A DNA stretch of 64,000 bases from assembly GCA_021325275.1 (NCBI GenBank), contig JAJPHL010000036.1, positions 1 to 64,000 on the forward strand, read 5' to 3'. Every line of letters starts with the position of its first letter. Within the stretch, counting starts at the first letter, position 1. The translations under genes were made by a program, and so were the position numbers. The notes under the pieces were generated by a model that made no database searches, was not told the DNA's origin, and was given only the letters and a program-made list of their open reading frames with translations. The DNA is from Terriglobia bacterium. GTDB taxonomy: Bacteria > Acidobacteriota > Terriglobia > JAJPHL01. This document shows positions 1 through 64,000 of this stretch, in pieces.

Positions 1-501
1 GCGCACGCGCAGCACGTCCGGCTCGATATCGACGCGATTCAATCCGACCAGCTCCGCCACACGCAAGCCGCAGCCGTACAACAGCTCGACAATCGCGCGA
101 TCGCGCGGCGGGGCTTCGGCCATTTTTTCGAAAAACTTTTCGAGTTCGCCCGCCGTCGGGACGTCCGGCAGTTTCTTCGCCGGCTTCGGCGACGCCACTA
201 ACTTCGCGGGATTGGTTTTCACCACGCTCTCCCGCGCCAAGAACTTGAAGAGCGATCGCAGCACCGAAAGCCGCCGCCGCGCCGAGGATTTTTCGCCCTT
301 CCGCGCGAAGAATTCGCCGAGAAACGCGCGAATGTGCAGATGATCGATCGCCTCGACATCCGGCGCGCCGCCCGGTTCCGCGTTGAGGAATTTCAGAAAC
401 TGGCCGAGGTCGGCTTCGTAGTTGCGCAACGTGTGCGGCGACGCGTGACGTTCACGATGGAGGTAGTCGAGATACGCGCGGATGGCCTCGGCGCATTTCA
501 T
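1..501 (-). CDS. xerC: Tyrosine recombinase XerC/XerD-like, C-terminus cut by window edge
   Basis: The 167 visible codons begin with an N-terminal core-binding domain (residues 1 to about 95, containing SPHTLRNYEADLGQFLKFL) and enter the catalytic domain, where the first catalytic arginine is seen in GCGLRVAEL (Arg147). The HxxR and tyrosine motifs lie beyond the window. In the family, XerC/D resolves chromosome dimers at dif. The ATG at 501 shares an ATGA overlap with the trmFO stop, so the gene is probably translationally coupled to it; a trmFO-xerC neighbourhood is also common elsewhere. XerC rather than XerD or another tyrosine recombinase is inferred from this context and from the length of the N-terminal domain. 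Confidence 0.85.
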   Translation of the reverse strand, partial: MKCAEAIRAYLDYLHRERHASPHTLRNYEADLGQFLKFLNAEPGGAPDVEAIDHLHIRAFLGEFFARKGEKSSARRRLSVLRSLFKFLARESVVKTNPAKLVASPKPAKKLPDVPTAGELEKFFEKMAEAPPRDRAIVELLYGCGLRVAELVGLNRVDIEPDVLRVR

Positions 502-1820
502 GCGGCGAAAGCGGGCTCATGGGCCCGGGCGAATCGCTCGAGCGCATCGAGCGCCAACCGGCATTGCGTTTCGCGGCGCGTGGCGCGGTCGCGCACCGGC
601 GGCTCGAGCGGCGGCAGCAAATCGAATGTGATATTCGCGGGCTGATAATGTTTCGCATCCGATTGCGTGACGTAGTGCACGAGCGAACCGAGCGCCGTGG
701 CACGTTCCGGCGGCGCATAATCGCCGCCGCAAGCCGCCGCGGCCGCGGCGATCCCCGCCAGCAATCCCGTGGCAATCGATTCCACGTATCCCTCGACGCC
801 GGAAATTTGCCCGGCAAAGAAAATCTCCGGACGGCGCTTCAACGCCAGCCGCGCGTCAAGCAGCTGGGGTGCGTTGATGTAAGTGTTGCGATGAATCTGT
901 CCGTAACGCAAGAACGCCGCATTTTCCAAGCCGGGAATCAAGCGCAAAATGCGCGCTTGTTCGCCGAACTTCAAATGATTCTGGAATCCCACAAGATTGA
1001 AACTATCGGCGCGCAAGTTTTCGGCGCGCAGTTGCACCACGGCCCACGGACGTCGTCCCGTGCGCGGATCGATCAAGCCGACCGGTTTCATCGGACCAAA
1101 GCGCAGCGTGTCGCGTCCGCGCCGCGCGAGTTCTTCGATCGGCAGGCACGCTTCGAAAAAACGGCACTCCTCGAATTCATGCAGCGGATACGACTCCGCG
1201 GTGGTCAGCGCGTCGTAGAAGCGATCGTACTCTTCGCGCGAGAACGGACAGTTCCAATAATCCTCACCGCCTTTTCCGTAGCGTGACGCCGGAAACGCGC
1301 GCGTGCGATCCACCGTTTCCGCGTCGACAATCGGACTGATGGAATCGTAGAAGAAAAGGCGATCCGATCCTGTGGCGCGCTGGATCGACGCGGCCAGCGC
1401 GTCTGAAGTGAGCGGTCCGCTGGCGACAATCGTGATGCCGTCCTCCGGTAATTCGCGAAGTTCCTCGCGGCGCAACTCGATGAGCCCGTTTTCCGCGATC
1501 GCCGCCGTCACGCCCGCGGCGAAACGTTCGCGATCGACGACGAGCGCCTGCCCGCCGGGCACCGCGCAATCGGCGGCCACGCGCAACAGCAGCGAGCCAA
1601 GCCGCCGCAATTCCTGCTTCAGCAACCACGGCGCCGATTGCGGTTGCTCGCTCTTAAGCGAGTTCGAGCAAACCAACTCCGCGAGATCGCCGGTGCGATG
1701 CGCGGGCGTGGCGGCGGCCGGCCGCATTTCGAACAAATGCGACGGCACGCCTCGCGACGCCAACTGCCAAGCGGCTTCGGCTCCCGCCAGGCCTCCGCCG
1801 ATGATCGTAACGCGCTTCAT
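498..1820 (-). CDS. trmFO: TrmFO: folate/FAD-dependent tRNA (uracil-54-C5)-methyltransferase
   Basis: The 440-residue product has the usual family length. The N-terminal dinucleotide-binding motif IIGGGLAGAEAAW (residues 6-18) binds FAD, the family signature CSNSLKS follows near residue 51, and GQISGVEGYVESIATG lies near the C-terminus. The enzyme makes m5U54 in the tRNA T-loop using 5,10-methylenetetrahydrofolate and reduced FAD. A longer open frame continues upstream to 2780, but the ATG at 1820 overlaps the stop of the TPR gene by ATGA and sits exactly where family members start. It lies in a four-gene minus-strand string between the TPR lipoprotein and xerC. Confidence 0.95.
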   Translation of the reverse strand: MKRVTIIGGGLAGAEAAWQLASRGVPSHLFEMRPAAATPAHRTGDLAELVCSNSLKSEQPQSAPWLLKQELRRLGSLLLRVAADCAVPGGQALVVDRERFAAGVTAAIAENGLIELRREELRELPEDGITIVASGPLTSDALAASIQRATGSDRLFFYDSISPIVDAETVDRTRAFPASRYGKGGEDYWNCPFSREEYDRFYDALTTAESYPLHEFEECRFFEACLPIEELARRGRDTLRFGPMKPVGLIDPRTGRRPWAVVQLRAENLRADSFNLVGFQNHLKFGEQARILRLIPGLENAAFLRYGQIHRNTYINAPQLLDARLALKRRPEIFFAGQISGVEGYVESIATGLLAGIAAAAAACGGDYAPPERATALGSLVHYVTQSDAKHYQPANITFDLLPPLEPPVRDRATRRETQCRLALDALERFARAHEPAFAA

Positions 1821-4147
1821 TGATTCGATGAACTGAGACGATCCTTGATTTCCTCGATACGCTTCCGCGCGTCGTCGCCCGCAGCCAGCTTGGGATCCAG
1901 GCGCAGCGCTTCGCGCAACGCGGCGAGCGCTTCCTTGTCGTCGCTTTGTTCGCTGAGAATCGCACCGAGATGATATTGAAACGTAGCATTGGTGGGATCG
2001 GCCTTCACCGCCGCGCGCACTTCGCCCACCGCAAAGTGAAAACTGCCCAGCTTGTAGTAAATCCAACCCAGCGTATCGGCGATAATCGGATTGTTGGGCT
2101 GAAGATCGCGCGCGCGAATCGCCCAGTTCAAGGACCGCGAGAGATCGCCGCCGTCGAGCAACTCGCGGCGCGCCAGATTGTGCGCCGCCACCGCATCGTT
2201 CGTGTCCAGTTCGAGCGCCTTCTGATACGAGCGCTTGGCCGCGCCGTAATTCTTCAAGCATTCCTGCGTCACGCCGCTCCACGTCCAGGCCAGCGCGGAC
2301 GCCGGCCAGCCCTTGGTGAGCTGCGTCGCGTCGTCGTTGGCGCTTTCGCAACGGCCCTGCGACAAATCGGTTTGCAACAATCCCAGAATCGGCGAGGGCG
2401 TGCGAGGCGCCATCTCCATGGCCTTCAAAAACGCGTCGTGCGCCGCTAAATACTCTCCGGCGATGCGGGAGACGTCGCCCAGCACGATGTAGTGCTCGGC
2501 GGTCGGCTGAATCAGTTTCATCTGCGCCTTCACGCGGGCCAGCGCTTGATCGTTGTGGCCTTCCACCATGATGTTCCGCGCCAGCACGCGCAGAATATCC
2601 ACCGCGGCGGGATCGGCTTTCAATCCCAACTCCAGCGCCTGCTTGGCGAGATCCATATGGTGATCGAGCAGGCGGCCGAAACCCATGCTGTAGAATCCCG
2701 CGACGAGTTTCGGGTCGACGGCCAGCAGGCTGCGTATTTCTTCGATGGCCTGATAGTCGTTGTGCAATCCTTCGTCGCACAGCGCGCGCAACAAGCGCAA
2801 CACCGGCAAATCGCGCTGCGACTCCGGGGCGGCTTGCAGCACGCTGAGCGCGGGCGCGGCGGAATCCTGCGCCAGCAATAGTTCCGCGTACCAGATCCGC
2901 GCGGCGATCAGGAATGGATCGAGTTGCAGCGCCGCTTCGAGATCCTGCAAGGCGACACCTTCGTTGTGCGCGTTGTACTCGGAAACGCCGAGATAAAAGT
3001 GCGCCGCCGCGTAGTCGGGACGATAGTGCAGCGCCTGATTGAATTCGCTCACCGCTTCATTGTTGCGTCCCATGCGTAAATGCAACATGCCAAGCAACAA
3101 ATGCGCATCGACATCCTGACTCGTCGAGGAAATCAGACGGCGCACGGTTTTTTCGGCGTCGTCGTACTGACCACCGAGGTAATACGCGTCGGCCAGGCGA
3201 TTCAGCACCAGCGGCGACTTGGAATTCGCGCCCACGCGTTCCAATTCGCGGATCGCCGTAGGAATTTCGCCTTGATGCATGTAGAAATTGCCGAGCGCCA
3301 CGATGGCGTCGGGATCGTCGGGCAATGCCTTGGCCACCTCGCGAAACGTTTCTTCCGCCTTAGGACGATTGCCGATGCGCGCGTAGAGCCAGCCGAGTCC
3401 CACATAGGCGTTGGCGTTCTTTGGATCGCTGCGGATCGCCTCGCGATAAAACGGCGCAGCGTTGTCGGGCTGGCTGGCAATTTGATACAGGTTCGCGAGC
3501 GCCAGCAGCGACTCCGGTGAACGCCCGCTCTGATCCACGGCCATCTTCATTTGGTGAACGGCTTCGTCCACTTCGTTCGACGCAAAATAAATCGACGCGC
3601 GCATCATGCGCGCCTGCAAATCGCGCGGCTCGCCGGAAAGCACTTCATCCAATTCCTGCGTGGCCGCTTGCGGTTGCGCCAACGCCGCCAGCACGAACGC
3701 CATCAACTCGTGCGCCTTGGCGTTGTGCGCGTCGCGGCGCAACACCCACTGCGCCTTGGATCTCGCGTTGTTGTAGTCGCGGCCGTAGAGCATCAGCAGA
3801 CCAAGACGCAGCCGCAGATCCGTGCTGAAGTATTGATTCGCCGGACGCGCGTCAAGGCGATCGGCGACTTGCAGCGCCTCGTACGCCGCGCTGTAGTCGC
3901 GCATTTCCTGCGCCGCCACGCCGGTCAAGTACTGCGCTTCGGCCAGCAGCGGATTCGCGTGCAGCGCTTCGCCCAATTCCACGCGCGCGTGCGCGTAGTC
4001 CTTGCGATCCATGTAGGATTTTCCGCGATCCAAATGTTCCTGCGCGGTCCTGGCGCCGCAGGCCGTGAGAGAAAGGAGGAGGAGCGCCGCGGCCATTCCC
4101 GAAGCCGCGCCGGTGGTCCACGACGCGCGTCTCGCGAGCAATACCAT
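1817..4147 (-). CDS. TPR-repeat lipoprotein, PEP-CTERM system (PrsT-like)
   Basis: The 776-residue protein starts with a basic stretch and a hydrophobic signal ending in a lipobox (LSLTAC, Cys near residue 30), so it should be a lipidated envelope protein. The rest is a long array of tetratricopeptide repeats, with segments such as AEAQYLTGVAAQ, ANAYVGLGWLYAR and YAAAHFYLGVSEYN recurring about every 34 residues. Proteins of this build (PrsT type) accompany PEP-CTERM/exosortase systems, and the gene immediately upstream encodes a PEP-CTERM protein, which supports that role. Its start shares one base with the upstream stop (TGATG) and its own stop overlaps trmFO. No exosortase gene is in the window, so the exact role is inferred. 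Confidence 0.8.
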   Translation of the reverse strand: MVLLARRASWTTGAASGMAAALLLLSLTACGARTAQEHLDRGKSYMDRKDYAHARVELGEALHANPLLAEAQYLTGVAAQEMRDYSAAYEALQVADRLDARPANQYFSTDLRLRLGLLMLYGRDYNNARSKAQWVLRRDAHNAKAHELMAFVLAALAQPQAATQELDEVLSGEPRDLQARMMRASIYFASNEVDEAVHQMKMAVDQSGRSPESLLALANLYQIASQPDNAAPFYREAIRSDPKNANAYVGLGWLYARIGNRPKAEETFREVAKALPDDPDAIVALGNFYMHQGEIPTAIRELERVGANSKSPLVLNRLADAYYLGGQYDDAEKTVRRLISSTSQDVDAHLLLGMLHLRMGRNNEAVSEFNQALHYRPDYAAAHFYLGVSEYNAHNEGVALQDLEAALQLDPFLIAARIWYAELLLAQDSAAPALSVLQAAPESQRDLPVLRLLRALCDEGLHNDYQAIEEIRSLLAVDPKLVAGFYSMGFGRLLDHHMDLAKQALELGLKADPAAVDILRVLARNIMVEGHNDQALARVKAQMKLIQPTAEHYIVLGDVSRIAGEYLAAHDAFLKAMEMAPRTPSPILGLLQTDLSQGRCESANDDATQLTKGWPASALAWTWSGVTQECLKNYGAAKRSYQKALELDTNDAVAAHNLARRELLDGGDLSRSLNWAIRARDLQPNNPIIADTLGWIYYKLGSFHFAVGEVRAAVKADPTNATFQYHLGAILSEQSDDKEALAALREALRLDPKLAAGDDARKRIEEIKDRLSSSNQ

Positions 4148-4935
4148 CAGGAGACCCGCCGCGATCTGCCGCGAAGCAAGAACAGAATGCCGCCGCTCAC
4201 CAGCAACAGCGACGCGGGCTCCGGCGTCGACGTTTGGCCGGAATTCACGACCAGCGTGGCCAGGACCGCCGACGCGCTGGCGCTCGGATCGTTGGTCAAA
4301 TCCTGTTCGGCGTTCAGAGTTTCGGAGTTGAAAATGACGCTCGCCGGCAGGGTGACGAAACTGAACGGAACGGCGGAATTAGCCGAGGCTTTCACCAAGC
4401 AATTGCTGCCGCCTGGATTCGATCCGCACGCCAGACCGGCGAAATAATCCGAGAGGCGAATGAACACCGAGGTAAAGTCACCGCCATTCGACGTCGCGGC
4501 GACGGTGGGATCGGTAGGACCCGCTACGGCGCCTTGCAAACTGAAAATGGAGTTGGACGCCGTCCCGATCTGTGACGAGCCGCTGGCGCGGCGGCCGCTC
4601 GGCGCGCCCGATGTGGTCGCCGCCAGGATCAGCGCCTCGAAGGTTTGATTCGCGGATTGATTCAGGATGGCCTGCGAGCCGCTCATCACCGCCGAATAGC
4701 ACGTCTTGGTGGTAATCGTGTTGCCGTAACACGCCATGCCCGACTGCGCGATGTTCGTGGGATCCAAGACCAAATCGCTCTGCAACACCAGGGGCGGCGT
4801 GGAAAAAACGCCCTGCGAGGAAAGCGGATCGGTAACGACGGCGGTCGGCGTCGAGGGCGGGCTCTGCGCGGGCAAAAACAGGGCGAGGGCCAACACGGCC
4901 AGCGCGGTTGCGGACACTCTAAGCGAACCCATCAT
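4147..4935 (-). CDS. Secreted PEP-CTERM sorting-signal protein
   Basis: The 262-residue protein has an N-terminal signal peptide (about residues 1-24, rich in Ala and Leu). Its C-terminus is a textbook PEP-CTERM signal: TPEPASLLLVSGG followed by a hydrophobic helix and a terminal arginine cluster (RGRSRR). Such tails are recognised and cut by an exosortase during export. The body is Ser/Thr/Ala/Asn-rich and low in charge, with no domain I recognise. It is the first gene of the overlapping string leading through the TPR lipoprotein to trmFO and xerC. Confidence 0.8.
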   Translation of the reverse strand: MMGSLRVSATALAVLALALFLPAQSPPSTPTAVVTDPLSSQGVFSTPPLVLQSDLVLDPTNIAQSGMACYGNTITTKTCYSAVMSGSQAILNQSANQTFEALILAATTSGAPSGRRASGSSQIGTASNSIFSLQGAVAGPTDPTVAATSNGGDFTSVFIRLSDYFAGLACGSNPGGSNCLVKASANSAVPFSFVTLPASVIFNSETLNAEQDLTNDPSASASAVLATLVVNSGQTSTPEPASLLLVSGGILFLLRGRSRRVS

Positions 4936-4972
4936 AAAGCCCTTTGCAATGCCAGTCAGTTCAGTATAGCTC

Positions 4973-5854
4973 TTATTTGTTTTCTTCCACTAACTCGATG
5001 TCGATTCGATCCGGCCCTTCGATCATCGCCGAGCGCACCGCCGTGCCCGGGATTTTCGCGGGCCCCGCGAGGACCTTCACGTTATCCGCCTTCAGGCGCG
5101 CGACCGTCGCGTCGAGATCGGCCACGCTGAACGCCATGTGATCGATGGAGTGTCCGGCAGGCGCTTCCAGTTCCGTGCGATCCTTCCACCAATCGGGAAA
5201 CGCCGCTTTCGCGTTGCCCACGGGATAAATGATGATGTTCACGTCGTCGAGCATCATCGACGCCGCCGGCGCCGTTTGCCGTCCGCAGCGCGAACGCACT
5301 TCGCGCGACGGCGTGCCGCGCCGCATGAGTCCAAACTCTTTCACGTACCAGTCGCTGGCGGCGATGGCGTCCTCGGAGAGCAGATGGACGTGATCGAAGT
5401 AGTGATTGGTGGCGGCGGTGGTGTTCAGTTCGATCAAGGCATGGTCCGGCGCGTCGAGATAGGCGAACCAGAAGCGGCCGTTGCCGCCCTTGCCGTCGCA
5501 CTGATCGCTGATGTCGGTGATGGGCACGAAAAACTTGGCGCCGAGATCGAGTTGATGCTGATATGTCGCCTGCATGTTGTCGCCGCCGCCCCAACCCATG
5601 TGCCAGATCGCGGAGGTCACTTCGCGTTTCGGCGGCGCGCTCACTTTATTGAACAGCAGCCATGCGTTGTGGTCGTACAAGGCGTCGGGACCGCCGGCGA
5701 ATTTGCGTTTTTCGCTTTCGAGATGAGACGTGTAGAAGGCGATCGCTACCGCGGGATCGGTGGAGTTCAGGTGGAGGTGATGAAAATGCGCTAGTGGCGC
5801 GGGCGGCGCCGGAGTTTGCATCAACGCGGCCAACAGCAGTAGGAAAAGAGTCAT
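4973..5854 (-). CDS. Secreted two-domain VOC (glyoxalase/dioxygenase-fold) protein
   Basis: The 293-residue product has a signal peptide (about residues 1-18) and two tandem vicinal-oxygen-chelate domains. Domain 1 (about 22-145) begins FHHLHLNSTDP and ends with ALIELNT; domain 2 (about 150-288) has YFDHVHLLSED, HSIDHMAFSVADLD and IDIELVE. The His and Glu residues on the edge strands match VOC metal-ligand positions. VOC enzymes use a divalent metal on diverse substrates; none can be assigned here. A GGAGG ribosome site lies 8 nt before the ATG at 5854. The secreted location is unusual for the fold but fits this periplasm-rich neighbourhood. Confidence 0.75.
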   Translation of the reverse strand: MTLFLLLLAALMQTPAPPAPLAHFHHLHLNSTDPAVAIAFYTSHLESEKRKFAGGPDALYDHNAWLLFNKVSAPPKREVTSAIWHMGWGGGDNMQATYQHQLDLGAKFFVPITDISDQCDGKGGNGRFWFAYLDAPDHALIELNTTAATNHYFDHVHLLSEDAIAASDWYVKEFGLMRRGTPSREVRSRCGRQTAPAASMMLDDVNIIIYPVGNAKAAFPDWWKDRTELEAPAGHSIDHMAFSVADLDATVARLKADNVKVLAGPAKIPGTAVRSAMIEGPDRIDIELVEENK

Positions 5855-5857
5855 GGA

Positions 5858-6307
5858 TCAATCCTCCGGACGCTCAAATTGCTCCATCAGATATCGCGGA
5901 TGCTCGGTGTTCAGGAACAGCACAAACATTTCGTTTACCAAGTTGATCGCCGTTCGGACCGCGTGTTCGTAATCGCCGCCTCTGACGCGGCAAACCAGCG
6001 TGAGGGCGCCCTTTTGTTTCGTAAACGAGACGGCCATCCGTTCAGGATCGATGCGCCGGTGCACGGGACGATCCTCCGCGGCGCAGGATCGCAGAAATCT
6101 CCGCGCTTCTTTTTCGATGTCAGCCGGCTTCGGCAGAATGGCCGGAAACACCAGCGCGCGCTGCCGCGCGTCGAAGCGCAATTCAAAAGGACGATTCCAC
6201 AACCAAGTGAAACGGAATCGCGAACCTTCGCGGACGAACGATGTAAAGACGCCGCGTCGCGCGTAATTCTCGAGTACGGCGTTGACAGCGTCGATCGCGG
6301 CGGGCAT
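5858..6307 (-). CDS. Hypothetical protein, about 149 residues
   Basis: I do not recognise this protein. The open frame extends to 6370, but the upstream part runs into a palindromic repeat, so the ATG at 6307 (MPAAIDAVNAVLENYARRG) is the likelier start. The product has no signal peptide or membrane segment. It alternates charged and hydrophobic residues (RFRFTWLWNRPFELRFD, MAVSFTKQKGALTLVCRVRGG), suggesting a small alpha/beta soluble protein. It ends 3 nt before the start of the VOC gene on the same strand, so the two may be cotranscribed. Confidence 0.6.
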   Translation of the reverse strand: MPAAIDAVNAVLENYARRGVFTSFVREGSRFRFTWLWNRPFELRFDARQRALVFPAILPKPADIEKEARRFLRSCAAEDRPVHRRIDPERMAVSFTKQKGALTLVCRVRGGDYEHAVRTAINLVNEMFVLFLNTEHPRYLMEQFERPED

Positions 6308-6438
6308 TTTGGAGTGCGGCGACTTGTCGCCGCTTTGGATGCCCGCGGCTTGACGCGGGCCGAGCTTCACGCTTGTTCAACAGGCGCGCGAGTCGAGCCT
6401 CGCGCGTCTAGAGCGGCGACAAGTCGCCGCACTCCAAA
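6308..6438. repeat. Multi-hairpin inverted-repeat element filling the whole intergenic gap
   Basis: Two perfect 26-nt inverted arms (6308-6333 and 6413-6438) bound a 79-nt centre. Each arm is itself a hairpin (GCGGCGAC-TT-GTCGCCGC). The centre has two more hairpins: GCCCGCG...CGCGGGC (near 6340-6359) and CGCGCGAG...CTCGCGCG. The element lies exactly between the TAA of the TPP-enzyme gene and the chosen ATG of the next gene. It looks like a REP or MITE-type mobile palindrome. A degenerate relative is near 31156-31213. Confidence 0.75.
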
Positions 6439-8334
6439 TTAGTGATCGTAGGCCATGCAGCCCGGCTCCGTTTTGCCGAGGAATCCCGGCGAATTGCCGC
6501 GCTGCCAAAATTCTTTCTTGCCCTGGCAGTTGATCAACACGGGTACCCGATCCTTGGCGGCAATTTGATAGGCGCGTTTCAACGCCGGCATAAACTCCTC
6601 CGGCTGCGTGACGTATTCACCGCGTCCGCCGAGCGCTTCGGCCATCTTGTCGTAGCGCAGATTTTCCTGGAACAAGTACATGTGCGCGGCCTTGCCGGCG
6701 TAATTCGGAATGCCCCACGCGTTGTTGTTGTAAACAATCATCACGACCGGCATGCGGTACTTGGCCATCGTTTCCAGTTCCATGCCCGAGTACGCAAAGC
6801 CCGCGTCGCCGGTGATTCCCACGATCGGGTGTCCCTTGTAAGCCGCCTGCGGACCCACGCCCATCTGCACCGCCGCCGCCACGCCGAACGAATAGCCCAG
6901 ATCGGGACCGATCGCACCGTACTGATACGCGCCATTGCACAATTGCCCCGGACGATAGGCGCGCAAGAAACGCCGCATGTAACGCGCGATTCCGTATCCG
7001 CCCGCGACCACCGTGGTTTGTTCTTTCGCGAGATCGCCGCGATAGAGGAAATCGCTCAGTTGGCGCGCCATCACCGCCGGGTGAATCGCGTCGGTGTAGC
7101 CGAGTGCCGTTTTGTAGTAGGTGTCGTTCTCGCCCTCGAATTTCTCGCGAGCCGCCGCGAGTTCCGCGACCCACGCCTCGCGACGCTGCGAACCGATCGC
7201 AAACGACAGCGCTTCGAGCGCGGCTTTCTCGCAGCTCACAATACCCAAGTCGATCGGCATGTTGCGGCCGATGTCGCCGGCGTCGGGATCGATGCGAACG
7301 TATTGGGCGTCGGCGCTAAACGCGTATTCGCCCACGTTCGGCATGCAGTATTGGCCGACAAAAATCACCAGATCCGCGCTGTGCAGCGCGCTCGGCGACG
7401 TTGACGCCGAGAGGCGATGCGCGTCCGAGAAGTGGCCGCGCGAACAGCCCGATTCCACCACCGCGATGTCCGCTTTTTCCGCGACTTTCTTCAAAGCGTC
7501 CCACGCGCGGCTGTAGAAAACGCCCGTCGACGCCACGATGATCGGGCGCTGCGACTTCTGGATCATCGTCGCGAGGCGCTCGATGCGCTTGGGATCGGGA
7601 TGCGGTTTCGCGTCGGTGTGGACGCGCGCCGTGTCGTAGTAGAACTTCAGTTCGCTCGAGTCCTTGAACGTTTTGCCGTAAACTTCACCCGGGAAATCGA
7701 GATGCACGGGACGCGGCACGCCGGTTTTCAGCGCGCGGAAGGCGTACGACGAATACTCGTACAATCGCGCGGGATCGATCAGGCGCTTGCCGTACTTGCG
7801 CATGCCTTCCGTCGTCGGCTGCTGGAACGCCGTTTGAATGCCCATCTCCGTATCGTCTTCGGAGATGCGTTTGTTGCTCGCTAGAACCAGCAGGGGCGTG
7901 CGTGCGGCGTTGGCCGCGGCAATGTTCATGATCATGTTGGTGAAGCCGGGACCTTCGGTTCCCGACGTCGCCGCGATTTCTCCGGTCACGCGAATGAACC
8001 CGTCGGCCGCCGCGCACATCGCGCCTTCGGTTCGTCCGCCGTAGCAGGGAATGCCTTCGTCGCAGATGGAGTTGATCACGTCGTAGTTGCCGGGACAGCA
8101 GAACAGCGCCGCAAGTCCTTCGTCCTTGCAAACTTTGGCGAAGACTTGTCCGCCGCGCATCGGGAACGCCGCGGGTTTCGCGGGCATTCCGAGTGCGGTG
8201 GGAATCGCGTCAGGAAGTTTGATGGTGCGTTCCGGTCCGGCTGCGGCGCTCGCCGACTTCACGGCGCCCACGGCGCCGGCGGCGGCCAGCGCTCCCGCGC
8301 GAGTCAAAAAGTTTCTACGTGATGCGTTCGACAT
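6439..8334 (-). CDS. Tat-exported thiamine-pyrophosphate-dependent enzyme (acetolactate synthase/2-oxoacid decarboxylase family)
   Basis: The 631-residue protein has a twin-arginine signal ([10 protein letters not shown], then an Ala-rich core to about residue 32). It then shows the three-domain TPP-enzyme layout: a PYR domain with the cofactor-activating glutamate in [14 protein letters not shown], a central domain, and a PP domain with the Mg/TPP motif [11 protein letters not shown]...YNNNAWG. Such enzymes cleave or ligate 2-oxo acids; the substrate is unknown. Most relatives are cytoplasmic, so a Tat signal suggests a periplasmic, cofactor-loaded enzyme. A GGAGG site is 5 nt before the ATG. 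The cytochrome c gene is 10 nt upstream on the same strand, which suggests electron transfer to it. Confidence 0.85.
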
Positions 8335-8344
8335 GATTCCTCCA

Positions 8345-8764
8345 CTACTTTCCTTCTACGGACTTTTCTTCAACCAGCTTGGGACGCTTGTTCTCCGGCC
8401 ACAAACTCCGCACAAAATTTACCGTGTGCCAAATTTCTTCATCCGTCATTTTGTCTTTGTACGGCGGCATGTCGTCGGTGGTGCCTTCTTTCGTATTCTT
8501 GAAGATGGCTTGTTCGCTGGTGCCGTGCGTCCACGCGTCGGGATCGGTGAGATCGGCCGGCGGCGTTCCCGAAAAATCGCGGCGATTCAATCCGCGGCCG
8601 TCCTGATCGTGGCATTCCACGCAATTCGTCAAGTAATACTCTTTGCCCTTCGCAATCGACTTGCGCGTGTACGGGAACGGTCCCTTAGTTTCCGGCTTCG
8701 CTTGCGCGGCGATCACGAGGGCGACGCTCGCCACAATCAAGAAAATCAACCCAATGCGCGCCAT
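8345..8764 (-). CDS. Small exported class I cytochrome c
   Basis: The 139-residue protein has a signal peptide (about 1-22), one heme-binding CVECH motif, and a distal methionine candidate in [15 protein letters not shown] before the C-terminal helix [12 protein letters not shown]. This is a standard monoheme cytochrome c in the periplasm or on the membrane face. It is the first gene of an apparent two-gene unit with the Tat-exported TPP enzyme 10 nt downstream, and is divergent from the heme-copper protein at 8902. It could accept electrons from the TPP enzyme; that role is inferred. Confidence 0.85.
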
Positions 8765-8842
8765 CTCCTCTCGAAGCTACCAGCCATCCCGCGACAAGTC
8801 AACGAAAACGCCAGAGGGCGCGGACACCCAATTTGTTTGTCG

Positions 8843-8871
8843 TTGCCAGAGACCAAAACGCGTTCTAGAAT
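8843..8871 (+). promoter_or_regulatory. Predicted sigma70-type promoter for the 8902 gene
   Basis: A TTGCCA box (8843-8848) and a TAGAAT box (8866-8871) are separated by exactly 17 nt; each matches consensus at five of six positions. The start codon lies 30 nt further on, behind a GGAGGG ribosome site (8889-8894). Confidence 0.6.
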
Positions 8872-8901
8872 CAATCAGACCTTGGTCCGGAGGGCGTCAT
8901 T

Positions 8902-10299
8902 ATGCCTAAACAAGTGTATCGTGCGACTCTACAAGTGATGGCTTTGCCGCTACTGGCGAGCATGGCGCTTTTCGCCGCCGGCCCGGCCGCCGATGGGGCA
9001 GACAAGCCCGCGATGAAACCCACGTACTCGAAGGACATCGCGCCGATTCTTTTTTCCAAGTGCGTGCAGTGTCATCGCGCCGGCGACATCGCGCCGATGC
9101 AATTGGAAACCTACAAGCAAGTGCGCCCCTGGGCCAAGTCGATCGCCGAGCAGGTGTCGAAGCGCGCGATGCCGCCGTGGTTCGCCGATCCCGAGCACGG
9201 AAAGTTCCGCAACGACCGCCATTTGACCGACGGCGAAATCAAGCTGATCTCGGCGTGGGTGGAGTCGGGCGCGCCCGAGGGCGATCCCAAGGATTTGCCG
9301 ATGCGTCCGGCACTGGCCGAAGGTTGGTCGTTCTCGCGCCCGCCTGATCTCGTGATCGAAATGCCGCTGACCGTGAAGGTTCCCGCCGAAGGTCAGTTGG
9401 ACATGATGAATTACTACGCGCCGGTGCCGTTCACCGAGGAGAAATGGGTGGAAGCGGTGGAGCTGCGCCCCGGCAATCGGCAAGTGGTGCATCACTCGAT
9501 CGTCAACGTGGTCACGCTTCCGAAAGGATTGACGCACGAGCAACTCGTCTCCGGCAAAAAGCTCGGCGGACTCGGCTGGAAACTGATCGGACAAGCGCCG
9601 GGCAAGGGAGCGGAGAGTCATCCGGAAGGCGTGGCCAAGCGAATCGCGCCGGGCACGTACTTCGAATTCAACATGCACTACACGCCCACGGGCAAGCCCG
9701 AAGAAGACCGCTCGCTACTCGGACTTTGGTTCGCCAAAGGACCGATTCATCACGAGGTGGTGACGCGTCCCGCGATGGAGCAAACGTTGATCGCCGGAAA
9801 AGTCGTGGCGCGCGGCGGCATTCCTAGGATTCCAGCAGGCGCGGAGAACTGGGCCATCGACGGACAGATGACGGTGAAGGACGACATCACGGTGTACTCG
9901 ATGTCGCCACACATGCACTTCCGCGGTCACGACATGAAGTACACGGTGCGCTTCCCCGATGGTCACGAGGAGGTGCTGCTCAACGTGCCGCATTACGATT
10001 TCGAGTGGCAGCTCAACTACGAGTTCGACAAGCCGGTGAAAGTTCCCGCCGGGTCGACCTTCATCATCAACGGACATTTCGACAATTCGAAGAACAATCC
10101 CAAGAATCCCGATCCCACCTCCGAAGTCATTTGGGGACAGCAGAGTTGGAACGAAATGTTCATCCCCTGGGCCGAGTGGACGGTCGACAAACAGGATTTG
10201 AGCAAGATGTCGAAGGAAGAAATCGACAAGATGCGGAACGCCGCGCGGGTGCGCGATCCTGAAGTGCGCGACCCGAACGAAAAACCAGAGAAACCGTAG
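8902..10299 (+). CDS. Exported heme c plus type-II copper monooxygenase-like protein
   Basis: The 465-residue protein has a signal peptide and an N-terminal cytochrome c segment (CVQCH near residue 54, followed by GDIAPM). The rest resembles copper type-II ascorbate-dependent (PHM-like) monooxygenases: VVHHSIV carries the first copper histidine pair, EFNMHY another ligand, SPHMHFRGHDM the second copper His-x-His, and NEMF the methionine position. In PHM these bind two coppers and hydroxylate C-H bonds; the heme could supply electrons instead of ascorbate (inference). A paralogue is encoded at 10835-12211 on the opposite strand. Confidence 0.8.
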   Translation: MPKQVYRATLQVMALPLLASMALFAAGPAADGADKPAMKPTYSKDIAPILFSKCVQCHRAGDIAPMQLETYKQVRPWAKSIAEQVSKRAMPPWFADPEHGKFRNDRHLTDGEIKLISAWVESGAPEGDPKDLPMRPALAEGWSFSRPPDLVIEMPLTVKVPAEGQLDMMNYYAPVPFTEEKWVEAVELRPGNRQVVHHSIVNVVTLPKGLTHEQLVSGKKLGGLGWKLIGQAPGKGAESHPEGVAKRIAPGTYFEFNMHYTPTGKPEEDRSLLGLWFAKGPIHHEVVTRPAMEQTLIAGKVVARGGIPRIPAGAENWAIDGQMTVKDDITVYSMSPHMHFRGHDMKYTVRFPDGHEEVLLNVPHYDFEWQLNYEFDKPVKVPAGSTFIINGHFDNSKNNPKNPDPTSEVIWGQQSWNEMFIPWAEWTVDKQDLSKMSKEEIDKMRNAARVRDPEVRDPNEKPEKP

Positions 10300-10317
10300 T
10301 ATAGTAGCGGCGCGTTT

Positions 10318-10833
10318 ATGTCCTCCTACGCGCCGCTATCTCCACCATATGTTCATCGCCGGGGAATCTTTCTCTACGTTCCCCAAGGCGTGGCGCTGCC
10401 AAATATCTGCTTAAGATGCGGCGGACCAGCCGTGGAACAGCGGGTGAAAAAGGCCTATTCCTGGCACGATCCCAGTTTGTACGTCTTGCTAATCATGCCG
10501 CTCATTTATGTCATCGTTGTGATGTTCGCTCGGAGGAGAGTCAAGCTCGAGATTCCGCTTTGCGCCCCGCACAAATCGCAGCGGTCTAGCCGGATTGGAT
10601 TGGCGACGGGGTTGCTGCTCGGCTGCGTCCCGGTTCCGGTGGTGATGCCTTACCTTTTCCAGGCCGATTGGGTTGTGGCCGTCGCTGTCTTGCTCGGATG
10701 CGGAATGTTCGTCGCCGGCGGGTTTATCGCCCAGTCGACGACGCTCTTGGAGATACGCGAGATCTCGGAAACACACGCCAAGTTCACGGGCGCTTCGCAA
10801 AGCTTCCTCGCGACAGTTCCCCAGATCCCCTGA
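10318..10833 (+). CDS. Hypothetical membrane protein with N-terminal CxxC
   Basis: The 171-residue product is not a family I can name. An N-terminal soluble part has a zinc-ribbon-like CLRCGG and a later Cys in PLCAPHKS. Predicted membrane segments are VLLIMPLIYVIVVMF, a pair around GLLLGCVPVPVVMPYLF and AVAVLLGCGMFVAGGF, and a short tail follows. A TATAGT box (10300-10305) lies 12 nt before the ATG with no Shine-Dalgarno sequence, so it may be leaderless. It sits between two convergent copper-monooxygenase paralogues. Confidence 0.6.
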   Translation: MSSYAPLSPPYVHRRGIFLYVPQGVALPNICLRCGGPAVEQRVKKAYSWHDPSLYVLLIMPLIYVIVVMFARRRVKLEIPLCAPHKSQRSSRIGLATGLLLGCVPVPVVMPYLFQADWVVAVAVLLGCGMFVAGGFIAQSTTLLEIREISETHAKFTGASQSFLATVPQIP

Positions 10834-10834
10834 G

Positions 10835-12211
10835 TTATTCCTTGGTCCCGCGCGACGCGGTCGATTCAATCGGCTCCGCCGTCTTCCGCAAGTCCTGACG
10901 ATCGAGCGTGTAGTCGAAGTATCCGATCATCATTTCATCCCACGTTTGATCGCCCCAGTGGACTTCCTTGGTAGGATCGGGATTGAATTTGTTGCCCGTG
11001 GAGTTGTCGTGATGCGCGGTCACTTCCAAGTGGCTGCCCTTCGGCGCGGCAATCGTGTCCTTCAGGAAGTACGTCTGTTGCCAGCCGAAGTTGAAATGAG
11101 GGACCTGCAACAAAATCTCAGAGTGACCGTCGGGATAAACGAGCGTGAACGTCATGTCCTTGCCGCGCATGTGCATGTGCGGATGCAGGCTCTCGATGTG
11201 GCTATCTTCCTTGAACGCGAACGACGCGTGCGACTCGAAGTTCGGCTCGCCCGCGGGAATCGTCAGCGCGCGCGCAAAAGCGCCCGCGGTGATCACGCGT
11301 TTTTGCACGGGGGCTTTCGAGAAAATCAGGCCGACGCTCGAACGATCCTTGCCCGTGGTTCCGTTGGTGGTGTAGTGAACCTGGAAAATCAGCACCGAGC
11401 CGGCCTTCACGAGCTTCGCCTGGCCCGGCTGCAGGATCAGCGGCGCTTCTCCCGGCGCCCATCCGACGAGGCGTCCGTCGGATTCTTCGGCCGACGCAAG
11501 AGCGCGACGCGCGGGCGGTGCGGCAGGTGCGGACGCAGGGGCCGAGCCGTCGGTGGCGGTCGCGGCCTGGCGCAGCGCCATTAATTTCGAAGGATTGATC
11601 TCACCGGCGGCCGGCAGCGGCGTCGCGCCGTCGGGATAGCGCACGCTCACGATCACGTGATGCACATGCGCGCGATCGCCTACGCGAATCTCGGCCAGTT
11701 GCACATAGCGGTCTTCGGTGAAATTTGTGGGCACGGCGAAATACTTGTACGGAATCACGCCCTCGGCGGGAATGTTGAAGTCCTCGGTCATCGTGAGAAC
11801 GGCATCAGGCTTGCCGACGTTCCATCCGTCGAGAAACTTGGGATTCGCCGGCGTCTGCTTGGCGTCGCCTTCCGGCGCGCCGCCGTCCGCCCAGCTCACG
11901 AGCGTGGCGATATCTTTGTCGGACAGCCTCGCGTCGTTCGAGAACACACCGTGCTCCGGCGCCGCGAACCATGGCGGCATCTCGTGCGCCAGCACCTTCT
12001 CCTTGATCGATTTCGCCCACGGCCGGACGTCTTTGTAGCTCAGCAGCGACATCGGCGCGACCTCGCCGGGACGATGGCAAACCTGGCAATTGCGCTGAAT
12101 GATCGGTGCGACGTCTTTTGCATACGTCGGCGTGCTTGCCGCGGGGCTCGCGGCCACCACGGCGCCGGCGCCCAAGCAGAGGGCGAACCCAAGAGAAAGT
12201 GCGTGTTTCAT
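10835..12211 (-). CDS. Exported heme c plus type-II copper monooxygenase-like protein (paralogue)
   Basis: From the ATG at 12211 the product is 458 residues. An upstream start at 12322 is possible but would put 37 non-signal residues ahead of a perfect signal peptide ([16 protein letters not shown]). Motifs repeat those of the 8902 protein: CQVCH heme site followed by [34 protein letters not shown] and DEMM. It differs by a Pro/Ala-rich insertion near residues 230-250. The function is presumed to be periplasmic copper-dependent oxygenation or a related redox reaction, with the substrate unknown. Confidence 0.8.
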
Positions 12212-12323
12212 AAAGGATAGAGTAACACGCGGCACATAGCCGCTCTGCCCAAAACCGCGCATGAGTGTGCCATGTTGTCGCGTAAAACTAGACAGCCAAG
12301 ATTGAAGAGCAACGCTGGACAAC

Positions 12324-12332
12324 TGGTAATAT
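12324..12332 (+). promoter_or_regulatory. Extended -10 box (TGGTAATAT) directly before a start codon
   Basis: TGGTAATAT ends 7 nt before the ATG at 12340, and there is no Shine-Dalgarno sequence. Transcription would begin at or near the ATG. This argues for the start at 12340 rather than the in-frame ATG at 12331, which lies inside the box. Confidence 0.45.
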
Positions 12333-12339
12333 GGCGGCC

Positions 12340-14007
12340 ATGAAGTTCACTGTCTTGGGTCTATTGTTCGCCGCTGCATTGACCGCGCAACCAACCGCCA
12401 CCACTGCCGACTGGCCTTCATACGGCGGCACGCATGCGGCGTGGCGGTACAGCGCGCTCGACCAAATCAACGCGTCGAACGTCGCGAAACTCGCTCCCGT
12501 GTGGGCCTTTCAAACCGGCGATTATGAAAACGGCCTGCAATCCACGCCCATCGTGGTGGACGGCGTTTTGTATCTGGTGAGCGCGCGCAGCCAGGTCTTC
12601 GCGCTCGACGCGGCTTCTGGGCGCCGTATTTGGGAATATCATTACGCGCTGCCGCGCACGCCGGGAACGAACACGCAAAATCGGGGACTCGCCGTGGGTG
12701 CGGGCAAAGTTTTTCTCGGCACCTACGACGATTACATGATCGCGCTCGACGCGAAAACGGGCGCGGAAGTCTGGAAAGTCGCGGTCGACGATCAACGCCA
12801 GTGCGGATGCGCGATCACCGGCGCACCGCTTTTCGTGAAAGACAAAGTTGTTGTGGGATCCACCGGCGGCGACGGCGCGTTCCGCGGATACCTGACGGCA
12901 TTCAACGCGGAAACCGGAAGACTCGCTTGGCGCTTCTATACGGTCGCCGGTCCGGGCGAGAAGGGTCACGAGACGTGGAAAGGCGATAGCTGGAAATATG
13001 GCGGCGGCGCCACGTGGATGACGGGATCGTTCGATCCCGCGCTGAATTTGATCTATTGGGGCACGGGCAATGCGGCGTCCGATCTCTATTCCGGCGATCG
13101 CTACGCGAGCGATGCATTGAATGGTGTAAAGCCGGGGGGAGTGAATTTGTACACGGCGAGCGTAATTGCACTCGACGCCGACAGCGGAAAATTGCGTTGG
13201 CACTATCAGGAAATCCCCAAGGACGTTTGGGACTTCGACGCCGCGTACGAGTGCGTGCTGGTCGATCGCATGGTCGACGGCAAAATGCGCAAGCTGCTCG
13301 TGCACGTGAACAAGAGCGGCTACACGTTCGTGCTCGATCGTGTGACGGGCGAGTACATCGGCGCGTTTCCGATCGTTGAAAACCACAATTGGACGTCCGG
13401 CGTCACGAAAGACGGAAAATTCCTCGACATCGTGGAGCCGGTGGAAGACAAACCCACGCTGATTTGTCCGGGACCCGCGGGCGGCAAGAGTTGGAATCAG
13501 ATGGCGTTTTCACCGCGTACCGGATTCATTTACGCGCCGGTGCTTGAACAATGCGCGCAGTTGCAAGCGCGCCGCCAGGAACCATCGGAAGGCCGCGTGT
13601 ATCTAGGCGGCACGTGGGCGGAGACGTCGCCGCCGGGCGGCGTCGTGCACAGTCACCTGGACGCCTACGATCCGGTAACGGGCAAGCGCGCGTGGACCTA
13701 TCCTTATAAGTACGTCTTGTTCGCATCGCTGCTCGCGACCGCCGGCGATTTGGTTTTCACGGGCGATCCTGAAGGATTTTTCTTCGCGCTAGACGCTCGC
13801 AGCGGGAAAAAATTATGGAGTTTCCAAACTGGCGCGGGACATCGCGGATCTTCTGTCACGTATAGCGTGAACGGACGGCAGTACATCGCTACGCCGACCG
13901 GCTGGGGGTCGATTGCCGGGCGCGCGCTCTTGAACACTTGGCCGGAAGCGGAGGCGTTTCGCAGCGGATCGACGCTCATGGTGTTTGCGTTACCGGAGGC
14001 GAAATGA
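12340..14007 (+). CDS. PQQ-dependent alcohol/sugar-type dehydrogenase (quinoprotein)
   Basis: The 555-residue exported protein has a signal peptide ([16 protein letters not shown]) and an eight-bladed propeller of W-motifs ([54 protein letters not shown]). A CGC cysteine pair in RQCGCAITG matches the disulfide stacking over PQQ in this family, and [11 protein letters not shown] holds the catalytic Asp region. It oxidises an alcohol or sugar in the periplasm using PQQ and Ca. Its stop overlaps the ATG of a diheme cytochrome c gene (ATGA), the likely electron acceptor. Confidence 0.88.
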
Positions 14008-14747
14008 AGTTACTCACATCGTTGTTGCTGATCGCTTCCGCTGCGTTCGCTCAAGATTTGGTGGCGCGCGGCGCCGACGTCTACGTGAAGTCGTGCGCCA
14101 CCGGATATTGTCATGGACTAAAAGGCTCGGGCGGCGGCGCGCCAAGATTGGCCTCGCGCGGGTTCGACGAAGCTTTCATCACGCGCACGGTTCGCTCAGG
14201 GATCACCGGCACGGCGATGCCGGCGTTCGGCACAACGCTGGCGCGTCTCGATCTCGCCGCGGTGATCGCGTACGTCGGTAGCCTGAACGGAATCGCGCCG
14301 AATCCGGCGCTGGCGGCCATGCTGCGCGGTCCGCCGGCGCGGACGCTACCGCCCGAGGCCGCGCGCGGACGCGCCTTGTTCTACGAAGCATCGAGAGGAT
14401 TCGCCAGATGTGCGACGTGTCACTTGGTGGACGGCATGGGAATCGCGGTGACGGATGCGATCACAAAAGTTCCGGCGAATGCGGCGGAATTGCGCGGCGT
14501 TTCCGCGACACACGTGGCAACCGCGACGGCCGGCGGCGAGGCATTTCCGGCGCTCGTGCTGAGCAAGGGCGTGACGCAAGTGAAAGTGTACGACCTCACG
14601 ATCGCGCCGCCGGTGCTGCGTGTTTTTCCCGCAGCGTCCGTCACGATCCAGGAAGGAAGCGCGTGGAAACACGCGTCGGCGACGCAATCGTACACCGACG
14701 CGGAGTTGGACGCGATCGTCGCGTTCCTGAAAGCCGTGGTTCAGTAG
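14004..14747 (+). CDS. Exported diheme cytochrome c, first heme site CX4CH
   Basis: The 247-residue protein begins [17 protein letters not shown], a clear signal peptide; the ATG at 14004 follows a GGAGG site and overlaps the PQQ-dehydrogenase stop. The second heme site is a standard CATCH. The first is CATGYCH, with four residues between cysteines instead of two. A methionine ligand is likely in GTAMPAFG, which follows the first domain as in cytochromes c. Context makes it the electron acceptor of the quinoprotein upstream. The C-terminal 90 residues resemble no cytochrome domain I know. Confidence 0.8.
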   Translation: MKLLTSLLLIASAAFAQDLVARGADVYVKSCATGYCHGLKGSGGGAPRLASRGFDEAFITRTVRSGITGTAMPAFGTTLARLDLAAVIAYVGSLNGIAPNPALAAMLRGPPARTLPPEAARGRALFYEASRGFARCATCHLVDGMGIAVTDAITKVPANAAELRGVSATHVATATAGGEAFPALVLSKGVTQVKVYDLTIAPPVLRVFPAASVTIQEGSAWKHASATQSYTDAELDAIVAFLKAVVQ

Positions 14748-14767
14748 CCGTGTGCTAAACTGTCGCC

Positions 14768-15112
14768 ATGGATGTCCAGAAGACGATGGAGTTCATCCTC
14801 GAACAGCAGGCGGCTGCCGTCGTGCGCCAAGCGCAGCTTGAGACGCGAATGGCGGAATACGAGGCGGAGAACCAAGCTTGGTTCAAGAGGTTCGAGTCAG
14901 GCATGTCGGCCATTCAGCAAACGCAGCTTCGCCAGTTGGAGATGATCGATGGCTTGGTGGACGAATCAAAGCGCCAGAGAGAACGTCTGAACGAGACACA
15001 AGAAAAGCTGGACCATTTCATCGTCGCGACGGAACGCCGCTTCAACGAGACGCAGGAAAAACTGGACGCTCTGATCTCCGTTGTTGACGGCATCGTCCGG
15101 CGCATTCAGTAA
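14768..15112 (+). CDS. Small coiled-coil protein
   Basis: The 114-residue product is almost entirely charged heptad-repeat helix, rich in Gln, Glu, Arg and Leu. Two near-identical segments occur in tandem, RLNETQEKLDHFI and RFNETQEKLDALI, suggesting internal duplication. There is no signal peptide or membrane helix. Function is unknown. An extended -10 box, TGCTAAACT, ends 6 nt before the ATG, so the mRNA may be leaderless. Confidence 0.6.
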   Translation: MDVQKTMEFILEQQAAAVVRQAQLETRMAEYEAENQAWFKRFESGMSAIQQTQLRQLEMIDGLVDESKRQRERLNETQEKLDHFIVATERRFNETQEKLDALISVVDGIVRRIQ

Positions 15113-15122
15113 GCGCGATTCT

Positions 15123-15884
15123 TCATCGCGACCACGAAATTCCGCGACCGAGCACGCCGATAAACAACAAACTCGCGACCACGCCGGCGGCGATCCACGC
15201 GTTGCTGCGTTCGATCGCGCCAACAGGCTCGCCGCCGGCGTGCGTGCCGTGCAGCATGCTCGGCAGGCTCAGCAATCCAGCATTCGCGCCCAGCGTCGAC
15301 GGCAACGCTGACGCGATCACGTAGAACAATCCCGCGGGATTGGGCAGGCCGGCGATTCCGGCGAGCAACGTTTCGGTGAAGTACGGTGTCCAGCAAAGCG
15401 CGCGGGCGCGCTCGCGGAAAGGCTTCAGTTCCGCGCGAACCAACAGCATCGATGCGTAGTAGGTGATCACTCCGACCACGATCAAGCCGCCCCGCCACAA
15501 CCATCGCGGTTCGCATCCTTGAATCACTGCCGCCCAGTCGCCGAAATTGAAGACGCCCGAGAAGAGAAAATATCCGGTGCCCGCAAAAAGATTGCCGGCC
15601 ATCGCGAGAATCAGAAAATACCGCGACGCAGGACGAAGGTTCTCCGCCCGCCGCAGCAGGACCCACAAGATCGCGGCACATAAGAGATTCACGAGCGTGC
15701 CGTTGGCGGAAATCCAGCGCGACGCATTGTCGCTCTGCAAAGCGACCGTGCTGATCGTGAGCGAACGCGCCCCGCTCAAGTACGCCGTGACGCCGTGGCC
15801 AACGCCTTCGTGCATCAAGTTCGGAAAAATGTAAGCAAGCGCTGCAATGGCTACGATCGTCGGACGGTCATCGGCACGAGTCAC
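15123..15884 (-). CDS. Polytopic membrane protein, M50-metalloprotease-like
   Basis: The 253-residue protein starts with GTG and has about six membrane segments. The first carries LMHEGVGHGVTAYLSGA, which resembles the HExxH helix of M50 site-2 proteases but with three residues between the Glu and the second His. A candidate later motif is NPAGLFYV in a hydrophobic segment. It may be a divergent intramembrane protease or an inactive relative. It is downstream of the cyclase gene on the same strand (26-nt gap). Confidence 0.55.
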   Translation of the reverse strand: MTRADDRPTIVAIAALAYIFPNLMHEGVGHGVTAYLSGARSLTISTVALQSDNASRWISANGTLVNLLCAAILWVLLRRAENLRPASRYFLILAMAGNLFAGTGYFLFSGVFNFGDWAAVIQGCEPRWLWRGGLIVVGVITYYASMLLVRAELKPFRERARALCWTPYFTETLLAGIAGLPNPAGLFYVIASALPSTLGANAGLLSLPSMLHGTHAGGEPVGAIERSNAWIAAGVVASLLFIGVLGRGISWSR

Positions 15885-15910
15885 GCGGTGAGCATATCAG
15901 AACGTATCTT

Positions 15911-16852
15911 TCAGAAAGTAGCGATGGGATTCAGCGGCGAGCCTGTGCCGCCTGGAATCGCCATCGGCGCGGCGGTCAGCAGAAACGCCCAGCGTTTGCG
16001 CTGCGCGGCTTGCTTGCTCAGTTCTTCCAAATCGCAATTGTCGAAAATGTGGATGCCCATGGCGACGAGCGCCAGTTGATGGATCGGCAGCGCGACGCCT
16101 TCCACCTGCGACGGCACCACGTCCGACGCCTCGTCGCTGCCCAGCATCGCCACGCCGCGATCGTGCAGCCAGCGTGCGCACGAGGCGTGCAGTCCGGCGG
16201 CGTTGCGTCCCACGGGCCACGGGCCTTTCGCCGCGCGCCGCGCCCAGCGTCCCGTGCGGATGAACACCACGTCGCCCGGCTCCACTTTCACGTGGGCCTG
16301 TTTTTCCCATGCTTCTAAATCCTCGGGAAAAATCGCCGTGCCCGGTTCCATGAAATCGACGCCCTTCAGGCGTGCGATGTCCATCAGCACGCCGCGCGTC
16401 ATGATGCCGCCCTTCGCGCCGATGATCGAAAGTTCCTTCGCGCCGTCTTTCGTCACGTCGTCAGCCGGAAAGCCGTTGTACATTTTCCCCTGATACGTGG
16501 CATGACAAAGCGCGTCCATGTGCGTGTGCGCGTAGCCGTGATAATTCACGCTGTAGGAATCGAGCCAAAATGTGCCGGCGCGCGGCAGCATGGTTTGTAC
16601 GAAAGGACTCGTGTTGTCCTCGGCGCGTTCTTTCAACACGTCGTGCGCCAGCGACACCGGCACGCCGTCCTTCACAAGTTTCAGTGCTTTCTTGCGCTTT
16701 TGGGGCGTAATCAAATTCAGCGTGCCGAGTTGATCGTCAGGGCCCCAGCGGCCCCAGTTGGAAAGTTCGGTCATCCAGCGATCGACGTCGGCCTTGACCA
16801 TCTTGTGATCGGGCGCGTCGGCGAGCAAGGTTACAAAAAGTAGAAACCACAT
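15911..16852 (-). CDS. Exported cyclase-family (kynurenine formamidase-like) hydrolase
   Basis: The 313-residue protein has a short signal peptide and a cyclase fold. The metal-binding signature, usually HxGTHxDxP, appears here as HGYAHTHMDALCH. Further family features are LMDIARLKGVDF, GDVVFIRTGR and LPIHQLALVAMGIHIFDNCDLEEL. Family members hydrolyse amide or ester bonds with Zn or Mn; the substrate here is unknown. It lies 9 nt downstream of the giant quinoprotein-hydrolase gene, so the two are probably cotranscribed. Confidence 0.8.
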   Translation of the reverse strand: MWFLLFVTLLADAPDHKMVKADVDRWMTELSNWGRWGPDDQLGTLNLITPQKRKKALKLVKDGVPVSLAHDVLKERAEDNTSPFVQTMLPRAGTFWLDSYSVNYHGYAHTHMDALCHATYQGKMYNGFPADDVTKDGAKELSIIGAKGGIMTRGVLMDIARLKGVDFMEPGTAIFPEDLEAWEKQAHVKVEPGDVVFIRTGRWARRAAKGPWPVGRNAAGLHASCARWLHDRGVAMLGSDEASDVVPSQVEGVALPIHQLALVAMGIHIFDNCDLEELSKQAAQRKRWAFLLTAAPMAIPGGTGSPLNPIATF

Positions 16853-16861
16853 AGGCGCTCC

Positions 16862-19800
16862 TCACTTGGCGGATTGCAGATTCTTCACCAGCCACTCGAC
16901 CGCTTCGTTTACATCTTTGGTGGAAATGTTTGCGACACCCGATGGAATTTCCGGCGGCTGATAATCCCACAGAGCGTACGCGACGTTCGGCGCGGCGCCC
17001 GAGCGCGCCACGCGAATCGCGTCGGCTTGAACCAGCGCCGGCGGACGCTGTTGGCGGACAGTGGAACGCGTCTTCAACACGGGCTTGAGCATCGCGCCCG
17101 CTTTCACGCGGCCGTCGACGGAAATAATCGAAGCGACGTGCGCGGCGGCCACGCCTTCACCGAGCAAGCCCAAATGATCGGCATCGATGCCCGGCTCGCC
17201 GGCCAAGTAGGAAATCGCGTTGCGAATGTCTTCGATCTGCCGCTCCGGCACGAGGCGCTTGCGCACGATTCGCATCTTTGCGGTGGTCTCGAGAAAGCGG
17301 AAGCGATCGTCTTGATAAACGTGTTCGGCCGTGTACAGAAACCCGCCTGACTGGCCCCATCCGCGATAGTCGATGGCCATCGCGGCGACGCCAGCGTTCG
17401 CAATCTTTGCGGCGACCGCTTCCATCGAGCCGTGGGTAAAACCCCAACCGGGCGCGAGCACGACGGCGGGCGTTTTCCCGGAATCAGTAAAACCTTCCGG
17501 AAGGAAAAGTTTGCCGTAGCATTGCACGCCGTTGGAGAAAAAGTGAATCTCGCGCGTCCGTTCCGCGGGAAAATGCACCGCGGCCACGGGCGCTGGCGTT
17601 TCCGGTAATGGCAGGTTTTCCATGGCCGCCACGGCCGCGTTCGGTTTATCCGCGGCAAGGAATTTCGTGAACCAATTCGCTTCCAACGTTGAAGTCACTT
17701 CGAACGCCGCGCCGGAATACGCTTGGAAATGCGTGATGTAAGGGATCTCGGCCACTTGCGATGTGCCTGAAAAAACTTTCGTCGCTTCAAACGGACCACT
17801 CGGCCCGCGCATATTTCCCAGTTCGTCTTTTTCCGCCGGCAGCCAGAGGATCGCGGTGGATTCAGGAATGCGCGTGAGCATTTGCCAGGGGCGATGCTCG
17901 CGTCCTGTCTCGTTGGTTTCCAGGTCGATCTTGGTGCGGAAGGAAAACCCGCCGTCGATCTCGGCACCTTGACCGGTTCGCGCGCGCTTGATTTCGTCGG
18001 CGAGAACCGCGGCAGTGTGATGGATCGGCCCGGTCGCGCCGCGCCCCGCCACGCCGATCACTTGCGACGTTACCGCCTTGACGCGCGCGTCGAGGCCCGC
18101 CGTGTTCACCACCACGCCGCCTGAATAGCTCGATCCCCAAATGCCGATGCGATTCGGATCGACGCCCGGCTCGCCTTGGATGTAGGAAACGGCGGCGCGA
18201 TACGCTTCGCCTTGCGCGAAGGCGTTGAGGCTGGTGCGTTTCAAGCGCACGCGCGCCGTTTCTACCCAAACCGTTTTTGTGTCGTTGGAAGGATCGGGAT
18301 CGAGCAACCTGGCGATTCCTTCGCTTGGACCATACGAGCGATAATCGATGACCATCGCGACAAGTCCGCGCTCGGCGAATCGCGCACCATATTTTTCGAT
18401 GCCGATGGAGATACCGTTGAAGCCGTGACCAAGCACGACGGCGGGCCAATGCCCTGTCGCCGAGAATCCGCGCGGGAAAAACAGCTTGGCGTAGAGGGCC
18501 GCGCCGTCGCAGTAAAACGTGATTTGCTTCGTGGTGACGCCGGCGGGCAGCAAGTACGGCCAATCTTGCGGCTGTGTTCCACCTTCGCGTTTCATCGCAG
18601 GATCTGCGGCCTGCTTCTGCACTTCGGCGCGCAGCGTTTCGATAATCGACGTATCGATCGGCGGACCTTCGAACGCCAGCAAGACGTTACCAGGACGCCC
18701 CCCAAAAGCCCCGTATCCCGCGTTGGCGAAAAGCATTCCTCCTGCGACAACCGCGCCGGGACCCTTCATCGAGCCGCCTTTCGCGGCCACCTTGTTTACC
18801 GTTTCGAAATCGCGATTCGTGTCGAACTCCCAAACGATCGCGCCGTCTTTCGTGGAGTACGCGCGCAGCGCGCCGTCATTCGATCCCGAAAAAACGATGC
18901 CGGGAATCGCGGTGATCGCGGCCGATTGCGCGGCGTTGCATCCGCGCCCGGGCGGTCCGCACTTTGGCGTCGGCGCCGGTGTCATCCACGCGCGTTCGCC
19001 ATTCGCGAGCCTCACGGCATGCATTCCGCCCGGTTGCGGACGCGTGATGTCGGACACTGCGAAATATGCTTGCTCGCCGTCCACCGCCGATCCCCACTCG
19101 AGTCCGCCGAGCGCGCCGCCTTGTCCCGCGCGATATTGCCAGATGATTTCACCTTGCTTGTCGGGATCGAGCGCAAAGCCGACACCCGATTTTTGTCCCG
19201 CGACAATCATGTCGCGACCGCCGACGCTCGTGAGAATCGGCGCGTGCCCGAAATCAAAATCAGGACCATTCGTAGCAGGGCAATTTGGGTTCGTCGAGCC
19301 GGTGCGGCATGCGGAGATGAACGTATCGTTCGGCGTGGCTTGCTTGGACCAACGAATCGCGCCGGTTTTCAAATCCATCGCGACGATGGCGTCCGATGTT
19401 GCTTGCGGCGGATCGCTGTACGTGTTGCCGGTGCCGACGTAGAGCACGCCGCGCTTCGCGTCGATGGTGGGGGCGCTCCAAATCGCCGCGCCGCTGGGGC
19501 CGTAGAGCGTCACACCGGTGCTGGACTTTCCCCGCGGGACCGCTTTATCGGCGATGGTGTACGTTTTCCACACGATCGCACCCGTTTTGACGTCAAGCGC
19601 CGTGACATTGCCCCTAAAAGTACAGCACCCATAGTCGGGATCGGCTCCTTGCGCTTCTTCATACGACGACATCGGTACATAAAGACGTCCGTCGAAAAGC
19701 GCCGGCGATCCCGTGATGCGTGCGAGCGGATGATCGTCAACGTGCGTCATCCAAACTTTTTTGCCAGTGGCCGCGTCCAGTGCGTAGGCGTTCGCCGACG

Positions 19801-20437
19801 TGTCGCCGAAGTAGATCAATCCGCCGCCAACGGAGATCGCGGTGCGAACGCCGCCGAGCGCACTGAAAGTCCAGTAGACGCAGCCGGTGTGCGCGTCGAG
19901 AGAGTACACCGTTCCGTTCTGGCTGCCGACGAAAACGCGTCCACCGGCGACGGCCGGCTGGGCCCACGCGACGGTGGCGTCGGGAAATCCAAAGGCCCAC
20001 TTCATGCGAAGCTGTGGAATCGCGCCGGCAGAAAGCTCCGCCTGCGCGGCCGGCTGAAAGCGCGTGTTCTCGACGCCCGCGCCCCATCCGTTCCACGTTG
20101 GCGCTGAAGTTTCCGCGAATTTCGGCGCGACGCCGCTGCAACGTCCGGCAGCCGCGCCCGTGACATCGCCGCCGATAGTTTTTCCAGTGAGAAACTCCGC
20201 GATGGCGCGACGCTCCAAACCGCTGAGCCGCGATCCTTGCACGCGCATCGATCCGGTGACGAGCGCCGTGAGAATCGCGTCGGGCGTGCGCGTCTTCAGA
20301 ACGTCGGGCACGGGCGCGCGCGAGTTTTCGATGCCGGAGTGGCACGCCGCACAGCGTGTCTTGAACAGGGCGCCGCCGTCAGGGGCGGGTTGTTGCGCTA
20401 CACAGACAGTCACACTCAACAGTACGAGCCATCGCAT
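16862..20437 (-). CDS. Cytochrome c / PQQ beta-propeller / tandem alpha-beta hydrolase fusion
   Basis: This 1191-residue exported protein has four modules. A signal peptide precedes a monoheme cytochrome domain (CAACH, residue 29 on). A PQQ-type propeller (about 110-600) has W-motifs such as GCVYWTFSA, GKKVWMTHV and GAIVWKTYT and a vicinal CC in DYGCCTFRG. Hydrolase 1 (about 640-930) has LGHGFNG and the nucleophile elbow GIWGSSYSGG. Hydrolase 2 (about 945-1185) aligns to it, but the elbow reads GLLGEGVAAA, without the serine, so it is probably inactive. The fusion couples oxidation to ester or lactone hydrolysis by inference. A TATGGT box precedes the ATG by 11 nt. Confidence 0.8.
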   Translation of the reverse strand: MRWLVLLSVTVCVAQQPAPDGGALFKTRCAACHSGIENSRAPVPDVLKTRTPDAILTALVTGSMRVQGSRLSGLERRAIAEFLTGKTIGGDVTGAAAGRCSGVAPKFAETSAPTWNGWGAGVENTRFQPAAQAELSAGAIPQLRMKWAFGFPDATVAWAQPAVAGGRVFVGSQNGTVYSLDAHTGCVYWTFSALGGVRTAISVGGGLIYFGDTSANAYALDAATGKKVWMTHVDDHPLARITGSPALFDGRLYVPMSSYEEAQGADPDYGCCTFRGNVTALDVKTGAIVWKTYTIADKAVPRGKSSTGVTLYGPSGAAIWSAPTIDAKRGVLYVGTGNTYSDPPQATSDAIVAMDLKTGAIRWSKQATPNDTFISACRTGSTNPNCPATNGPDFDFGHAPILTSVGGRDMIVAGQKSGVGFALDPDKQGEIIWQYRAGQGGALGGLEWGSAVDGEQAYFAVSDITRPQPGGMHAVRLANGERAWMTPAPTPKCGPPGRGCNAAQSAAITAIPGIVFSGSNDGALRAYSTKDGAIVWEFDTNRDFETVNKVAAKGGSMKGPGAVVAGGMLFANAGYGAFGGRPGNVLLAFEGPPIDTSIIETLRAEVQKQAADPAMKREGGTQPQDWPYLLPAGVTTKQITFYCDGAALYAKLFFPRGFSATGHWPAVVLGHGFNGISIGIEKYGARFAERGLVAMVIDYRSYGPSEGIARLLDPDPSNDTKTVWVETARVRLKRTSLNAFAQGEAYRAAVSYIQGEPGVDPNRIGIWGSSYSGGVVVNTAGLDARVKAVTSQVIGVAGRGATGPIHHTAAVLADEIKRARTGQGAEIDGGFSFRTKIDLETNETGREHRPWQMLTRIPESTAILWLPAEKDELGNMRGPSGPFEATKVFSGTSQVAEIPYITHFQAYSGAAFEVTSTLEANWFTKFLAADKPNAAVAAMENLPLPETPAPVAAVHFPAERTREIHFFSNGVQCYGKLFLPEGFTDSGKTPAVVLAPGWGFTHGSMEAVAAKIANAGVAAMAIDYRGWGQSGGFLYTAEHVYQDDRFRFLETTAKMRIVRKRLVPERQIEDIRNAISYLAGEPGIDADHLGLLGEGVAAAHVASIISVDGRVKAGAMLKPVLKTRSTVRQQRPPALVQADAIRVARSGAAPNVAYALWDYQPPEIPSGVANISTKDVNEAVEWLVKNLQSAK

Positions 20438-20472
20438 GGCGGAAAGCTACCATAGCCTGTATAGTGTCAGCC

Positions 20473-21300
20473 ATGGTTTCGTGGATGCTCCTGCTATGCG
20501 GCCTGCTCCTTCAGGGGAAGCCGGTCCCAATCGCGTCGATCTCCGCGCAAGGATCGCGACTGCCCGCGGAAGCCTTGATCCGGCTGACGGAGTTGCAACC
20601 CGGACAAACAATCGACGAGCAAGGGCTCCGTGCGGCGTGCGACAAGATCGCCGCAACCGGCCTGGTCTCGGACGTCCGGTACGAGATCAAGTCGAAGCAG
20701 GTGATTTTCACGATGAAAGATGTCGAGCCGCTGATCCCTGCGAAGCTCGATTTTCCGGAAGGCGAGCAGCCCGTCGCTTGGAAATGGTTAAAACTTCACG
20801 AACCTTTGATCGATGGCCAACTGCCGCGGACGAAGGCGGCGATCGGTTTCTATCAAAAGCAAATCGATGCGTACCTTGCGAGCATCAACAGCGGCGCGGT
20901 AGCGAACGCCGCGGTGACCGCCGACGAGGCCGGCAAGCCGTATGCGGTCCATTTTTTCGTGGTCCAACCAGCGAATCAGAAACGCCTGGGACACCGCGAC
21001 GACGGTGCGCCTGACTTCGAACTGGAGACCGCGGTCGAGCCGGGCAAAGTGATTTCGCAAGTGACACCGGCGTACCCGCCTCAGGCACAGCAGATCCGCT
21101 TGCAAGGCGTGGTGAAGCTTGACGCGACCATTAACGAGCGCGGCGAGGTCATCGAATGCAAAGTGATTTCGGGACACCCGCTCCTAATAAATGCCGCGAT
21201 CGATGCTCTCCGGCAGTGGCGCTACGCTCCTAAAGTCGTGAACGGCGTTCCGGTTGAGTCTCACACCACGGCCGACGTGAAGTTTCAGCTAAACCCTTAG
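20473..21300 (+). CDS. TonB-type energy transducer with N-terminal POTRA-like domain
   Basis: The 275-residue product has a signal or anchor segment (MVSWMLLLCGLLLQG). A POTRA-like domain follows (about 20-90: PAEALIRLTELQPGQTIDEQGLRAACDKIA), as found in outer-membrane assembly proteins. The C-terminal 80 residues form a TonB-C domain: QVTPAYPPQAQQIRLQGVVKLD, then ALRQWRYAPKVVNGVPV. The pairing suggests contact with an outer-membrane beta-barrel. There is no proline-rich spanning region. The ATG at 20473 is preferred over the GTG at 20464 because a TATAGT box (20460-20465) overlaps the latter. Confidence 0.7.
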   Translation: MVSWMLLLCGLLLQGKPVPIASISAQGSRLPAEALIRLTELQPGQTIDEQGLRAACDKIAATGLVSDVRYEIKSKQVIFTMKDVEPLIPAKLDFPEGEQPVAWKWLKLHEPLIDGQLPRTKAAIGFYQKQIDAYLASINSGAVANAAVTADEAGKPYAVHFFVVQPANQKRLGHRDDGAPDFELETAVEPGKVISQVTPAYPPQAQQIRLQGVVKLDATINERGEVIECKVISGHPLLINAAIDALRQWRYAPKVVNGVPVESHTTADVKFQLNP

Positions 21301-21325
21301 CGACGGCTTCCCTCATAATAGGGAC

Positions 21326-24079
21326 ATGCATGATCATCGTGTCCTCGAACCTGCTGGGTTTGAGCGTCGCCCCCCGAACTACATACTGATCTTCGTGGCT
21401 GTCGCGGTTCTCGTGCTGATCGTCGCGCCGGCGATTGCGTCCTACGTCATCGAATATCACTGGTGGCAGGAGATGCACCAAGTCTCCACTTGGCTCGACA
21501 TGCTGTTCTACACCATGTCGCCGTCAGTGGGCGCGATCTTCGTGACGTTTCTCTTGTTGTTCATCGCGCATGGACGCGGCATGAAGTACGCGGGCGTGCG
21601 GTTGCGCGATCACTCCACATACTCCAAGCTTTCGGGACTCGGTTTGCTGGTGATTTCGGTGATCCTCGCCGCGGGCGCAGTCGACGCGTGGACCGTGGTG
21701 CGATTTTTCGGCGCGCGCAATCTACCGCAGGAAGCAACGGCATGGCGCGATTCTCTCTTCGGCCGTCCTGTAGGGTTCTACCTTTTCGATTTGCCTTTCT
21801 ACGGCATGTTGCGCGACTGGATCCTCGCGCTCGCCGTGGTCGCGGGCATTGTCTATTGGCTCGCGGCGCGCGGCTGGCAGATTCGCGACCGCATCGACGA
21901 CGCGCGCGAACAACTTAGCGAAACGCGCCACATCGATTTCCGCATCTTCCGCCTCGGCGGCAACCTGGAGTCCGTGTTTTTCCGCGGCATCGCGGTAGTG
22001 TTTCTGGGGATGCTGGCGGTGAGTTTTTTTCTGGGGCGCTACGAAATGGTTTGGAACGATCACAGCTTCATGACGGGCATCGATTACGTGGACCAACACG
22101 TGACACTGCCGTTGCAATGGCTGATGATCGCGGCCAGTCTTCTGGCGGCGGCGCTGGTGGCGATGGGCCGGTGGAATCTCGCGGCGTGGATGGCGTTGGC
22201 TCTGGCGTTCAAAGTGTTTGTGCCTTCCGCGGTGCGCGCCGTCTACGTGCGGCCGAATGAAATTTCCCTCGAACGGCCGTACATCCAACAGCACATCGAA
22301 GCGACACGCGCGGCATTCGGGCTCGACCGTCGAGTGATGGAAAAGGAAGTCGCCGCGAAACTCGACGGCCGCTTCGATCCCGCCAAAAACCAAGGGTTGT
22401 TGCAAAACGTGCGGCTGTGGGATTGGCGGGCGTTCCATGACACGGTCACGCAGATTCAGGCGCTGCGTCCTTACTATGCGTTTCACGACACCGACGTCGA
22501 TCGTTACATCATCGACGGCCACATGCGTCAAGTGCTGTTGACGCCGCGCGAACTCGACATCCACCAGCTTCCCGCCGCACAAAGCCGCTGGATCAATCCG
22601 CATTTCATCTATACGCACGGCTATGGCGTGGTGATGGCGGAAGCGAATCGCATCACCGCCGACGGATTGCCCGTGTTGTTCATTCAAGACGCGCCGGCCG
22701 TGGTGAAAACGGACTCGCTGAAGCTGACGCGTCCGGAAATCTACTACGGCGAGGTTACACACGAACCGATTTTCGTACACACGGCACAGCCGGAGTTCAA
22801 CTATCCCTCGGGCGCCGACAATGTTTTCGCGCGCTACGAAGGCACCGGCGGATTTCCCGTTTCGTCACTGGGAATGCGCGTGGCAGCGGCCGTATCCGAA
22901 GGCGATCCCAACATTCTGCTGACCTCCTACCTAACGCCAGAGAGCCGCATGATGATCCGGCGCAACGTGCTCGCTCGACTGCGCGCGCTCGCGTCGTTCA
23001 TTACCTGGGACAGCGATCCATATCTCGTGGTCACGAAGGAAGGCCGCCTCATGTGGGCCGTAGACGGATACACGACGTCGAACGCGCATCCGTATTCGCA
23101 CTCGGTCGATCTCGGAGACCAGGGTTTCGTGAACTATATGCGCAACGCCGTGAAGGCCACGGTGGACGCCTACGACGGCGAAGTGCATCTCTACATTTTC
23201 GATCCCACCGATCCGATCATTCGTGCCTATCAAAATCTTTTCCCGAAGTTGTTGCAGCCGTTTTCCGAAATGCCCGCCGACTTGAAGGCGCACATGCGTT
23301 ATCCCGAAACGTTTTTCTCGGTGCAGGCCGAGGTTTATCGCACGTTTCACATGCGCGATCCGCAGGCGTTCTACAACAAGGAAGACTTGTGGGACATTTC
23401 GCGGACCGTGCAGGGCGCGCAGCCGGAACCAGTCACGCCGACGTATCTGGTGGCGACACTGCCGGGAGAAGACCGCGAGGAATTTCTTCTGGTGACCACA
23501 TTCACGCCGCGCAACAAGGACAACATGATCGGCTTGATGGCGGCGCGCTGCGACGGCGCGCACCTCGGTGAAATGGTGGTGTTGCAGCTTTCGAAACAGG
23601 AATTGATCTTCGGCCCCATGCAAATCGGCGCGCGGATCAATCAGGATCAAACGATTTCGAAAGATTTGACGCTGTGGAACCAGCAGGGATCGCAAGTATT
23701 GCGCGGCCAAACGCTGGTGCTGCCGATCGGCAACACGTTTTTGTACGTCGAGCCGCTGTACATTCAGGCGTCGCAAGCGCGGATGCCGCAAATGAAGAAA
23801 GTAATCGTGGCGATCGGCAATACATTGATCTATCGCGATACGTATGAGCAGGCGCTGGGCGATCTCGATGCGCTCATGCAAGGTGGTCTGCCGGCAGCGG
23901 CCGCCCAGCAAACGACGGCGGCTACGGCGCAAGCGCCCGCGCTGCTGACGACACCGGATGATCGCTTGAAGGAATCGATCCGCAATCACCTGGCGCGAGC
24001 GCGCGAACTGATGTCGCAAGGAAAGTGGGCCGAGGCCGGGAAGGAACTCGATGCGATCCAGACGGAGGTGCGCAAGTGA
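21326..24079 (+). CDS. UPF0182 family integral membrane protein
   Basis: The 917-residue protein has about seven N-terminal membrane segments (to about residue 300), starting with YILIFVAVAVLVLIVAPAI, and a large extracytoplasmic domain with conserved blocks such as RPYIQQHIEATRAAFGLD, RYIIDGHMRQVLLTPRELD and YPETFFSVQAEVYRTFHM. This matches the UPF0182 (COG1615) family, which has no established function. The last 90 residues are Ala/Gln-rich. A CATAAT box ends 6 nt before the ATG with no Shine-Dalgarno sequence. Confidence 0.9.
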   Translation: MHDHRVLEPAGFERRPPNYILIFVAVAVLVLIVAPAIASYVIEYHWWQEMHQVSTWLDMLFYTMSPSVGAIFVTFLLLFIAHGRGMKYAGVRLRDHSTYSKLSGLGLLVISVILAAGAVDAWTVVRFFGARNLPQEATAWRDSLFGRPVGFYLFDLPFYGMLRDWILALAVVAGIVYWLAARGWQIRDRIDDAREQLSETRHIDFRIFRLGGNLESVFFRGIAVVFLGMLAVSFFLGRYEMVWNDHSFMTGIDYVDQHVTLPLQWLMIAASLLAAALVAMGRWNLAAWMALALAFKVFVPSAVRAVYVRPNEISLERPYIQQHIEATRAAFGLDRRVMEKEVAAKLDGRFDPAKNQGLLQNVRLWDWRAFHDTVTQIQALRPYYAFHDTDVDRYIIDGHMRQVLLTPRELDIHQLPAAQSRWINPHFIYTHGYGVVMAEANRITADGLPVLFIQDAPAVVKTDSLKLTRPEIYYGEVTHEPIFVHTAQPEFNYPSGADNVFARYEGTGGFPVSSLGMRVAAAVSEGDPNILLTSYLTPESRMMIRRNVLARLRALASFITWDSDPYLVVTKEGRLMWAVDGYTTSNAHPYSHSVDLGDQGFVNYMRNAVKATVDAYDGEVHLYIFDPTDPIIRAYQNLFPKLLQPFSEMPADLKAHMRYPETFFSVQAEVYRTFHMRDPQAFYNKEDLWDISRTVQGAQPEPVTPTYLVATLPGEDREEFLLVTTFTPRNKDNMIGLMAARCDGAHLGEMVVLQLSKQELIFGPMQIGARINQDQTISKDLTLWNQQGSQVLRGQTLVLPIGNTFLYVEPLYIQASQARMPQMKKVIVAIGNTLIYRDTYEQALGDLDALMQGGLPAAAAQQTTAATAQAPALLTTPDDRLKESIRNHLARARELMSQGKWAEAGKELDAIQTEVRK

Positions 24080-24101
24080 TAGGACTTGAATTTAACAGGA
24101 T

Positions 24102-24122
24102 ATACAGGATGGACAGGATAGC
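24102..24122 (+). repeat. Short tandem AACAGGAT-type repeat
   Basis: CAGGATATACAGGATGGACAGGATAG (about 24100-24125) holds three CAGGAT words spaced 9 nt apart. It abuts the 3' end of the broken vapC remnant. Similar strings occur between genes in many bacteria; no function is known. Confidence 0.4.
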
Positions 24123-24205
24123 TAGAAATCAATCTGGCGGATCACAGCTGGCACTGCTCGAATAAAGCTGACCAACGCTGAAGTCTCCACGAGCACCAGT
24201 TCCAC
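24122..24205 (-). pseudogene. vapC: Truncated VapC-like toxin remnant
   Basis: A GTG at 24205 overlaps the vapB stop by one base (TAGTG), the usual vapBC arrangement. The frame reads MELVLVETSALVSFIRAVP..., matching a PIN-domain N-terminus, where the first catalytic residue in LVDTS is normally Asp but is Glu here. The frame stops after 27 residues and runs into a CAGGAT repeat. A functional PIN toxin needs about 130 residues, so this is a remnant. Confidence 0.65.
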
Positions 24206-24414
24206 TATCGGGGCCACCGTTTACGACGTCCACGAGAGGCGGCGATATCGATATCAATTTCCACCTTACCTGGGAGCCGCCGAAGAGCTTCAAAGGCATT
24301 ACGCTGGATCAATTCCTCGAGCGCCCTGATAACGGTTTCTTGCTTTGTCCGGAGTCCGGCGCCTTTGCGCGCTTTTTCCAAGAGATCTTCAGGGATGTCG
24401 ATCGTCGTTCTCAT
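24205..24414 (-). CDS. vapB: VapB-type antitoxin without intact partner
   Basis: The 69-residue protein begins MRTTIDIPEDLLEKARKGAG, the ribbon-helix-helix DNA-binding start typical of VapB antitoxins, followed by TKQETVIRALEELIQR. The C-terminal tail would normally wrap around VapC. Such antitoxins neutralise a PIN-domain RNase and repress their own operon. Only a 27-codon vapC remnant follows, so this is an orphan or in decay. Confidence 0.8.
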   Translation of the reverse strand: MRTTIDIPEDLLEKARKGAGLRTKQETVIRALEELIQRNAFEALRRLPGKVEIDIDIAASRGRRKRWPR

Positions 24415-24455
24415 GCTTCAAGCATACAGTATGGCTGATTTGTAGGAGTCTCCGT

Positions 24456-25454
24456 CTAGCCGAACAATCGCAACTGCTCGCCCACCGGCGACTCCGCGAA
24501 CGCTTCCGCGCGATACGCGTCAATTCGTCCGGCTAATCCGTGTTTCTTGCGCAAGCGTTCGACGAGCGCGTGCAGACGCTTTGTGTACTCGGGTCCCGCG
24601 CTGCCGCCGTGATCGTAACGGCGGTGGTAGCGCGCGGCGAGCGTAGGAAATTGCTTTTCGAGAAACGGATAGAACACTTTTTCCGAGCACGGACGCAGGA
24701 ACAACACATTGGCCGCCACGAATCTCGCACCGGCATCAGCCACCGCGCCAAAGAGATCGTCGAGATCGGCCGGGGAGTCGGTGATCGCGGGAATCACCGG
24801 CATCACGAAGACGCCCGCCTCGATTCCCTCGGATCGCAGACGCGCCAGCGCGTCCAAACGCAATTGCGGACGCGGTGCGCGCGGCTCAAGCGCCCGCGCC
24901 AAGCCCTCGTGCAGCGTCACAATCGTCATGTTCACCGCGATCGTGTTGTGTTCGGCGATCGCGCGCAGCAGCGGGATGTCGCGCGTGACTAAATCCGATT
25001 TCGTGGTGATCGACAAATCGAGTCCGCGCGCCTCGGTGAGCACTTCGAGCATTTCGCGCGTCACGCCGTAACGGCGCTCGGCTGGCTGATAGGGATCGGT
25101 GGCCGTACCGATGGCGATCGACTCGCCGGGCTTGGTTTTCCCGCGGGCCAGTTCTCGCCGCAAGATCGACGCCGCGCCTTGCTTCACGAATATCTTTTGT
25201 TCGAACGCGTGGGCGTCAAATTCCATATACTCGTGGGTGTACCGGGCGTAGCAATACTGGCATCCGAACTCACAGCCCCGGTAAGGGTTGATCGTCCAGG
25301 AAAACGGCATGCGCGGACTGTCGCAACGATTCAGAACGCTGCGCGACTCAAGGTCGCGATACTCGACGCGCGACTTGGCCTCAAGCGTGGGGGCCAGCGC
25401 CGCCATGCCCGCGATCCCCGGCGGAATCGGGCCGATTTGGATGAGGCGGTCCAT
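24456..25454 (-). CDS. Radical SAM protein (PA0069/SPL-like family)
   Basis: The 332-residue protein has the radical SAM cluster motif CEFGCQYCYAR near residue 61, preceded by TINPYRG, with further family blocks GTATDPYQPAERRYGVTRE and SITTKSDLVTRDI. This pattern fits the PA0069/Rv2578c family, related to spore photoproduct lyase and often linked to DNA repair, though its biochemistry is not established. The C-terminus contains HRRYDHGGSAGPEYTKRLHALVERLRKKHGL. It is a single gene divergent from the BrkB-type gene. Confidence 0.87.
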   Translation of the reverse strand: MDRLIQIGPIPPGIAGMAALAPTLEAKSRVEYRDLESRSVLNRCDSPRMPFSWTINPYRGCEFGCQYCYARYTHEYMEFDAHAFEQKIFVKQGAASILRRELARGKTKPGESIAIGTATDPYQPAERRYGVTREMLEVLTEARGLDLSITTKSDLVTRDIPLLRAIAEHNTIAVNMTIVTLHEGLARALEPRAPRPQLRLDALARLRSEGIEAGVFVMPVIPAITDSPADLDDLFGAVADAGARFVAANVLFLRPCSEKVFYPFLEKQFPTLAARYHRRYDHGGSAGPEYTKRLHALVERLRKKHGLAGRIDAYRAEAFAESPVGEQLRLFG

Positions 25455-25531
25455 CGCTCTACCCTGGTGCTCTATCCATGAATAAGTTTCGCATTTCTTT
25501 CGCTTATTGTCAAGTGGGGACCGCGTAATCC

Positions 25532-26368
25532 ATGCGCTGGTTCATCTCCCCGCTCGCCGAAGCCATCGAAAACGCCGTCAACGACGGCGCGCTGACCACC
25601 GCCAAAGGCGCGGCATACTCGATGGTGTTGGCGTTTTTCCCCACGTTGATGCTGCTCGCGACCGCGCTCGCCGGCACGCAGACCACGTCCGATCTCGCCG
25701 CGGAGATCACCCACGCGCTGAGCCGCGTGCTTCCGCCCACCACCAAGGACATCGCGCTGGCATATTTCTCGAAGCAGCCGGAACATCCGTTGAAACTGAT
25801 TCTCTCGGCAGCCGGGCTGGCGATTTTCGCGGCGACCGGCGTGACGGGATCGTTCATTCAAGGCTTCCGCGCGGCGTATCGGCTGAAATTCAACTGGACG
25901 CTGTGGCACGAAGAAGGCCTGGCGCTGGCGCTGGTGTTCATGGCAGGCACGCCGATGCTCGCGGCGACCACGCTAGTGGTTTTCGGCCAGCAAGTTCAGG
26001 ATTGGATCATGCAGCACACCGAGTACACCATCGCCGTGCTGCTGCTGGGCGCGGCGGTCCGCTGGATGGTCGCGCTGGCCACCGGAACGCTGGTGGTCGC
26101 GATCATGTATTACCTGGGACCGAACTGCGAGGACGGATTTCTGCGCGTGCTTCCCGGCGCGTTTCTCGCGACGGTCGCGTGGCTGCTGGCTAGCGCGGGA
26201 TTCGGTTGGTATGTGAAGAACATCGCCATGTACTCGGGCATCTACGGCAGCCTGAGCACGATGGTCGCGCTGATGATCTGGATGTATCTCGCGTCGGTGA
26301 TCGTTCTCGTCGGCAGCGAGTTCAACGCGGTGAACGAACGCAAGCGCCGTGGCGGGGCGAGGTATTAG
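25532..26368 (+). CDS. YihY/BrkB family inner-membrane protein
   Basis: The 278-residue product has six predicted membrane helices and family blocks: TTAKGAAYSMVLAFFPTLMLL near the N-terminus, GSFIQGFRAAYR, YYLGPNC, and the C-terminal YSGIYGSLSTMVALMIWMYLASVIVLVGSEFNA. The family is widespread and was once thought to be RNase BN; its transport role is undetermined. A basic tail ends the protein. Confidence 0.9.
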   Translation: MRWFISPLAEAIENAVNDGALTTAKGAAYSMVLAFFPTLMLLATALAGTQTTSDLAAEITHALSRVLPPTTKDIALAYFSKQPEHPLKLILSAAGLAIFAATGVTGSFIQGFRAAYRLKFNWTLWHEEGLALALVFMAGTPMLAATTLVVFGQQVQDWIMQHTEYTIAVLLLGAAVRWMVALATGTLVVAIMYYLGPNCEDGFLRVLPGAFLATVAWLLASAGFGWYVKNIAMYSGIYGSLSTMVALMIWMYLASVIVLVGSEFNAVNERKRRGGARY

Positions 26369-26407
26369 GGTGGAATCCCCAAAAAAGGAATTCAGGGAAA
26401 GTTGCCG

Positions 26408-27244
26408 ATGAAGAAAACGAGCGCGTTGGTTCTGTTGGCGTTTCCGCTGTGGGCCGCAGCGGCTGACAAAGTGACGGTCGAGGAGATTGTCGCCGGACAC
26501 CTCGCGTCCATTGGAACGCCGGAGGCGCGCGCGGCCGTAAAGACGCGTCTCGCGTCCGGAAAAGCGCAGATGAAATTTGTGGAAGGTGGGCAGGGTCTGC
26601 TCGACGGAAAAGCATTCCTACTCGGCGAAGGCGCGAAATTCCGCGTGGCGATGCCTTTCAACACGAATCCGCACTATTGGGGCGAGCAAATCCTGTTCGA
26701 CGGCTCGAAAGCCACGCTGGGATTCTCACAACCCGGCGAGCGCTCACCGCTCGGCATGCTTCTGAATCGCTTCGACGCGGTGCTGAAGGAAGGATTGGTC
26801 GGCGGCGCTTTGTGTCCGTCGTGGGCGCTCCTAACGCTCGAGGCGCGCCAACCGAAACTCACCTATAAAGGACTGAAAGACGGCCTGTACCAAGTCTCCT
26901 ATCAAATGAAGAAGGGGCAGGAGGAGGAAGTGATCACGCTGTACTTCGAACCGCAGACATTTCGCCACGTGAAGACGTCGTACGCGGCGACAGTCTCAAG
27001 CCCGATGGTCGCGAAGAAGAACGACTCGTCGCGGCAAGTAGAAGCGCACATCGAAGTAGACGAAACGTTCAGCGATTTCGCAGCGGTCGACGGCTTGACG
27101 CTTCCGCACCGTTGGATGATTCGCACAAATCTCGCCGCCTCGCGCACGCAGATTCGCGAATGGTCGTTAGCTTTCGAGCAAATCCTGCACAACCAAGCGA
27201 TCGATCCGAAGACCTGGACGCTCGATCCGGACTCGGGAAAATAA
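26408..27244 (+). CDS. Exported protein of unknown function (LolA-like fold possible)
   Basis: The 278-residue product starts at the ATG at 26408, after an AGGGAAAG ribosome site; a TTG six bases upstream is less likely. It has a signal peptide (MKKTSALVLLAFPLWAAA). The mature part has many beta-strand-like stretches (GQGLLDGKAFLLGEGAKFRVAM, EVITLYFEPQTFRHVKTSY) and ends in a conserved-looking WTLDPDSGK. The pattern resembles secreted beta-sheet proteins of the LolA/LppX type, but I cannot name the family. Confidence 0.6.
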   Translation: MKKTSALVLLAFPLWAAAADKVTVEEIVAGHLASIGTPEARAAVKTRLASGKAQMKFVEGGQGLLDGKAFLLGEGAKFRVAMPFNTNPHYWGEQILFDGSKATLGFSQPGERSPLGMLLNRFDAVLKEGLVGGALCPSWALLTLEARQPKLTYKGLKDGLYQVSYQMKKGQEEEVITLYFEPQTFRHVKTSYAATVSSPMVAKKNDSSRQVEAHIEVDETFSDFAAVDGLTLPHRWMIRTNLAASRTQIREWSLAFEQILHNQAIDPKTWTLDPDSGK

Positions 27245-27325
27245 TTAACCGCAAAGACACAAAGAAAGCCAACCCAGAGTAAAAGGTTGGCTTTTCTTTG
27301 TGTCCTTTGTGACTTTGTGGTTAAT
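27244..27325. terminator. Imperfect inverted repeat between convergent genes, probable bidirectional terminator
   Basis: Arms ATTAACCGCAAAGACACAAAG (27244 on) and its partner ending in GGTTAAT (27325) flank a strong hairpin, AAGCCAACC...GGTTGGCTT, followed by TTCTTT on the plus strand. It lies between convergent stop codons. The arms are built from short AAAG/ACAC words, as in similar palindromes elsewhere in the window. Confidence 0.6.
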
Positions 27326-27336
27326 TCAGCCGTTCG

Positions 27337-30300
27337 TTAGAAATTCAACTTCAATCCGAGTTGCACCAAGCGCGGATCGCGCGACGACAAGATTTGGTTG
27401 TACGTTGTCGCCGTCAGGCTTCCGCTGCCCTGGATCGGATTGGTGTGGTTGAAGGTGTTGAACGATTCCAGACGGAACTGGCTGCTGAAGCGCTCGCTGA
27501 TCTTGATGTTCTTCATCAGCGCCAAGTCGGTGCGCCAGAATCCCGGACCGCGCGCGGCGCCCGGACGCTCTGTGCCGATGTTGGTCTGACCCGTGTACGG
27601 AACGCAACCCACCGCCGTGCCGTAGCACACAAACGCCGGAGTCGTGGTCGTCGGGCCGGCATTCCACCATCCCGTAAACGAGTGGTAGCAGGACGATGAA
27701 CCGGCGGCGCAACTACCCGCCTGATTCGCTTGACCGACTTGGTCGGCGCGAAGTCCGCAAGGCGAGGTGCCGAGGCAACCGATACCCGCGGGATCAACCA
27801 CGTTCGCGCCCGTCAGAGTCGTCGTGACCGGCAATCCGGTCTGCCAGGTCTGCACGCCGCTGATTTGCCATCCGCCGAGAATGTGTCCGGCGACGCCCTT
27901 CTGCGTGCGCATCCACGGCAGTTCATACACGAAGTTCGCCGTGGCCACGTGACGGCGATCCGCCACGTTCGGGCCGTAGTTGTTCGGCTCGATGTTGGTG
28001 TATGTTTGCGGAATCGCCGCGCCGCCCGTCGAGCGGTCGGCGGGATCGGTGGTGAGTCCATGCGACCAGGTGTACGCCAAGCCGATGATCGAATTGCCCT
28101 GGAAGCGCTTCTGCACTTGCGCCTGCAGCGAATTGTAATTCGAAGTGTAGATGTCCTCGAAGTCGCTCGATCCCGCGTATCCGACGTACGGACGCAGGAT
28201 GTTCAGGCCGGTCGTGTTGCTCGACGTGATGCAAGGACGTCCGTTGCACGCGGCGCCGCCGGCGAGCGATCCGCCGGTAGCGGTGAACTGAATCACGTTC
28301 GGACCGCTCTTACAATTGTTGGGCGCGGCGCACGCTTGCCACGCGTTCGGCACGGGCGCGTTGGTGTCCTCGAAGCCCGGAAGATGCACGCCGTTGTTGC
28401 CGTAGTATCCGAGATCGACGAAGAAGTCGTGCGCAAACTGATGCTGCACATCGAGGCTGCGCTGCTCCGAATACGGCGACTTGTAATTGATCGGGAGGCG
28501 CAGATTGAACGCCGGCGCGGCCGTGCTGGTGACGGTCGTCGTCGATCCCGTGGGATTCGCGAAGCTCACGTTGCTGAAGCTCAAGTTCGTGAGGAAGCCC
28601 GGATTGAGGCCGACGTTCAGCTCGGCGTTACCGAATTCCAAGCCGTTGTCGAAGTACAATCCGTAGCCCACGCGGACGGCAGTGCGGCCATCGCCGAACG
28701 GATCCCAAGCGATGCCGATACGCGGCGCGATCGCCTTGTCAAACTCCTTGCCGACCTTGCTGCCGAACGGCGATGGGGTTCCCTTGAAGCCGTTGTACGT
28801 CGGCGGATTCGCATAGATGAATCCGTTCAACGGGCTGTAGGCCGGATTGCACGCGCTCTTGGTCGGCAGGTTGTTCACCAACTGTACGTCGATGCTGCCG
28901 TTTGCCAGGACGCACGGGGCCTGCGACGCACTATAGATGGCCGGATCGAAGTTGCTCAGTTCGCTCGTACCGTTGGGACCGCTCGCGTCGGTCGGTTGAC
29001 GGAAGAAGGAATGGCGGATGCCGTAGGTCACCGTCACGTTCGGGCGAACGTGCCAAGTGTCCTGCGCGTAATACTCGAACTGGTTGTCGAAGATGTTCGC
29101 GGTGACGTCGATGGACGCTTGCGAAAAGCCGCTGGCTTGTCCGAGCAGGAAATTCGCCCACGCCTGCTCGAAGGTGCTGGCGCAAGCGGTTTGACCGGCG
29201 CCGCCGCAGGCCGCTCCGGCCGTCGACGCGCTTGGACCATTTGTGTTCGTGAAGCTGAACGATCCGTTGTTCGATCCGGTGAGCTGATTTTCGTGCTTGT
29301 TGTAATGATAGAAGATGAAACCAGCCTTCACGGTGTGATGTCCCCACACTTTGGTGACGTTCGCGAAAACCGTATTGTTCGTGTTGTAATCGCTGTACGG
29401 ACCGAAGTCAGACACGCCGGTACCGCCGGTGATGCCGACGGTCGGCACGCGGCCGAGAATGTTGGCGAACGGCAAGCCGGTTAAGGCCGCTTTCACGTCC
29501 GGCGATCCCGAGAAGTTTTCCGAGCCGATCACGCTGCTCAAAATCGCGCCGTAGGAATATCCGTAGCCGCCGTCGATAATCAGCGTGGGGCTGGGCGTGT
29601 ACGTCGCGTGAAGGTTGTACTGATGTCCCGGCGAATTCGTCGACGTGGTGGCGATGCCGTCGAAGGGATAGCCGGTGAACAAGCCGCCCGCTTCAATCGT
29701 CGGAATATCGTCGTGCAGGAACTTGCCGTTGATCGCGAGCTTGGTTCCGAAAGAATGATCGATCTTGATCATGTCCTCGCGGAAATTATTCAAGTTCCGC
29801 AGCGTCGACACGTAGTTGAACGGCGTCGGCGAGTTGGGCGCGGGGAACTTGTTATAGATGTCCTTCACGTAGGCGGCCGCCACGGGATTGATGTTGGCAG
29901 TAGGAATCGTGGTGCCGTAGCCGGTGCAGGTTCCCGGGACACCGTTCACGTTCTGCCAGCTCGTGCAGACCACCGTTCCGAACTGGCCGTTCTTCATCGC
30001 CGGCGTGGGGATCACCGCCGTGGCGTTCGTATAGGTGATCACGCGGCGCGCTTCCTCGGAAAAGAAGAAGAACGTTTTGTCGCGCTGTTGGTAGACTTTC
30101 GGAATGTAGACCGGACCGCCGACGGTGCCGCCGAAATCGTTGTAGCGCAGCAGGGGACGAAGCACCGAGGCGCGATTGTTGAAAAAGTTGTTGGCGTTCA
30201 GCTTGTCGTTGCGGAAAAACTCGTAGACGCCGCCGTGGATGTCGCGCGTGCCCGAGCGCGTGATGACGTTGACCTGCGCGCCGGCCGAGCGGCCCGATTC

Positions 30301-31026
30301 AGCGTCATAAACGCCGCGCACAATGCGGAATTCCGAGATGGAATCGACGCTGGGGAAACTCAGCAGCGTCAGGTTCGATCCGCGATCGACGTTATCCATG
30401 CCGTCGACCAGGAAATTGTTTTCTTCGCGGCGTCCGCCGTTCACCTGAAAGCCGACGGTGTTGGTGCTCGAACCGCCGAAAGGCGACGTGGCGCCGACAT
30501 AATACTGGTCCGTGCTGTTGCTGTCGCTGACACCGGGAACCAGCGTCAAGAGCTGTGTCCAAACGCGATTGTTCATCGCGAGCTCGCGCACCTGGGTGCC
30601 CGAGACCACGCCGACCGCCACGGCGTCCTGCGTCTCGACGAGATCCTTGGCGGCCTCCACGTGAACCACTTCCATGGGCGCGCCGATTTGCAGCGTCGCG
30701 GTGACGCTGAGCCGGTCGCTGACGTTCAAATTGATGCCCGCTTCCTCGAACTTCTTGAAGCTGGGCGCTTCGACCGTCACCGAATAATGTCCCACCGGAA
30801 TTTGCGGAAACGCAAAGTCGCCCGAACCTCCGCTAGTCACAGTGCGGACCACCGCTTTCGTGTCCATATTCACCAGCGTGACCTTGGCGCCGGGAACCAC
30901 CGCGCCGCTCGGGTCTTTCACCACGCCGGCGATCGAGCCGGTGGTTTCCTGCGCAAATGCGGACGTGCACACCAGCGACGCCGCCAAAAGGACAAACAGC
31001 ATGATTTGTTTCTTGGATGAACCCAT
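27337..31026 (-). CDS. TonB-dependent receptor with carboxypeptidase-regulatory N-terminal domain (Oar-like)
   Basis: The 1229-residue protein has a signal peptide, then a CarboxypepD_reg Ig-like domain (GSIAGVVKDPSGAVVPGAKVTLVN, about 30-110). A plug domain follows, with FLVDGMDNVDRGSNLTLLSFPSVDSISEFR, and then a long beta-barrel ending in RLVQLGLKLNF, the terminal aromatic needed for outer-membrane assembly. These receptors import large substrates such as glycans or peptides and are expanded in Acidobacteria. An AAGGAG site 7 nt upstream selects the ATG at 31026 over the GTG at 31032. It stands alone. Confidence 0.92.
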   Translation of the reverse strand: MGSSKKQIMLFVLLAASLVCTSAFAQETTGSIAGVVKDPSGAVVPGAKVTLVNMDTKAVVRTVTSGGSGDFAFPQIPVGHYSVTVEAPSFKKFEEAGINLNVSDRLSVTATLQIGAPMEVVHVEAAKDLVETQDAVAVGVVSGTQVRELAMNNRVWTQLLTLVPGVSDSNSTDQYYVGATSPFGGSSTNTVGFQVNGGRREENNFLVDGMDNVDRGSNLTLLSFPSVDSISEFRIVRGVYDAESGRSAGAQVNVITRSGTRDIHGGVYEFFRNDKLNANNFFNNRASVLRPLLRYNDFGGTVGGPVYIPKVYQQRDKTFFFFSEEARRVITYTNATAVIPTPAMKNGQFGTVVCTSWQNVNGVPGTCTGYGTTIPTANINPVAAAYVKDIYNKFPAPNSPTPFNYVSTLRNLNNFREDMIKIDHSFGTKLAINGKFLHDDIPTIEAGGLFTGYPFDGIATTSTNSPGHQYNLHATYTPSPTLIIDGGYGYSYGAILSSVIGSENFSGSPDVKAALTGLPFANILGRVPTVGITGGTGVSDFGPYSDYNTNNTVFANVTKVWGHHTVKAGFIFYHYNKHENQLTGSNNGSFSFTNTNGPSASTAGAACGGAGQTACASTFEQAWANFLLGQASGFSQASIDVTANIFDNQFEYYAQDTWHVRPNVTVTYGIRHSFFRQPTDASGPNGTSELSNFDPAIYSASQAPCVLANGSIDVQLVNNLPTKSACNPAYSPLNGFIYANPPTYNGFKGTPSPFGSKVGKEFDKAIAPRIGIAWDPFGDGRTAVRVGYGLYFDNGLEFGNAELNVGLNPGFLTNLSFSNVSFANPTGSTTTVTSTAAPAFNLRLPINYKSPYSEQRSLDVQHQFAHDFFVDLGYYGNNGVHLPGFEDTNAPVPNAWQACAAPNNCKSGPNVIQFTATGGSLAGGAACNGRPCITSSNTTGLNILRPYVGYAGSSDFEDIYTSNYNSLQAQVQKRFQGNSIIGLAYTWSHGLTTDPADRSTGGAAIPQTYTNIEPNNYGPNVADRRHVATANFVYELPWMRTQKGVAGHILGGWQISGVQTWQTGLPVTTTLTGANVVDPAGIGCLGTSPCGLRADQVGQANQAGSCAAGSSSCYHSFTGWWNAGPTTTTPAFVCYGTAVGCVPYTGQTNIGTERPGAARGPGFWRTDLALMKNIKISERFSSQFRLESFNTFNHTNPIQGSGSLTATTYNQILSSRDPRLVQLGLKLNF

Positions 31027-31155
31027 ACCCACGCTCCTTAAGGAACTTGACCCCTGCCGTCCAGTTTCCCATGTTACAACGTTTTAAGCAACGATTAAGA
31101 CGGTTCCCGAAGGCGTACTGTTAGTGAATATGGACTCAAATCTTGTGGAGTGCAC

Positions 31156-31213
31156 TTTGGGAGTGCGGAGGCTTACCCGGCGCGAGCGCTGCTGCGAGCG
31201 AGGCTTGCCTCGC
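31156..31213. repeat. Degenerate relative of the 6308 hairpin element
   Basis: The segment starts TTTGGGAGTGCGGAGGCTTAC and contains GCGCGAG...CTCGCGC hairpins, resembling one half of the element at 6308-6438. It lies upstream of the RodZ-like gene. Mismatches are many, so kinship is tentative. Confidence 0.4.
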
Positions 31214-31246
31214 GCCCGACCCTGACGTAGAATCGCCCCGTAGCTT

Positions 31247-32035
31247 ATGTCGGCATTCGGTGACAATCTGCGTCGTGAGCGCGACCTTCGTGGTGTCTCG
31301 TTGGCGGAGATCTCCAAGGCCACCAAGATCAGCTCGCGCATGCTCGACGCTATCGAGACAGAGCGTTTTGAGCGCCTGCCGGGCGGCGTCTTCAACGCCG
31401 CGTTTGTGCGGCAGTACGCGCGCTATCTGGGTTTGGACGAAGACAAGACTGTCGCGGAGTTCACGACGGCGTGCGGTAGCCCCAAGGAGTCGGAGAGCCA
31501 GCAGCGTGACGCCGCGATCGGCGTGTTGAGACAGATGGTTACGGCGCCGCCGCAATATCAGACGTCGGCGATGAATCGTTTGCCGCTGTTGATCGCCGCG
31601 GGATTGCTGGCGGCGGGCGCGTTGGGGGTGGGGGGATGGCGGATCTTCCGTGTGGTGAAAGACCCGCCACTAATCACAAGCGCGCCGCCGCGACCGAGAA
31701 CTCCGGTGATCGCGAAAACGCCTGCACCGGCGGTGGTTGCTCCAACGCCAGCGCCGCCTGCCGCTACGGAAACAGCCGCTCCGGCTGTGCCGGCCGCTAC
31801 CGGCGTGAATCTGGAAATTGATTCCACCGCGCGCGTGACCATCCGCGTGTCAACCGACGGCCGTCCCGAGTGGTTCGCGGTGATGCAACGCGGCGGTCAT
31901 CGTACGATCAAGGGCGATCGCACGGTTCAACTAACCGTCGACGACGCGGCCGCGTTAGTGGTCACCAAAAACGGCGAGACGATGCCGCCGCTCGGAGCGT
32001 CGGGCGAGACAAAGGCGATCACGTATCGCCCGTAG
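31247..32035 (+). CDS. RodZ-like helix-turn-helix membrane protein
   Basis: The 262-residue protein has a cytoplasmic HTH_25 domain (residues 1-75: FGDNLRRERDLRGVSLAEISKATKIS, LPGGVFNAAFVRQYARYLGL). A membrane helix follows (about 105-125: LPLLIAAGLLAAGALGVGG), then a Pro/Ala-rich linker and a C-terminal DUF4115-like beta domain (VTIRVSTDGRPEWFAV to the end). This is the RodZ/YfgA layout, linking MreB to the envelope during rod growth. A TAGAAT box is 13 nt before the ATG. Confidence 0.85.
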   Translation: MSAFGDNLRRERDLRGVSLAEISKATKISSRMLDAIETERFERLPGGVFNAAFVRQYARYLGLDEDKTVAEFTTACGSPKESESQQRDAAIGVLRQMVTAPPQYQTSAMNRLPLLIAAGLLAAGALGVGGWRIFRVVKDPPLITSAPPRPRTPVIAKTPAPAVVAPTPAPPAATETAAPAVPAATGVNLEIDSTARVTIRVSTDGRPEWFAVMQRGGHRTIKGDRTVQLTVDDAAALVVTKNGETMPPLGASGETKAITYRP

Positions 32036-32048
32036 GCGCAGACCCCTC

Positions 32049-32180
32049 AAAGAGTCTGTGTGAAACCGCAGGAGCCTGTGTGAAAACTCAGCCCGGCAGG
32101 ACTCTGTATGAAAACTCAGGCCCGCAGGACTCTGTATGAAAATTCAGCCCCTTCGGAGTCTGTGTGACAACGCAACTCCC
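32049..32180. repeat. Tandem 28-29 nt direct repeats, left flank of compound palindrome
   Basis: Four to five adjacent units follow the pattern GGAGTCTGTGTGAAAACTCAG plus CCC, with small changes. There are no unique spacers, so this is not a CRISPR array. The same unit occurs inverted at 32678-32806, making the whole 32049-32806 stretch a large inverted repeat. Confidence 0.8.
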
Positions 32181-32418
32181 GAGCCTGCGGCAGCAGGCGG
32201 CACAATGTTAGCCCCTGGCGAGGCGTTTTTTTGCCGAGCCTGGGGTAATCCGTTAGCGCGGTGAGCCTGCAACGCTGCCGACACAGACAACAGTGCCATC
32301 CGATTCGCTTGTGCCGCCTGCGCTGCAGGCTCGTACTCGAAACAACAGTGTCCCCCAGGCTCGGCAAAAAACGCCTCGCCAGGGGCTAACATTGCGCCGC
32401 CCGCTGTCGCAGGCTCGG
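32181..32418. repeat. Palindromic element, copy A
   Basis: The left arm (about 32181-32245) and right arm (about 32352-32418) are near-perfect inverted complements. They contain TTAGCCCCTGGCGAGGCG, a T-run and GCCGAGCCTGGGG. The unique centre includes CACAGACAACAGTG. Copy B at 40625-40860 carries the same arms with the centre in reverse complement. No open reading frame of note lies inside. It behaves like a non-autonomous mobile or structured-RNA element. Confidence 0.8.
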
Positions 32419-32457
32419 GGCTGGAGTTGTCACACAGACTCCGAAGGGGCGCGCCAA

Positions 32458-32670
32458 GACAGCCCAGGCTGAAGCCGGAGCCGTTTTTGCTCCGGCGCAG
32501 GCCTGATTGACAATGCGGTAGAACGGAGCGCTGAAAGCGCGATTCAAAAAACCAGAGCGCGACGCAGGCGAATGAGGTTTGGGTCGTCCTTTCAGGACTC
32601 CATTTCATAATCCAACTCGACCCAGGCCTACGCCGGAGCAAAAGACGCTCCGGCTCCGACCTGGGCTGTC
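32458..32670. repeat. Second nested inverted-repeat element
   Basis: About 48 nt at 32458-32505, starting GACAGCCCAGG, are repeated inverted at 32621-32670, ending CCTGGGCTGTC. Each arm contains its own hairpin around GCTCCGGC. The centre holds small hairpins GCGCTGAAAGCGC and TCCTTTCAGGA. It is enclosed by the tandem repeats on both sides and carries no gene. Confidence 0.75.
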
Positions 32671-32677
32671 ATAGCTC

Positions 32678-32806
32678 GCCCCTTCATCGGGGCTGAATTC
32701 TCACACCGACTCCATCGGGGCGAGTTTTCACACAGGCTCCTTCAGGGCTGAGTTGTCACACAGACCCCTCTTCGGGGCTGAGTTGTCACACAGACTCCCT
32801 CAAGCG
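32678..32806. repeat. Tandem 28-nt repeats, inverted, right flank of compound palindrome
   Basis: Four adjacent units follow GGGGCTGAGTTGTCACACAG plus ACTCC, the reverse complement of the units at 32049-32180. Units differ by one to four bases, so the array is old or drifting. Confidence 0.8.
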
Positions 32807-32852
32807 CCTTCAAGACAGCATTCTCCAGCCGCGGCAAGTCGATCGTCACAGG

Positions 32853-32861
32853 TGCTATGAT
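32853..32861 (+). promoter_or_regulatory. Extended -10 box TGCTATGAT
   Basis: TGCTATGAT lies 21 nt before the ATG at 32883 and just outside the palindromic repeat block. It gives a predicted short leader. No convincing -35 box is visible. Confidence 0.4.
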
Positions 32862-32882
32862 GGGTTTTCGCAAAACAGTCGT

Positions 32883-33881
32883 ATGAGTCTGCCTCCGATC
32901 GACAAACTCGCCGCCGCCCGAGGATCGCTCGACATGCCGCCGGAATCGGCGCTCGAGTTGCTTGTCGCGCTCACTGAAGAAGACGACTCCGACATTCGCC
33001 GCGAAGCACGCTCGACCCTGGAAGCTTGGACCAACGAACAACTGACGCCGCTACTCAAGCGCCGCGCCGCTTCCACCGAAACGCTCCGCTATTTCCTGAA
33101 TCAAGACACACTGCGGATGGAATTGCTCCCCACGCTGCTCGCGAATCGTTCCACGCCGCAGGACGCCGTCGCCGACCTCGCCACGGTCGCCAACATGGAC
33201 ACGATCAAGTGCATGTTGGACAACATCGACCGCCTGCGTACCAGCGCGCTCGTCGCCCTCAAGAACAACGCTTCGTACATGAAGCTGTACGAGAACCGGT
33301 CATCGGTAACCGACGAAGGGTTTGTCTTCGAGCCGAACCTGCTCGAGATGCTGATCATCGAGGCGCGCCTGGAGGACGAGCGCGAAGGAACCGTGGGACT
33401 CTCCGACGAGGAGATCGAGGAGCACGACAAGGCCATCGCCGCCGCCGACGCGGCCGGCGACGAAGAGAAGAAGTCTACGTCGATCTACGCGAAGTTGGCG
33501 AAGATGAGCGTGTCGCAAAAGGTGCAGGCGGCCATCAAGGGCGGCCGCGAAGAACGCGCCATGCTCATCCGCGATGCCTCGAAAGTGGTGCAGCGCGCCG
33601 TGCTGGGATCGCCGAAGCTCACCGACTCTGAAGTGGAGAACTTCTCGAACGCCAAGAACGTCTCCGACGAAGTGCTGCGGATGATCTCGATGAACCGCAA
33701 GTTCATGAAGAGCTATTCGGTGATGAAGAATCTGGCCAACAATCCCCGCACTCCCATCGACGTGGGATTGCCGCTGCTGAACCGCCTCATCATTACGGAT
33801 TTGCGGATGGTCGCGGGTAACAAGAACGTCAGCGAAACACTGCGGAAGATGGCCGACAAGATGGCCAAGGCGAAGAAATAA
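32883..33881 (+). CDS. Conserved hypothetical helical-repeat protein
   Basis: The 332-residue cytoplasmic protein is predicted to be all-helical, with HEAT-like pairs (LELLVALTEEDDSDIRREARSTLEAW, RYFLNQDTLRMELLPTLLAN, DLATVANMDTIKCMLDNI). A charged loop (EEIEEHDKAIAAADAAGDEEKK) separates this from a second helical part with KMSVSQKVQAAIKGGREERAMLIRD. This may be a protein-interaction scaffold. I do not know the function, although the pattern is reminiscent of proteins conserved in acidobacteria and deltaproteobacteria. Confidence 0.65.
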   Translation: MSLPPIDKLAAARGSLDMPPESALELLVALTEEDDSDIRREARSTLEAWTNEQLTPLLKRRAASTETLRYFLNQDTLRMELLPTLLANRSTPQDAVADLATVANMDTIKCMLDNIDRLRTSALVALKNNASYMKLYENRSSVTDEGFVFEPNLLEMLIIEARLEDEREGTVGLSDEEIEEHDKAIAAADAAGDEEKKSTSIYAKLAKMSVSQKVQAAIKGGREERAMLIRDASKVVQRAVLGSPKLTDSEVENFSNAKNVSDEVLRMISMNRKFMKSYSVMKNLANNPRTPIDVGLPLLNRLIITDLRMVAGNKNVSETLRKMADKMAKAKK

Positions 33882-33902
33882 AAACGAGGCCCGAGTCGAA
33901 GC

Positions 33903-33979
33903 AGTTCCGAGTACCGAGTTCCGAGTTCCGAGAAGTGATCGTGTGTGGACTCGGAACTCGGAACTGGGAACTCGGAACT
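33903..33979. repeat. Inverted repeat built from tandem GTTCCGA words
   Basis: The left arm (33903-33932) has repeated AGTTCCGAG words and the right arm (33950-33979) repeated CTCGGAACT words, separated by 17 nt. It could act as a terminator-like hairpin after the 32883 gene. The rest of the gap up to 34116 shows nothing I can assign. Confidence 0.6.
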
Positions 33980-34116
33980 AAGAGGCAACCGGCAACCCGA
34001 ACCTTGTTTTCTCCGTCGAACCATGATGAAATGGTCCCCATGCCAGCGTACGTGGGCGGTCCAGGCGAGGCCCGGACGCTGACTTTCAAGCCGGTTAAGG
34101 ACTCGAGTAGCGATTC

Positions 34117-37080
34117 ATGAACGTTCGTCATACTACCTTTTTGCTGTTGCTGGTCGTATCGCTGGGGTTTGCCTCCGTGGCGGTTGGACAGTCGTTCAAC
34201 ATCTCCACCGTCGTAGGATCGATCCCGGCGGTGCCAAACAACGTACCCGCGGTCAACGCAACCACCGGAATGCCCTCGGCGGTGCTGCCCGACGGCAAGG
34301 GAAATTTCTACTACACGGCGATCAACTGCATTTTCAAAGTCAATTCCTCGGGAGTGCTCACGCGCTTCGCGGGAACCGGCACCGGCGGATATTCCGGCGA
34401 CGGCGGACCTGCGCTGCTCGCGAAACTGAGCAGCCCCAACGGCCTGGCTTTCGACTCCACCGGCAATCTCTATGTCGCCGATGCCGGAAATTACCGCATC
34501 CGGATGATCTCGCCGGCGGGAACGATCTCGACGATTCTCGGCAACGGCCTCGCGGGCGGTTCCGGCGACGGCGGACCCGCGGCGCAAGCCACTGTGTATC
34601 TGATTCGCGGACTGACCATCGATTCTTCCGGCAACATTTACTTCAGCGATTACGGAAATCACGTGGTGCGGAAGATCAATACGCAAGGCGTCGTCTCGAC
34701 AATCGCGGGCACGGCCGGCACCGCCGGATACTTCGGCGATTCGGGTCAGGCTAAGGTCGCCCAGTTGAATCGCCCCGAGGGCGTGGCGGTAGACGCGAGC
34801 GGCAATCTCTACATCGGCGATAGCGGAAACAATGTGGTGCGCATGGTGACGCCCGCCGGTGTGATCAGCACGTTTGCCGGCGTCACCACAAACGAAAGCA
34901 CTACCGCGCCTACGACCACAACAAATCCCAGCGGCACGGTAACTACAAATTCGGTGGGCATTCCGGCGGCGGCCGGCTTCAACGGCGACGGCGCGGCGGC
35001 CACATCGGCCGTGATGAACGCGCCGGAGAGCATTTTGGTGGACGCGAAGGGCAACGTTTACATCTCCGACTTCGGCAACGGATGCATTCGCATCGTCACC
35101 ACCGACGGCAACATCAACACCTTCGCCGGTGAATGCACCGACATCGGATTTTCCGGCGACGGCGCCGCGGCCACGGCGGCAGAATTGAACGGCGTGGTCG
35201 ACATGCACTTCGATACGTCCGGCAACTTATACGTAGCCGATTGGGCGAGTTTGCGCGTGCGTGTGATCAACTCATCGGGAAACATCGGCACGGTGGCGGG
35301 CGGCGGCTTGCCTCCTTCCCCGCGCGGCGACGGCGGTCCGGCAACGTCCGCGCTGCTGGGATTTCCTTTTGCGATGGCCACGGACAACGCCGGCAATCTC
35401 TATTTTTCGGATTACGCGACGTACACGGTGCGCAGGGTTTCAGCCAGCGGCATCATCACCACCGTGGTCGGCAACGGCACGCCGGGATACTCCGGCGACG
35501 GCGGACCCGCGCTGAACGCGCAGATTTATCCGGCCGGCTTGACCCTCGACAATGCCGGCAATCTCTACATTGCCGACTACGGAAACAACGTTGTGCGCAT
35601 GGTCAACACCAAGGGCATCATTTCCACGATTGCCGGCAATCGTAACAACGGCGGCGGATACTCCGGCGACCTGGGACCGGCGACCGCAGCGCAGTTGAGC
35701 TATCCCACCGCGCTGGCCTTCGACGGATCGAACAATTTGTACATCGCCGACGCCGGGAATTTCGTGGTGCGCATGGTGAATCCCGCGGGAAACATCAGCA
35801 CGTTCGCCGGCACCAACGTGGCGGGCTTCGCGGGCGATAACGGACTCGCCAACGCCGCCAAAATTAATTACGTTTTTGGATTGCTGGTGGCCAACGGCGG
35901 ACTCTACATTTCCGACTACGGCAACTATGCGGTGCGCTTCGTCAGTTTCAGCACCGGCCTGATTACGACGGTGGTCGGCAACAACAATCAAGGCTACACC
36001 GGCGACGGTCCGCTCGTCGGCGGCAGCGCCACCAGCACCACGGCGTATTATCAGTCCGGCGGTCAGGTGATTCAGCCGACGCAGCTCGGCGGACCGTACG
36101 GAATCCTGCTCGACCCGAGCGGACAGCTTTATATCGCCGATAGCGTGAGCGCGCGCATTCTCAAAATCACCAACAGCTCGACGCCGTCGGTGTCGACGAT
36201 CGCCGGCAACGGCACTTTCGGATACACCGGCGATGGCGGACCCGCGACGCTAGCGGAAATTTCGTATCCGCTCGGCATGGTGATGGATTCGAGCGGCAAC
36301 ATTTTCTTCAGCGACTCGCAGAACGGCGTGATCCGCAAGTTGACGCTGCTGAAACCGAGCGGCGAGCCCACGGCCGTGGTGAACGCGGCGAGTTACAAGG
36401 GCAACACGGTTGCGCCCGGCGAGCTGGTGACGCTGTTCGGCGCGGGTCTGGGACCGGCGGCGGCGGTGGCCGGCGCTCCCAACGGCAGCATGTGGCCGAC
36501 GCAAGCGGGCAACACGCAAGTGTTGTTCAACGGCGCGCTGGCTCCGGTGATCTATTCGTCGAACAATCAAGTTTCGGTGGCGGTTCCGTATTCGTTGATG
36601 GGATCGGCCAAAGCGACGGTGGAAGTTTTGCGCAACGGTCAGCCGGTTTCGGTTTTCGAGACGGCCGTGGCCGACACCGCGCCGGGAATTTTCACGCGCG
36701 ACCAATCCGGGCAAGGACAAGCGGCGGCGCTCAATCAAGATACGACGGCCAACAGCGCGGCGAATCCCGCGCATCGCGGCTCGGTGATCGTGTTGTACGT
36801 CACGGGCGAAGGTCAAACGCTGCCCTTCGGCGTGAACGGCAAGATCGCGGCGCTGGGCGGCGCGTTGCCCCATCCGCTCCAAGCGGTGTCGGTGACAATC
36901 GGCGGCGCGACAGCGCAAGTGCAATACGCGGGCGCGGCCCCGGGCAATCTCGCGGGCCTGATGCAAATCAACGCGCTGATTCCGGATGGCATCACGACGG
37001 GCGCGTCGGTCCCAGTGGTCGTGACGATCGGCGCGGCGTCGAGCGCAACGGGCGTAACGATCGCGGTTTCGCCGAATTAA
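34117..37080 (+). CDS. Secreted NHL-repeat protein with Solibacter-type C-terminal domain
   Basis: The 987-residue protein has a signal peptide (to about residue 25). About ten NHL propeller repeats follow, recognisable by STIAGNG...GYSGDGGPA and D.SGNLYIAD.GN..VR recurring every 55-60 residues. From about 755 a TIGR03437-like domain appears: VVNAASYKGNTVAPGELVTLFGAGLGP, VPYSLMGSAKATVEV, AALNQDTTANSAANPAHRGS and LYVTGEGQ. That domain is characteristic of Solibacter-type acidobacteria and is thought to be extracellular. Function is unknown; NHL propellers bind proteins, RNA or ligands. The base composition matches the surroundings, unlike the second NHL gene at 37583. Confidence 0.85.
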   Translation: MNVRHTTFLLLLVVSLGFASVAVGQSFNISTVVGSIPAVPNNVPAVNATTGMPSAVLPDGKGNFYYTAINCIFKVNSSGVLTRFAGTGTGGYSGDGGPALLAKLSSPNGLAFDSTGNLYVADAGNYRIRMISPAGTISTILGNGLAGGSGDGGPAAQATVYLIRGLTIDSSGNIYFSDYGNHVVRKINTQGVVSTIAGTAGTAGYFGDSGQAKVAQLNRPEGVAVDASGNLYIGDSGNNVVRMVTPAGVISTFAGVTTNESTTAPTTTTNPSGTVTTNSVGIPAAAGFNGDGAAATSAVMNAPESILVDAKGNVYISDFGNGCIRIVTTDGNINTFAGECTDIGFSGDGAAATAAELNGVVDMHFDTSGNLYVADWASLRVRVINSSGNIGTVAGGGLPPSPRGDGGPATSALLGFPFAMATDNAGNLYFSDYATYTVRRVSASGIITTVVGNGTPGYSGDGGPALNAQIYPAGLTLDNAGNLYIADYGNNVVRMVNTKGIISTIAGNRNNGGGYSGDLGPATAAQLSYPTALAFDGSNNLYIADAGNFVVRMVNPAGNISTFAGTNVAGFAGDNGLANAAKINYVFGLLVANGGLYISDYGNYAVRFVSFSTGLITTVVGNNNQGYTGDGPLVGGSATSTTAYYQSGGQVIQPTQLGGPYGILLDPSGQLYIADSVSARILKITNSSTPSVSTIAGNGTFGYTGDGGPATLAEISYPLGMVMDSSGNIFFSDSQNGVIRKLTLLKPSGEPTAVVNAASYKGNTVAPGELVTLFGAGLGPAAAVAGAPNGSMWPTQAGNTQVLFNGALAPVIYSSNNQVSVAVPYSLMGSAKATVEVLRNGQPVSVFETAVADTAPGIFTRDQSGQGQAAALNQDTTANSAANPAHRGSVIVLYVTGEGQTLPFGVNGKIAALGGALPHPLQAVSVTIGGATAQVQYAGAAPGNLAGLMQINALIPDGITTGASVPVVVTIGAASSATGVTIAVSPN

Positions 37081-37096
37081 TTACGCAGTGTCGTGG

Positions 37097-37102
37097 TAAA
37101 CT
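37097..37102 (+). promoter_or_regulatory. -10 box of the tRNA-Lys gene (TGG-TAAACT)
   Basis: TAAACT preceded by TG one base upstream (extended -10) ends 11 nt before the mature tRNA 5' end. Confidence 0.5.
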
Positions 37103-37113
37103 AAATTTCTCGC

Positions 37114-37189
37114 GGGCACGTAGCTCAACTGGCAGAGCAGGGGCCTCTTAAGCCTCAGGTTGAAGGTTCGATTCCTTCCGTGCTCACCA
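37114..37189 (+). tRNA. tRNA-Lys (anticodon CTT), CCA encoded
   Basis: The cloverleaf folds fully. The acceptor GGGCACG pairs with CGTGCTC, the D-arm GCTC pairs with GAGC, and the anticodon stem GGGGC/GCCTC closes loop CTCTTAA with anticodon CTT (lysine). The T-arm GAAGG/CCTTC closes TTCGATT. The discriminator A is followed by encoded CCA (37187-37189). The 3' half is repeated at 39887-39926. Confidence 0.95.
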
Positions 37190-37190
37190 T
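37151..37190 (+). repeat. Left 40-bp attachment-like repeat within tRNA-Lys
   Basis: Bases from the 3' side of the anticodon stem to one base past CCA are identical to 39887-39926; sequence on both sides differs. Integrases commonly use the 3' half of tRNA genes, and an integrase fragment lies immediately inside. Confidence 0.8.
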
Positions 37191-37216
37191 CTCATTATCT
37201 GCCAGTACTTTCCGAA

Positions 37217-37440
37217 TCATCCAGCACTCGCCGGAACTGATTTTGTAACATCGTGTAACATCAGAGTCCTTGACGCTTCCTCTAGCGCGGCACCGAAATC
37301 CTCGCTGCTGGGGTGATGGTACCTGCCCAAAGTCATCCCTACGTCGGAGTGACCCATGATTCTTCAAAGCCAGATGTCGCGGGCTCAATCGCAACGGGGA
37401 ATATCCTCAACACCACGGTAACCTGCGTGATAGACTAACC
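37217..37440 (-). pseudogene. Tyrosine-recombinase (integrase) C-terminal remnant
   Basis: Reading down from 37357, the frame gives MGHSDVGMTLGRYHHPSSED and ends at a TGA at 37217-37219. This is the C-terminal box of tyrosine recombinases, including the nucleophilic tyrosine in GRYHH. Upstream the similarity is broken by stop codons (for example two codons before GRIMGHS-type sequence), and no catalytic arginines are visible. It lies 28 nt from the tRNA repeat, where an integrase is expected. The rest of the gap up to 37582 holds nothing recognisable. Confidence 0.65.
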
Positions 37441-37582
37441 GCGGCTTTCCCGGACTTAGCCGACGCGATAGTCTTCACTTGCAGGCTGGCCAGCCGAATC
37501 CCCGACAGCTTGAGTGCGTAAGTGTCTTGATTGGCCACACTCTGCTTCAATTGCCGACTGATGGCCCAAGAGGAGCACCTAT

Positions 37583-39733
37583 ATGAACCAAGCGAACCGT
37601 GGCAGCCTCTTCAGCTGCCGTCCTGTTCACGTCGGCGAACGATCATCAGCCAGAGAGTACTTGCAGATTCGCAGACTCGCCATAATTCTGCCGAGCCTCT
37701 TGGTTTTATGCGTCGCGGCCCATTCGCAGGGCATCATCTCCACCGTCGCGGGGAACGGCCAATCGGGCTATTCGGGTGACGGCGGTGCGGCGACAAGCGC
37801 GAAACTGAACGCGCCGAATGGAGTCGGCTTTGACGCCTCTGGGAACCTGTACGTCTTTGATGCCGGTAATCTCGTGGTTCGAAAGATCAGCGCCGGAATG
37901 ATTAGTTCGGTCTCTAGTTCAAATAGCATTTCCGAAGATGGTGGGGGAGTAGATGCGGTTGGCGATCTCTTCCTCATCGGCGTCAGCTATCTTTACAAGC
38001 TGCCGGTTGGGAGTCAGAACCTCCTTTTCGTCGCCGACGAACCGAGTTGTTGCAGCGTATTTCCTGATTTACACGGCAACGTGTTTTATGTTTCCGGCGA
38101 AAGCGTTGTAAAGATCCGTCCTGATGGAACTCCTATCACGACAGCGACACTTAATGCTTCGATCTCAGCATTGACCGGCGACGCAATCGGAAATCTGTAC
38201 GCAGCCGTCCTCGGAAATCATACGATTCGGAAGATCGACAGCAACGGTGTTGTCACAACAATCGCCGGAAACGGCCAAGAAGGCTTTTCAGGTGACGGGG
38301 GCGCCGCTACAAGCGCGAAACTAGATTCCCCTCACGGTGTAGCCATAGACGGAGCCGGCAACCTCTATATTGCCGATACCAACAATTTGAGGATTCGAAT
38401 GGTTAATCCCGCAGGAACCATCAGCACGGTTGCGGGCAACGGATTCTACGGCTTTTCCGGCGACGGTGGTTCCGCAACAAACGCGATGATGACGAATCCG
38501 GCCGGGATTGCGGTGGACGCTGGCGGTAATGTCTACTTTGCGGACACCAGCAACAACCGCATTCGCAAGATCACGGCTGGCGTTTCCGGTATCGTCGGCA
38601 CCTCTTCGGTCCAAGCACTGGCGGGGACAACTGCTACAATTCCGATCTCACTGAATCTTACGACAGGGACCGCTGCGAGTCTCAGTTTCAGTCTGGTAAT
38701 CACGCCAGTCGGAGGCGCTCCCGCGTTGACTGGGACGTTAGCGTTTCAGCAGGCCAGTGGCCTCCCAGTGCCGGACACGATTGACACCGGAGTCGGTTCC
38801 GGCACCATTAGCGTCTTTTGGTCATCTATTCCCACGCCGTTGACTGGCAACGTGGCCATCGGAAATGTATCTTTATCGATTCCCGCGACGGCCAGCATTG
38901 GACAAACTTACAGCCTTCAAATCACAGGTGCGAGCGGAAGCGCGGGGACCACGGCCGTAGTTCTTGGACCCAGTCCAAACGGACTCTTGACGGTCGCGCT
39001 TGACTATCTCGTAGGTGATGCTCTCCCCAATACAGGAGACAGCGCGGGATCGTTTGGCGACAGCATACTCAATACCCTCGATCTGATTGCTGCGCTACGC
39101 GCCGTCACCAATTTACCCGGATTCCGTCCGCAGTCCTGCACGGACCGCTTCGACGCGATGGATGCGTTCCCAGTGGACGCACCATCGGTACGGGGAGGAG
39201 ATGGTTTCTTGAACACCCTAGATCTAATCGAAACTCTTAAGCGAATTACGAACATTGACGCGTCACGTCCTCGGCGTGTCTCTCGTGCGCTCACATGCCC
39301 GACTGCACAGGTTGAGGCTTTGGAAAGTAAGCCTGGCGAAGCGTTGCGCACGGCGGGCAACCTTGTCTTCGGCGAGACCGAAGCAATTGAAACAGGTGTT
39401 CGCATCCCGGTATATCTGGAAACCTCGGAGGTGCTCTCTTTGGCGGCCTTCAGTTTCTCGTTGGGAGATGGCCGTTCGCAACTGAGTTTCGTCGCCGGAA
39501 CAGTGGGGTCCCCATCCATCGTGGATACGGGTGTACCGGGTGCCATAGCGGTCGCGTGGCTGTCCGGTTTTGGCACGTTGGCCAATCGGCGAATACTATT
39601 GGGATACGTCCGTATGCCATCTGGCGTTGACCTGACTGTCTACGGCGTCAACGCGAACGCGCAATCAGACGGTAGTGACGTGTCGCTGGGCTTCATTTCC
39701 TCACGGAAAATTGGAAGGCCAAAGGCTAGGTGA
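37583..39733 (+). CDS. NHL-repeat protein with cohesin-like and dockerin-like domains
   Basis: The 716-residue protein has a late signal or anchor segment (about 30-48, RLAIILPSLLVLCVAAHS), so a later start such as the TTG near 37661 is possible. NHL repeats (GNGQSGYSGDGGAATSAKL, GNLYIADTNNLRIRMV) fill about 50-345. A cohesin-like beta-sandwich follows (about 350-470). Then come two dockerin-like EF-hand repeats, GDSILNTLDLIAALRAVTN and GDGFLNTLDLIETLKRITN, and a second cohesin-like domain closes the protein. It is the only sizeable gene between the two tRNA-Lys repeats and is less GC-rich than its neighbours, suggesting transfer. Function is unknown; the domains suggest calcium-dependent assembly. 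Confidence 0.75.
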   Translation: MNQANRGSLFSCRPVHVGERSSAREYLQIRRLAIILPSLLVLCVAAHSQGIISTVAGNGQSGYSGDGGAATSAKLNAPNGVGFDASGNLYVFDAGNLVVRKISAGMISSVSSSNSISEDGGGVDAVGDLFLIGVSYLYKLPVGSQNLLFVADEPSCCSVFPDLHGNVFYVSGESVVKIRPDGTPITTATLNASISALTGDAIGNLYAAVLGNHTIRKIDSNGVVTTIAGNGQEGFSGDGGAATSAKLDSPHGVAIDGAGNLYIADTNNLRIRMVNPAGTISTVAGNGFYGFSGDGGSATNAMMTNPAGIAVDAGGNVYFADTSNNRIRKITAGVSGIVGTSSVQALAGTTATIPISLNLTTGTAASLSFSLVITPVGGAPALTGTLAFQQASGLPVPDTIDTGVGSGTISVFWSSIPTPLTGNVAIGNVSLSIPATASIGQTYSLQITGASGSAGTTAVVLGPSPNGLLTVALDYLVGDALPNTGDSAGSFGDSILNTLDLIAALRAVTNLPGFRPQSCTDRFDAMDAFPVDAPSVRGGDGFLNTLDLIETLKRITNIDASRPRRVSRALTCPTAQVEALESKPGEALRTAGNLVFGETEAIETGVRIPVYLETSEVLSLAAFSFSLGDGRSQLSFVAGTVGSPSIVDTGVPGAIAVAWLSGFGTLANRRILLGYVRMPSGVDLTVYGVNANAQSDGSDVSLGFISSRKIGRPKAR

Positions 39734-39886
39734 ACCGAACCGGCTACCGAGGCGCGTCTTTGACCTCAACCAGCGATTCTAGAGAAACCAACTCCTGTAA
39801 CAAGTGCGCTCAAAACTACCTACTTTCGCATACCGCTGATCTTGGGAAGCCGCTGAAGCAAAAGTGTTTTCGCCATATGAGCACCG

Positions 39887-39926
39887 AGCCTCAGGTTGAA
39901 GGTTCGATTCCTTCCGTGCTCACCAT
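39887..39926 (+). repeat. Right 40-bp attachment-like repeat (tRNA-Lys 3' half)
   Basis: It is identical to 37151-37190. The 5' half of a tRNA is absent here, so it is not a second tRNA gene but the far boundary of an integrated segment of about 2.7 kb. The 153 bp between the NHL gene and this repeat contain nothing recognisable. Confidence 0.8.
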
Positions 39927-39942
39927 TCCTTTTTTCTCTGTC

Positions 39943-40512
39943 TTAACCCATCACATTTGCAACGCAGTTAAATATATTGATCGCCACGAGAGCCGTCAGC
40001 AGAATGCAGGCGCGGACTCCGCGCTTTCGGTGCATCTCATATTCTTCGTCGCTCAGTTCCGGGATCATCACACCGGCGCGTCGCGCGCCAACCCATTCGG
40101 CGTGTCCAGCCACGCGGTAGACGGCGACGCAGGCGACATAGAGCGACCTCGCCAGCGGGTTGAAAAGATATTGTCCAAGCAAGGCCGCGCAAAACGGAAA
40201 GAACGCCGCCATGGAGAGTTGCAACAACTCAGCGACGAGGATGCTCTTTGTGATTCGCCGGTAGTAGTGATAGCGCCGGTTGTGCCAATACCAAAGGACG
40301 CCGAGAACCATAAAGCTAAGAAGATAGCTGCCAAAGGTCCCGGCATGATGCAGTAGCGACGATCCCAGTTCGCGCACCGAGCGGTGATGCTCAACCTCGG
40401 GAATCTTCAGTTCGAGGACCAGAACGGTCATCGCGATCGCAAAGATGCCATCGACCAAGAACTCCAGACGCGCCTTGCTGACCCCTAATCCGTGACCGGA
40501 GTGTTCATCCAT
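39943..40512 (-). CDS. TMEM175/DUF1211-type membrane protein, putative K+ channel
   Basis: From the ATG at 40512 the product is 189 residues; the frame is open to 40581, but the extra 23 residues lack family features. RLEFLVDGIFAIAMTVLVLELKIP matches the TMEM175 signature, and the second half follows with VLGVLWYWHNRRYHYYRRI. About six membrane helices are predicted. In animals TMEM175 is a lysosomal K+ channel; bacterial relatives also conduct K+ and may adjust membrane potential. It lies just outside the right tRNA repeat. Confidence 0.8.
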   Translation of the reverse strand: MDEHSGHGLGVSKARLEFLVDGIFAIAMTVLVLELKIPEVEHHRSVRELGSSLLHHAGTFGSYLLSFMVLGVLWYWHNRRYHYYRRITKSILVAELLQLSMAAFFPFCAALLGQYLFNPLARSLYVACVAVYRVAGHAEWVGARRAGVMIPELSDEEYEMHRKRGVRACILLTALVAINIFNCVANVMG

Positions 40513-40624
40513 AGTATGAGTCGAAGAGCTTATCATGCTCGGTGACGCGAGGCGCGGTGCGCTGATCACGGGTCCGCACACCGACTCTTAGCCCCGGAAA
40601 GAATCTGTGGGACAACTCAGGCCC

Positions 40625-40860
40625 GAGCCTGCGGCAGCAGGCGGCACAAATGTTAGCCCCTGGCGAGGCGTTTTTTGCCGAGCCTGGGGACATCGTTGTT
40701 TCGAGTACGAGCCTGCAGCGCAGGCGGCACAGGCGAATCGGATGCCACTGTTGTCTGTGTCGCCAGCTTCGCAGGCTCTGCGCGCTAACGGATTACCCCA
40801 GGCTCGGCAAAAAACGCCTCGTCAGGGGCTAACATTGCGCCGCCTGCTCCGCAGGCTCGG
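40625..40860. repeat. Palindromic element, copy B (inverted relative to copy A)
   Basis: The same arms as 32181-32418 are present with high identity, but the centre is the reverse complement, so this copy sits in the opposite orientation. Remnants of the 28-nt units flank it (40596-40624 and 40861-40910). The gap from 40513 to 41015 holds only this element. Confidence 0.8.
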
Positions 40861-41015
40861 AGTTGCGTTGTCACAAAGACTCCGTTGGGGCTGAGTTTTC
40901 GCATGCGCTCCGGCGGGATCGATCAAGACAAGCCAAACTGGTCCACTTCCGTCGGCCCCGAAACGCCAAGAGAGAGATTCCGTGATGGTATGATTTTGGC
41001 GAGATCAAGAGCCCA

Positions 41016-41354
41016 TTGCGACCCGCAAAGTATCAACGCACTCCCGCCGTTACCCAAAGCAGCGGCAACATTTTTGCCGATCTTGGTTTCCAGGATCCGG
41101 CACGCGAGCAGATCAAAGCGCAACTAATGCTGCAAATCTTCCGCGTCCTCCGGAAACGTCGCCTCACGCAAGTGCAGGCCGCCGAGATTCTCGGCGTCCG
41201 GCAGCCGCAGGTGTCTGGACTGATGCGCGGGCAGTCCGGCGCATTCTCCGTGGAGCGTCTCATGGATTTTCTGGCGGCTCTTGGCCACGACATCGAAATC
41301 AAACTGAAACCCACTCGCAAGCCACACGGTGAAGTGTCGGTGCGTGTGGCGTAA
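41016..41354 (+). CDS. XRE-family HTH antitoxin-like protein
   Basis: The 112-residue protein starts with a TTG, the only possible in-frame start. It contains SSGNIFADLGFQDPAREQIKAQLMLQIF, then the helix-turn-helix LTQVQAAEILGVRQPQVSGLMRG, then FSVERLMDFLAALGHDIEIKLKP. This is the HigA2-type antitoxin layout, normally paired with an upstream HigB-type toxin; none is visible. A degraded copy of its 3' part lies at 41969-42106. Confidence 0.75.
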   Translation: MRPAKYQRTPAVTQSSGNIFADLGFQDPAREQIKAQLMLQIFRVLRKRRLTQVQAAEILGVRQPQVSGLMRGQSGAFSVERLMDFLAALGHDIEIKLKPTRKPHGEVSVRVA

Positions 41355-41368
41355 AGGCAATCCGGCAT

Positions 41369-41614
41369 CTATCCTGCGGGCGTTACGTGAGCCACCGGAA
41401 TGACGGCGGTCGTTTCCGCTGGGCGCTTGCCTGAAGCAATTTCGTGGACGGTCCGCAGAATGTCGGCGTTGTAATAACGGTTGCCGCAATTGTCACAGAC
41501 CCCAATCGTCACGTCCTCAAGAATGATAAAGCCGAGTCTGTGCTTAAACGACTCGCGCGCGATACGGCGCGGTCGCACAGTGCCTCTGCAATACTCACAA
41601 CGGTATCCGTACAT
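41369..41614 (-). CDS. YgiT-type zinc-finger protein (MqsA N-terminal-like antitoxin)
   Basis: The 81-residue protein has CEYC near the N-terminus and CDNCGNRYYNADI about 30 residues later, the two zinc-binding knuckles of YgiT/MqsA N-terminal domains. It lacks the DNA-binding domain of full MqsA. Such short proteins commonly follow a DUF4258 toxin, which is the gene upstream here (41663-41872), so the pair looks like a toxin-antitoxin module. Confidence 0.8.
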   Translation of the reverse strand: MYGYRCEYCRGTVRPRRIARESFKHRLGFIILEDVTIGVCDNCGNRYYNADILRTVHEIASGKRPAETTAVIPVAHVTPAG

Positions 41615-41630
41615 ATAAGGTCAGTTAAGG

Positions 41631-41872
41631 TCAGTTTACATCAATTCGATAAACCGTCACGATCAAGAGCCAGTCCTTGCGCACGAAACGACGACCCCGA
41701 CTAAGGTGCCGTTGTCCGCGGCTCCGTGGACGACGTATCGATTACCTCTCGGATCATTGCGGTCGATCCGCGCTACGCGTCCTTCGAGGATGGCTTGCTC
41801 GACATCCTCGATGTCCAAAATGTCCTCAGCCATTTCTTCTACAGCATGCGCCGTAAGATCGAAGTGGCCCAC
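41631..41872 (-). pseudogene. DUF4258-type toxin gene with a 3' frameshift
   Basis: The frame from GTG 41872 reads GHFDLTAHAVEEMAEDILDIEDVEQAILEG and RNDPRGNRYVVHGAADNG, as in DUF4258 proteins, then ends prematurely as VVVSCARTGS at 41663. A one-base shift after VVV restores FVRKDWLLIVTVYRIDVN and a stop at 41631, only 16 nt before the YgiT gene. Coding-like sequence (WIEKIRGLIR) also continues upstream of the GTG without an ATG. The gene is probably inactivated. DUF4258 is related to RelE-like toxins. Confidence 0.65.
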
Positions 41873-41968
41873 GCGTATCAGCCCTCGAATCTTCTCGATC
41901 CACGACTGCGGATAAGCAAGTGAGTATAACCTCTGCCGCCATAATTATCGAGTCAGGCAACCGCACTC

Positions 41969-42106
41969 GGGACTGAATGTGCGGGCCGCCCGGCGCGTTC
42001 TCCGTGGCGGCTCATGGACTTTCTGACGGCGCTTGGTCCGACATCGAGATCAAACTGAAGCCTCACTCGCAAGCCACACGGTGAAGTGTAGGTGCGAGTG
42101 GTGTAG
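41969..42106 (+). pseudogene. Degraded duplicate of the HTH antitoxin 3' end
   Basis: The segment matches 41218-41354 over its whole length, sharing GACATCGA and ATCAAACTGAA and the string CACTCGCAAGCCACACGGTG, but with several small indels and stops. It is the last 45 or so codons of a second XRE gene copy. It shows that a duplication flanked the DUF4258-YgiT pair. Confidence 0.7.
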
Positions 42107-42175
42107 TAGACATGCCGAGTACTCAGCAACAGCATGATTTGACCGGTCGTTCCGTCACATTGCGTGGTTTCGCAT

Positions 42176-42214
42176 AAAAAAAGCCGCTCCCCTGCGACCT
42201 CGCAGAGGAGCGGC
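42176..42214 (-). terminator. Rho-independent terminator of the 42234 gene
   Basis: On the minus strand, a hairpin GCCGCTCC...GGAGCGGC (42183-42214) with further pairing CTGCGA/TCGCAG is followed by seven T residues (42176-42182). It lies 20 nt after the stop codon. Confidence 0.85.
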
Positions 42215-42233
42215 CAAATCACACAACAGCTAA

Positions 42234-45200
42234 CTAGTACGTGACCGTCAGCAATCCCGCGACGTCGGCCATCGACGAGCCGCCTGCGGCGATCGTGATC
42301 ACGCCACCGGACACCTGCACGGTGTAACCGGCTCCCGGCGCCAATCCCGCGACCATCACGGTGTGCACGCCCGCAGGCAACGTCAGCGTCACGCCGCCGA
42401 AAGGCGTCGTGGTGCTCACGGGGAAGAACGCGGCGTTCGCTCCGAAGACCGCGCCGTCGTACGCCGTGCCGGAAGTGCTCTGCACGTACGTTGCCGCGAC
42501 CATCGAGGCGCCCGCGTCCGCTCCCTGCAACACATGCAGGAATCGCGTGCTCGTGGGATTCGATGCATCCTGCACCGTGTAGATGAACTGCGTCGGCTCC
42601 AGGTCGGCGATCGGATTCAGTTGCGATGCACCGTTGACGTAGCTTGTGGCCGCGTTCATCGGTAGCAGCGTTTGCATGAACAACTGCTGACCGTCGGACA
42701 TCGTTTCGGTGGAGATCGTCGCACCGTTCGCGCCCGTCGTCGTGACCGGAGCGTTCACCAAGCAGAGGTTGTAGCGCTTGAAGCCGGCGTGACCCGTGGT
42801 GGCGCGATCGTAGGTAACGATGTAATCGCTGCCACCGGCGTTCGAGAGCCACACGATGTCGCGCGTGGCTTGCTGCACGTCAATCGCGGCGTTCACCGGC
42901 GACCAGATCGACGGACGGTTGAACAAGTTCGCCATGTCCGTCGACGCGTAGACATATCCCGCGCCGCTCGACATCGTGGTCGTGGGATCGCCGGCGTTAT
43001 CGCCCAACTGCCACTGGCTGCCGTTGGTCCATTCGTTGGTTTCGAACCAGGCTAGGTTGCCCGGCGTTCCCGCCGGCGACCAGTTTTGAATGGCCAGCGT
43101 GTTGTGGAACAGCGTGTCCTGACCTTGGACGTTGTTGTCGTAGTTGCTCATCTCCTTGGTCAGCCACTCGCCCTTGCGGAACAATTCGAATTGCCCCGCC
43201 GTGTCCTGCTGATGGTTGATGCTGGTCCACGTCGACTTGAAGTCGAACATGGTGCCCTGCGGCGTCCAATCGCTGTGCGCCACCACGCGGCCTTGCGGCG
43301 CGTCGTAGAACAACGTTGAATACGTGGGACGCGGATCGGGCTGCGCGCCCGCCGCGGGATCGAGCAGCAGGTAGTACATCACGCTCAACTGCGCGCCCCA
43401 TGTCCACGGATTGTTGATACGCGCCGCGAGACCCGCTGAGCCGCCCGCGGGAGCATTCGCGGCAAACCAACGCGCCGCGCTTTGATGCGAGGTCACGTTG
43501 GTTTCACCTTCCAGAGCCGTGAGCATCGCAAACGGCGCGATGGCGTCGGGCTCCACGTACGTGCGCAGCATATCGCCATAACCCGCAAACTGATACACCG
43601 GACCTTCCCACAATTCCGTGGGAGGAACGAACGGCGTCGGGATCATCGACGAGATGTAGCCGTGCACCCAACGATCCCAAACCGGCGAGCCGATCAGCGC
43701 GATCTGCGGACCGGAAAGCGACGGATCGTTGAAGCCCGACGTTTGCAGCGCGAGCAACTGCTCGAGTACATACGCGAAGGATTCGCCGTACAAGAATCCT
43801 TCCGGCATCAGGCCTCCAGACGCAAGACCGAAACCCGCGCCCGTGGGATTGCCCGGCACACCGTAGGCCGCCGCGACCGTCGCGGGTTCGCCCATCATGG
43901 CCCACTCTTCGTAGAGCCACGCGCCGTTGGCGTCGAGGATGTAGCTGCGCAGCGTGTTGCCGATCGACGACGCCGGTAATTGCGAGTTCACTGGCGGATC
44001 GTCTTGCGGATCGAGCACCAGACCCATCATGGTCATGTTGCGCGCATGCGCCAGGAAGTAGTTGTTGCTGGCCATGCGATACGGCAGATTGTTCGGGAGC
44101 AGCGACAAGCTGTTGGTCACGCCGGGCGCGCCGGGATTATCGCCGCCCGTGGTGGACGCAACTTCCAACTTCGCCGACCACTGCATGAACACTTGCTGCA
44201 CCACCGCTTTGTCGGCGGCCGTGAGAATCGGCTGGTTCTGCGCGTCGACCGCGTTGTAGATCCAATCGACCGTCAGCGCCCATTCGTGACCCGTCGCGCT
44301 GCCGCGATTGTAAGCGAGGAACAACGGATCGCGGAACGGCAGGCCCGAAGCCTGTCCCAGCGCCGCTTGATTCAATCCGTACATAATCAAGTTGCGCGCG
44401 GCTTGCGCGTAACCGATGCGGTTCGACGGATTCGGGTCGATCAACGACTGGAACGCGAGCAGCATCGCATCCTGTTCGACCGAAATTCCCTGATAACCCT
44501 GCGTGTCGCCGAAATCCGGGAACGGATTCGCCGGCGTGGGGCTCTTGTCGGTGAGTTGCGCGCCGGGAAACGCCGATTGATAATCGGCGACCGCCTGCGC
44601 GATCACGGATTGCAATCCAACGTAGGTGGGATTGCTATTGTTGGCCCAGCTTTGCAAACGCGTCACGTCCGCGGGCGTCACCCACAAGCGCGGATGCGCG
44701 CTCACGGGGAACGGCACGGGCGCCGGCGTGTAGTAGCTCGCCGTTACGGTGGTGGCCGCGGCGGGCATCGTCACGCTCGTGGAAGGTTGATTCGCGTTCG
44801 CGACGCCTTGGCCGGTCCAATGCTGGAAGAATTGTCCGGCAGGCGCGGCGTTCGCGCTGATCGGCACAACGGTTCCGGCCGCGTAGTTGCCGCTGCCGCT
44901 TCCATTGACGACAGTCAGGGTGTAGGAGAACGATGCGGTGACCGAAGTGGCGTTCGCGGGCATCGTGATTGTAGTGCTGGCGGACGATGCGTTCGCAACG
45001 TTGCCAACGCCCGCGCCGGTCCAATCGAGGAATTGCGATCCGCCTTGCGGCGGGTTCGCAGTGATCGCGACGACCGTGCCGGCGGCGTAGTTGCCGCTGC
45101 CTTGGCCGTTCACAACGGTCAGCGTGTACAGCGGACCCACCGCGAAATTCGCGGTGACGGTAGCGTTCGCGTTCATGGTGATGGTTGTGCTTGTCGCGTT

Positions 45201-46646
45201 GGAGTTGGCCACGGCCGCGCCGGTCCAATTCACGAAGACTTGTCCGGACGGCGGCGCGTTCGCCGCGATGTTGACGACCGTGCCGGGCGAATACGTTCCG
45301 CTGCCCGTTCCGTTCACCACGTTCAACGTGTATCCGGCGAACGGAATCGTGAACGGCGCGCTGAAGACGTTGCCGGGATTGCGCACCATGAATGTTGTCG
45401 TGGTGGCGTTCCCGCCGTTCCACGTCTGGGCGGTCAACTGGCCGCCGCTGTAGTTCGTAGACAACTGCACGCCGTCTTCCCAAATGTACGAGCCCTGGAC
45501 GAATCCCGTACCCATAACGGTGACGGTCTGCGTGCCCAGCGGCAACGGATTGGGCATGACCGACGTGATCACGGGACCTTGAGCCGCAAAGGATGCCGTG
45601 ACTGTGACGTTCGAGGCGGGCATCGTGACCGTGGTGGACGCCGCGCTCAAGTTGGCGACCTGCGTACTCGAAGGATTCGCGCTCCAGCTTGTGAATGATT
45701 GGCCGGAAGGAACGGTGGCGCTGATCGCGACGACAGTTCCGGCCGCGTAATTGCCGCTGCCGGTACCGCCAACGACGTTCAGCGTGTAAGTGTTCGGTTG
45801 CGATGCCGTGTACGCCGCCGTGACCGTGGTGTTGGCGGCGGGCATGGTGATTGTCGTGGAAGACGCGCTCGGATTTCCGATGACGGCGCCGGCGGGTGTC
45901 GCGCTCCAGCTTGCGAACTGTTGGTTCGCAGGCGGCGCGTTCGCGCTGATCGGCACGACGGTTCCGGCGGCGTAGTTTCCGCTGCCTGATCCGTTCAACA
46001 CGGTCAGCGTGTAGGTGGTCGCGGCGCCGGCGATCGGCACTACGACCGTGTTACTGAAAACATTTCCGGGATTGCGGATCACGAACGTCACGCTGGTGGC
46101 GTTCGCGGCGGTCCAACTAGAGGCGGTCAAATGGCCGGAGACGTAATTCGTGGGCAATTGCGCGCCGTTCTCCCAAATCAACGAACCGTTGACGAAGCCC
46201 GTGCCGTAAACCGTGACGGTCTGCGTTCCGGATGGCAGAGGATTCGGCGAAACGGACGTAATCACGGGCGCCGGCTGCGAGATGGTCACGCTTGCCGAAG
46301 CCACGTGATACTTGTTGCTGGAATCGGTGGCGACCACCGTGATCGTCGCCGGATTTGTTCCGGGCACGTTGGCGGGCGCCGTGTAGAGTCCGTTCTGAGT
46401 GATCGTGCCGTTGGTATTGTTGCCGTTCAGTTTGCCGTCGACATACCAACCGACTTGCGCCGGCGTGAAATTGTTGAAGGCGGCCGCAAATTGCTGCTGC
46501 GCGCCGGTAGCCAGCGAGGCGCTGCTCGGCGAAATGGTGACGGTCTGCGCGCCGGCGAGCGCTACACCGAACAGCAAGGCGATGATCAAGGGCGTCCCGC
46601 GCCATGACAGCGTGCGATTGGAATTGACGTTGCGGACATTCTCCAT
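42234..46646 (-). CDS. Giant secreted protein: Ig/IPT and InlB-B-like repeats plus heparinase/alginate-lyase-like domain
   Basis: The 1470-residue protein has a signal peptide (to about residue 34). An N-terminal Ig-like domain is followed by IPT/TIG blocks (APVITSVSPNPLPSGTQTVTV, repeated near 360). Six or so tandem repeats follow, of the type YTLTVVNGSGSGNYAAGTVVPISA...FTSW...STTITMPANATVTASF, known from surface proteins. From about residue 650 (HPRLWVTPADVTRLQSWA) an all-helical then beta domain resembles the heparinase II/III or alginate-lyase fold, including SINHQQDTAGQFELFRKGEWL. It probably degrades an acidic polysaccharide outside the cell. The C-terminus adds further beta domains. 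Confidence 0.75.
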   Translation of the reverse strand: MENVRNVNSNRTLSWRGTPLIIALLFGVALAGAQTVTISPSSASLATGAQQQFAAAFNNFTPAQVGWYVDGKLNGNNTNGTITQNGLYTAPANVPGTNPATITVVATDSSNKYHVASASVTISQPAPVITSVSPNPLPSGTQTVTVYGTGFVNGSLIWENGAQLPTNYVSGHLTASSWTAANATSVTFVIRNPGNVFSNTVVVPIAGAATTYTLTVLNGSGSGNYAAGTVVPISANAPPANQQFASWSATPAGAVIGNPSASSTTITMPAANTTVTAAYTASQPNTYTLNVVGGTGSGNYAAGTVVAISATVPSGQSFTSWSANPSSTQVANLSAASTTVTMPASNVTVTASFAAQGPVITSVMPNPLPLGTQTVTVMGTGFVQGSYIWEDGVQLSTNYSGGQLTAQTWNGGNATTTTFMVRNPGNVFSAPFTIPFAGYTLNVVNGTGSGTYSPGTVVNIAANAPPSGQVFVNWTGAAVANSNATSTTITMNANATVTANFAVGPLYTLTVVNGQGSGNYAAGTVVAITANPPQGGSQFLDWTGAGVGNVANASSASTTITMPANATSVTASFSYTLTVVNGSGSGNYAAGTVVPISANAAPAGQFFQHWTGQGVANANQPSTSVTMPAAATTVTASYYTPAPVPFPVSAHPRLWVTPADVTRLQSWANNSNPTYVGLQSVIAQAVADYQSAFPGAQLTDKSPTPANPFPDFGDTQGYQGISVEQDAMLLAFQSLIDPNPSNRIGYAQAARNLIMYGLNQAALGQASGLPFRDPLFLAYNRGSATGHEWALTVDWIYNAVDAQNQPILTAADKAVVQQVFMQWSAKLEVASTTGGDNPGAPGVTNSLSLLPNNLPYRMASNNYFLAHARNMTMMGLVLDPQDDPPVNSQLPASSIGNTLRSYILDANGAWLYEEWAMMGEPATVAAAYGVPGNPTGAGFGLASGGLMPEGFLYGESFAYVLEQLLALQTSGFNDPSLSGPQIALIGSPVWDRWVHGYISSMIPTPFVPPTELWEGPVYQFAGYGDMLRTYVEPDAIAPFAMLTALEGETNVTSHQSAARWFAANAPAGGSAGLAARINNPWTWGAQLSVMYYLLLDPAAGAQPDPRPTYSTLFYDAPQGRVVAHSDWTPQGTMFDFKSTWTSINHQQDTAGQFELFRKGEWLTKEMSNYDNNVQGQDTLFHNTLAIQNWSPAGTPGNLAWFETNEWTNGSQWQLGDNAGDPTTTMSSGAGYVYASTDMANLFNRPSIWSPVNAAIDVQQATRDIVWLSNAGGSDYIVTYDRATTGHAGFKRYNLCLVNAPVTTTGANGATISTETMSDGQQLFMQTLLPMNAATSYVNGASQLNPIADLEPTQFIYTVQDASNPTSTRFLHVLQGADAGASMVAATYVQSTSGTAYDGAVFGANAAFFPVSTTTPFGGVTLTLPAGVHTVMVAGLAPGAGYTVQVSGGVITIAAGGSSMADVAGLLTVTY

Positions 46647-46696
46647 GTGCTGCTAACCTCTCCGCCTCTGGCGGTCGTCGAGAACCATTCAGCACA
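46646..46696 (-). promoter_or_regulatory. 5' leader hairpin abutting the start codon of the lyase gene
   Basis: On the minus strand, TGTGCTG (46696-46690) pairs with CAGCACA (46652-46646), whose last base is the A of the start ATG. Inside is a second hairpin CCGCC-AGA-GGCGG. The likely ribosome site GGAGAGG lies in the enclosed loop. The structure could gate translation; it does not match a riboswitch class I know. Confidence 0.4.
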
Positions 46697-47115
46697 CCCG
46701 TAGCGGCGCGCGCCATTCGGCTCTCGCGAGAATTTGGGCGGGCTGCGAAGGGGGATTGCGGACTCAGTTGCTGCCCGTTGATATAAGCGCAATCCAGGGA
46801 CAATTTTTCGCATTCTTTTGCACCGCGGCGCGTTTTTTAATCGTGGATGGGTCTAAATTGGGGCCGAAGTCCTAGGTCGAAACCGGATTTGCCACCCGAG
46901 CGAACAGGATGCGACAACCGCGCGTCCTCCATAGGGGGCCGGAAACTTCGGTGTCGCGTCCGTTGTGAGCGAAGTTACCGGAGAGACACCGAGGCCATCG
47001 AGCAGAATGATTCCTCGGTGTTCTGCGTCTCGATGGCAAGAGCGTGCCTCCAACGCGACTGTCACCGCCGCCACTTTGGTAGTGATTGGGATCACATCTC
47101 GGTGTGCCTCCGTCC
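46697..47115. other. Gene-free intergenic region with interlocking stems
   Basis: There is no convincing open frame. At 46986-47036 two stems interlock: ACACCGAGG/CCTCGGTGT (46986-46994 with 47013-47021) and CCATCGAG/CTCGATGG (46995-47002 with 47029-47036), extended by CAGAA/TTCTG. The two are either mutually exclusive or form an H-type pseudoknot. The stretch may also be a degenerate member of the tandem-word palindromes seen at 27244, 33903 and 57050. Confidence 0.45.
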
Positions 47116-47145
47116 TTGACAGGACGGGCGCGAACGTCATAGAGT
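47116..47145 (+). promoter_or_regulatory. Predicted promoter of the 47213 gene
   Basis: A perfect -35 box TTGACA (47116-47121) and TAGAGT (47140-47145) are separated by 18 nt. The leader of about 60 nt contains an AAAGGGG ribosome site before the ATG. Confidence 0.55.
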
Positions 47146-47212
47146 CTTTCTTGTTCCTGCTTCTGTTCCAGTGGGAGGGACAACCAACGTCCGAGAAAAA
47201 GGGGATTGCTCC

Positions 47213-47539
47213 ATGAAGAAGACTGCGATCGTATTAGGGTTTGTGATGCTGCTCGCGACGGTTGCGTTCGCCGCCGATAGCTGGACCGGCTACGTGACTG
47301 ATTCGAAGTGCGCGGCCGGCGGCAAGTCCGGCGCGGACCATGCGGCGTGCGCGAAGAAGTGCATTGGCGGCGGCGATTCCGCCGTTCTCGTCGTGGATGG
47401 CAAGGTCGTCAAGATCGCCAATCAGGACAAGATCAAGGGTCATGAAGGACATCACGTCACCGTCACCGGCAAGCTGGAAGGCGACTCGCTGACCATTGCT
47501 TCGCTGAAGATGGTGGAAGACAAGCCGGCGCCGAAGTAA
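47213..47539 (+). CDS. Small secreted cysteine-containing protein
   Basis: The 108-residue protein has a clear signal peptide (MKKTAIVLGFVMLLATVAFAA). The mature part starts DSWTGYVTDSKCAAGGKSGADHAACAKKCIGGGD, with three cysteines and a His that could bind metal or form a disulfide. A small beta-barrel-like stretch follows (VLVVDGKVVKI, HHVTVTGKLEGDSLTI). Comparable short secreted proteins seem common in acidobacteria, but no function is known. It has its own promoter and terminator, so it is monocistronic. Confidence 0.75.
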   Translation: MKKTAIVLGFVMLLATVAFAADSWTGYVTDSKCAAGGKSGADHAACAKKCIGGGDSAVLVVDGKVVKIANQDKIKGHEGHHVTVTGKLEGDSLTIASLKMVEDKPAPK

Positions 47540-47581
47540 ATCGCGCGGCAGTTTTTCGTCAGGTTCTTTTGGGGTAGGGTT

Positions 47582-47614
47582 GGGGACAGGCGGCGGCCTG
47601 TCCCCGTTTTTTTT
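47582..47614 (+). terminator. Rho-independent terminator of the 47213 gene
   Basis: A perfect 9-bp stem GGGGACAGG/CCTGTCCCC with loop CGGCGG is followed by G and eight T residues. Confidence 0.9.
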
Positions 47615-47632
47615 GTATCAAGCAATCGCCGG

Positions 47633-48496
47633 CTACAGCAAGCGGAATGTCACCTGTACCTGCGCCGCCACCGGCACTGCGCGACCATCCTTTGTGCCTG
47701 GTTTGAAGCGCCACTGCTTCACTGCCTCGATGGCGCGTTCGTCCAAACCGAGACCCGCGGCACGCGCCACCCGCGCGTCAGCGACGTGACCATCGGCGTC
47801 CACGATGATGTTTAGGAGCACCGTGCCCTGGAATTTCGCGCGACGTGCGGCGTCGGTGAATTCGGGATCGACCGAGTAAATCACCACAGGATTCGTCGCG
47901 CCGGTGACCAGGTGAATGTTCCCGTTCCAAATGCCGGGGCCGCCGGGGCCGGGACCAGAGCCGGGGCCATTGCCGGGACCTACTCCACCGCAACAGCCAC
48001 TACCCATCCCTCCGCCACCCCCTGGACCATTCGAGGGCGGACCCGCTTTACCATTCGGATCGCCGAAGAACGGAAGGTCCGGCGATTTCAGTTGCAAATC
48101 GGGCGGACCCGGCAGCGAAGGATCGACTTCAAGTTTCGCGTTTACCGCGCGAATCACTTGTTCCGGTGGCGCGAACGGCTCGAGCGAAAACTTCGGCGCC
48201 CGCCCAATCGCCGCGGGAGTTGGCGAACGATCGCCGCCGCCCCCGCCGCCATCGCGATCCGGTTGCATCAACTTGATCACGTCGTGCAAGTCGGAAGGCA
48301 TGAGCAGCGGTGTGGGATTCGCCGGCGCGATCGGTTGTGTCACCCGGCCACCGAGCGATAGCAACACGCCGATCGCCAGCAAATGCACGATCACCGATGC
48401 AATGCGAGAAGAAGGAGAAGGCCCCGGCCCGGCCGGCAGGAGCAGATGGGGAACGTTTGGATCTACTGCATTCGGAGAAACAACGCGCTGGGACAC
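47633..48496 (-). CDS. TonB-family energy transducer with glycine-rich linker
   Basis: The 287-residue protein starts with GTG behind an AGAGG site. It has one membrane anchor (about 30-50, IASVIVHLLAIGVLLSLGG), a linker rich in Gly and Pro (PGGGGGMGSGCCGGVGPGNG), and a TonB-C domain (VIYSVDPEFTDAARRAKFQGTVLLNIIV, EAVKQWRFKPGTKDGRAVPV). TonB proteins pass proton-motive energy to outer-membrane receptors. It lies 44 nt downstream of a paralogue at 48541, probably in the same transcript. Confidence 0.87.
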   Translation of the reverse strand: MSQRVVSPNAVDPNVPHLLLPAGPGPSPSSRIASVIVHLLAIGVLLSLGGRVTQPIAPANPTPLLMPSDLHDVIKLMQPDRDGGGGGGDRSPTPAAIGRAPKFSLEPFAPPEQVIRAVNAKLEVDPSLPGPPDLQLKSPDLPFFGDPNGKAGPPSNGPGGGGGMGSGCCGGVGPGNGPGSGPGPGGPGIWNGNIHLVTGATNPVVIYSVDPEFTDAARRAKFQGTVLLNIIVDADGHVADARVARAAGLGLDERAIEAVKQWRFKPGTKDGRAVPVAAQVQVTFRLL

Positions 48497-48540
48497 AGCG
48501 CACCTCTGATTCTCCGGCCTGTTTCTACAACACTGTTGTG

Positions 48541-49542
48541 CTACAGCAAGCGGAAGGTCACTTCAATCTGTGCATAAACGGGAACCGGACGACCATCCTT
48601 CATTCCCGGCTTGAACTTCCACTGTTTCACGGCTTCCAGCGCTTTTTCGTCGAGGCCCAAACCCACGGCCTTCACGACGCGCGGATCTTTCACGTGTCCG
48701 TCGGCGTCCACCACGATCTGCACCAGCACCGTGCCCTGATACTTGGCCTTGCGCGCGGCTTCGGTGAATTCCGGCTCCACGCGATAGATCGGCACAGGAG
48801 GCGTAACACCACCACCTACGCGAAAAGCCCCGCCGCCGAATCCGCCGCCCGATCCGGGCCCGAATCCGCCGCCGTTGCCGGAGCCGACGCCGCCGCCGTT
48901 ACCCGATCCAATGCCGCCGCCCGATCCCGTGCCGTTCGAAGGCGGACCATTCACGCCATTCGGATCGCCCCACACGCTCATGTTGGGGCTGGGCAGTTTC
49001 AGGTCGGGAGGTCCGAGCAAAGTCGGATCCATTTCCAGTTTCGGATCCACGGCGCGAACCACGGCCATGGGAGGCGTGAACTGCTCGTTCGAAAACTTTG
49101 GCAACCGGCCCTTTGACGCCGCGGTCAACGAGCGATCACCGCCGCCACCGCCGCCGCCCATTTTGTCGGGCTTGTTCATCTTGACGGCTTCATACGGCTT
49201 GATGTCGTCGGGGAGAAAAACTTTCGTCACGGCCTTATCGAGGCCGGTCTTTTTGGCGACCGCGCCGCCGGTGAGGATGATCAACCCGATGACCACCCCG
49301 TGAATCAACACCGACATGGGTCCGGAAACTTTGCCGTAGCGATAGTCGCCCCAAATGTCGCGCACCGCCACGGGCTTGGAGGTGGTTTGCAGCGGAGGGA
49401 GCTTGCTGAACTCCGTCAGTTCCTTGACGTTCTCGATGATCGACTTCCACCACGGGATTTCGACCGTCGGCACAAGCAGCCGAGCTAAGTGCAAATCGGC
49501 TTCGTCGTTAGGCTGTGGCGGTTGGCGATTGTAAGGTTCCAT
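48541..49542 (-). CDS. TonB-family energy transducer, larger paralogue
   Basis: From the ATG at 49542 the product is 333 residues; the open frame to 49605 adds 21 residues that are unlikely to be translated. A cytoplasmic N-terminus with IWGDYRYGKVSGPMSV precedes a membrane helix (VLIHGVVIGLIILTGG). The linker is glycine-rich, and the TonB-C domain (IYRVEPEFTEAARKAKYQGTVLVQIVV, EAVKQWKFKPGMKDGRPVPV) closely matches the downstream protein. The pair arose by tandem duplication. It may serve the receptor at 27337 or others elsewhere. Confidence 0.85.
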   Translation of the reverse strand: MEPYNRQPPQPNDEADLHLARLLVPTVEIPWWKSIIENVKELTEFSKLPPLQTTSKPVAVRDIWGDYRYGKVSGPMSVLIHGVVIGLIILTGGAVAKKTGLDKAVTKVFLPDDIKPYEAVKMNKPDKMGGGGGGGDRSLTAASKGRLPKFSNEQFTPPMAVVRAVDPKLEMDPTLLGPPDLKLPSPNMSVWGDPNGVNGPPSNGTGSGGGIGSGNGGGVGSGNGGGFGPGSGGGFGGGAFRVGGGVTPPVPIYRVEPEFTEAARKAKYQGTVLVQIVVDADGHVKDPRVVKAVGLGLDEKALEAVKQWKFKPGMKDGRPVPVYAQIEVTFRLL

Positions 49543-49908
49543 GGTGATATTGCGGACGTCCCAAGGTCCTGCCAAGTTCATACTACCACATCCGATTTGA
49601 CGCAAGAAGCAGCTTTGCCATAAGCCTGCTGGTTGCGAAAAGGTGTTGCGCGACCGGCCCTTCGCGAGACACCCGGACGGTTCCTTGAGCTAGTCCTCTC
49701 CTCTAGTCTAGACGCTGATAGTACCCCAACAGTTTCCCGGAATGTGCGTAACGAATCGTAAAATGATGCGAATGGCGTCTGCACGAAAACGGTGCACAGG
49801 CGCCACTGCCGCAAGCCGGGCTTGGATCCTTGCGCCCGACGATGGGGCTCCGCCAGTCAACTTCACGGCACACACAAAAAAGCGCGGCCAACGGCGCCCG
49901 CGCTACGG
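49543..49908. other. Intergenic region between divergent tonB and peptidase genes
   Basis: Only promoter-like sequence can be suggested: on the minus strand an extended -10, TGGTAGTAT, near 49590 for the tonB pair, and on the plus strand TATATT (49909-49914), 8 nt before the peptidase ATG. No RNA gene or conserved frame was seen. Confidence 0.4.
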
Positions 49909-49922
49909 TATATTGCTCGTCT

Positions 49923-52900
49923 ATGAGAAATCGCCTTCTTCTCGCTTTCATGAGCCTCTCCGTCGCAACGGCACTTCTCGCCCAAGCCGGCACCAACGTG
50001 CCCGTGCGCCCGGGACGCGATCCCAATCAGCCGATCGACGAGGAATACACCAAGAAGATCCGCGAGTACACCACCGAGCCGTTCTTCAATTCGCCGGTCA
50101 CCGACTATCTACCGGCGTCGAAGACCGTGCCCACGCCGAAAGCCGTGCTCGGCGACGTCGCCGGCGCGCCGGGGATTCTCCCGTACGCCGAGGATGTCTA
50201 TCGCTACATGCGCATGCTCGAAAAAGCGTCGCCGCGCGTGAAGGTGATGCACATCGGCGAAACCGAGGAAGGCCGCGAGATGATCGCGGTGGCCGTCGCC
50301 GACGAAAAGTTGATCGCCAAGCTCGACGAAAACCGCGCGCGCCTCGCCAAACTCGCCGATCCGCGCACGATCAACATGAACGATGTTGAAGCCGACAAGC
50401 TGGTCGCGCAGTCCACGCCGATTTACTACATCACCGGCACGATTCACTCCACCGAAACCGGCGCGCCGACCGCCTTGATGGAATTGGCGTATCGCCTGAC
50501 CGTCGACGACAGCCCCTACATCAAGTTCATTCGCGAAAACGTGATCACGATGATCACGCCGGTGGTGGAGGTCGACGGCCGCGATCGCATGGTGGACATT
50601 TACAAGTGGCATCTGGCGAATCCCGGCAAACAGTGGCCGAGCCTCGTGTATTGGGGACACTATGTGGCGCACGACAACAATCGCGACGCCATGGGCCTGA
50701 CGCTCCAGCTTACGCGAAATGTTCTGAAGACTTTTGTGGGACAAAAGGCGCAAGTCCTGCACGATCTGCACGAGTCGGTGCCGTATCTTTACGACAACAC
50801 CGTCGGCGACGGTCCCTACAACGCCTGGATCGATCCGATTCTCGCCGACGAGTGGCAGATGATCGGCTGGAACAACGTCCTGGAAATGACCAAGTTCAAA
50901 ATGCCCGGCGTCTTTACGCACGGCACATTCGACACGTGGTCGCCGAGCTACTTGATGTTCATCGCCGCGATGCACAACGGCATCAGCCGCTTGTACGAAA
51001 CCTTCGGCAACGGCGGCGCGGACACTGAAGAGCGCACGCTGCGCCCCAACGAATACAATCGCACCTGGTATAAGCAGAATCCGCCGCTGCCCAAGGCCAA
51101 GTGGTCGCAGCGCAACAACAACAACTACGAGCAAACGGGACTCATCACCGGCCTGGGATACTTCGCGGCCAACGGAAAATATTTCCTGCGGAACTTCTAC
51201 GAGAAGTCCAAGCGCTCCATCGAAAAGGCGAAAGTCGAAGGACCGGCGGCCTACGTTTTCCCCTCTGACGATCCCCGCCCCGGCGGTCAAGCGGACTTGT
51301 TGCGCATGTTGCAGGATCAGGGCGCGGAAGTTTCGAAAGCCACCGCATCGTTCACCGTGCTGATGCCCGCGAAGAAGGCCCCGGCGACCGGTGGCCGCGG
51401 AGGACGCGGTGGCCGTGGCGGCGCCGCGCCGACCGAAGGCGAAACCGCAAACGCGACACCCGCACCGAAACCGCAGCCCACGCCGCGGACTTTCCCCGCA
51501 GGCAGCTACGTGGTCCGCATGGATCAGCCGTATTCACGCATCGTCGACACGCTGCTTGACTATCAATACTGGGCGACGAACGATCCGCAACGCGCGATCT
51601 ACGACGACACCGGTTGGACCTTCGGTGAACTCGGCAACGTACAAGTGGTGCGCGTCACCGACGTGAAAGTGCTCGATGCGCCGATGGATCGCATTACAAC
51701 ACCGGTGAAACCGGCGGGAGGTCTGCAAGGCGGATCGAGCGTTTACTTGATCAATCACAACGCCGACAATGCGCTGGTGACGCTCCGTTACGCACTGAAA
51801 GGCGCGAAGTTCGAAGCAGCGGAAGATCCCTTCGACGCCGCGGGACATCATTTCAATCGCGGATCGTTCATCGTAAGCGACGTGGCGTCAGCGGACATCA
51901 ACAAAGCGCTCGGCGAGTTGGGAATTGTCGGCTACGGCGTCGACGCCGCGCCGTCGGTGAAGACGCATCCGGTCGGTGTGCCGCGCGTCGCCATCATGCA
52001 CACGTGGCAAGGCACGCAAGCCGAGGGCTGGTGGCGCGTGGAGTTCGATCACCTGAAAGTTCCCTACGATTACATCAACACGCAAAAGATCGCCGGCATG
52101 GATTTGCGCGCCAAGTACGACGTGATCGTCTTCGCGCCGGGCGGCCGCGGAAATCCCCTGTCGGTCATCCAGGGCTCGCCGATGTACGGCAATCCGCTAC
52201 CCTGGAAAAAAACGGAACTGACGCCGAACTTGAACGGATCGCCGGGGCATCCCCTCGATGAAACCGACGACATGCGTCCGGGCATGGGCTGGGTCGGCCT
52301 CGAACATTTGCAGGAGTTCGTGCGCAAGGGCGGACTGCTCATCACCGCCAACGACTCGACCGCGTTCCCGATGACCTTCGGCATGACGCCCGGCGTTTCC
52401 ACCACTCCGGCGCGCAATCTAAAGGTCACCGGATCGGCGCTACGCTCGAAGATGGTCGACGCGGCCAGTCCGATTGTTTACGGATATTCGGACAATCTCG
52501 CGATCTTCGCGTCGAACCCGCCGATCTTCGGCGTAAGCAATCAAGCGGGCGGTGGCGGAGGAGGTGGACGCGGCGGCGCGGGTGGCGGTGGCGGGGAGCG
52601 TCCCACGGGGCGCGGAACGGCCGACGATGCCGATCAAGTTCAGGGCTTTGGCCCCACCGAAGTGCCCGAAGAACCGCGCGCGGAAACCTGGCAAGCGCAG
52701 CCGCTCACCGACGAGCAAATGCGGAATCCTGTGGGCGTGATCCCACCGGCACAGCGTCCCCGCGTGGTGTTGCGCTACGCCAACGCCAATGAGCTGCTCG
52801 TCTCGGGCTTGCTCGATACCGGCAACGAACTGGCGCAGCATCCTGCAATTGTCGACGCGCATTACGGCGATGGTCACGTGGTGCTGTTCTCGAACAATCC

Positions 52901-53000
52901 GTTCTGGCGCGCGGAAACGCAAGGCAGTTACTTCCTGGTCTTCAACGCGATCCTGAATTTCGATCACTTGGACGCAGGCCGGAAACTCGATAATCGCTAG
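49923..53000 (+). CDS. Exported M14-family zinc carboxypeptidase-like protein
   Basis: From ATG 49923 the protein is 1025 residues, with a signal peptide (MRNRLLLAFMSLSVATALLAQ). The upstream part of the frame lacks coding character, and a TATATT box 8 nt before this ATG supports the start. The M14 domain shows YAEDVYRYMRMLEKASPRVKVMHIGETEEGREM and the zinc motif HSTETGAP (HxxE), with the third ligand likely in HDLHES. Two Gly/Arg-rich low-complexity linkers (near 490 and 880) separate C-terminal domains, the last with DAHYGDGHVVLFSNNPFWRAET. It probably trims peptides outside the cytoplasm. Confidence 0.85.
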   Translation: MRNRLLLAFMSLSVATALLAQAGTNVPVRPGRDPNQPIDEEYTKKIREYTTEPFFNSPVTDYLPASKTVPTPKAVLGDVAGAPGILPYAEDVYRYMRMLEKASPRVKVMHIGETEEGREMIAVAVADEKLIAKLDENRARLAKLADPRTINMNDVEADKLVAQSTPIYYITGTIHSTETGAPTALMELAYRLTVDDSPYIKFIRENVITMITPVVEVDGRDRMVDIYKWHLANPGKQWPSLVYWGHYVAHDNNRDAMGLTLQLTRNVLKTFVGQKAQVLHDLHESVPYLYDNTVGDGPYNAWIDPILADEWQMIGWNNVLEMTKFKMPGVFTHGTFDTWSPSYLMFIAAMHNGISRLYETFGNGGADTEERTLRPNEYNRTWYKQNPPLPKAKWSQRNNNNYEQTGLITGLGYFAANGKYFLRNFYEKSKRSIEKAKVEGPAAYVFPSDDPRPGGQADLLRMLQDQGAEVSKATASFTVLMPAKKAPATGGRGGRGGRGGAAPTEGETANATPAPKPQPTPRTFPAGSYVVRMDQPYSRIVDTLLDYQYWATNDPQRAIYDDTGWTFGELGNVQVVRVTDVKVLDAPMDRITTPVKPAGGLQGGSSVYLINHNADNALVTLRYALKGAKFEAAEDPFDAAGHHFNRGSFIVSDVASADINKALGELGIVGYGVDAAPSVKTHPVGVPRVAIMHTWQGTQAEGWWRVEFDHLKVPYDYINTQKIAGMDLRAKYDVIVFAPGGRGNPLSVIQGSPMYGNPLPWKKTELTPNLNGSPGHPLDETDDMRPGMGWVGLEHLQEFVRKGGLLITANDSTAFPMTFGMTPGVSTTPARNLKVTGSALRSKMVDAASPIVYGYSDNLAIFASNPPIFGVSNQAGGGGGGGRGGAGGGGGERPTGRGTADDADQVQGFGPTEVPEEPRAETWQAQPLTDEQMRNPVGVIPPAQRPRVVLRYANANELLVSGLLDTGNELAQHPAIVDAHYGDGHVVLFSNNPFWRAETQGSYFLVFNAILNFDHLDAGRKLDNR

Positions 53001-53012
53001 AATCACAAAAGG

Positions 53013-53062
53013 ATGCACCGCGCGGATCGCGTTTTTACTCGATAGGCGATCCGCAGGTGCAT
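53013..53062. terminator. Long hairpin after the M14 peptidase gene
   Basis: ATGCACC and GCGGATCGC pair with GCGATCCGC and GGTGCAT around a 15-nt loop that contains a T-run. No T-tract follows the stem, so it may act as a mRNA 3'-end stabiliser rather than an intrinsic terminator. Confidence 0.5.
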
Positions 53063-53155
53063 GACCGACGACCTATGTCCTACGGGCCAGACGCATTTCA
53101 GTAAAGTTGTCGCTTGATTTTGCCGATCTCATTTGGAGTATTCTCTAAGTAAGAG

Positions 53156-53533
53156 ATGAACTACCAGACCCACATTCAGGAGCCGTCGCTCTTTCGGCCG
53201 CATCCCAACCTAGCGGACGAAGTGAACGACGCGATTTGCCGCTCGGAAGTGGAGGGCGGCGTCTTTCTCGAATCGCTGCCGGTGGACGCTAGTCTCGAAG
53301 TGCAGACGGAAAACCGCTCGTACCATATCGTGGTGAAAGGCAAGGGACAGGCGCTGATCTCCGGCCACCCCGAGTTTTGCCCCGATCCCGTGCTGGTCGG
53401 CATTCACGGGTCCACTTGGGGCGGCTCGATGCTCAAGGTCGGATACCTCGGCCGCGGCATGCGCCTGGAGTTTGGACACAAGCCCTTCGGCGTGATCACC
53501 ACGTCTCGCATCCGCGAGATCAAACAGGTTTAG
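53156..53533 (+). CDS. Conserved hypothetical protein, 125 residues
   Basis: I do not recognise the family. The product is soluble and mostly beta in pattern: [58 protein letters not shown] and [14 protein letters not shown]. The central [10 protein letters not shown] and the C-terminal [10 protein letters not shown] look conserved-like. TTGATT and TATTCT boxes with 19-nt spacing precede the ATG. It lies upstream of the Nramp gene with a 94-nt gap. Confidence 0.65.
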
Positions 53534-53609
53534 CTAACACCATTTGCCGCGCGGCGCCGCCGCGCTCCAAGCAGGATCTTTCCTCTGGACAGGCGCGCCC
53601 GTTCATGAC

Positions 53610-53629
53610 ATATTAACCGTGGTTAATAT
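53610..53629. promoter_or_regulatory. Perfect palindrome over the Nramp start codon, likely metalloregulator operator
   Basis: ATATTAACCGTGGTTAATAT is a perfect inverted repeat (9+2+9) covering the first two bases of the ATG at 53628. TTAACC/GGTTAA half-sites resemble operators of DtxR/MntR-type manganese or iron repressors. A repressor bound here would block the start of transcription or translation. Confidence 0.6.
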
Positions 53630-54857
53630 GCGTGATTCACCTACATTTATTGAAAAGAAGGGACTCGCGTATTACTTCGGTCCGGCCTTCGTCGCCAGCG
53701 TCGCCTACATCGATCCCGGCAACTTCGCCACCAACATCGAAGGCGGCGCGCGCTTTGGTTACTCTCTTTTGTGGGTGCTGTTATGGAGCAACGTGATGGC
53801 CGTGCTCGTGCAATCGCTCTCGGCGCGGCTCGGGATCGCCACCGGACGCAGTTTGCCGCAGAACTGCCGCACGCACTTCTCGCGCCACTGGACGATTCTG
53901 CTTTGGATCGCCGCGGAAATCTCCGCCGTGGCCACGGATCTCGCGGAATTCCTAGGCGCGGCGCTGGGATTTTATCTCGTCTTCCACGTTCCGATGTTTC
54001 CCGCCGCCTTGCTCACCGGCATTTGCGTCTTCGGAATCCTGGCCGTGGAGCAACTGGGATTTCGGCGCCTGGAATACGTCATCATGTTCTTCGTCGCGAT
54101 CATCGGCGGCTGCTACGCCGTCGAAGTGTGGTTCGTGAAACCGCATTGGGGCGCGCTTCTCTCGGGCGTGATCGTCCCGCGCGTGGACTCCGACAGCATC
54201 TACGTCGCCGTCAGCATGCTCGGCGCGACGGTGATGCCCCACGTCGTGTACTTGCACTCGGCGCTCGTGCAGCATCGCCACAACGAAGACGCCGAGCATC
54301 GCCGTCAACATCAACGCTTCGAACTTTTTGACGTGCTCGCCGCGATGAACTCCGCGTGACTCGTAAATTCCGCGATGGTGGTGATGGCCGCGGCCGTTTT
54401 CTTCGGCCGCAAGGAAGCCGTGGTGACGATCGAAGCGGCACACTCGACGCTTGGGCCGCTGCTCGGCGGATGGGCGGCGCTTTTGTTCGGCATTGCGCTG
54501 CTGGCGAGCGGACTTTCGTCGTCCACCGTCGGCACGATGGCCGGCCAAGTGATCCTCGACGGATTCCTGAACATTCGCATGAGCATTTTTCTGCGCCGCC
54601 TGCTTACGATGATCCCCGCGCTCGCGGTGATCGGTTTCGGCTTCGATCCCCTGCGGATCATCGTGATGAGCCAAGTGTGTTTGAGTTTCACACTGCCATT
54701 CGCGCTCGTGCCGTTGATCCTGCTCACGCGACGCCGCGACGTAATGGGCGTAGACGCCAGCCCCACTTGGCTGCACGGGTCCGCGTGGCTCTCGGTGACC
54801 GTGATCCTCGCGCTGAACGCGTTGTTGCTCTATCAGACGTTTGGCGGCAAGTTCTAG
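53628..54857 (+). pseudogene. mntH: Nramp-family Mn/Fe transporter interrupted by in-frame TGA
   Basis: Translation from ATG 53628 gives AYIDPGNFATNIEGGARFGY, the DPGN metal site of Nramp transporters, and later ATVMPHVVYLHSAL, the MPH site. The frame stops at a TGA (54357-54359) in AAMNSA*LVNSAMVVMAAAVFF, exactly where relatives have an uninterrupted helix. The same frame continues without gap to 54857 (ending TFGGKF). A single substitution, for example TGG or GGA to TGA, explains it. It is a nonsense allele, a split gene or a sequencing error. About ten membrane helices are predicted in total. Confidence 0.75.
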
Positions 54858-54859
54858 AG
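54838..54859. repeat. 22-bp direct repeat, left copy
   Basis: It begins CGTTTGGCGGCAAG and contains the Nramp stop codon. It is identical to 55791-55812. The stop codon of the minus-strand membrane gene also lies within it. Confidence 0.8.
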
Positions 54860-55258
54860 AGGATCCGTGGTTGGTTTGGTAACGGCAAATATGATGAAGC
54901 ACCCGCTGGCTAGGGCCACCACGGCGCCGGCGCGAAGGAGCGCGGATCCCTGCATGCCCTCCCATTCCATGATCGCGCGGGCGTGATTAAGTCCGAGGAG
55001 CGTCGCCGAAAGTCCTTGCAGGCACACCACGCCTCCCAACGCGCGAAGCGTTCTGGGCCAGCGAGAGTTTGAGGCAGCCAGGATCAATCCGAGACCCATG
55101 GCAAAGCGAACGGCACCCGCGGCATAGAACAGGCTGGGCGTCGCGAAGTACAATCGGCGAAGCGCCATCACGTTTTCCGGGGAAGCGAGGCCCGCGATGC
55201 CAACCGCAATGCTGAACAGAGCGACGGGCCACGCGGCAATTCTCAGGTCTTTTTTCAT
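54854..55258 (-). CDS. Four-helix membrane protein, predicted target of the MerR regulator
   Basis: The 134-residue product has four predicted membrane helices (about 8-25, 40-60, 72-90 and 108-125). Start 55258 has GGAGG 9 nt upstream; an earlier start at 55294 would overlap the promoter. No family is recognised; the size is reminiscent of small mercury-transport or DoxX-like proteins, but I see no cysteine pair. Its promoter has the distorted 19-nt spacer typical of MerR-activated genes, and the regulator is divergently encoded, so a heavy-metal or stress role is inferred. Confidence 0.65.
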   Translation of the reverse strand: MKKDLRIAAWPVALFSIAVGIAGLASPENVMALRRLYFATPSLFYAAGAVRFAMGLGLILAASNSRWPRTLRALGGVVCLQGLSATLLGLNHARAIMEWEGMQGSALLRAGAVVALASGCFIIFAVTKPTTDPL

Positions 55259-55285
55259 TCGATCCTCCAACGCTACTATCGGATG

Positions 55286-55316
55286 AGTTAACACCCTGTA
55301 GCGACTACAGAGTCAA
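55286..55316 (-). promoter_or_regulatory. MerR-type promoter and operator
   Basis: On the minus strand, TTGACT (-35, 55316-55311) and TTAACT (-10, 55291-55286) are separated by 19 nt holding the dyad CTGTAGTCGCTACAG. This matches the classical heavy-metal MerR/CadR/ZntR promoter, where the over-long spacer is untwisted by the metal-bound regulator. Confidence 0.85.
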
Positions 55317-55343
55317 GCTGAAAGAAACGGAAGGTCTGAACAG

Positions 55344-55823
55344 ATGACAATCGGCGAGCTCGCGCGGCGAACGGGATGCGGAATCGAGACGATTCGGTAT
55401 TACGAGCATGAAGGCTTGCTGCCAAAACCCAGTCGGACCAGCGGGAACTTTCGACGCTACCACCAGGAGCACGCCGAACTGCTATCGTTCATTCGGCATT
55501 GCCGTTCCCTGGATATGGCGTTGAACGAAATCAAGATCTTGCTCAGATTTCGCTCCGCGCCAGGCGAGAACTGTGGTGAGGTCAATGTGTTGTTGGATAC
55601 CCATATTGGTCACGTGGAAGGGCGCATCGCGGAACTGCAAAGCCTGGAGGGACAGCTTAAGGGGCTGCGGGACAAATGCAGCAGGGGGAAATCGGCGGAG
55701 CACTGTGGGATTTTGCAGGGACTTGGTCGTGCCGCCGATGGCCGCGACAGAACCGCCGACAATCATGTTCCGCGTACGCATTCGGCCAAGCGTTTGGCGG
55801 CAAGTTCTAGAGGTCGCGTTTGA
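55344..55823 (+). CDS. MerR-family regulator, CadR/PbrR type
   Basis: The 159-residue protein starts with the MerR winged helix (MTIGELARRTGCGIETIRYYEHEGLLPKP, FRRYHQEHAELLSFIRHCRSLDM). A dimerisation helix and metal loop follow with three cysteines in the Cd/Pb pattern: NCGEVNVLLDTHI, DKCSRGKS and EHCGILQGL. It should sense divalent soft metals and activate the divergent membrane gene. After CGILQGL the tail (about 30 residues) is unlike relatives; its last residues (KRLAASSRG) are encoded by the right 22-bp repeat, so the original C-terminus was probably replaced. Confidence 0.85.
   Translation: MTIGELARRTGCGIETIRYYEHEGLLPKPSRTSGNFRRYHQEHAELLSFIRHCRSLDMALNEIKILLRFRSAPGENCGEVNVLLDTHIGHVEGRIAELQSLEGQLKGLRDKCSRGKSAEHCGILQGLGRAADGRDRTADNHVPRTHSAKRLAASSRGRV
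55791..55812. repeat. 22-bp direct repeat, right copy
   Basis: Identical to 54838-54859, inside the 3' end of the MerR gene. The two copies bound a segment of about 0.95 kb holding the MerR regulator and its target. Confidence 0.8.
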
Positions 55824-55843
55824 TGCAGAGGTATGATGGAGGC

Positions 55844-56005
55844 ATGGCGGACTGCCCGCACTACCATCGACGCCTGATCGCCAAGGACGATGTTCTCGAA
55901 TTCGCCGAATGTCTCGATTGCGGCGAAATTCTCGAAGCCACGCCGGCCGCTCCGCCGGCGACCGCGCCTCCGCCGCAGGATGCCGAAACCCTCTCCGACG
56001 CGTAA
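55844..56005 (+). CDS. Small protein with zinc-ribbon-like cysteines
   Basis: The 53-residue product reads MADCPHYHRRLIAKDDVLEFAECLDCGEILEA, followed by an Ala/Pro-rich tail. Cys4, His6, Cys and CLDCG could form a small zinc site. The start at 55844 follows a TATGAT box by 6 nt (leaderless model); an in-frame ATG at 55823 with AGAGG upstream is the alternative (60 residues). It lies just outside the 22-bp repeat. Function is unknown. Confidence 0.5.
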   Translation: MADCPHYHRRLIAKDDVLEFAECLDCGEILEATPAAPPATAPPPQDAETLSDA

Positions 56006-56025
56006 TCGCCTGATAGAATCGCGTC

Positions 56026-57042
56026 ATGCCATCGCGCACGAATCAAAGAGTCCGCTGGGGCGTTTTGGGCGTCGCCAACATTGCCGTGCAAAAAGTGATT
56101 CCAGGCATGCAGCGCGCCGGGAACCTTGAAGTGGTCGCGATCGCCTCGCGCACACTCGACAAAGCGCAGCAAGCCGCCGCCAAACTCGGCATTCCGCGCG
56201 CGCACGGATCGTACGAAGCGCTGCTCGCCGACCCCGATGTCGACGCGATCTACAATCCGTTGCCGAATCACTTGCATGTGCCGTGGTCGATCAAGTGTCT
56301 CGAAGCCGGCAAGCATGTGCTGTGCGAAAAACCGATCGCCCTGTCGGCGGCGGAAGCGCAAACGCTCATTGACGCTCGCGACAAGACGAAATTGAAGGCC
56401 GGCGAAGCGTTTATGGCCAAGACCCATCCGCAGTGGCTGCGCGCGCAGGAACTGGTGCGCAGTGGCGCCATCGGCGAGTTGCGCGTCTTTGAAGGACACT
56501 TCAGCTACACCAACGTAAATCCCGAAAACGTGCGCAATCGCGCCGACATCGGCGGCGGCGCGCTCATGGACATCGGCTGTTATCCCATCACGCTGTCGCG
56601 CATGATGTTCGGCGAAGAACCGCGCCGCGTGGCCGCGTTGATCGATCGCGATCCCAACTTCCGCACCGACCGCCGGACGTCGGTGTTGATGGAATATCCC
56701 TCGGGCCAATGTACGTTCACTTGCGCCACGCAGCTAGTGCCGTATCAGCGGATGCAGTTGTTCGGCACCAAGGGACGCATCGAAATTGAAATTCCCGTGA
56801 ACGCGCCGCCCGATCGCGGCGTGCGTTTGCTGCGCGACGACGGGTCAAATCTCTTTGGCGAAAACATCGTGGCCGAGACGCTCCCGGTGTGCGATCAGTA
56901 CACGATTCAAGGCGAGCTGTTCTCCCGCGCGATCCTCGACGGGTCGCCCGTGCCCGTATCGCTTGAAGACGCGCACAGCAACATGCGCGTGATCGACGCC
57001 GTGTTCCGCGCCGCGGCGACCGGGCATTGGGAAACTCGCTGA
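56026..57042 (+). CDS. Gfo/Idh/MocA-family NAD(P)-dependent oxidoreductase
   Basis: The 338-residue protein has an N-terminal Rossmann fold (VRWGVLGVANIAVQKVIPG), the EKP motif in GKHVLCEKPIALSAAEA with the catalytic Lys, and the C-terminal alpha/beta domain with GGGALMDIGCYPITLSRMMFG (DxGxH-like, here DIGCY). The family reduces or oxidises sugars and related compounds. The substrate cannot be told; GGGALMDIGCYP places it near glucose-fructose oxidoreductase-like members. TGATAGAAT ends 6 nt before the ATG with no Shine-Dalgarno sequence. Confidence 0.88.
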   Translation: MPSRTNQRVRWGVLGVANIAVQKVIPGMQRAGNLEVVAIASRTLDKAQQAAAKLGIPRAHGSYEALLADPDVDAIYNPLPNHLHVPWSIKCLEAGKHVLCEKPIALSAAEAQTLIDARDKTKLKAGEAFMAKTHPQWLRAQELVRSGAIGELRVFEGHFSYTNVNPENVRNRADIGGGALMDIGCYPITLSRMMFGEEPRRVAALIDRDPNFRTDRRTSVLMEYPSGQCTFTCATQLVPYQRMQLFGTKGRIEIEIPVNAPPDRGVRLLRDDGSNLFGENIVAETLPVCDQYTIQGELFSRAILDGSPVPVSLEDAHSNMRVIDAVFRAAATGHWETR

Positions 57043-57049
57043 AGGATTT

Positions 57050-57129
57050 GGAACACGGAAAGCACGGAAAGAACCCCACACGGGAAACACTGAAAAACCT
57101 TCCGTGCCTTCCGTGTCTTTCCGTGTTCC
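57050..57129. repeat. Inverted repeat of tandem ACGGAAAG words
   Basis: GGAACACGGAAAGCACGG and its complement (CCTTCCGTGTCTTTCCGTGT region) form the arms around a 30-nt centre. It follows the oxidoreductase stop by 8 nt and could serve as its terminator. Confidence 0.6.
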
Positions 57130-57176
57130 CGGCAGTTCCCGGGTTAGAATAACAATAGGCCGTAGCTCCCTCCACC

Positions 57177-58082
57177 ATGCGCAAAGCATTTCTCTGCACC
57201 GCGGCGTTGCTCACCGCCGCGACTCTCAGCATGATCGCCGCTGGTCAAGACATGACGATCCGCGTTCACGTGCAGCTGGTGAACATTATCGCCACCGTGC
57301 GCGATAGCGCCGGGGCGCTGACGACCGACCTAACGAAAGAAGATTTTATCGTCCTCGACGAAGGACAACCGCAGGAGATTCGTTTCTTCGATCGCCAAGA
57401 AGGAACGCCGCTGGCCATCACGCTGCTCATCGATTCCAGTGGATCGACCGCGAAAGACCTGAAGTTCGAGCAGGATTCCGCCGCGAAATTCCTGCATGCA
57501 CTGGTGCGCCATCAGGATCGCGTGGCGCTCTACGCTTTCAATCAGGATGTCGATGAGGTTGTCGGATTCACGAACGACCCCAAACGGCTCGAGCGCGGCC
57601 TGAAGGCGATTTATCCGGCCGGCGGAACGGCGCTGTACGATGCGATTTTTCTGGCGTCGAACGAACTGCACCGGCAAGAAGGCCGCCGCGTGATCATTCT
57701 GGTGACTGACGGCGACGACACCACCAGCCGCATCAACTATCACCAGGCGCTGCACGCCGCGCAGGACGCCGACGCCGCGATTTACAGCGTGATCGTAGTG
57801 CCGATTCTCTCCGATGCCGGCCGCGACATTGGCGGAGAGCACGCCCTCATCACGCTTTCCCAAGACACCGGTGGCCGCGCTTTTCAGCCGCGCGTCGCCA
57901 CGGAACTCGATCCGGCGTTTGCCGATCTCGCCCGTGAGCTGCGCACGCAGTATTTGCTCGGTTTCTACGCGCAGCCGATGCGCGACGCGCGAGAGTATCG
58001 CCGATTGGAAGTGAAGTCGAAGAATCCCAACTTTACGATTCAAGCGCGCAAAGGATATTATTTTAGAGCGGAGCGTCCTTAA
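57177..58082 (+). CDS. Secreted VWA-domain protein (acidobacterial VWFA-related type)
   Basis: The 301-residue protein has a signal peptide and a short beta domain (HVQLVNIIATVRDSAG, LTKEDFIVLDEGQPQEIRFF). A von Willebrand A domain follows with an intact MIDAS: DSSGST, the Thr in GGTALYD, and DGDDTTS. The C-terminal strand is YLLGFYAQPM...RARKGYYF-like (IQARKGYYFRAERP). This matches TIGR03436, a family abundant in acidobacteria, probably for metal-dependent protein binding in the periplasm or on the surface. It may be in one transcript with the Hfq-like gene 6 nt downstream. Confidence 0.88.
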   Translation: MRKAFLCTAALLTAATLSMIAAGQDMTIRVHVQLVNIIATVRDSAGALTTDLTKEDFIVLDEGQPQEIRFFDRQEGTPLAITLLIDSSGSTAKDLKFEQDSAAKFLHALVRHQDRVALYAFNQDVDEVVGFTNDPKRLERGLKAIYPAGGTALYDAIFLASNELHRQEGRRVIILVTDGDDTTSRINYHQALHAAQDADAAIYSVIVVPILSDAGRDIGGEHALITLSQDTGGRAFQPRVATELDPAFADLARELRTQYLLGFYAQPMRDAREYRRLEVKSKNPNFTIQARKGYYFRAERP

Positions 58083-58087
58083 AACTT

Positions 58088-58471
58088 ATGCCCGACGAAC
58101 AAGAATTGCAGAACGCGGAAGCCGCCGGCGGCGACGCCGAGGAGAACCACGACGCTCCTGCACCACGCGCCCAACATGGCGGCGGTGGTCCGGGCGGCGC
58201 CTCCAATGCCCCGCGCAACAACACGCAGCAGGAAGCGGCGTACTTGCGGCGGCTCATCGATCAGCACATTCCGATCACCGTGAAAGTTCGCGGCGGCGAG
58301 AGCGTCGCGGGCGTGATCGAATACTACGACTCCAGCTTCATTCGCCTCACGCGCGACGGACAGCCGAATCTTTTCATCTTCAAAAAGGACATTCTGTACT
58401 TGCGCGAAGATTCCCCCCTGGCCGATACGCCCACGCCCGAACCGGAGCTGGCGCCGGAAACCGCCCAATGA
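58088..58471 (+). CDS. Hfq-like Sm-fold RNA chaperone, divergent, with long disordered tails
   Basis: The 127-residue protein has an acidic, Gly/Pro-rich N-terminus (about 50 residues), an Sm core (about 53-110: QEAAYLRRLIDQHIPITVKV, GGESVAGVIEYYDSSFIRLT, FIFKKDILYLRE), and an acidic tail. The core follows the Hfq order: N-terminal helix, the first Sm motif with Gly and Asp, and a second motif where FIFKKDIL takes the place of YKHAIS. Hfq pairs small RNAs with mRNAs. Its stop overlaps the ATG of the phosphatase gene (ATGA). Confidence 0.75.
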   Translation: MPDEQELQNAEAAGGDAEENHDAPAPRAQHGGGGPGGASNAPRNNTQQEAAYLRRLIDQHIPITVKVRGGESVAGVIEYYDSSFIRLTRDGQPNLFIFKKDILYLREDSPLADTPTPEPELAPETAQ

Positions 58472-59322
58472 GTCAATACATCGAGTGGGCCGTCGATGTC
58501 GCGCGGGAAGCCGGCGCGATTCTCTTGCGTTTCTACGATCGCGGCGTGGGATTCGAGTACAAGTCGCGCGACGGCTCGGGCTCCACGGCGAAACCCGCGC
58601 TGCTGGACGCCGATCTCGTCACCGAAGCCGATCGCACATCCGAACGTCACATCATCGAGCGCTTGCGCGGACGTTTTCCGGAACACGACATCGTCGCGGA
58701 AGAGAGCGGGCGCCGCGAAACGGGATCGGATTTCCGTTGGTACATCGATCCGCTCGACGGCACCACGAATTTCGCGCACGGTTTTCCGGTGTTTTGCGTT
58801 TCGATCGGATTGGAAAAAGGATCGGAGATGATCGCCGGCGTGGTCTACGATCCCACGCGCGACGAAATGTTCACCGCCGAGCGCGGCGGCGGCGCACACT
58901 TGAACAACAAGAAGCTTGTTGTCTCAAAAGTTCCGCGCCTGCTCGAAAGCCTGACCGCTACCGGATTTCCCAGCGCCAAGCGCAAGCAGAATCCCAACAT
59001 TTACTACTACCACGAGGTGACGCTGGCGTCGCACGGTGTGCGGCGTCCGGGATCGGCGGCGCTCGACTTGTGCTCCGTCGCCGCGGGACGTTTGGAAGCG
59101 TTCTGGGAATTTCGTCTCGGCTCGTGGGACTGCGCGGCCGGCAAGTTGATGGTGGAAGAGGCGGGCGGACGCGTCACCGACATGGAAGGCGCTCCGCACA
59201 ATCTCAAAAGCGACAGCATTGTCGCGTCGAACGGATTGATCCACGCGGAACTCGTCGAGTTGTTCGGAAAAATCCAGCGCGGCGAGAATCTCACGCCGCT
59301 TCCGGATCGCGCGTCGCACTAG
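58468..59322 (+). CDS. Inositol monophosphatase family protein
   Basis: The 284-residue protein has the metal-dependent phosphatase motifs: the EES site in DIVAEESGRRE, DPLDGTTNFAHGFP, and GSAALDLCSVAAGRLEAFWE...WDCAAG. The enzyme hydrolyses inositol-1-phosphate or similar sugar phosphates with Mg. SuhB-type members also interact with RNA polymerase, and the Hfq-like partner gene overlaps it by 4 nt, so an RNA link is conceivable but unproven. The stop overlaps that of the convergent yqeY gene (59319-59322). Confidence 0.9.
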   Translation: MSQYIEWAVDVAREAGAILLRFYDRGVGFEYKSRDGSGSTAKPALLDADLVTEADRTSERHIIERLRGRFPEHDIVAEESGRRETGSDFRWYIDPLDGTTNFAHGFPVFCVSIGLEKGSEMIAGVVYDPTRDEMFTAERGGGAHLNNKKLVVSKVPRLLESLTATGFPSAKRKQNPNIYYYHEVTLASHGVRRPGSAALDLCSVAAGRLEAFWEFRLGSWDCAAGKLMVEEAGGRVTDMEGAPHNLKSDSIVASNGLIHAELVELFGKIQRGENLTPLPDRASH

Positions 59323-59768
59323 CCGGCGAGCTTGGTCTTCACTTTTTCGCTCAGTTCCCTGCCGTCCACGCGCTTGCCCGCGAGTTTCGCCTGCACCGCT
59401 TTCATCACCACGCCCATTTGCTTGGGAGAATTCGCACCCGTTTCCGCCATCGCGCCGGCGATGGCCGCCTCGATTTCTTCCGCGCTTGCCGATTGCGGCA
59501 TGTACTCGTCGAGCACGGCGATCTCTTGATCTTCCTTCGACGCCAAGTCCTCGCGGCCGCCCTTGCGAAACTGCTCGGCGGAGTCTTTGCGCTGCTTGAT
59601 CAGCGTGGTGAACACCGCGACGCATTCGGAGTCGTCCAGCACGCCGCGCTTTTCGGTTTCCTTCAGCTTGACCGCCGTCTTCATCATGCGCAGCACGCTG
59701 AGCCGCAGCTCATTCTTGTTCTTCATCGATTCCACAAGTTCTTTTTGCATCCGCTCCTGGACGGTCAT
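59319..59768 (-). CDS. GatB/YqeY-domain protein
   Basis: The 149-residue product matches the YqeY family in length and sequence (ERMQKELVESMKNKNELRLSVLRMMKTAVKLKE, EIAVLDEYMPQSASAEEIEAAI, NSPKQMGVVMKAVQAKLAGKRVDGRELSEKV). The C-terminal part resembles the tRNA-binding tail of amidotransferase subunit GatB; the role is unestablished. GGGGGA lies 5 nt before the ATG. It is convergent with and overlaps the phosphatase gene by 4 bases. Confidence 0.9.
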   Translation of the reverse strand: MTVQERMQKELVESMKNKNELRLSVLRMMKTAVKLKETEKRGVLDDSECVAVFTTLIKQRKDSAEQFRKGGREDLASKEDQEIAVLDEYMPQSASAEEIEAAIAGAMAETGANSPKQMGVVMKAVQAKLAGKRVDGRELSEKVKTKLAG

Positions 59769-59780
59769 GAATCCCCCTGT

Positions 59781-59789
59781 TGCTATAAT
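59781..59789 (+). promoter_or_regulatory. Extended -10 promoter of the serine-biosynthesis pair
   Basis: TGCTATAAT is a perfect extended -10 (TGnTATAAT). A weak -35 (TGGACG region) is 20 nt further upstream. The start codon is 17 nt downstream, between divergently transcribed genes. Confidence 0.65.
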
Positions 59790-59806
59790 AGTTGATTCAT
59801 CCTCTT

Positions 59807-60949
59807 ATGCTAAAGAAGCAGCGGTTATTCACTCCCGGTCCAACTCCTTTACTTCCGGCGGCGATGGCGGCCATGGCGCAATCGGAAGTTCATCATCGCA
59901 CCGCGGATTTCCGCGCGGCGTACAAACAAGTCTTGGAAGATTTGCACTACTTCTACGGCACCACCAACGACGTGTTTCTCTTCACCAGCTCCGGCACAGG
60001 CGCGATGGAAGCGGCCGTGTCCAACCTTTTTTCTCCCGGCGACGCGGTGCTGGTGGCGCAGGCAGGAAAATTCGGCGAGCGCTGGACAGAGATCGCCAAA
60101 GCCTTTGGACTCTCCACCGACATCGTCGAAGCACCGTACGGCGAACCGGTGATGGCCGACGCCGTGCGCGCAAAACTGGGGTCGCGCAAGTACGCCGGAT
60201 TGTTGTTCCAGGCGTCGGAAACATCCACGGGGGTCGCGCACGACGTGCAAGCGTTTGCGGCAGCCGCCGCAGAGCACGGCGCACTGAGCATCGTCGACGC
60301 GATCACCGGACTGGGCGTGATGCCCATCGACGTCGACGGCTGGGGACTCGACGTAGTGATTGGCGGATCGCAAAAGTCGTTGGCGATTCCCCCAGGCCTG
60401 GCGTTCGCCAGCGTCAGCGCGCGCGCCCTGGAGCAATCGAAGAAGGCCGCCCTCCCACGTTTCTACTTTAGCTACGCGCGAGAGAAAAAAGCGGCCGACA
60501 AAGGTGACGCCTCGTGGACGCCGTCGACCGCGCTGATTCTCGCGCTGGCGCAATCGCTGAAATTCGTGCGCGAGCTCGGCCGCGAAACGCTGATCGCCAA
60601 CGCGGCGTTTCTGGCCGAAGCAACGCGCGCCGCCGTGCAAGCCATGGGATTGCAGTTGTTCGCGAAGTCCTCGCCGTCGAGCGCGGTCACCGCGGTTTGC
60701 TCGCCCGAAGGCGTCGATTCACGCGTGATCATCCGCGCGTTGCGCGATCGCTTCAATCTGATCGTCGCCAACGGACAAGGCAGCATGGAAGGCAAATTGT
60801 TCCGCCTCGCGCATCTCGGCTACTACGACTATCCGGAACTCGCCGGATCGATTGCCGCACTCGAGCTGGTGATGAATTCGATCGGCCACAAGGTGGAACT
60901 CGGAGCCGGCGTGCGCGCCGCGCAACAAGTGGCCGCGGCCAGACTGTAG
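59807..60949 (+). CDS. Class V aminotransferase (serine/alanine-glyoxylate or SerC-like)
   Basis: The 380-residue protein starts at ATG 59807 (a TTG 15 nt earlier is less likely). It has LFTPGPTPLLPAAMAAMAQ, FTSSGTGAMEAAVSNLFSPG for PLP phosphate binding, and GGSQKSLAIPPGLAF with the Schiff-base lysine. These are features of the small serine-glyoxylate and phosphoserine aminotransferase branch of class V enzymes. serA follows 7 nt downstream, so it probably supplies the phosphoserine aminotransferase step; that assignment is from context. Confidence 0.85.
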   Translation: MLKKQRLFTPGPTPLLPAAMAAMAQSEVHHRTADFRAAYKQVLEDLHYFYGTTNDVFLFTSSGTGAMEAAVSNLFSPGDAVLVAQAGKFGERWTEIAKAFGLSTDIVEAPYGEPVMADAVRAKLGSRKYAGLLFQASETSTGVAHDVQAFAAAAAEHGALSIVDAITGLGVMPIDVDGWGLDVVIGGSQKSLAIPPGLAFASVSARALEQSKKAALPRFYFSYAREKKAADKGDASWTPSTALILALAQSLKFVRELGRETLIANAAFLAEATRAAVQAMGLQLFAKSSPSSAVTAVCSPEGVDSRVIIRALRDRFNLIVANGQGSMEGKLFRLAHLGYYDYPELAGSIAALELVMNSIGHKVELGAGVRAAQQVAAARL

Positions 60950-60956
60950 ACTCTCA

Positions 60957-62531
60957 ATGAAAATTGTCATCGCGGAAAAAATCGCCAAGCAAGCTGCCGA
61001 ACTCTTGCGCGCGGAAAAATGGAACGTGGTGGAGACGAATTCCGAAACCCTTCACAAGGAACTCGCCGGCGCCGACGCGCTGATCGTGCGCAGCGCGGTG
61101 AAAGTGGACGCCGCGTTGCTGGAACACGCGCCGCAACTGCGCGTCGTGGGCCGCGCCGGCGTCGGTGTGGACAACGTGGACCTCGACGCTGCGACGCGAC
61201 GCGGTGTCCTGGTGCTCAACACGCCTGGTGGAAACGCGATCAGCGTGGCGGAACACACCATCGCGCTGATGCTTTCGATGGCGCGCTCGATTCCCGACGC
61301 GAGCGCGTCGGTCCGCGCGGGAAAGTGGGAGAAAAAGAAATTCATGGGCCGCGAGCTGCGCGGCAAAACGCTGGGCATCGCGGGCCTCGGCCGTATCGGC
61401 GTGGAAGTAGCGCGGCGCGCGCGCGCCATGGAAATGCAAATCGCCGCCTACGATCCGTATGTGGCGCCGGCGGTGGCGCGCGACAACGCGATCCAAATGG
61501 TGTCGCTCGACGAATTGTGGTCGCGCGCCGATTACATCACGCTCCACATGTCGCTGACGCCGGAAACCGAAGGACTCGTCAACGCGGCGGCGTTCCAGAA
61601 AATGAAGGACGGCGTGAGGATCGTGAATTGCGGCCGCGGTGAGTTGGTCGACGAGCCGGCGCTGGCCGCGGCGATCGCTTCCGGACGCGTCGCCGGAGCG
61701 GCGCTCGACGTATTTTGCGTCGAACCGCCGCCCGCGGATCATCCGCTGGCGCACCTGCCGCAGGTGATCGCCACGCCGCACATTGCGGGATCGACGGAAG
61801 AAGCGCAAGAGATCGTCGGCATCCGCATCGCCGAGCAAATTCGAGAGTACCTGAAGAACGGCATCATCCTAAACGCCGTGAACGTGCCCGCGCCGTCGGC
61901 GGAAGAGTATCGCGTGCTGGAACCGTATTTGAAGCTCGCGGAAAAACTGGGATCGTTTGTCGCGCAGATCGCCGCGGGGCCGCCGCGCAAAGTGCGCATC
62001 GCGCTCTCCGGCAAAGCCGGACAGATGAATACCGTGCTTCTGCGCAGCGCCACTCTGAAAGGCGTGTTGAATCGCGTGGCCGCCGAACACGCCAACTTGG
62101 TGAACGCCGCGACGCTCGCCGCGGAGCGCGGAATTTCCATCGAGGAAGTGGGCGCGCGCGGAACGGCGCACGGCGATTCCATGTGCGTCACGATTGTCAC
62201 CGATGAGCGCGAATCGTCGGTGGAAGGCGGCATTTTCTTCGGCGACCGCCCGCGACTGCTGGCCGCCGACGGAATCCAAGTGGAAGCGCCGCTCGAAGGC
62301 AATTTGATTTACTTCAAGAACGACGACGTGCCCGGCGTGATCGGACGCATCGGTACGCTGCTGGGCGACGAGCACGTGAACATCGCGAATTTCTCCCTTG
62401 GTCGGCGGGAAACAGGTTCGCCCGCGAAAGCCGTGGCTGTGGTTCACGTCGACGGCGCGGTCCCGGAGAAAGTGCTCGAGAGTCTACGCAAGCTTCCGGC
62501 CGTGCGTTATGCTCGGAGCGTTCAGGTCTAA
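60957..62531 (+). CDS. serA: D-3-phosphoglycerate dehydrogenase
   Basis: The 524-residue protein has the long SerA architecture. The substrate and NAD domains show RAGVGVDNVDLDAATRRGVLVLNTPGGNAISVAEHT, GKTLGIAGLGRIGVEVARRA and the catalytic Arg/Glu/His region (NCGRGELVDEPAL, PHIAGSTEEAQ). An intervening domain and a C-terminal ACT domain follow (NDDVPGVIGRIGTLLGDEHVNIANFSLGR), which senses serine. It catalyses the first step of serine synthesis. It pairs with the aminotransferase upstream in one unit. Confidence 0.95.
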   Translation: MKIVIAEKIAKQAAELLRAEKWNVVETNSETLHKELAGADALIVRSAVKVDAALLEHAPQLRVVGRAGVGVDNVDLDAATRRGVLVLNTPGGNAISVAEHTIALMLSMARSIPDASASVRAGKWEKKKFMGRELRGKTLGIAGLGRIGVEVARRARAMEMQIAAYDPYVAPAVARDNAIQMVSLDELWSRADYITLHMSLTPETEGLVNAAAFQKMKDGVRIVNCGRGELVDEPALAAAIASGRVAGAALDVFCVEPPPADHPLAHLPQVIATPHIAGSTEEAQEIVGIRIAEQIREYLKNGIILNAVNVPAPSAEEYRVLEPYLKLAEKLGSFVAQIAAGPPRKVRIALSGKAGQMNTVLLRSATLKGVLNRVAAEHANLVNAATLAAERGISIEEVGARGTAHGDSMCVTIVTDERESSVEGGIFFGDRPRLLAADGIQVEAPLEGNLIYFKNDDVPGVIGRIGTLLGDEHVNIANFSLGRRETGSPAKAVAVVHVDGAVPEKVLESLRKLPAVRYARSVQV

Positions 62532-62545
62532 CTTCAGGAGGCGTC

Positions 62546-63022
62546 ATGCACACGCTGATCCTCGCTCTGCTTTTCGCGCCATCGGGCCCCGCGTTGACGA
62601 AAGACAATTTGATCGGCACGTGGAAGCTCGTTTCCTACTGGAACGTCGCGGCGAGCGGCGAAAAGTCCGCGCCGTACGGCGAGCATCCCACGGGATTCAT
62701 CACGTACACAGGTGACGGCCACATGAACGCGATCTTCACAGCCGAGGGACGCAAGCCGCTCTCCACCGGCGACCGTTTCGCCGCGGGTGAAGCGGAACGA
62801 GCCAATGCGTTCACGACGCTGGTGGCCTACGCGGGGACGTACCGGATCGACGGCGACAAAGTGATCCACCACGTGGAAGTGGCATGGCTGCAAAGCTGGG
62901 TCGGCACCGAGGTGGTGCGCTCGGTAAGGCTTGACGGCGACAAGATTGTGCTGCGCACGGAGTCGCGCGCGGTACGCGGTGTCCAACAAGTGGGTGAATT
63001 GACTTGGGAGCGCGTGAAGTAG
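62546..63022 (+). CDS. Secreted lipocalin-like protein
   Basis: The 158-residue protein has a short signal peptide and a lipocalin-like barrel signature starting LIGTWKLVSYWNV, with HPTGFITYTGDGHMNAIFTAEGRKPLS and YAGTYRIDGDKVIHHVEVAW. It resembles the bacterial Lipocalin_5 type; ligand and role are unknown. AGGAGG lies 5 nt before the ATG, 14 nt after the serA stop, so it may be cotranscribed with serA. Confidence 0.8.
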   Translation: MHTLILALLFAPSGPALTKDNLIGTWKLVSYWNVAASGEKSAPYGEHPTGFITYTGDGHMNAIFTAEGRKPLSTGDRFAAGEAERANAFTTLVAYAGTYRIDGDKVIHHVEVAWLQSWVGTEVVRSVRLDGDKIVLRTESRAVRGVQQVGELTWERVK

Positions 63023-63024
63023 CG

Positions 63025-64000
63025 CTATAAATCAATCGCGATCACCTCGTGATCGAGGATCGAGTCGAGCGCGACCTTCACGACCCCGCTCGCAACGATC
63101 GCCGCAGCTTCGCGATCTTTCACCAACAACCGGACATTTTTCGCACCGCGGCCATCGGGCAGTTTGATCGTTACCGTCTGCGGCGGCGACGGAAGAAACT
63201 CGCGCACCGGACCTTTCATCGTCATCGGATTGTTCAGATTCACCAAGTGAACGGTCATCGAGTTCTTCTGACGCCAGACGGTCACGTCGAGCAATCCCGG
63301 GCCGGTCACCGTTACGGGTGACTCTTCATGCGCGGCCCAGGTGACAGCGTTGCGCATGAGCAGTCCGTGATCGGGCGATAGGATTTCCCAGAACGTTCGA
63401 TCGATGTCCCACGGAAAATAGACGACACGGCTGCGTCCGTTTTCTCGCAAATGCACTTCCGGCGCCGCGTTGCCGCCGGTGCGCGGAAAAACTTCCTCCA
63501 TCGGCAAATCGGGATACGAGGGAATCAGCGTCAACGGTGCCGGAGCGTTTGGATCGAGTGAACGCGTGTGGACGCGCGACACTCCGTTGATGATGCGGCT
63601 TGTATCTTCGAGTCCCGCGAGGATTGGGTGTCGTGCGCCAAGCTGCAAATACGAATTCTGCATCCGCGCATCGACCGTTCCTCCAAACGACGCGCCAAAA
63701 AGCTCCCGCAGTCCAAAGTCCGCCCGCCGCGCTCCCCACTCGTCGTACAGCGACGTTTCGTGCGTCGCCACAACGCTGCCACCCGCCGCCGCGTATGCAG
63801 TGAGTTGCTTGCACTGCGCCTCCGAAAGCGCTGCGACGTTCGGAAGGACTAGCACGGCGAAGTGCCCAACGTTCGAGGCGTCGAGCATGTTTTCGTGCAC
63901 TGCCTCGAACGGAATGCGCGCCTCGATCAGCGCTTGATGCCATCCCAGAATGTGATCCTCCACGCGCGACTGCGGGCGATCCGCGCCGTAGTACACGCCC
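63025..64000 (-). CDS. Glycosidase-like protein with trimerisation-type domain, 5' end beyond window
   Basis: The visible 325 codons run in frame to the window edge (GVYYGADRPQ at 64000), so the N-terminus is missing. The sequence DHILGWHQALIEARIPFEAVHENML, then LLVLPNVAALSEAQCKQLTAYAAAGGSVVATHETSLYDEWG, is typical of the class I glutamine-amidotransferase-like trimerisation domain of GH42-like beta-galactosidases and related hypothetical glycosidases. RVVYFPWDIDRTFWE and a C-terminal beta domain follow. The catalytic barrel should lie outside. It converges on the lipocalin gene with a 2-nt gap. Confidence 0.75.
   Translation of the reverse strand, partial: GVYYGADRPQSRVEDHILGWHQALIEARIPFEAVHENMLDASNVGHFAVLVLPNVAALSEAQCKQLTAYAAAGGSVVATHETSLYDEWGARRADFGLRELFGASFGGTVDARMQNSYLQLGARHPILAGLEDTSRIINGVSRVHTRSLDPNAPAPLTLIPSYPDLPMEEVFPRTGGNAAPEVHLRENGRSRVVYFPWDIDRTFWEILSPDHGLLMRNAVTWAAHEESPVTVTGPGLLDVTVWRQKNSMTVHLVNLNNPMTMKGPVREFLPSPPQTVTIKLPDGRGAKNVRLLVKDREAAAIVASGVVKVALDSILDHEVIAIDL

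Follow-up and report, generated by a model that had tools for sequence, protein, structure and literature searches.

We conclude that a horizontally acquired two-gene fragment was probably inserted just past the stop codon of an Nramp gene of a Terriglobia bacterium (assembly GCA_021325275.1), with 20-22 bp of the Nramp end being duplicated in a repair-type joining event. The insertion itself is well supported. The letters of the locus show that a duplication is present, that its left copy is native, that the insert is foreign and rare and that both of its genes are fused to target DNA, and from this we infer that the duplication originated in repair-type joining. The locus lies in a window of 64,000 nucleotides (contig JAJPHL010000036.1, positions 1 to 64,000) and comprises the features given below, where G176 is a genome of the same class that belongs to another family.

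53628-54857, plus strand: Nramp/MntH-type metal transporter gene, the insertion target (PF01566 in both halves, 3.1e-78 and 1.2e-38)
54838-54859, plus strand: left 22-bp repeat copy, the native Nramp 3' end (QTFGGKF and stop) plus 2 bp; holds the TAG stop of the minus-strand gene
54854-55258, minus strand: small membrane-protein gene, about 134 aa, weakly DUF4345-like (PF14248, E=4.7e-4, below the gathering score)
54860-55790, no strand: inserted segment, 931 bp (or to 55792, CG being common to the insert end and the repeat); homology to G176:C30 from about 54875 to 55792
55286-55316, minus strand: predicted leftward MerR-type promoter, TTGACT (55316-55311), 19-bp spacer, TTAACT
55344-55823, plus strand: CadR/PbrR-type MerR regulator gene (TIGR02047; G176 homologue 81% identical)
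55791-55812, plus strand: right 22-bp repeat copy, the target duplication, an exact match to the left copy

Identification of a duplicated Nramp gene end

A previous sequence-only reading of this DNA had described identical 22-bp copies flanking a short segment, the left one coding for the Nramp C-terminus and the right one supplying the regulator's last codons, and all of this was confirmed. The left copy also includes the Nramp stop, and the regulator closes with ..AKRLAASSRGRV and stop. The 22-mer, CGTTTGGCGGCAAGTTCTAGAG, is present at 54838-54859 and 55791-55812 (start-to-start distance 953 bp) and, even when 3 mismatches are allowed, nowhere else in the 6.86-Mb genome; the DNA to the right of the second copy, from 55813, reads GTCGCGTTTGATGCAG. 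Shuffled versions of the window contained no such repeat pairs. In a third-order Markov simulation, the number of exact pairs within 3 kb per 1.75 Mb was 108 for 14-mers, 14 for 16-mers and 0.67 for 18-mers, and extrapolation of this roughly tenfold drop per 2 bp gives about 0.01 close 22-bp pairs by chance per 1.75 Mb. The close repeats found in 1.75 Mb of the genome belong mostly to paralogous or repeat-protein genes, and the 22-mer pair is among the few without flanking similarity.

The Nramp genes of relatives, the nearest named of which are Acidobacteria, end before their stop codons with LYQTFGGSF (L016, L066), LYKTIGGTF (L012, L068) or FQTFGGRF (L069). The likeness of these ends identifies the left copy as the native one. 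Among 30 Nramp relatives, no case of a duplicated 3' end was found. The Nramp frame in the window is interrupted by an in-frame TGA (54357-54359), at which the five relative sequences compared have Trp; this indicates a pseudogene or a sequence error, readthrough being unlikely, so that the intact gene end need not be put down to selection for the transporter.

Analysis of the insert junctions

In G176 the regulator gene ends with ..CGTACGCATTCGACCAAGCGATAG (THSTKR and stop), while in the window it reads ..CGTACGCATTCGGCCAAGCG and is then continued by the right repeat copy, the G176 regulator end coinciding exactly with the start of that copy. This indicates that the foreign DNA stops within the regulator's last sense codon and that the duplication measures 20-22 bp, the 2 bp CG being common to insert and target at the right junction. 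The native part of the regulator thus stops at 55792, beyond which the final 9 codons are supplied by the right repeat and the downstream DNA. On the left side, similarity to G176 and to another class genome, G132, fades near 54875, a few codons before the stops of the proteins in those genomes; the stop codon of the minus-strand membrane-protein gene (54854-54856) lies inside the left repeat, and its last codon or codons derive from the junction and the repeat. Both genes are fused to target DNA at their last codons, with both stops supplied by the new flanks.

There are no terminal inverted repeats, the two 60-bp ends of the insert have no common stretch of at least 6 bp, and the insert contains no recombinase or transposase gene. 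Its right end is ordinary regulator coding sequence, common to G176, at which no attC-like site was seen. A faint TAGAG/TCGC resemblance just past the regulator end in both the window and G176 was judged to be coincidence.

Genes and promoter of the insert

The regulator satisfies the TIGR02047 equivalog model (170.1 bits, cut-off 151.45), while the membrane protein scores 20.6 bits with PF14248 (DUF4345), below the gathering threshold of 26.5 bits. The 19-bp spacer of the leftward promoter holds a perfect 15-bp dyad, CTGTAG-CGA-CTACAG (55296-55310), which is identical in G176, and the divergent membrane-protein gene is probably under the control of the CadR-like regulator. The pair resembles CadR/PbrR regulons in that a regulator of the Cd/Pb MerR subfamily is encoded here and a dyad promoter with a 19-bp spacer faces the divergent gene, but in place of a P-type ATPase or another efflux gene the target encodes a small, DUF4345-like membrane protein. 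The pair presumably persists because it functions as a unit, in which regulator, operator and target gene travel together.

Foreign origin of the insert

The regulator is present in 2 of 299 class genomes and the membrane protein in 6, with more than 60% identity in only four (the source genome being included in the counts for the regulator and for these four); its relatives in G176, G132 and G295 are 61-77% identical. Outside the source genome (G000), G176 is the only one of the 299 to hold both genes together, in the same divergent order. The cassette proteins of the two genomes share 77-81% identity (dS 0.40-0.55, dN/dS 0.27), whereas for the oxidoreductase adjoining the insert the best match in G176 reaches 60% identity, which argues for transfer followed by purifying selection. 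No close copy of the cassette was found on plasmids or viral contigs, plasmids giving distant cadR similarity only.

The neighbors of the G176 cassette are a DUF4159-type gene on one side and glnB on the other; in G132 these two are adjacent (about 100 bp apart) without the cassette, so the pair probably reached the G176 locus independently. The G176 copy carries extra flank on both sides, and hence the two insertions do not have common ends. The sequence-only reading had proposed a search for other loci at which the cassette is flanked by a duplicated gene end; the G176 copy lacks the 22-mer, and its own flanks match over 11 bp only. It had also proposed a search for relatives in which Nramp is joined directly to the sequence at 55813, and no relative found has Nramp beside the downstream genes: when up to 299 class genomes, among them no second member of the source's family, were searched with the Nramp DNA and protein, the downstream oxidoreductase and the 61-aa ORF, neither shared synteny nor an empty site was detected.

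Comparable inserts elsewhere in the genome

A post hoc survey of 1.75 of the 6.86 Mb, with ORF-based gene calls and cases assigned by eye, revealed other short inserts bounded by duplicated gene ends, in which no recombinase gene was seen and several of which carry toxin-antitoxin-like genes.

G000:C8 28861-29651 (L184): pgk 3' end, 67 bp at 92%, 0.73 kb apart; nucleotidyltransferase gene (PF01909) and downstream partner frame
G000:C14 22346-22917 (L190): 5' end of a molybdopterin-oxidoreductase gene, 42 bp at 95%, 0.53 kb apart; HicA toxin gene (PF07927) and HicB-like gene
G000:C17 99234-100433 (L125-L126): 3' end of the gene for a 259-aa protein, 28 bp exact, 1.17 kb apart; two-gene insert
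G000:C1, L101 9966-10866: tRNA-Gly 3' end, 45 bp, 0.82 kb; single DUF6036/AbiEii-like nucleotidyltransferase gene
Window 37114-39926: last 40 bp of tRNA-Lys(CTT) duplicated 2.7 kb downstream; NHL-repeat protein gene (37583-39733), no integrase
G000:C11, L187 1059-6714: tRNA-Arg(TCT) and two further partial 3'-end copies, like a stacked array

The right copy of the pgk repeat begins directly after the stop codon of the partner frame, and one gene of the G000:C17 insert weakly matches the candidate defence family PDC-M28A. The cases at tRNA genes could well belong to a separate class that depends on integrases.

Two further observations were made alongside these. In a distant class member, of which 400 kb were surveyed, an ArdC-type gene is flanked by a gene 3' end repeated over 103 bp at 96% (G283:C1 327871-329391, L228). 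In the window, the 3' part of a HigA-like antitoxin gene recurs, incomplete and degraded, about 0.75 kb downstream of that gene (41224-42115).

Discussion

The sequence-only reading had taken the segment for a small cassette integrated at the Nramp 3' end by a gene-cassette-like system. What stands of this is that a small foreign regulator-target segment was inserted and the Nramp end duplicated, as supported by the match of the left copy to the Nramp ends of relatives, the position of the G176 regulator end and the near-absence of the gene pair from the class. A gene-cassette-like site-specific system, on the other hand, was not supported: neither a recombinase nor a terminal inverted repeat was found at the insert, its right end reads as regulator coding sequence, no integron integrase above cut-off was found in the genome, and none of the 30 Nramp ends is duplicated. 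The best match to TIGR02249 in the genome (97.6% complete) scored 88 bits, with a cut-off of 265. The insert resembles an integron gene cassette in being a compact gene-sized unit with ends near stop codons, but it holds two divergent genes with their own promoter and target DNA has been duplicated.

Repair-type capture could have proceeded in two ways: (i) a staggered break would have been opened, the foreign fragment ligated in and the ends filled in, for which Ku and a LigD-type ligase (920-aa frame) are encoded in the genome, or (ii) replication would have switched template to the fragment and returned about 20 bp upstream at the 2-bp CG microhomology. The repeats vary in length, no ends or enzymes were recognized, and the genome has both Ku and LigD, all of which favors such a capture. 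Conventional NHEJ is reported to be enriched in Acidobacteria (PMC7719229), and a link has been drawn between bacterial NHEJ and the gain of heterologous DNA by the cell (Dupuy et al. 2019, as cited in PMC7719229). Against this explanation stand the edges of the insert, which fall within one or two codons of the native stops of both genes; the other inserts also finish 0-17 bp from a stop codon, and random capture predicts looser edges. Of all observations, this trimming to gene limits argues most strongly for something more specific than repair capture. The second copy of the 22-mer may also have already been on the incoming DNA, which we likewise count against our explanation, together with the negative search for an empty site in which the Nramp end is joined to 55813.

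Tight edges would be better accommodated by a non-autonomous circular element of 0.95 kb whose attachment site matches the Nramp 3' end. A tyrosine recombinase would have inserted it in trans, with the gene end being restored as by tRNA-targeting islands. Restoration of gene ends is typical of integrases, the 3' end (40-47 bp) is duplicated at three of the seven tRNA genes in the 1.75 Mb with no integrase gene seen in the inserts between, and the genome encodes two tyrosine-recombinase-like frames, which score below the integron-integrase cut-off. We nevertheless regard this as unlikely, though ahead of the other alternatives, since no second element occurs at this end in the 30 Nramp relatives, the G176 cassette lies at another locus without the 22-mer, the repeat shows neither a visible dyad nor arm-type sites, and one of the comparable inserts duplicates the 5' rather than the 3' end of a gene. 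With no integrase in the insert and no repeat at the Nramp ends of the relatives, the locus was not classed as a site-specific integrative element. Elements at tRNA or gene 3' ends that lack their own integrase (cis-mobilizable, tycheposon-like) are similar in having a duplicated gene end on both sides and a restored target end, but here the target is protein-coding, the insert measures 0.93 kb only, and there is no evidence of a recombinase or attachment site. Tycheposons are described as cargo elements of 4-200 kb, the example given having a tyrosine recombinase and being bordered by a tRNA (PMC10872708).

Homologous recombination is a less probable route still. Here the cassette would already have lain beside an Nramp gene in a donor closely related to this species, and a circle or fragment with one Nramp end would have recombined with the resident end so that two copies remained; a similar model has been put forward for plant genes that were transposed and are flanked by repeats (PMC2869330). 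Variable repeat lengths would be accounted for in this way, but an earlier Nramp-cassette junction is required, of which no relative gives evidence. Furthermore, 22 bp is a very short substrate for RecA-type exchange.

Transposition of a mobile insertion cassette or IS type with an unusually long target duplication is very improbable. Target duplications of more than 20 bp have been reported for some insertion-sequence groups, but the insert has no transposase, its right end is regulator coding sequence common to G176, and the absence of terminal inverted repeats speaks against an IS, a MITE or a mobile insertion cassette. The comparable scars of 28, 42 and 67 bp and the tRNA repeats of 40-47 bp are also a poor fit to a transposase with a fixed stagger. 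Coincidence or an old local duplication, with no insertion involved, can practically be dismissed, since about 0.01 pairs are expected per 1.75 Mb (extrapolated), the insert is foreign with its homology stopping at the repeat, and no observation in support was found.

The closest known counterpart of the insertion with repair-type duplication favored here is insertion with long target duplication, which was described for restriction-modification genes (Nobusato et al. 2000, Gene 259:99); strain comparison revealed duplications of around 100 bp there, both points being taken as cited in PMC3874152 and PMC1643837. Common to both are small gene units, the lack of a linked transposase or integrase and a direct target duplication of variable length; here the left repeat is the native Nramp end and the right one replaces the native end of the regulator, as expected of a duplicated target. 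The present case differs in that 20-22 bp are duplicated at a gene end, that the cargo is a metal-responsive regulator pair and that it is known from one genome. Neither a duplication of about 100 bp nor restriction-modification cargo, as in the first description, is found here, and the other cases in the genome have 28-67 bp. Because cargo and repeat length differ and a strain comparison is lacking, we file the locus as a variant rather than a plain member of this class.

The entry of very small, transposase-less gene units into bacterial genomes has so far been poorly explained. At this locus the target, the duplication, the insert ends and a donor-like homologue can all be read, and together with the parallel cases and the NHEJ pathway this makes the question testable. 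A tentative reading, which we consider rather doubtful, is that this lineage recurrently acquires units of about 0.5-1.4 kb (toxin-antitoxin genes, a nucleotidyltransferase with its partner, regulator-target pairs) that are trimmed to a few bases from their last stop codon and placed at host gene ends, a duplication of 20-100 bp keeping the host gene intact, with no linked recombinase. If true, this would imply a dedicated trans-acting factor. The locus also shows that a regulator, its operator and its target can move as a unit of less than 1 kb.
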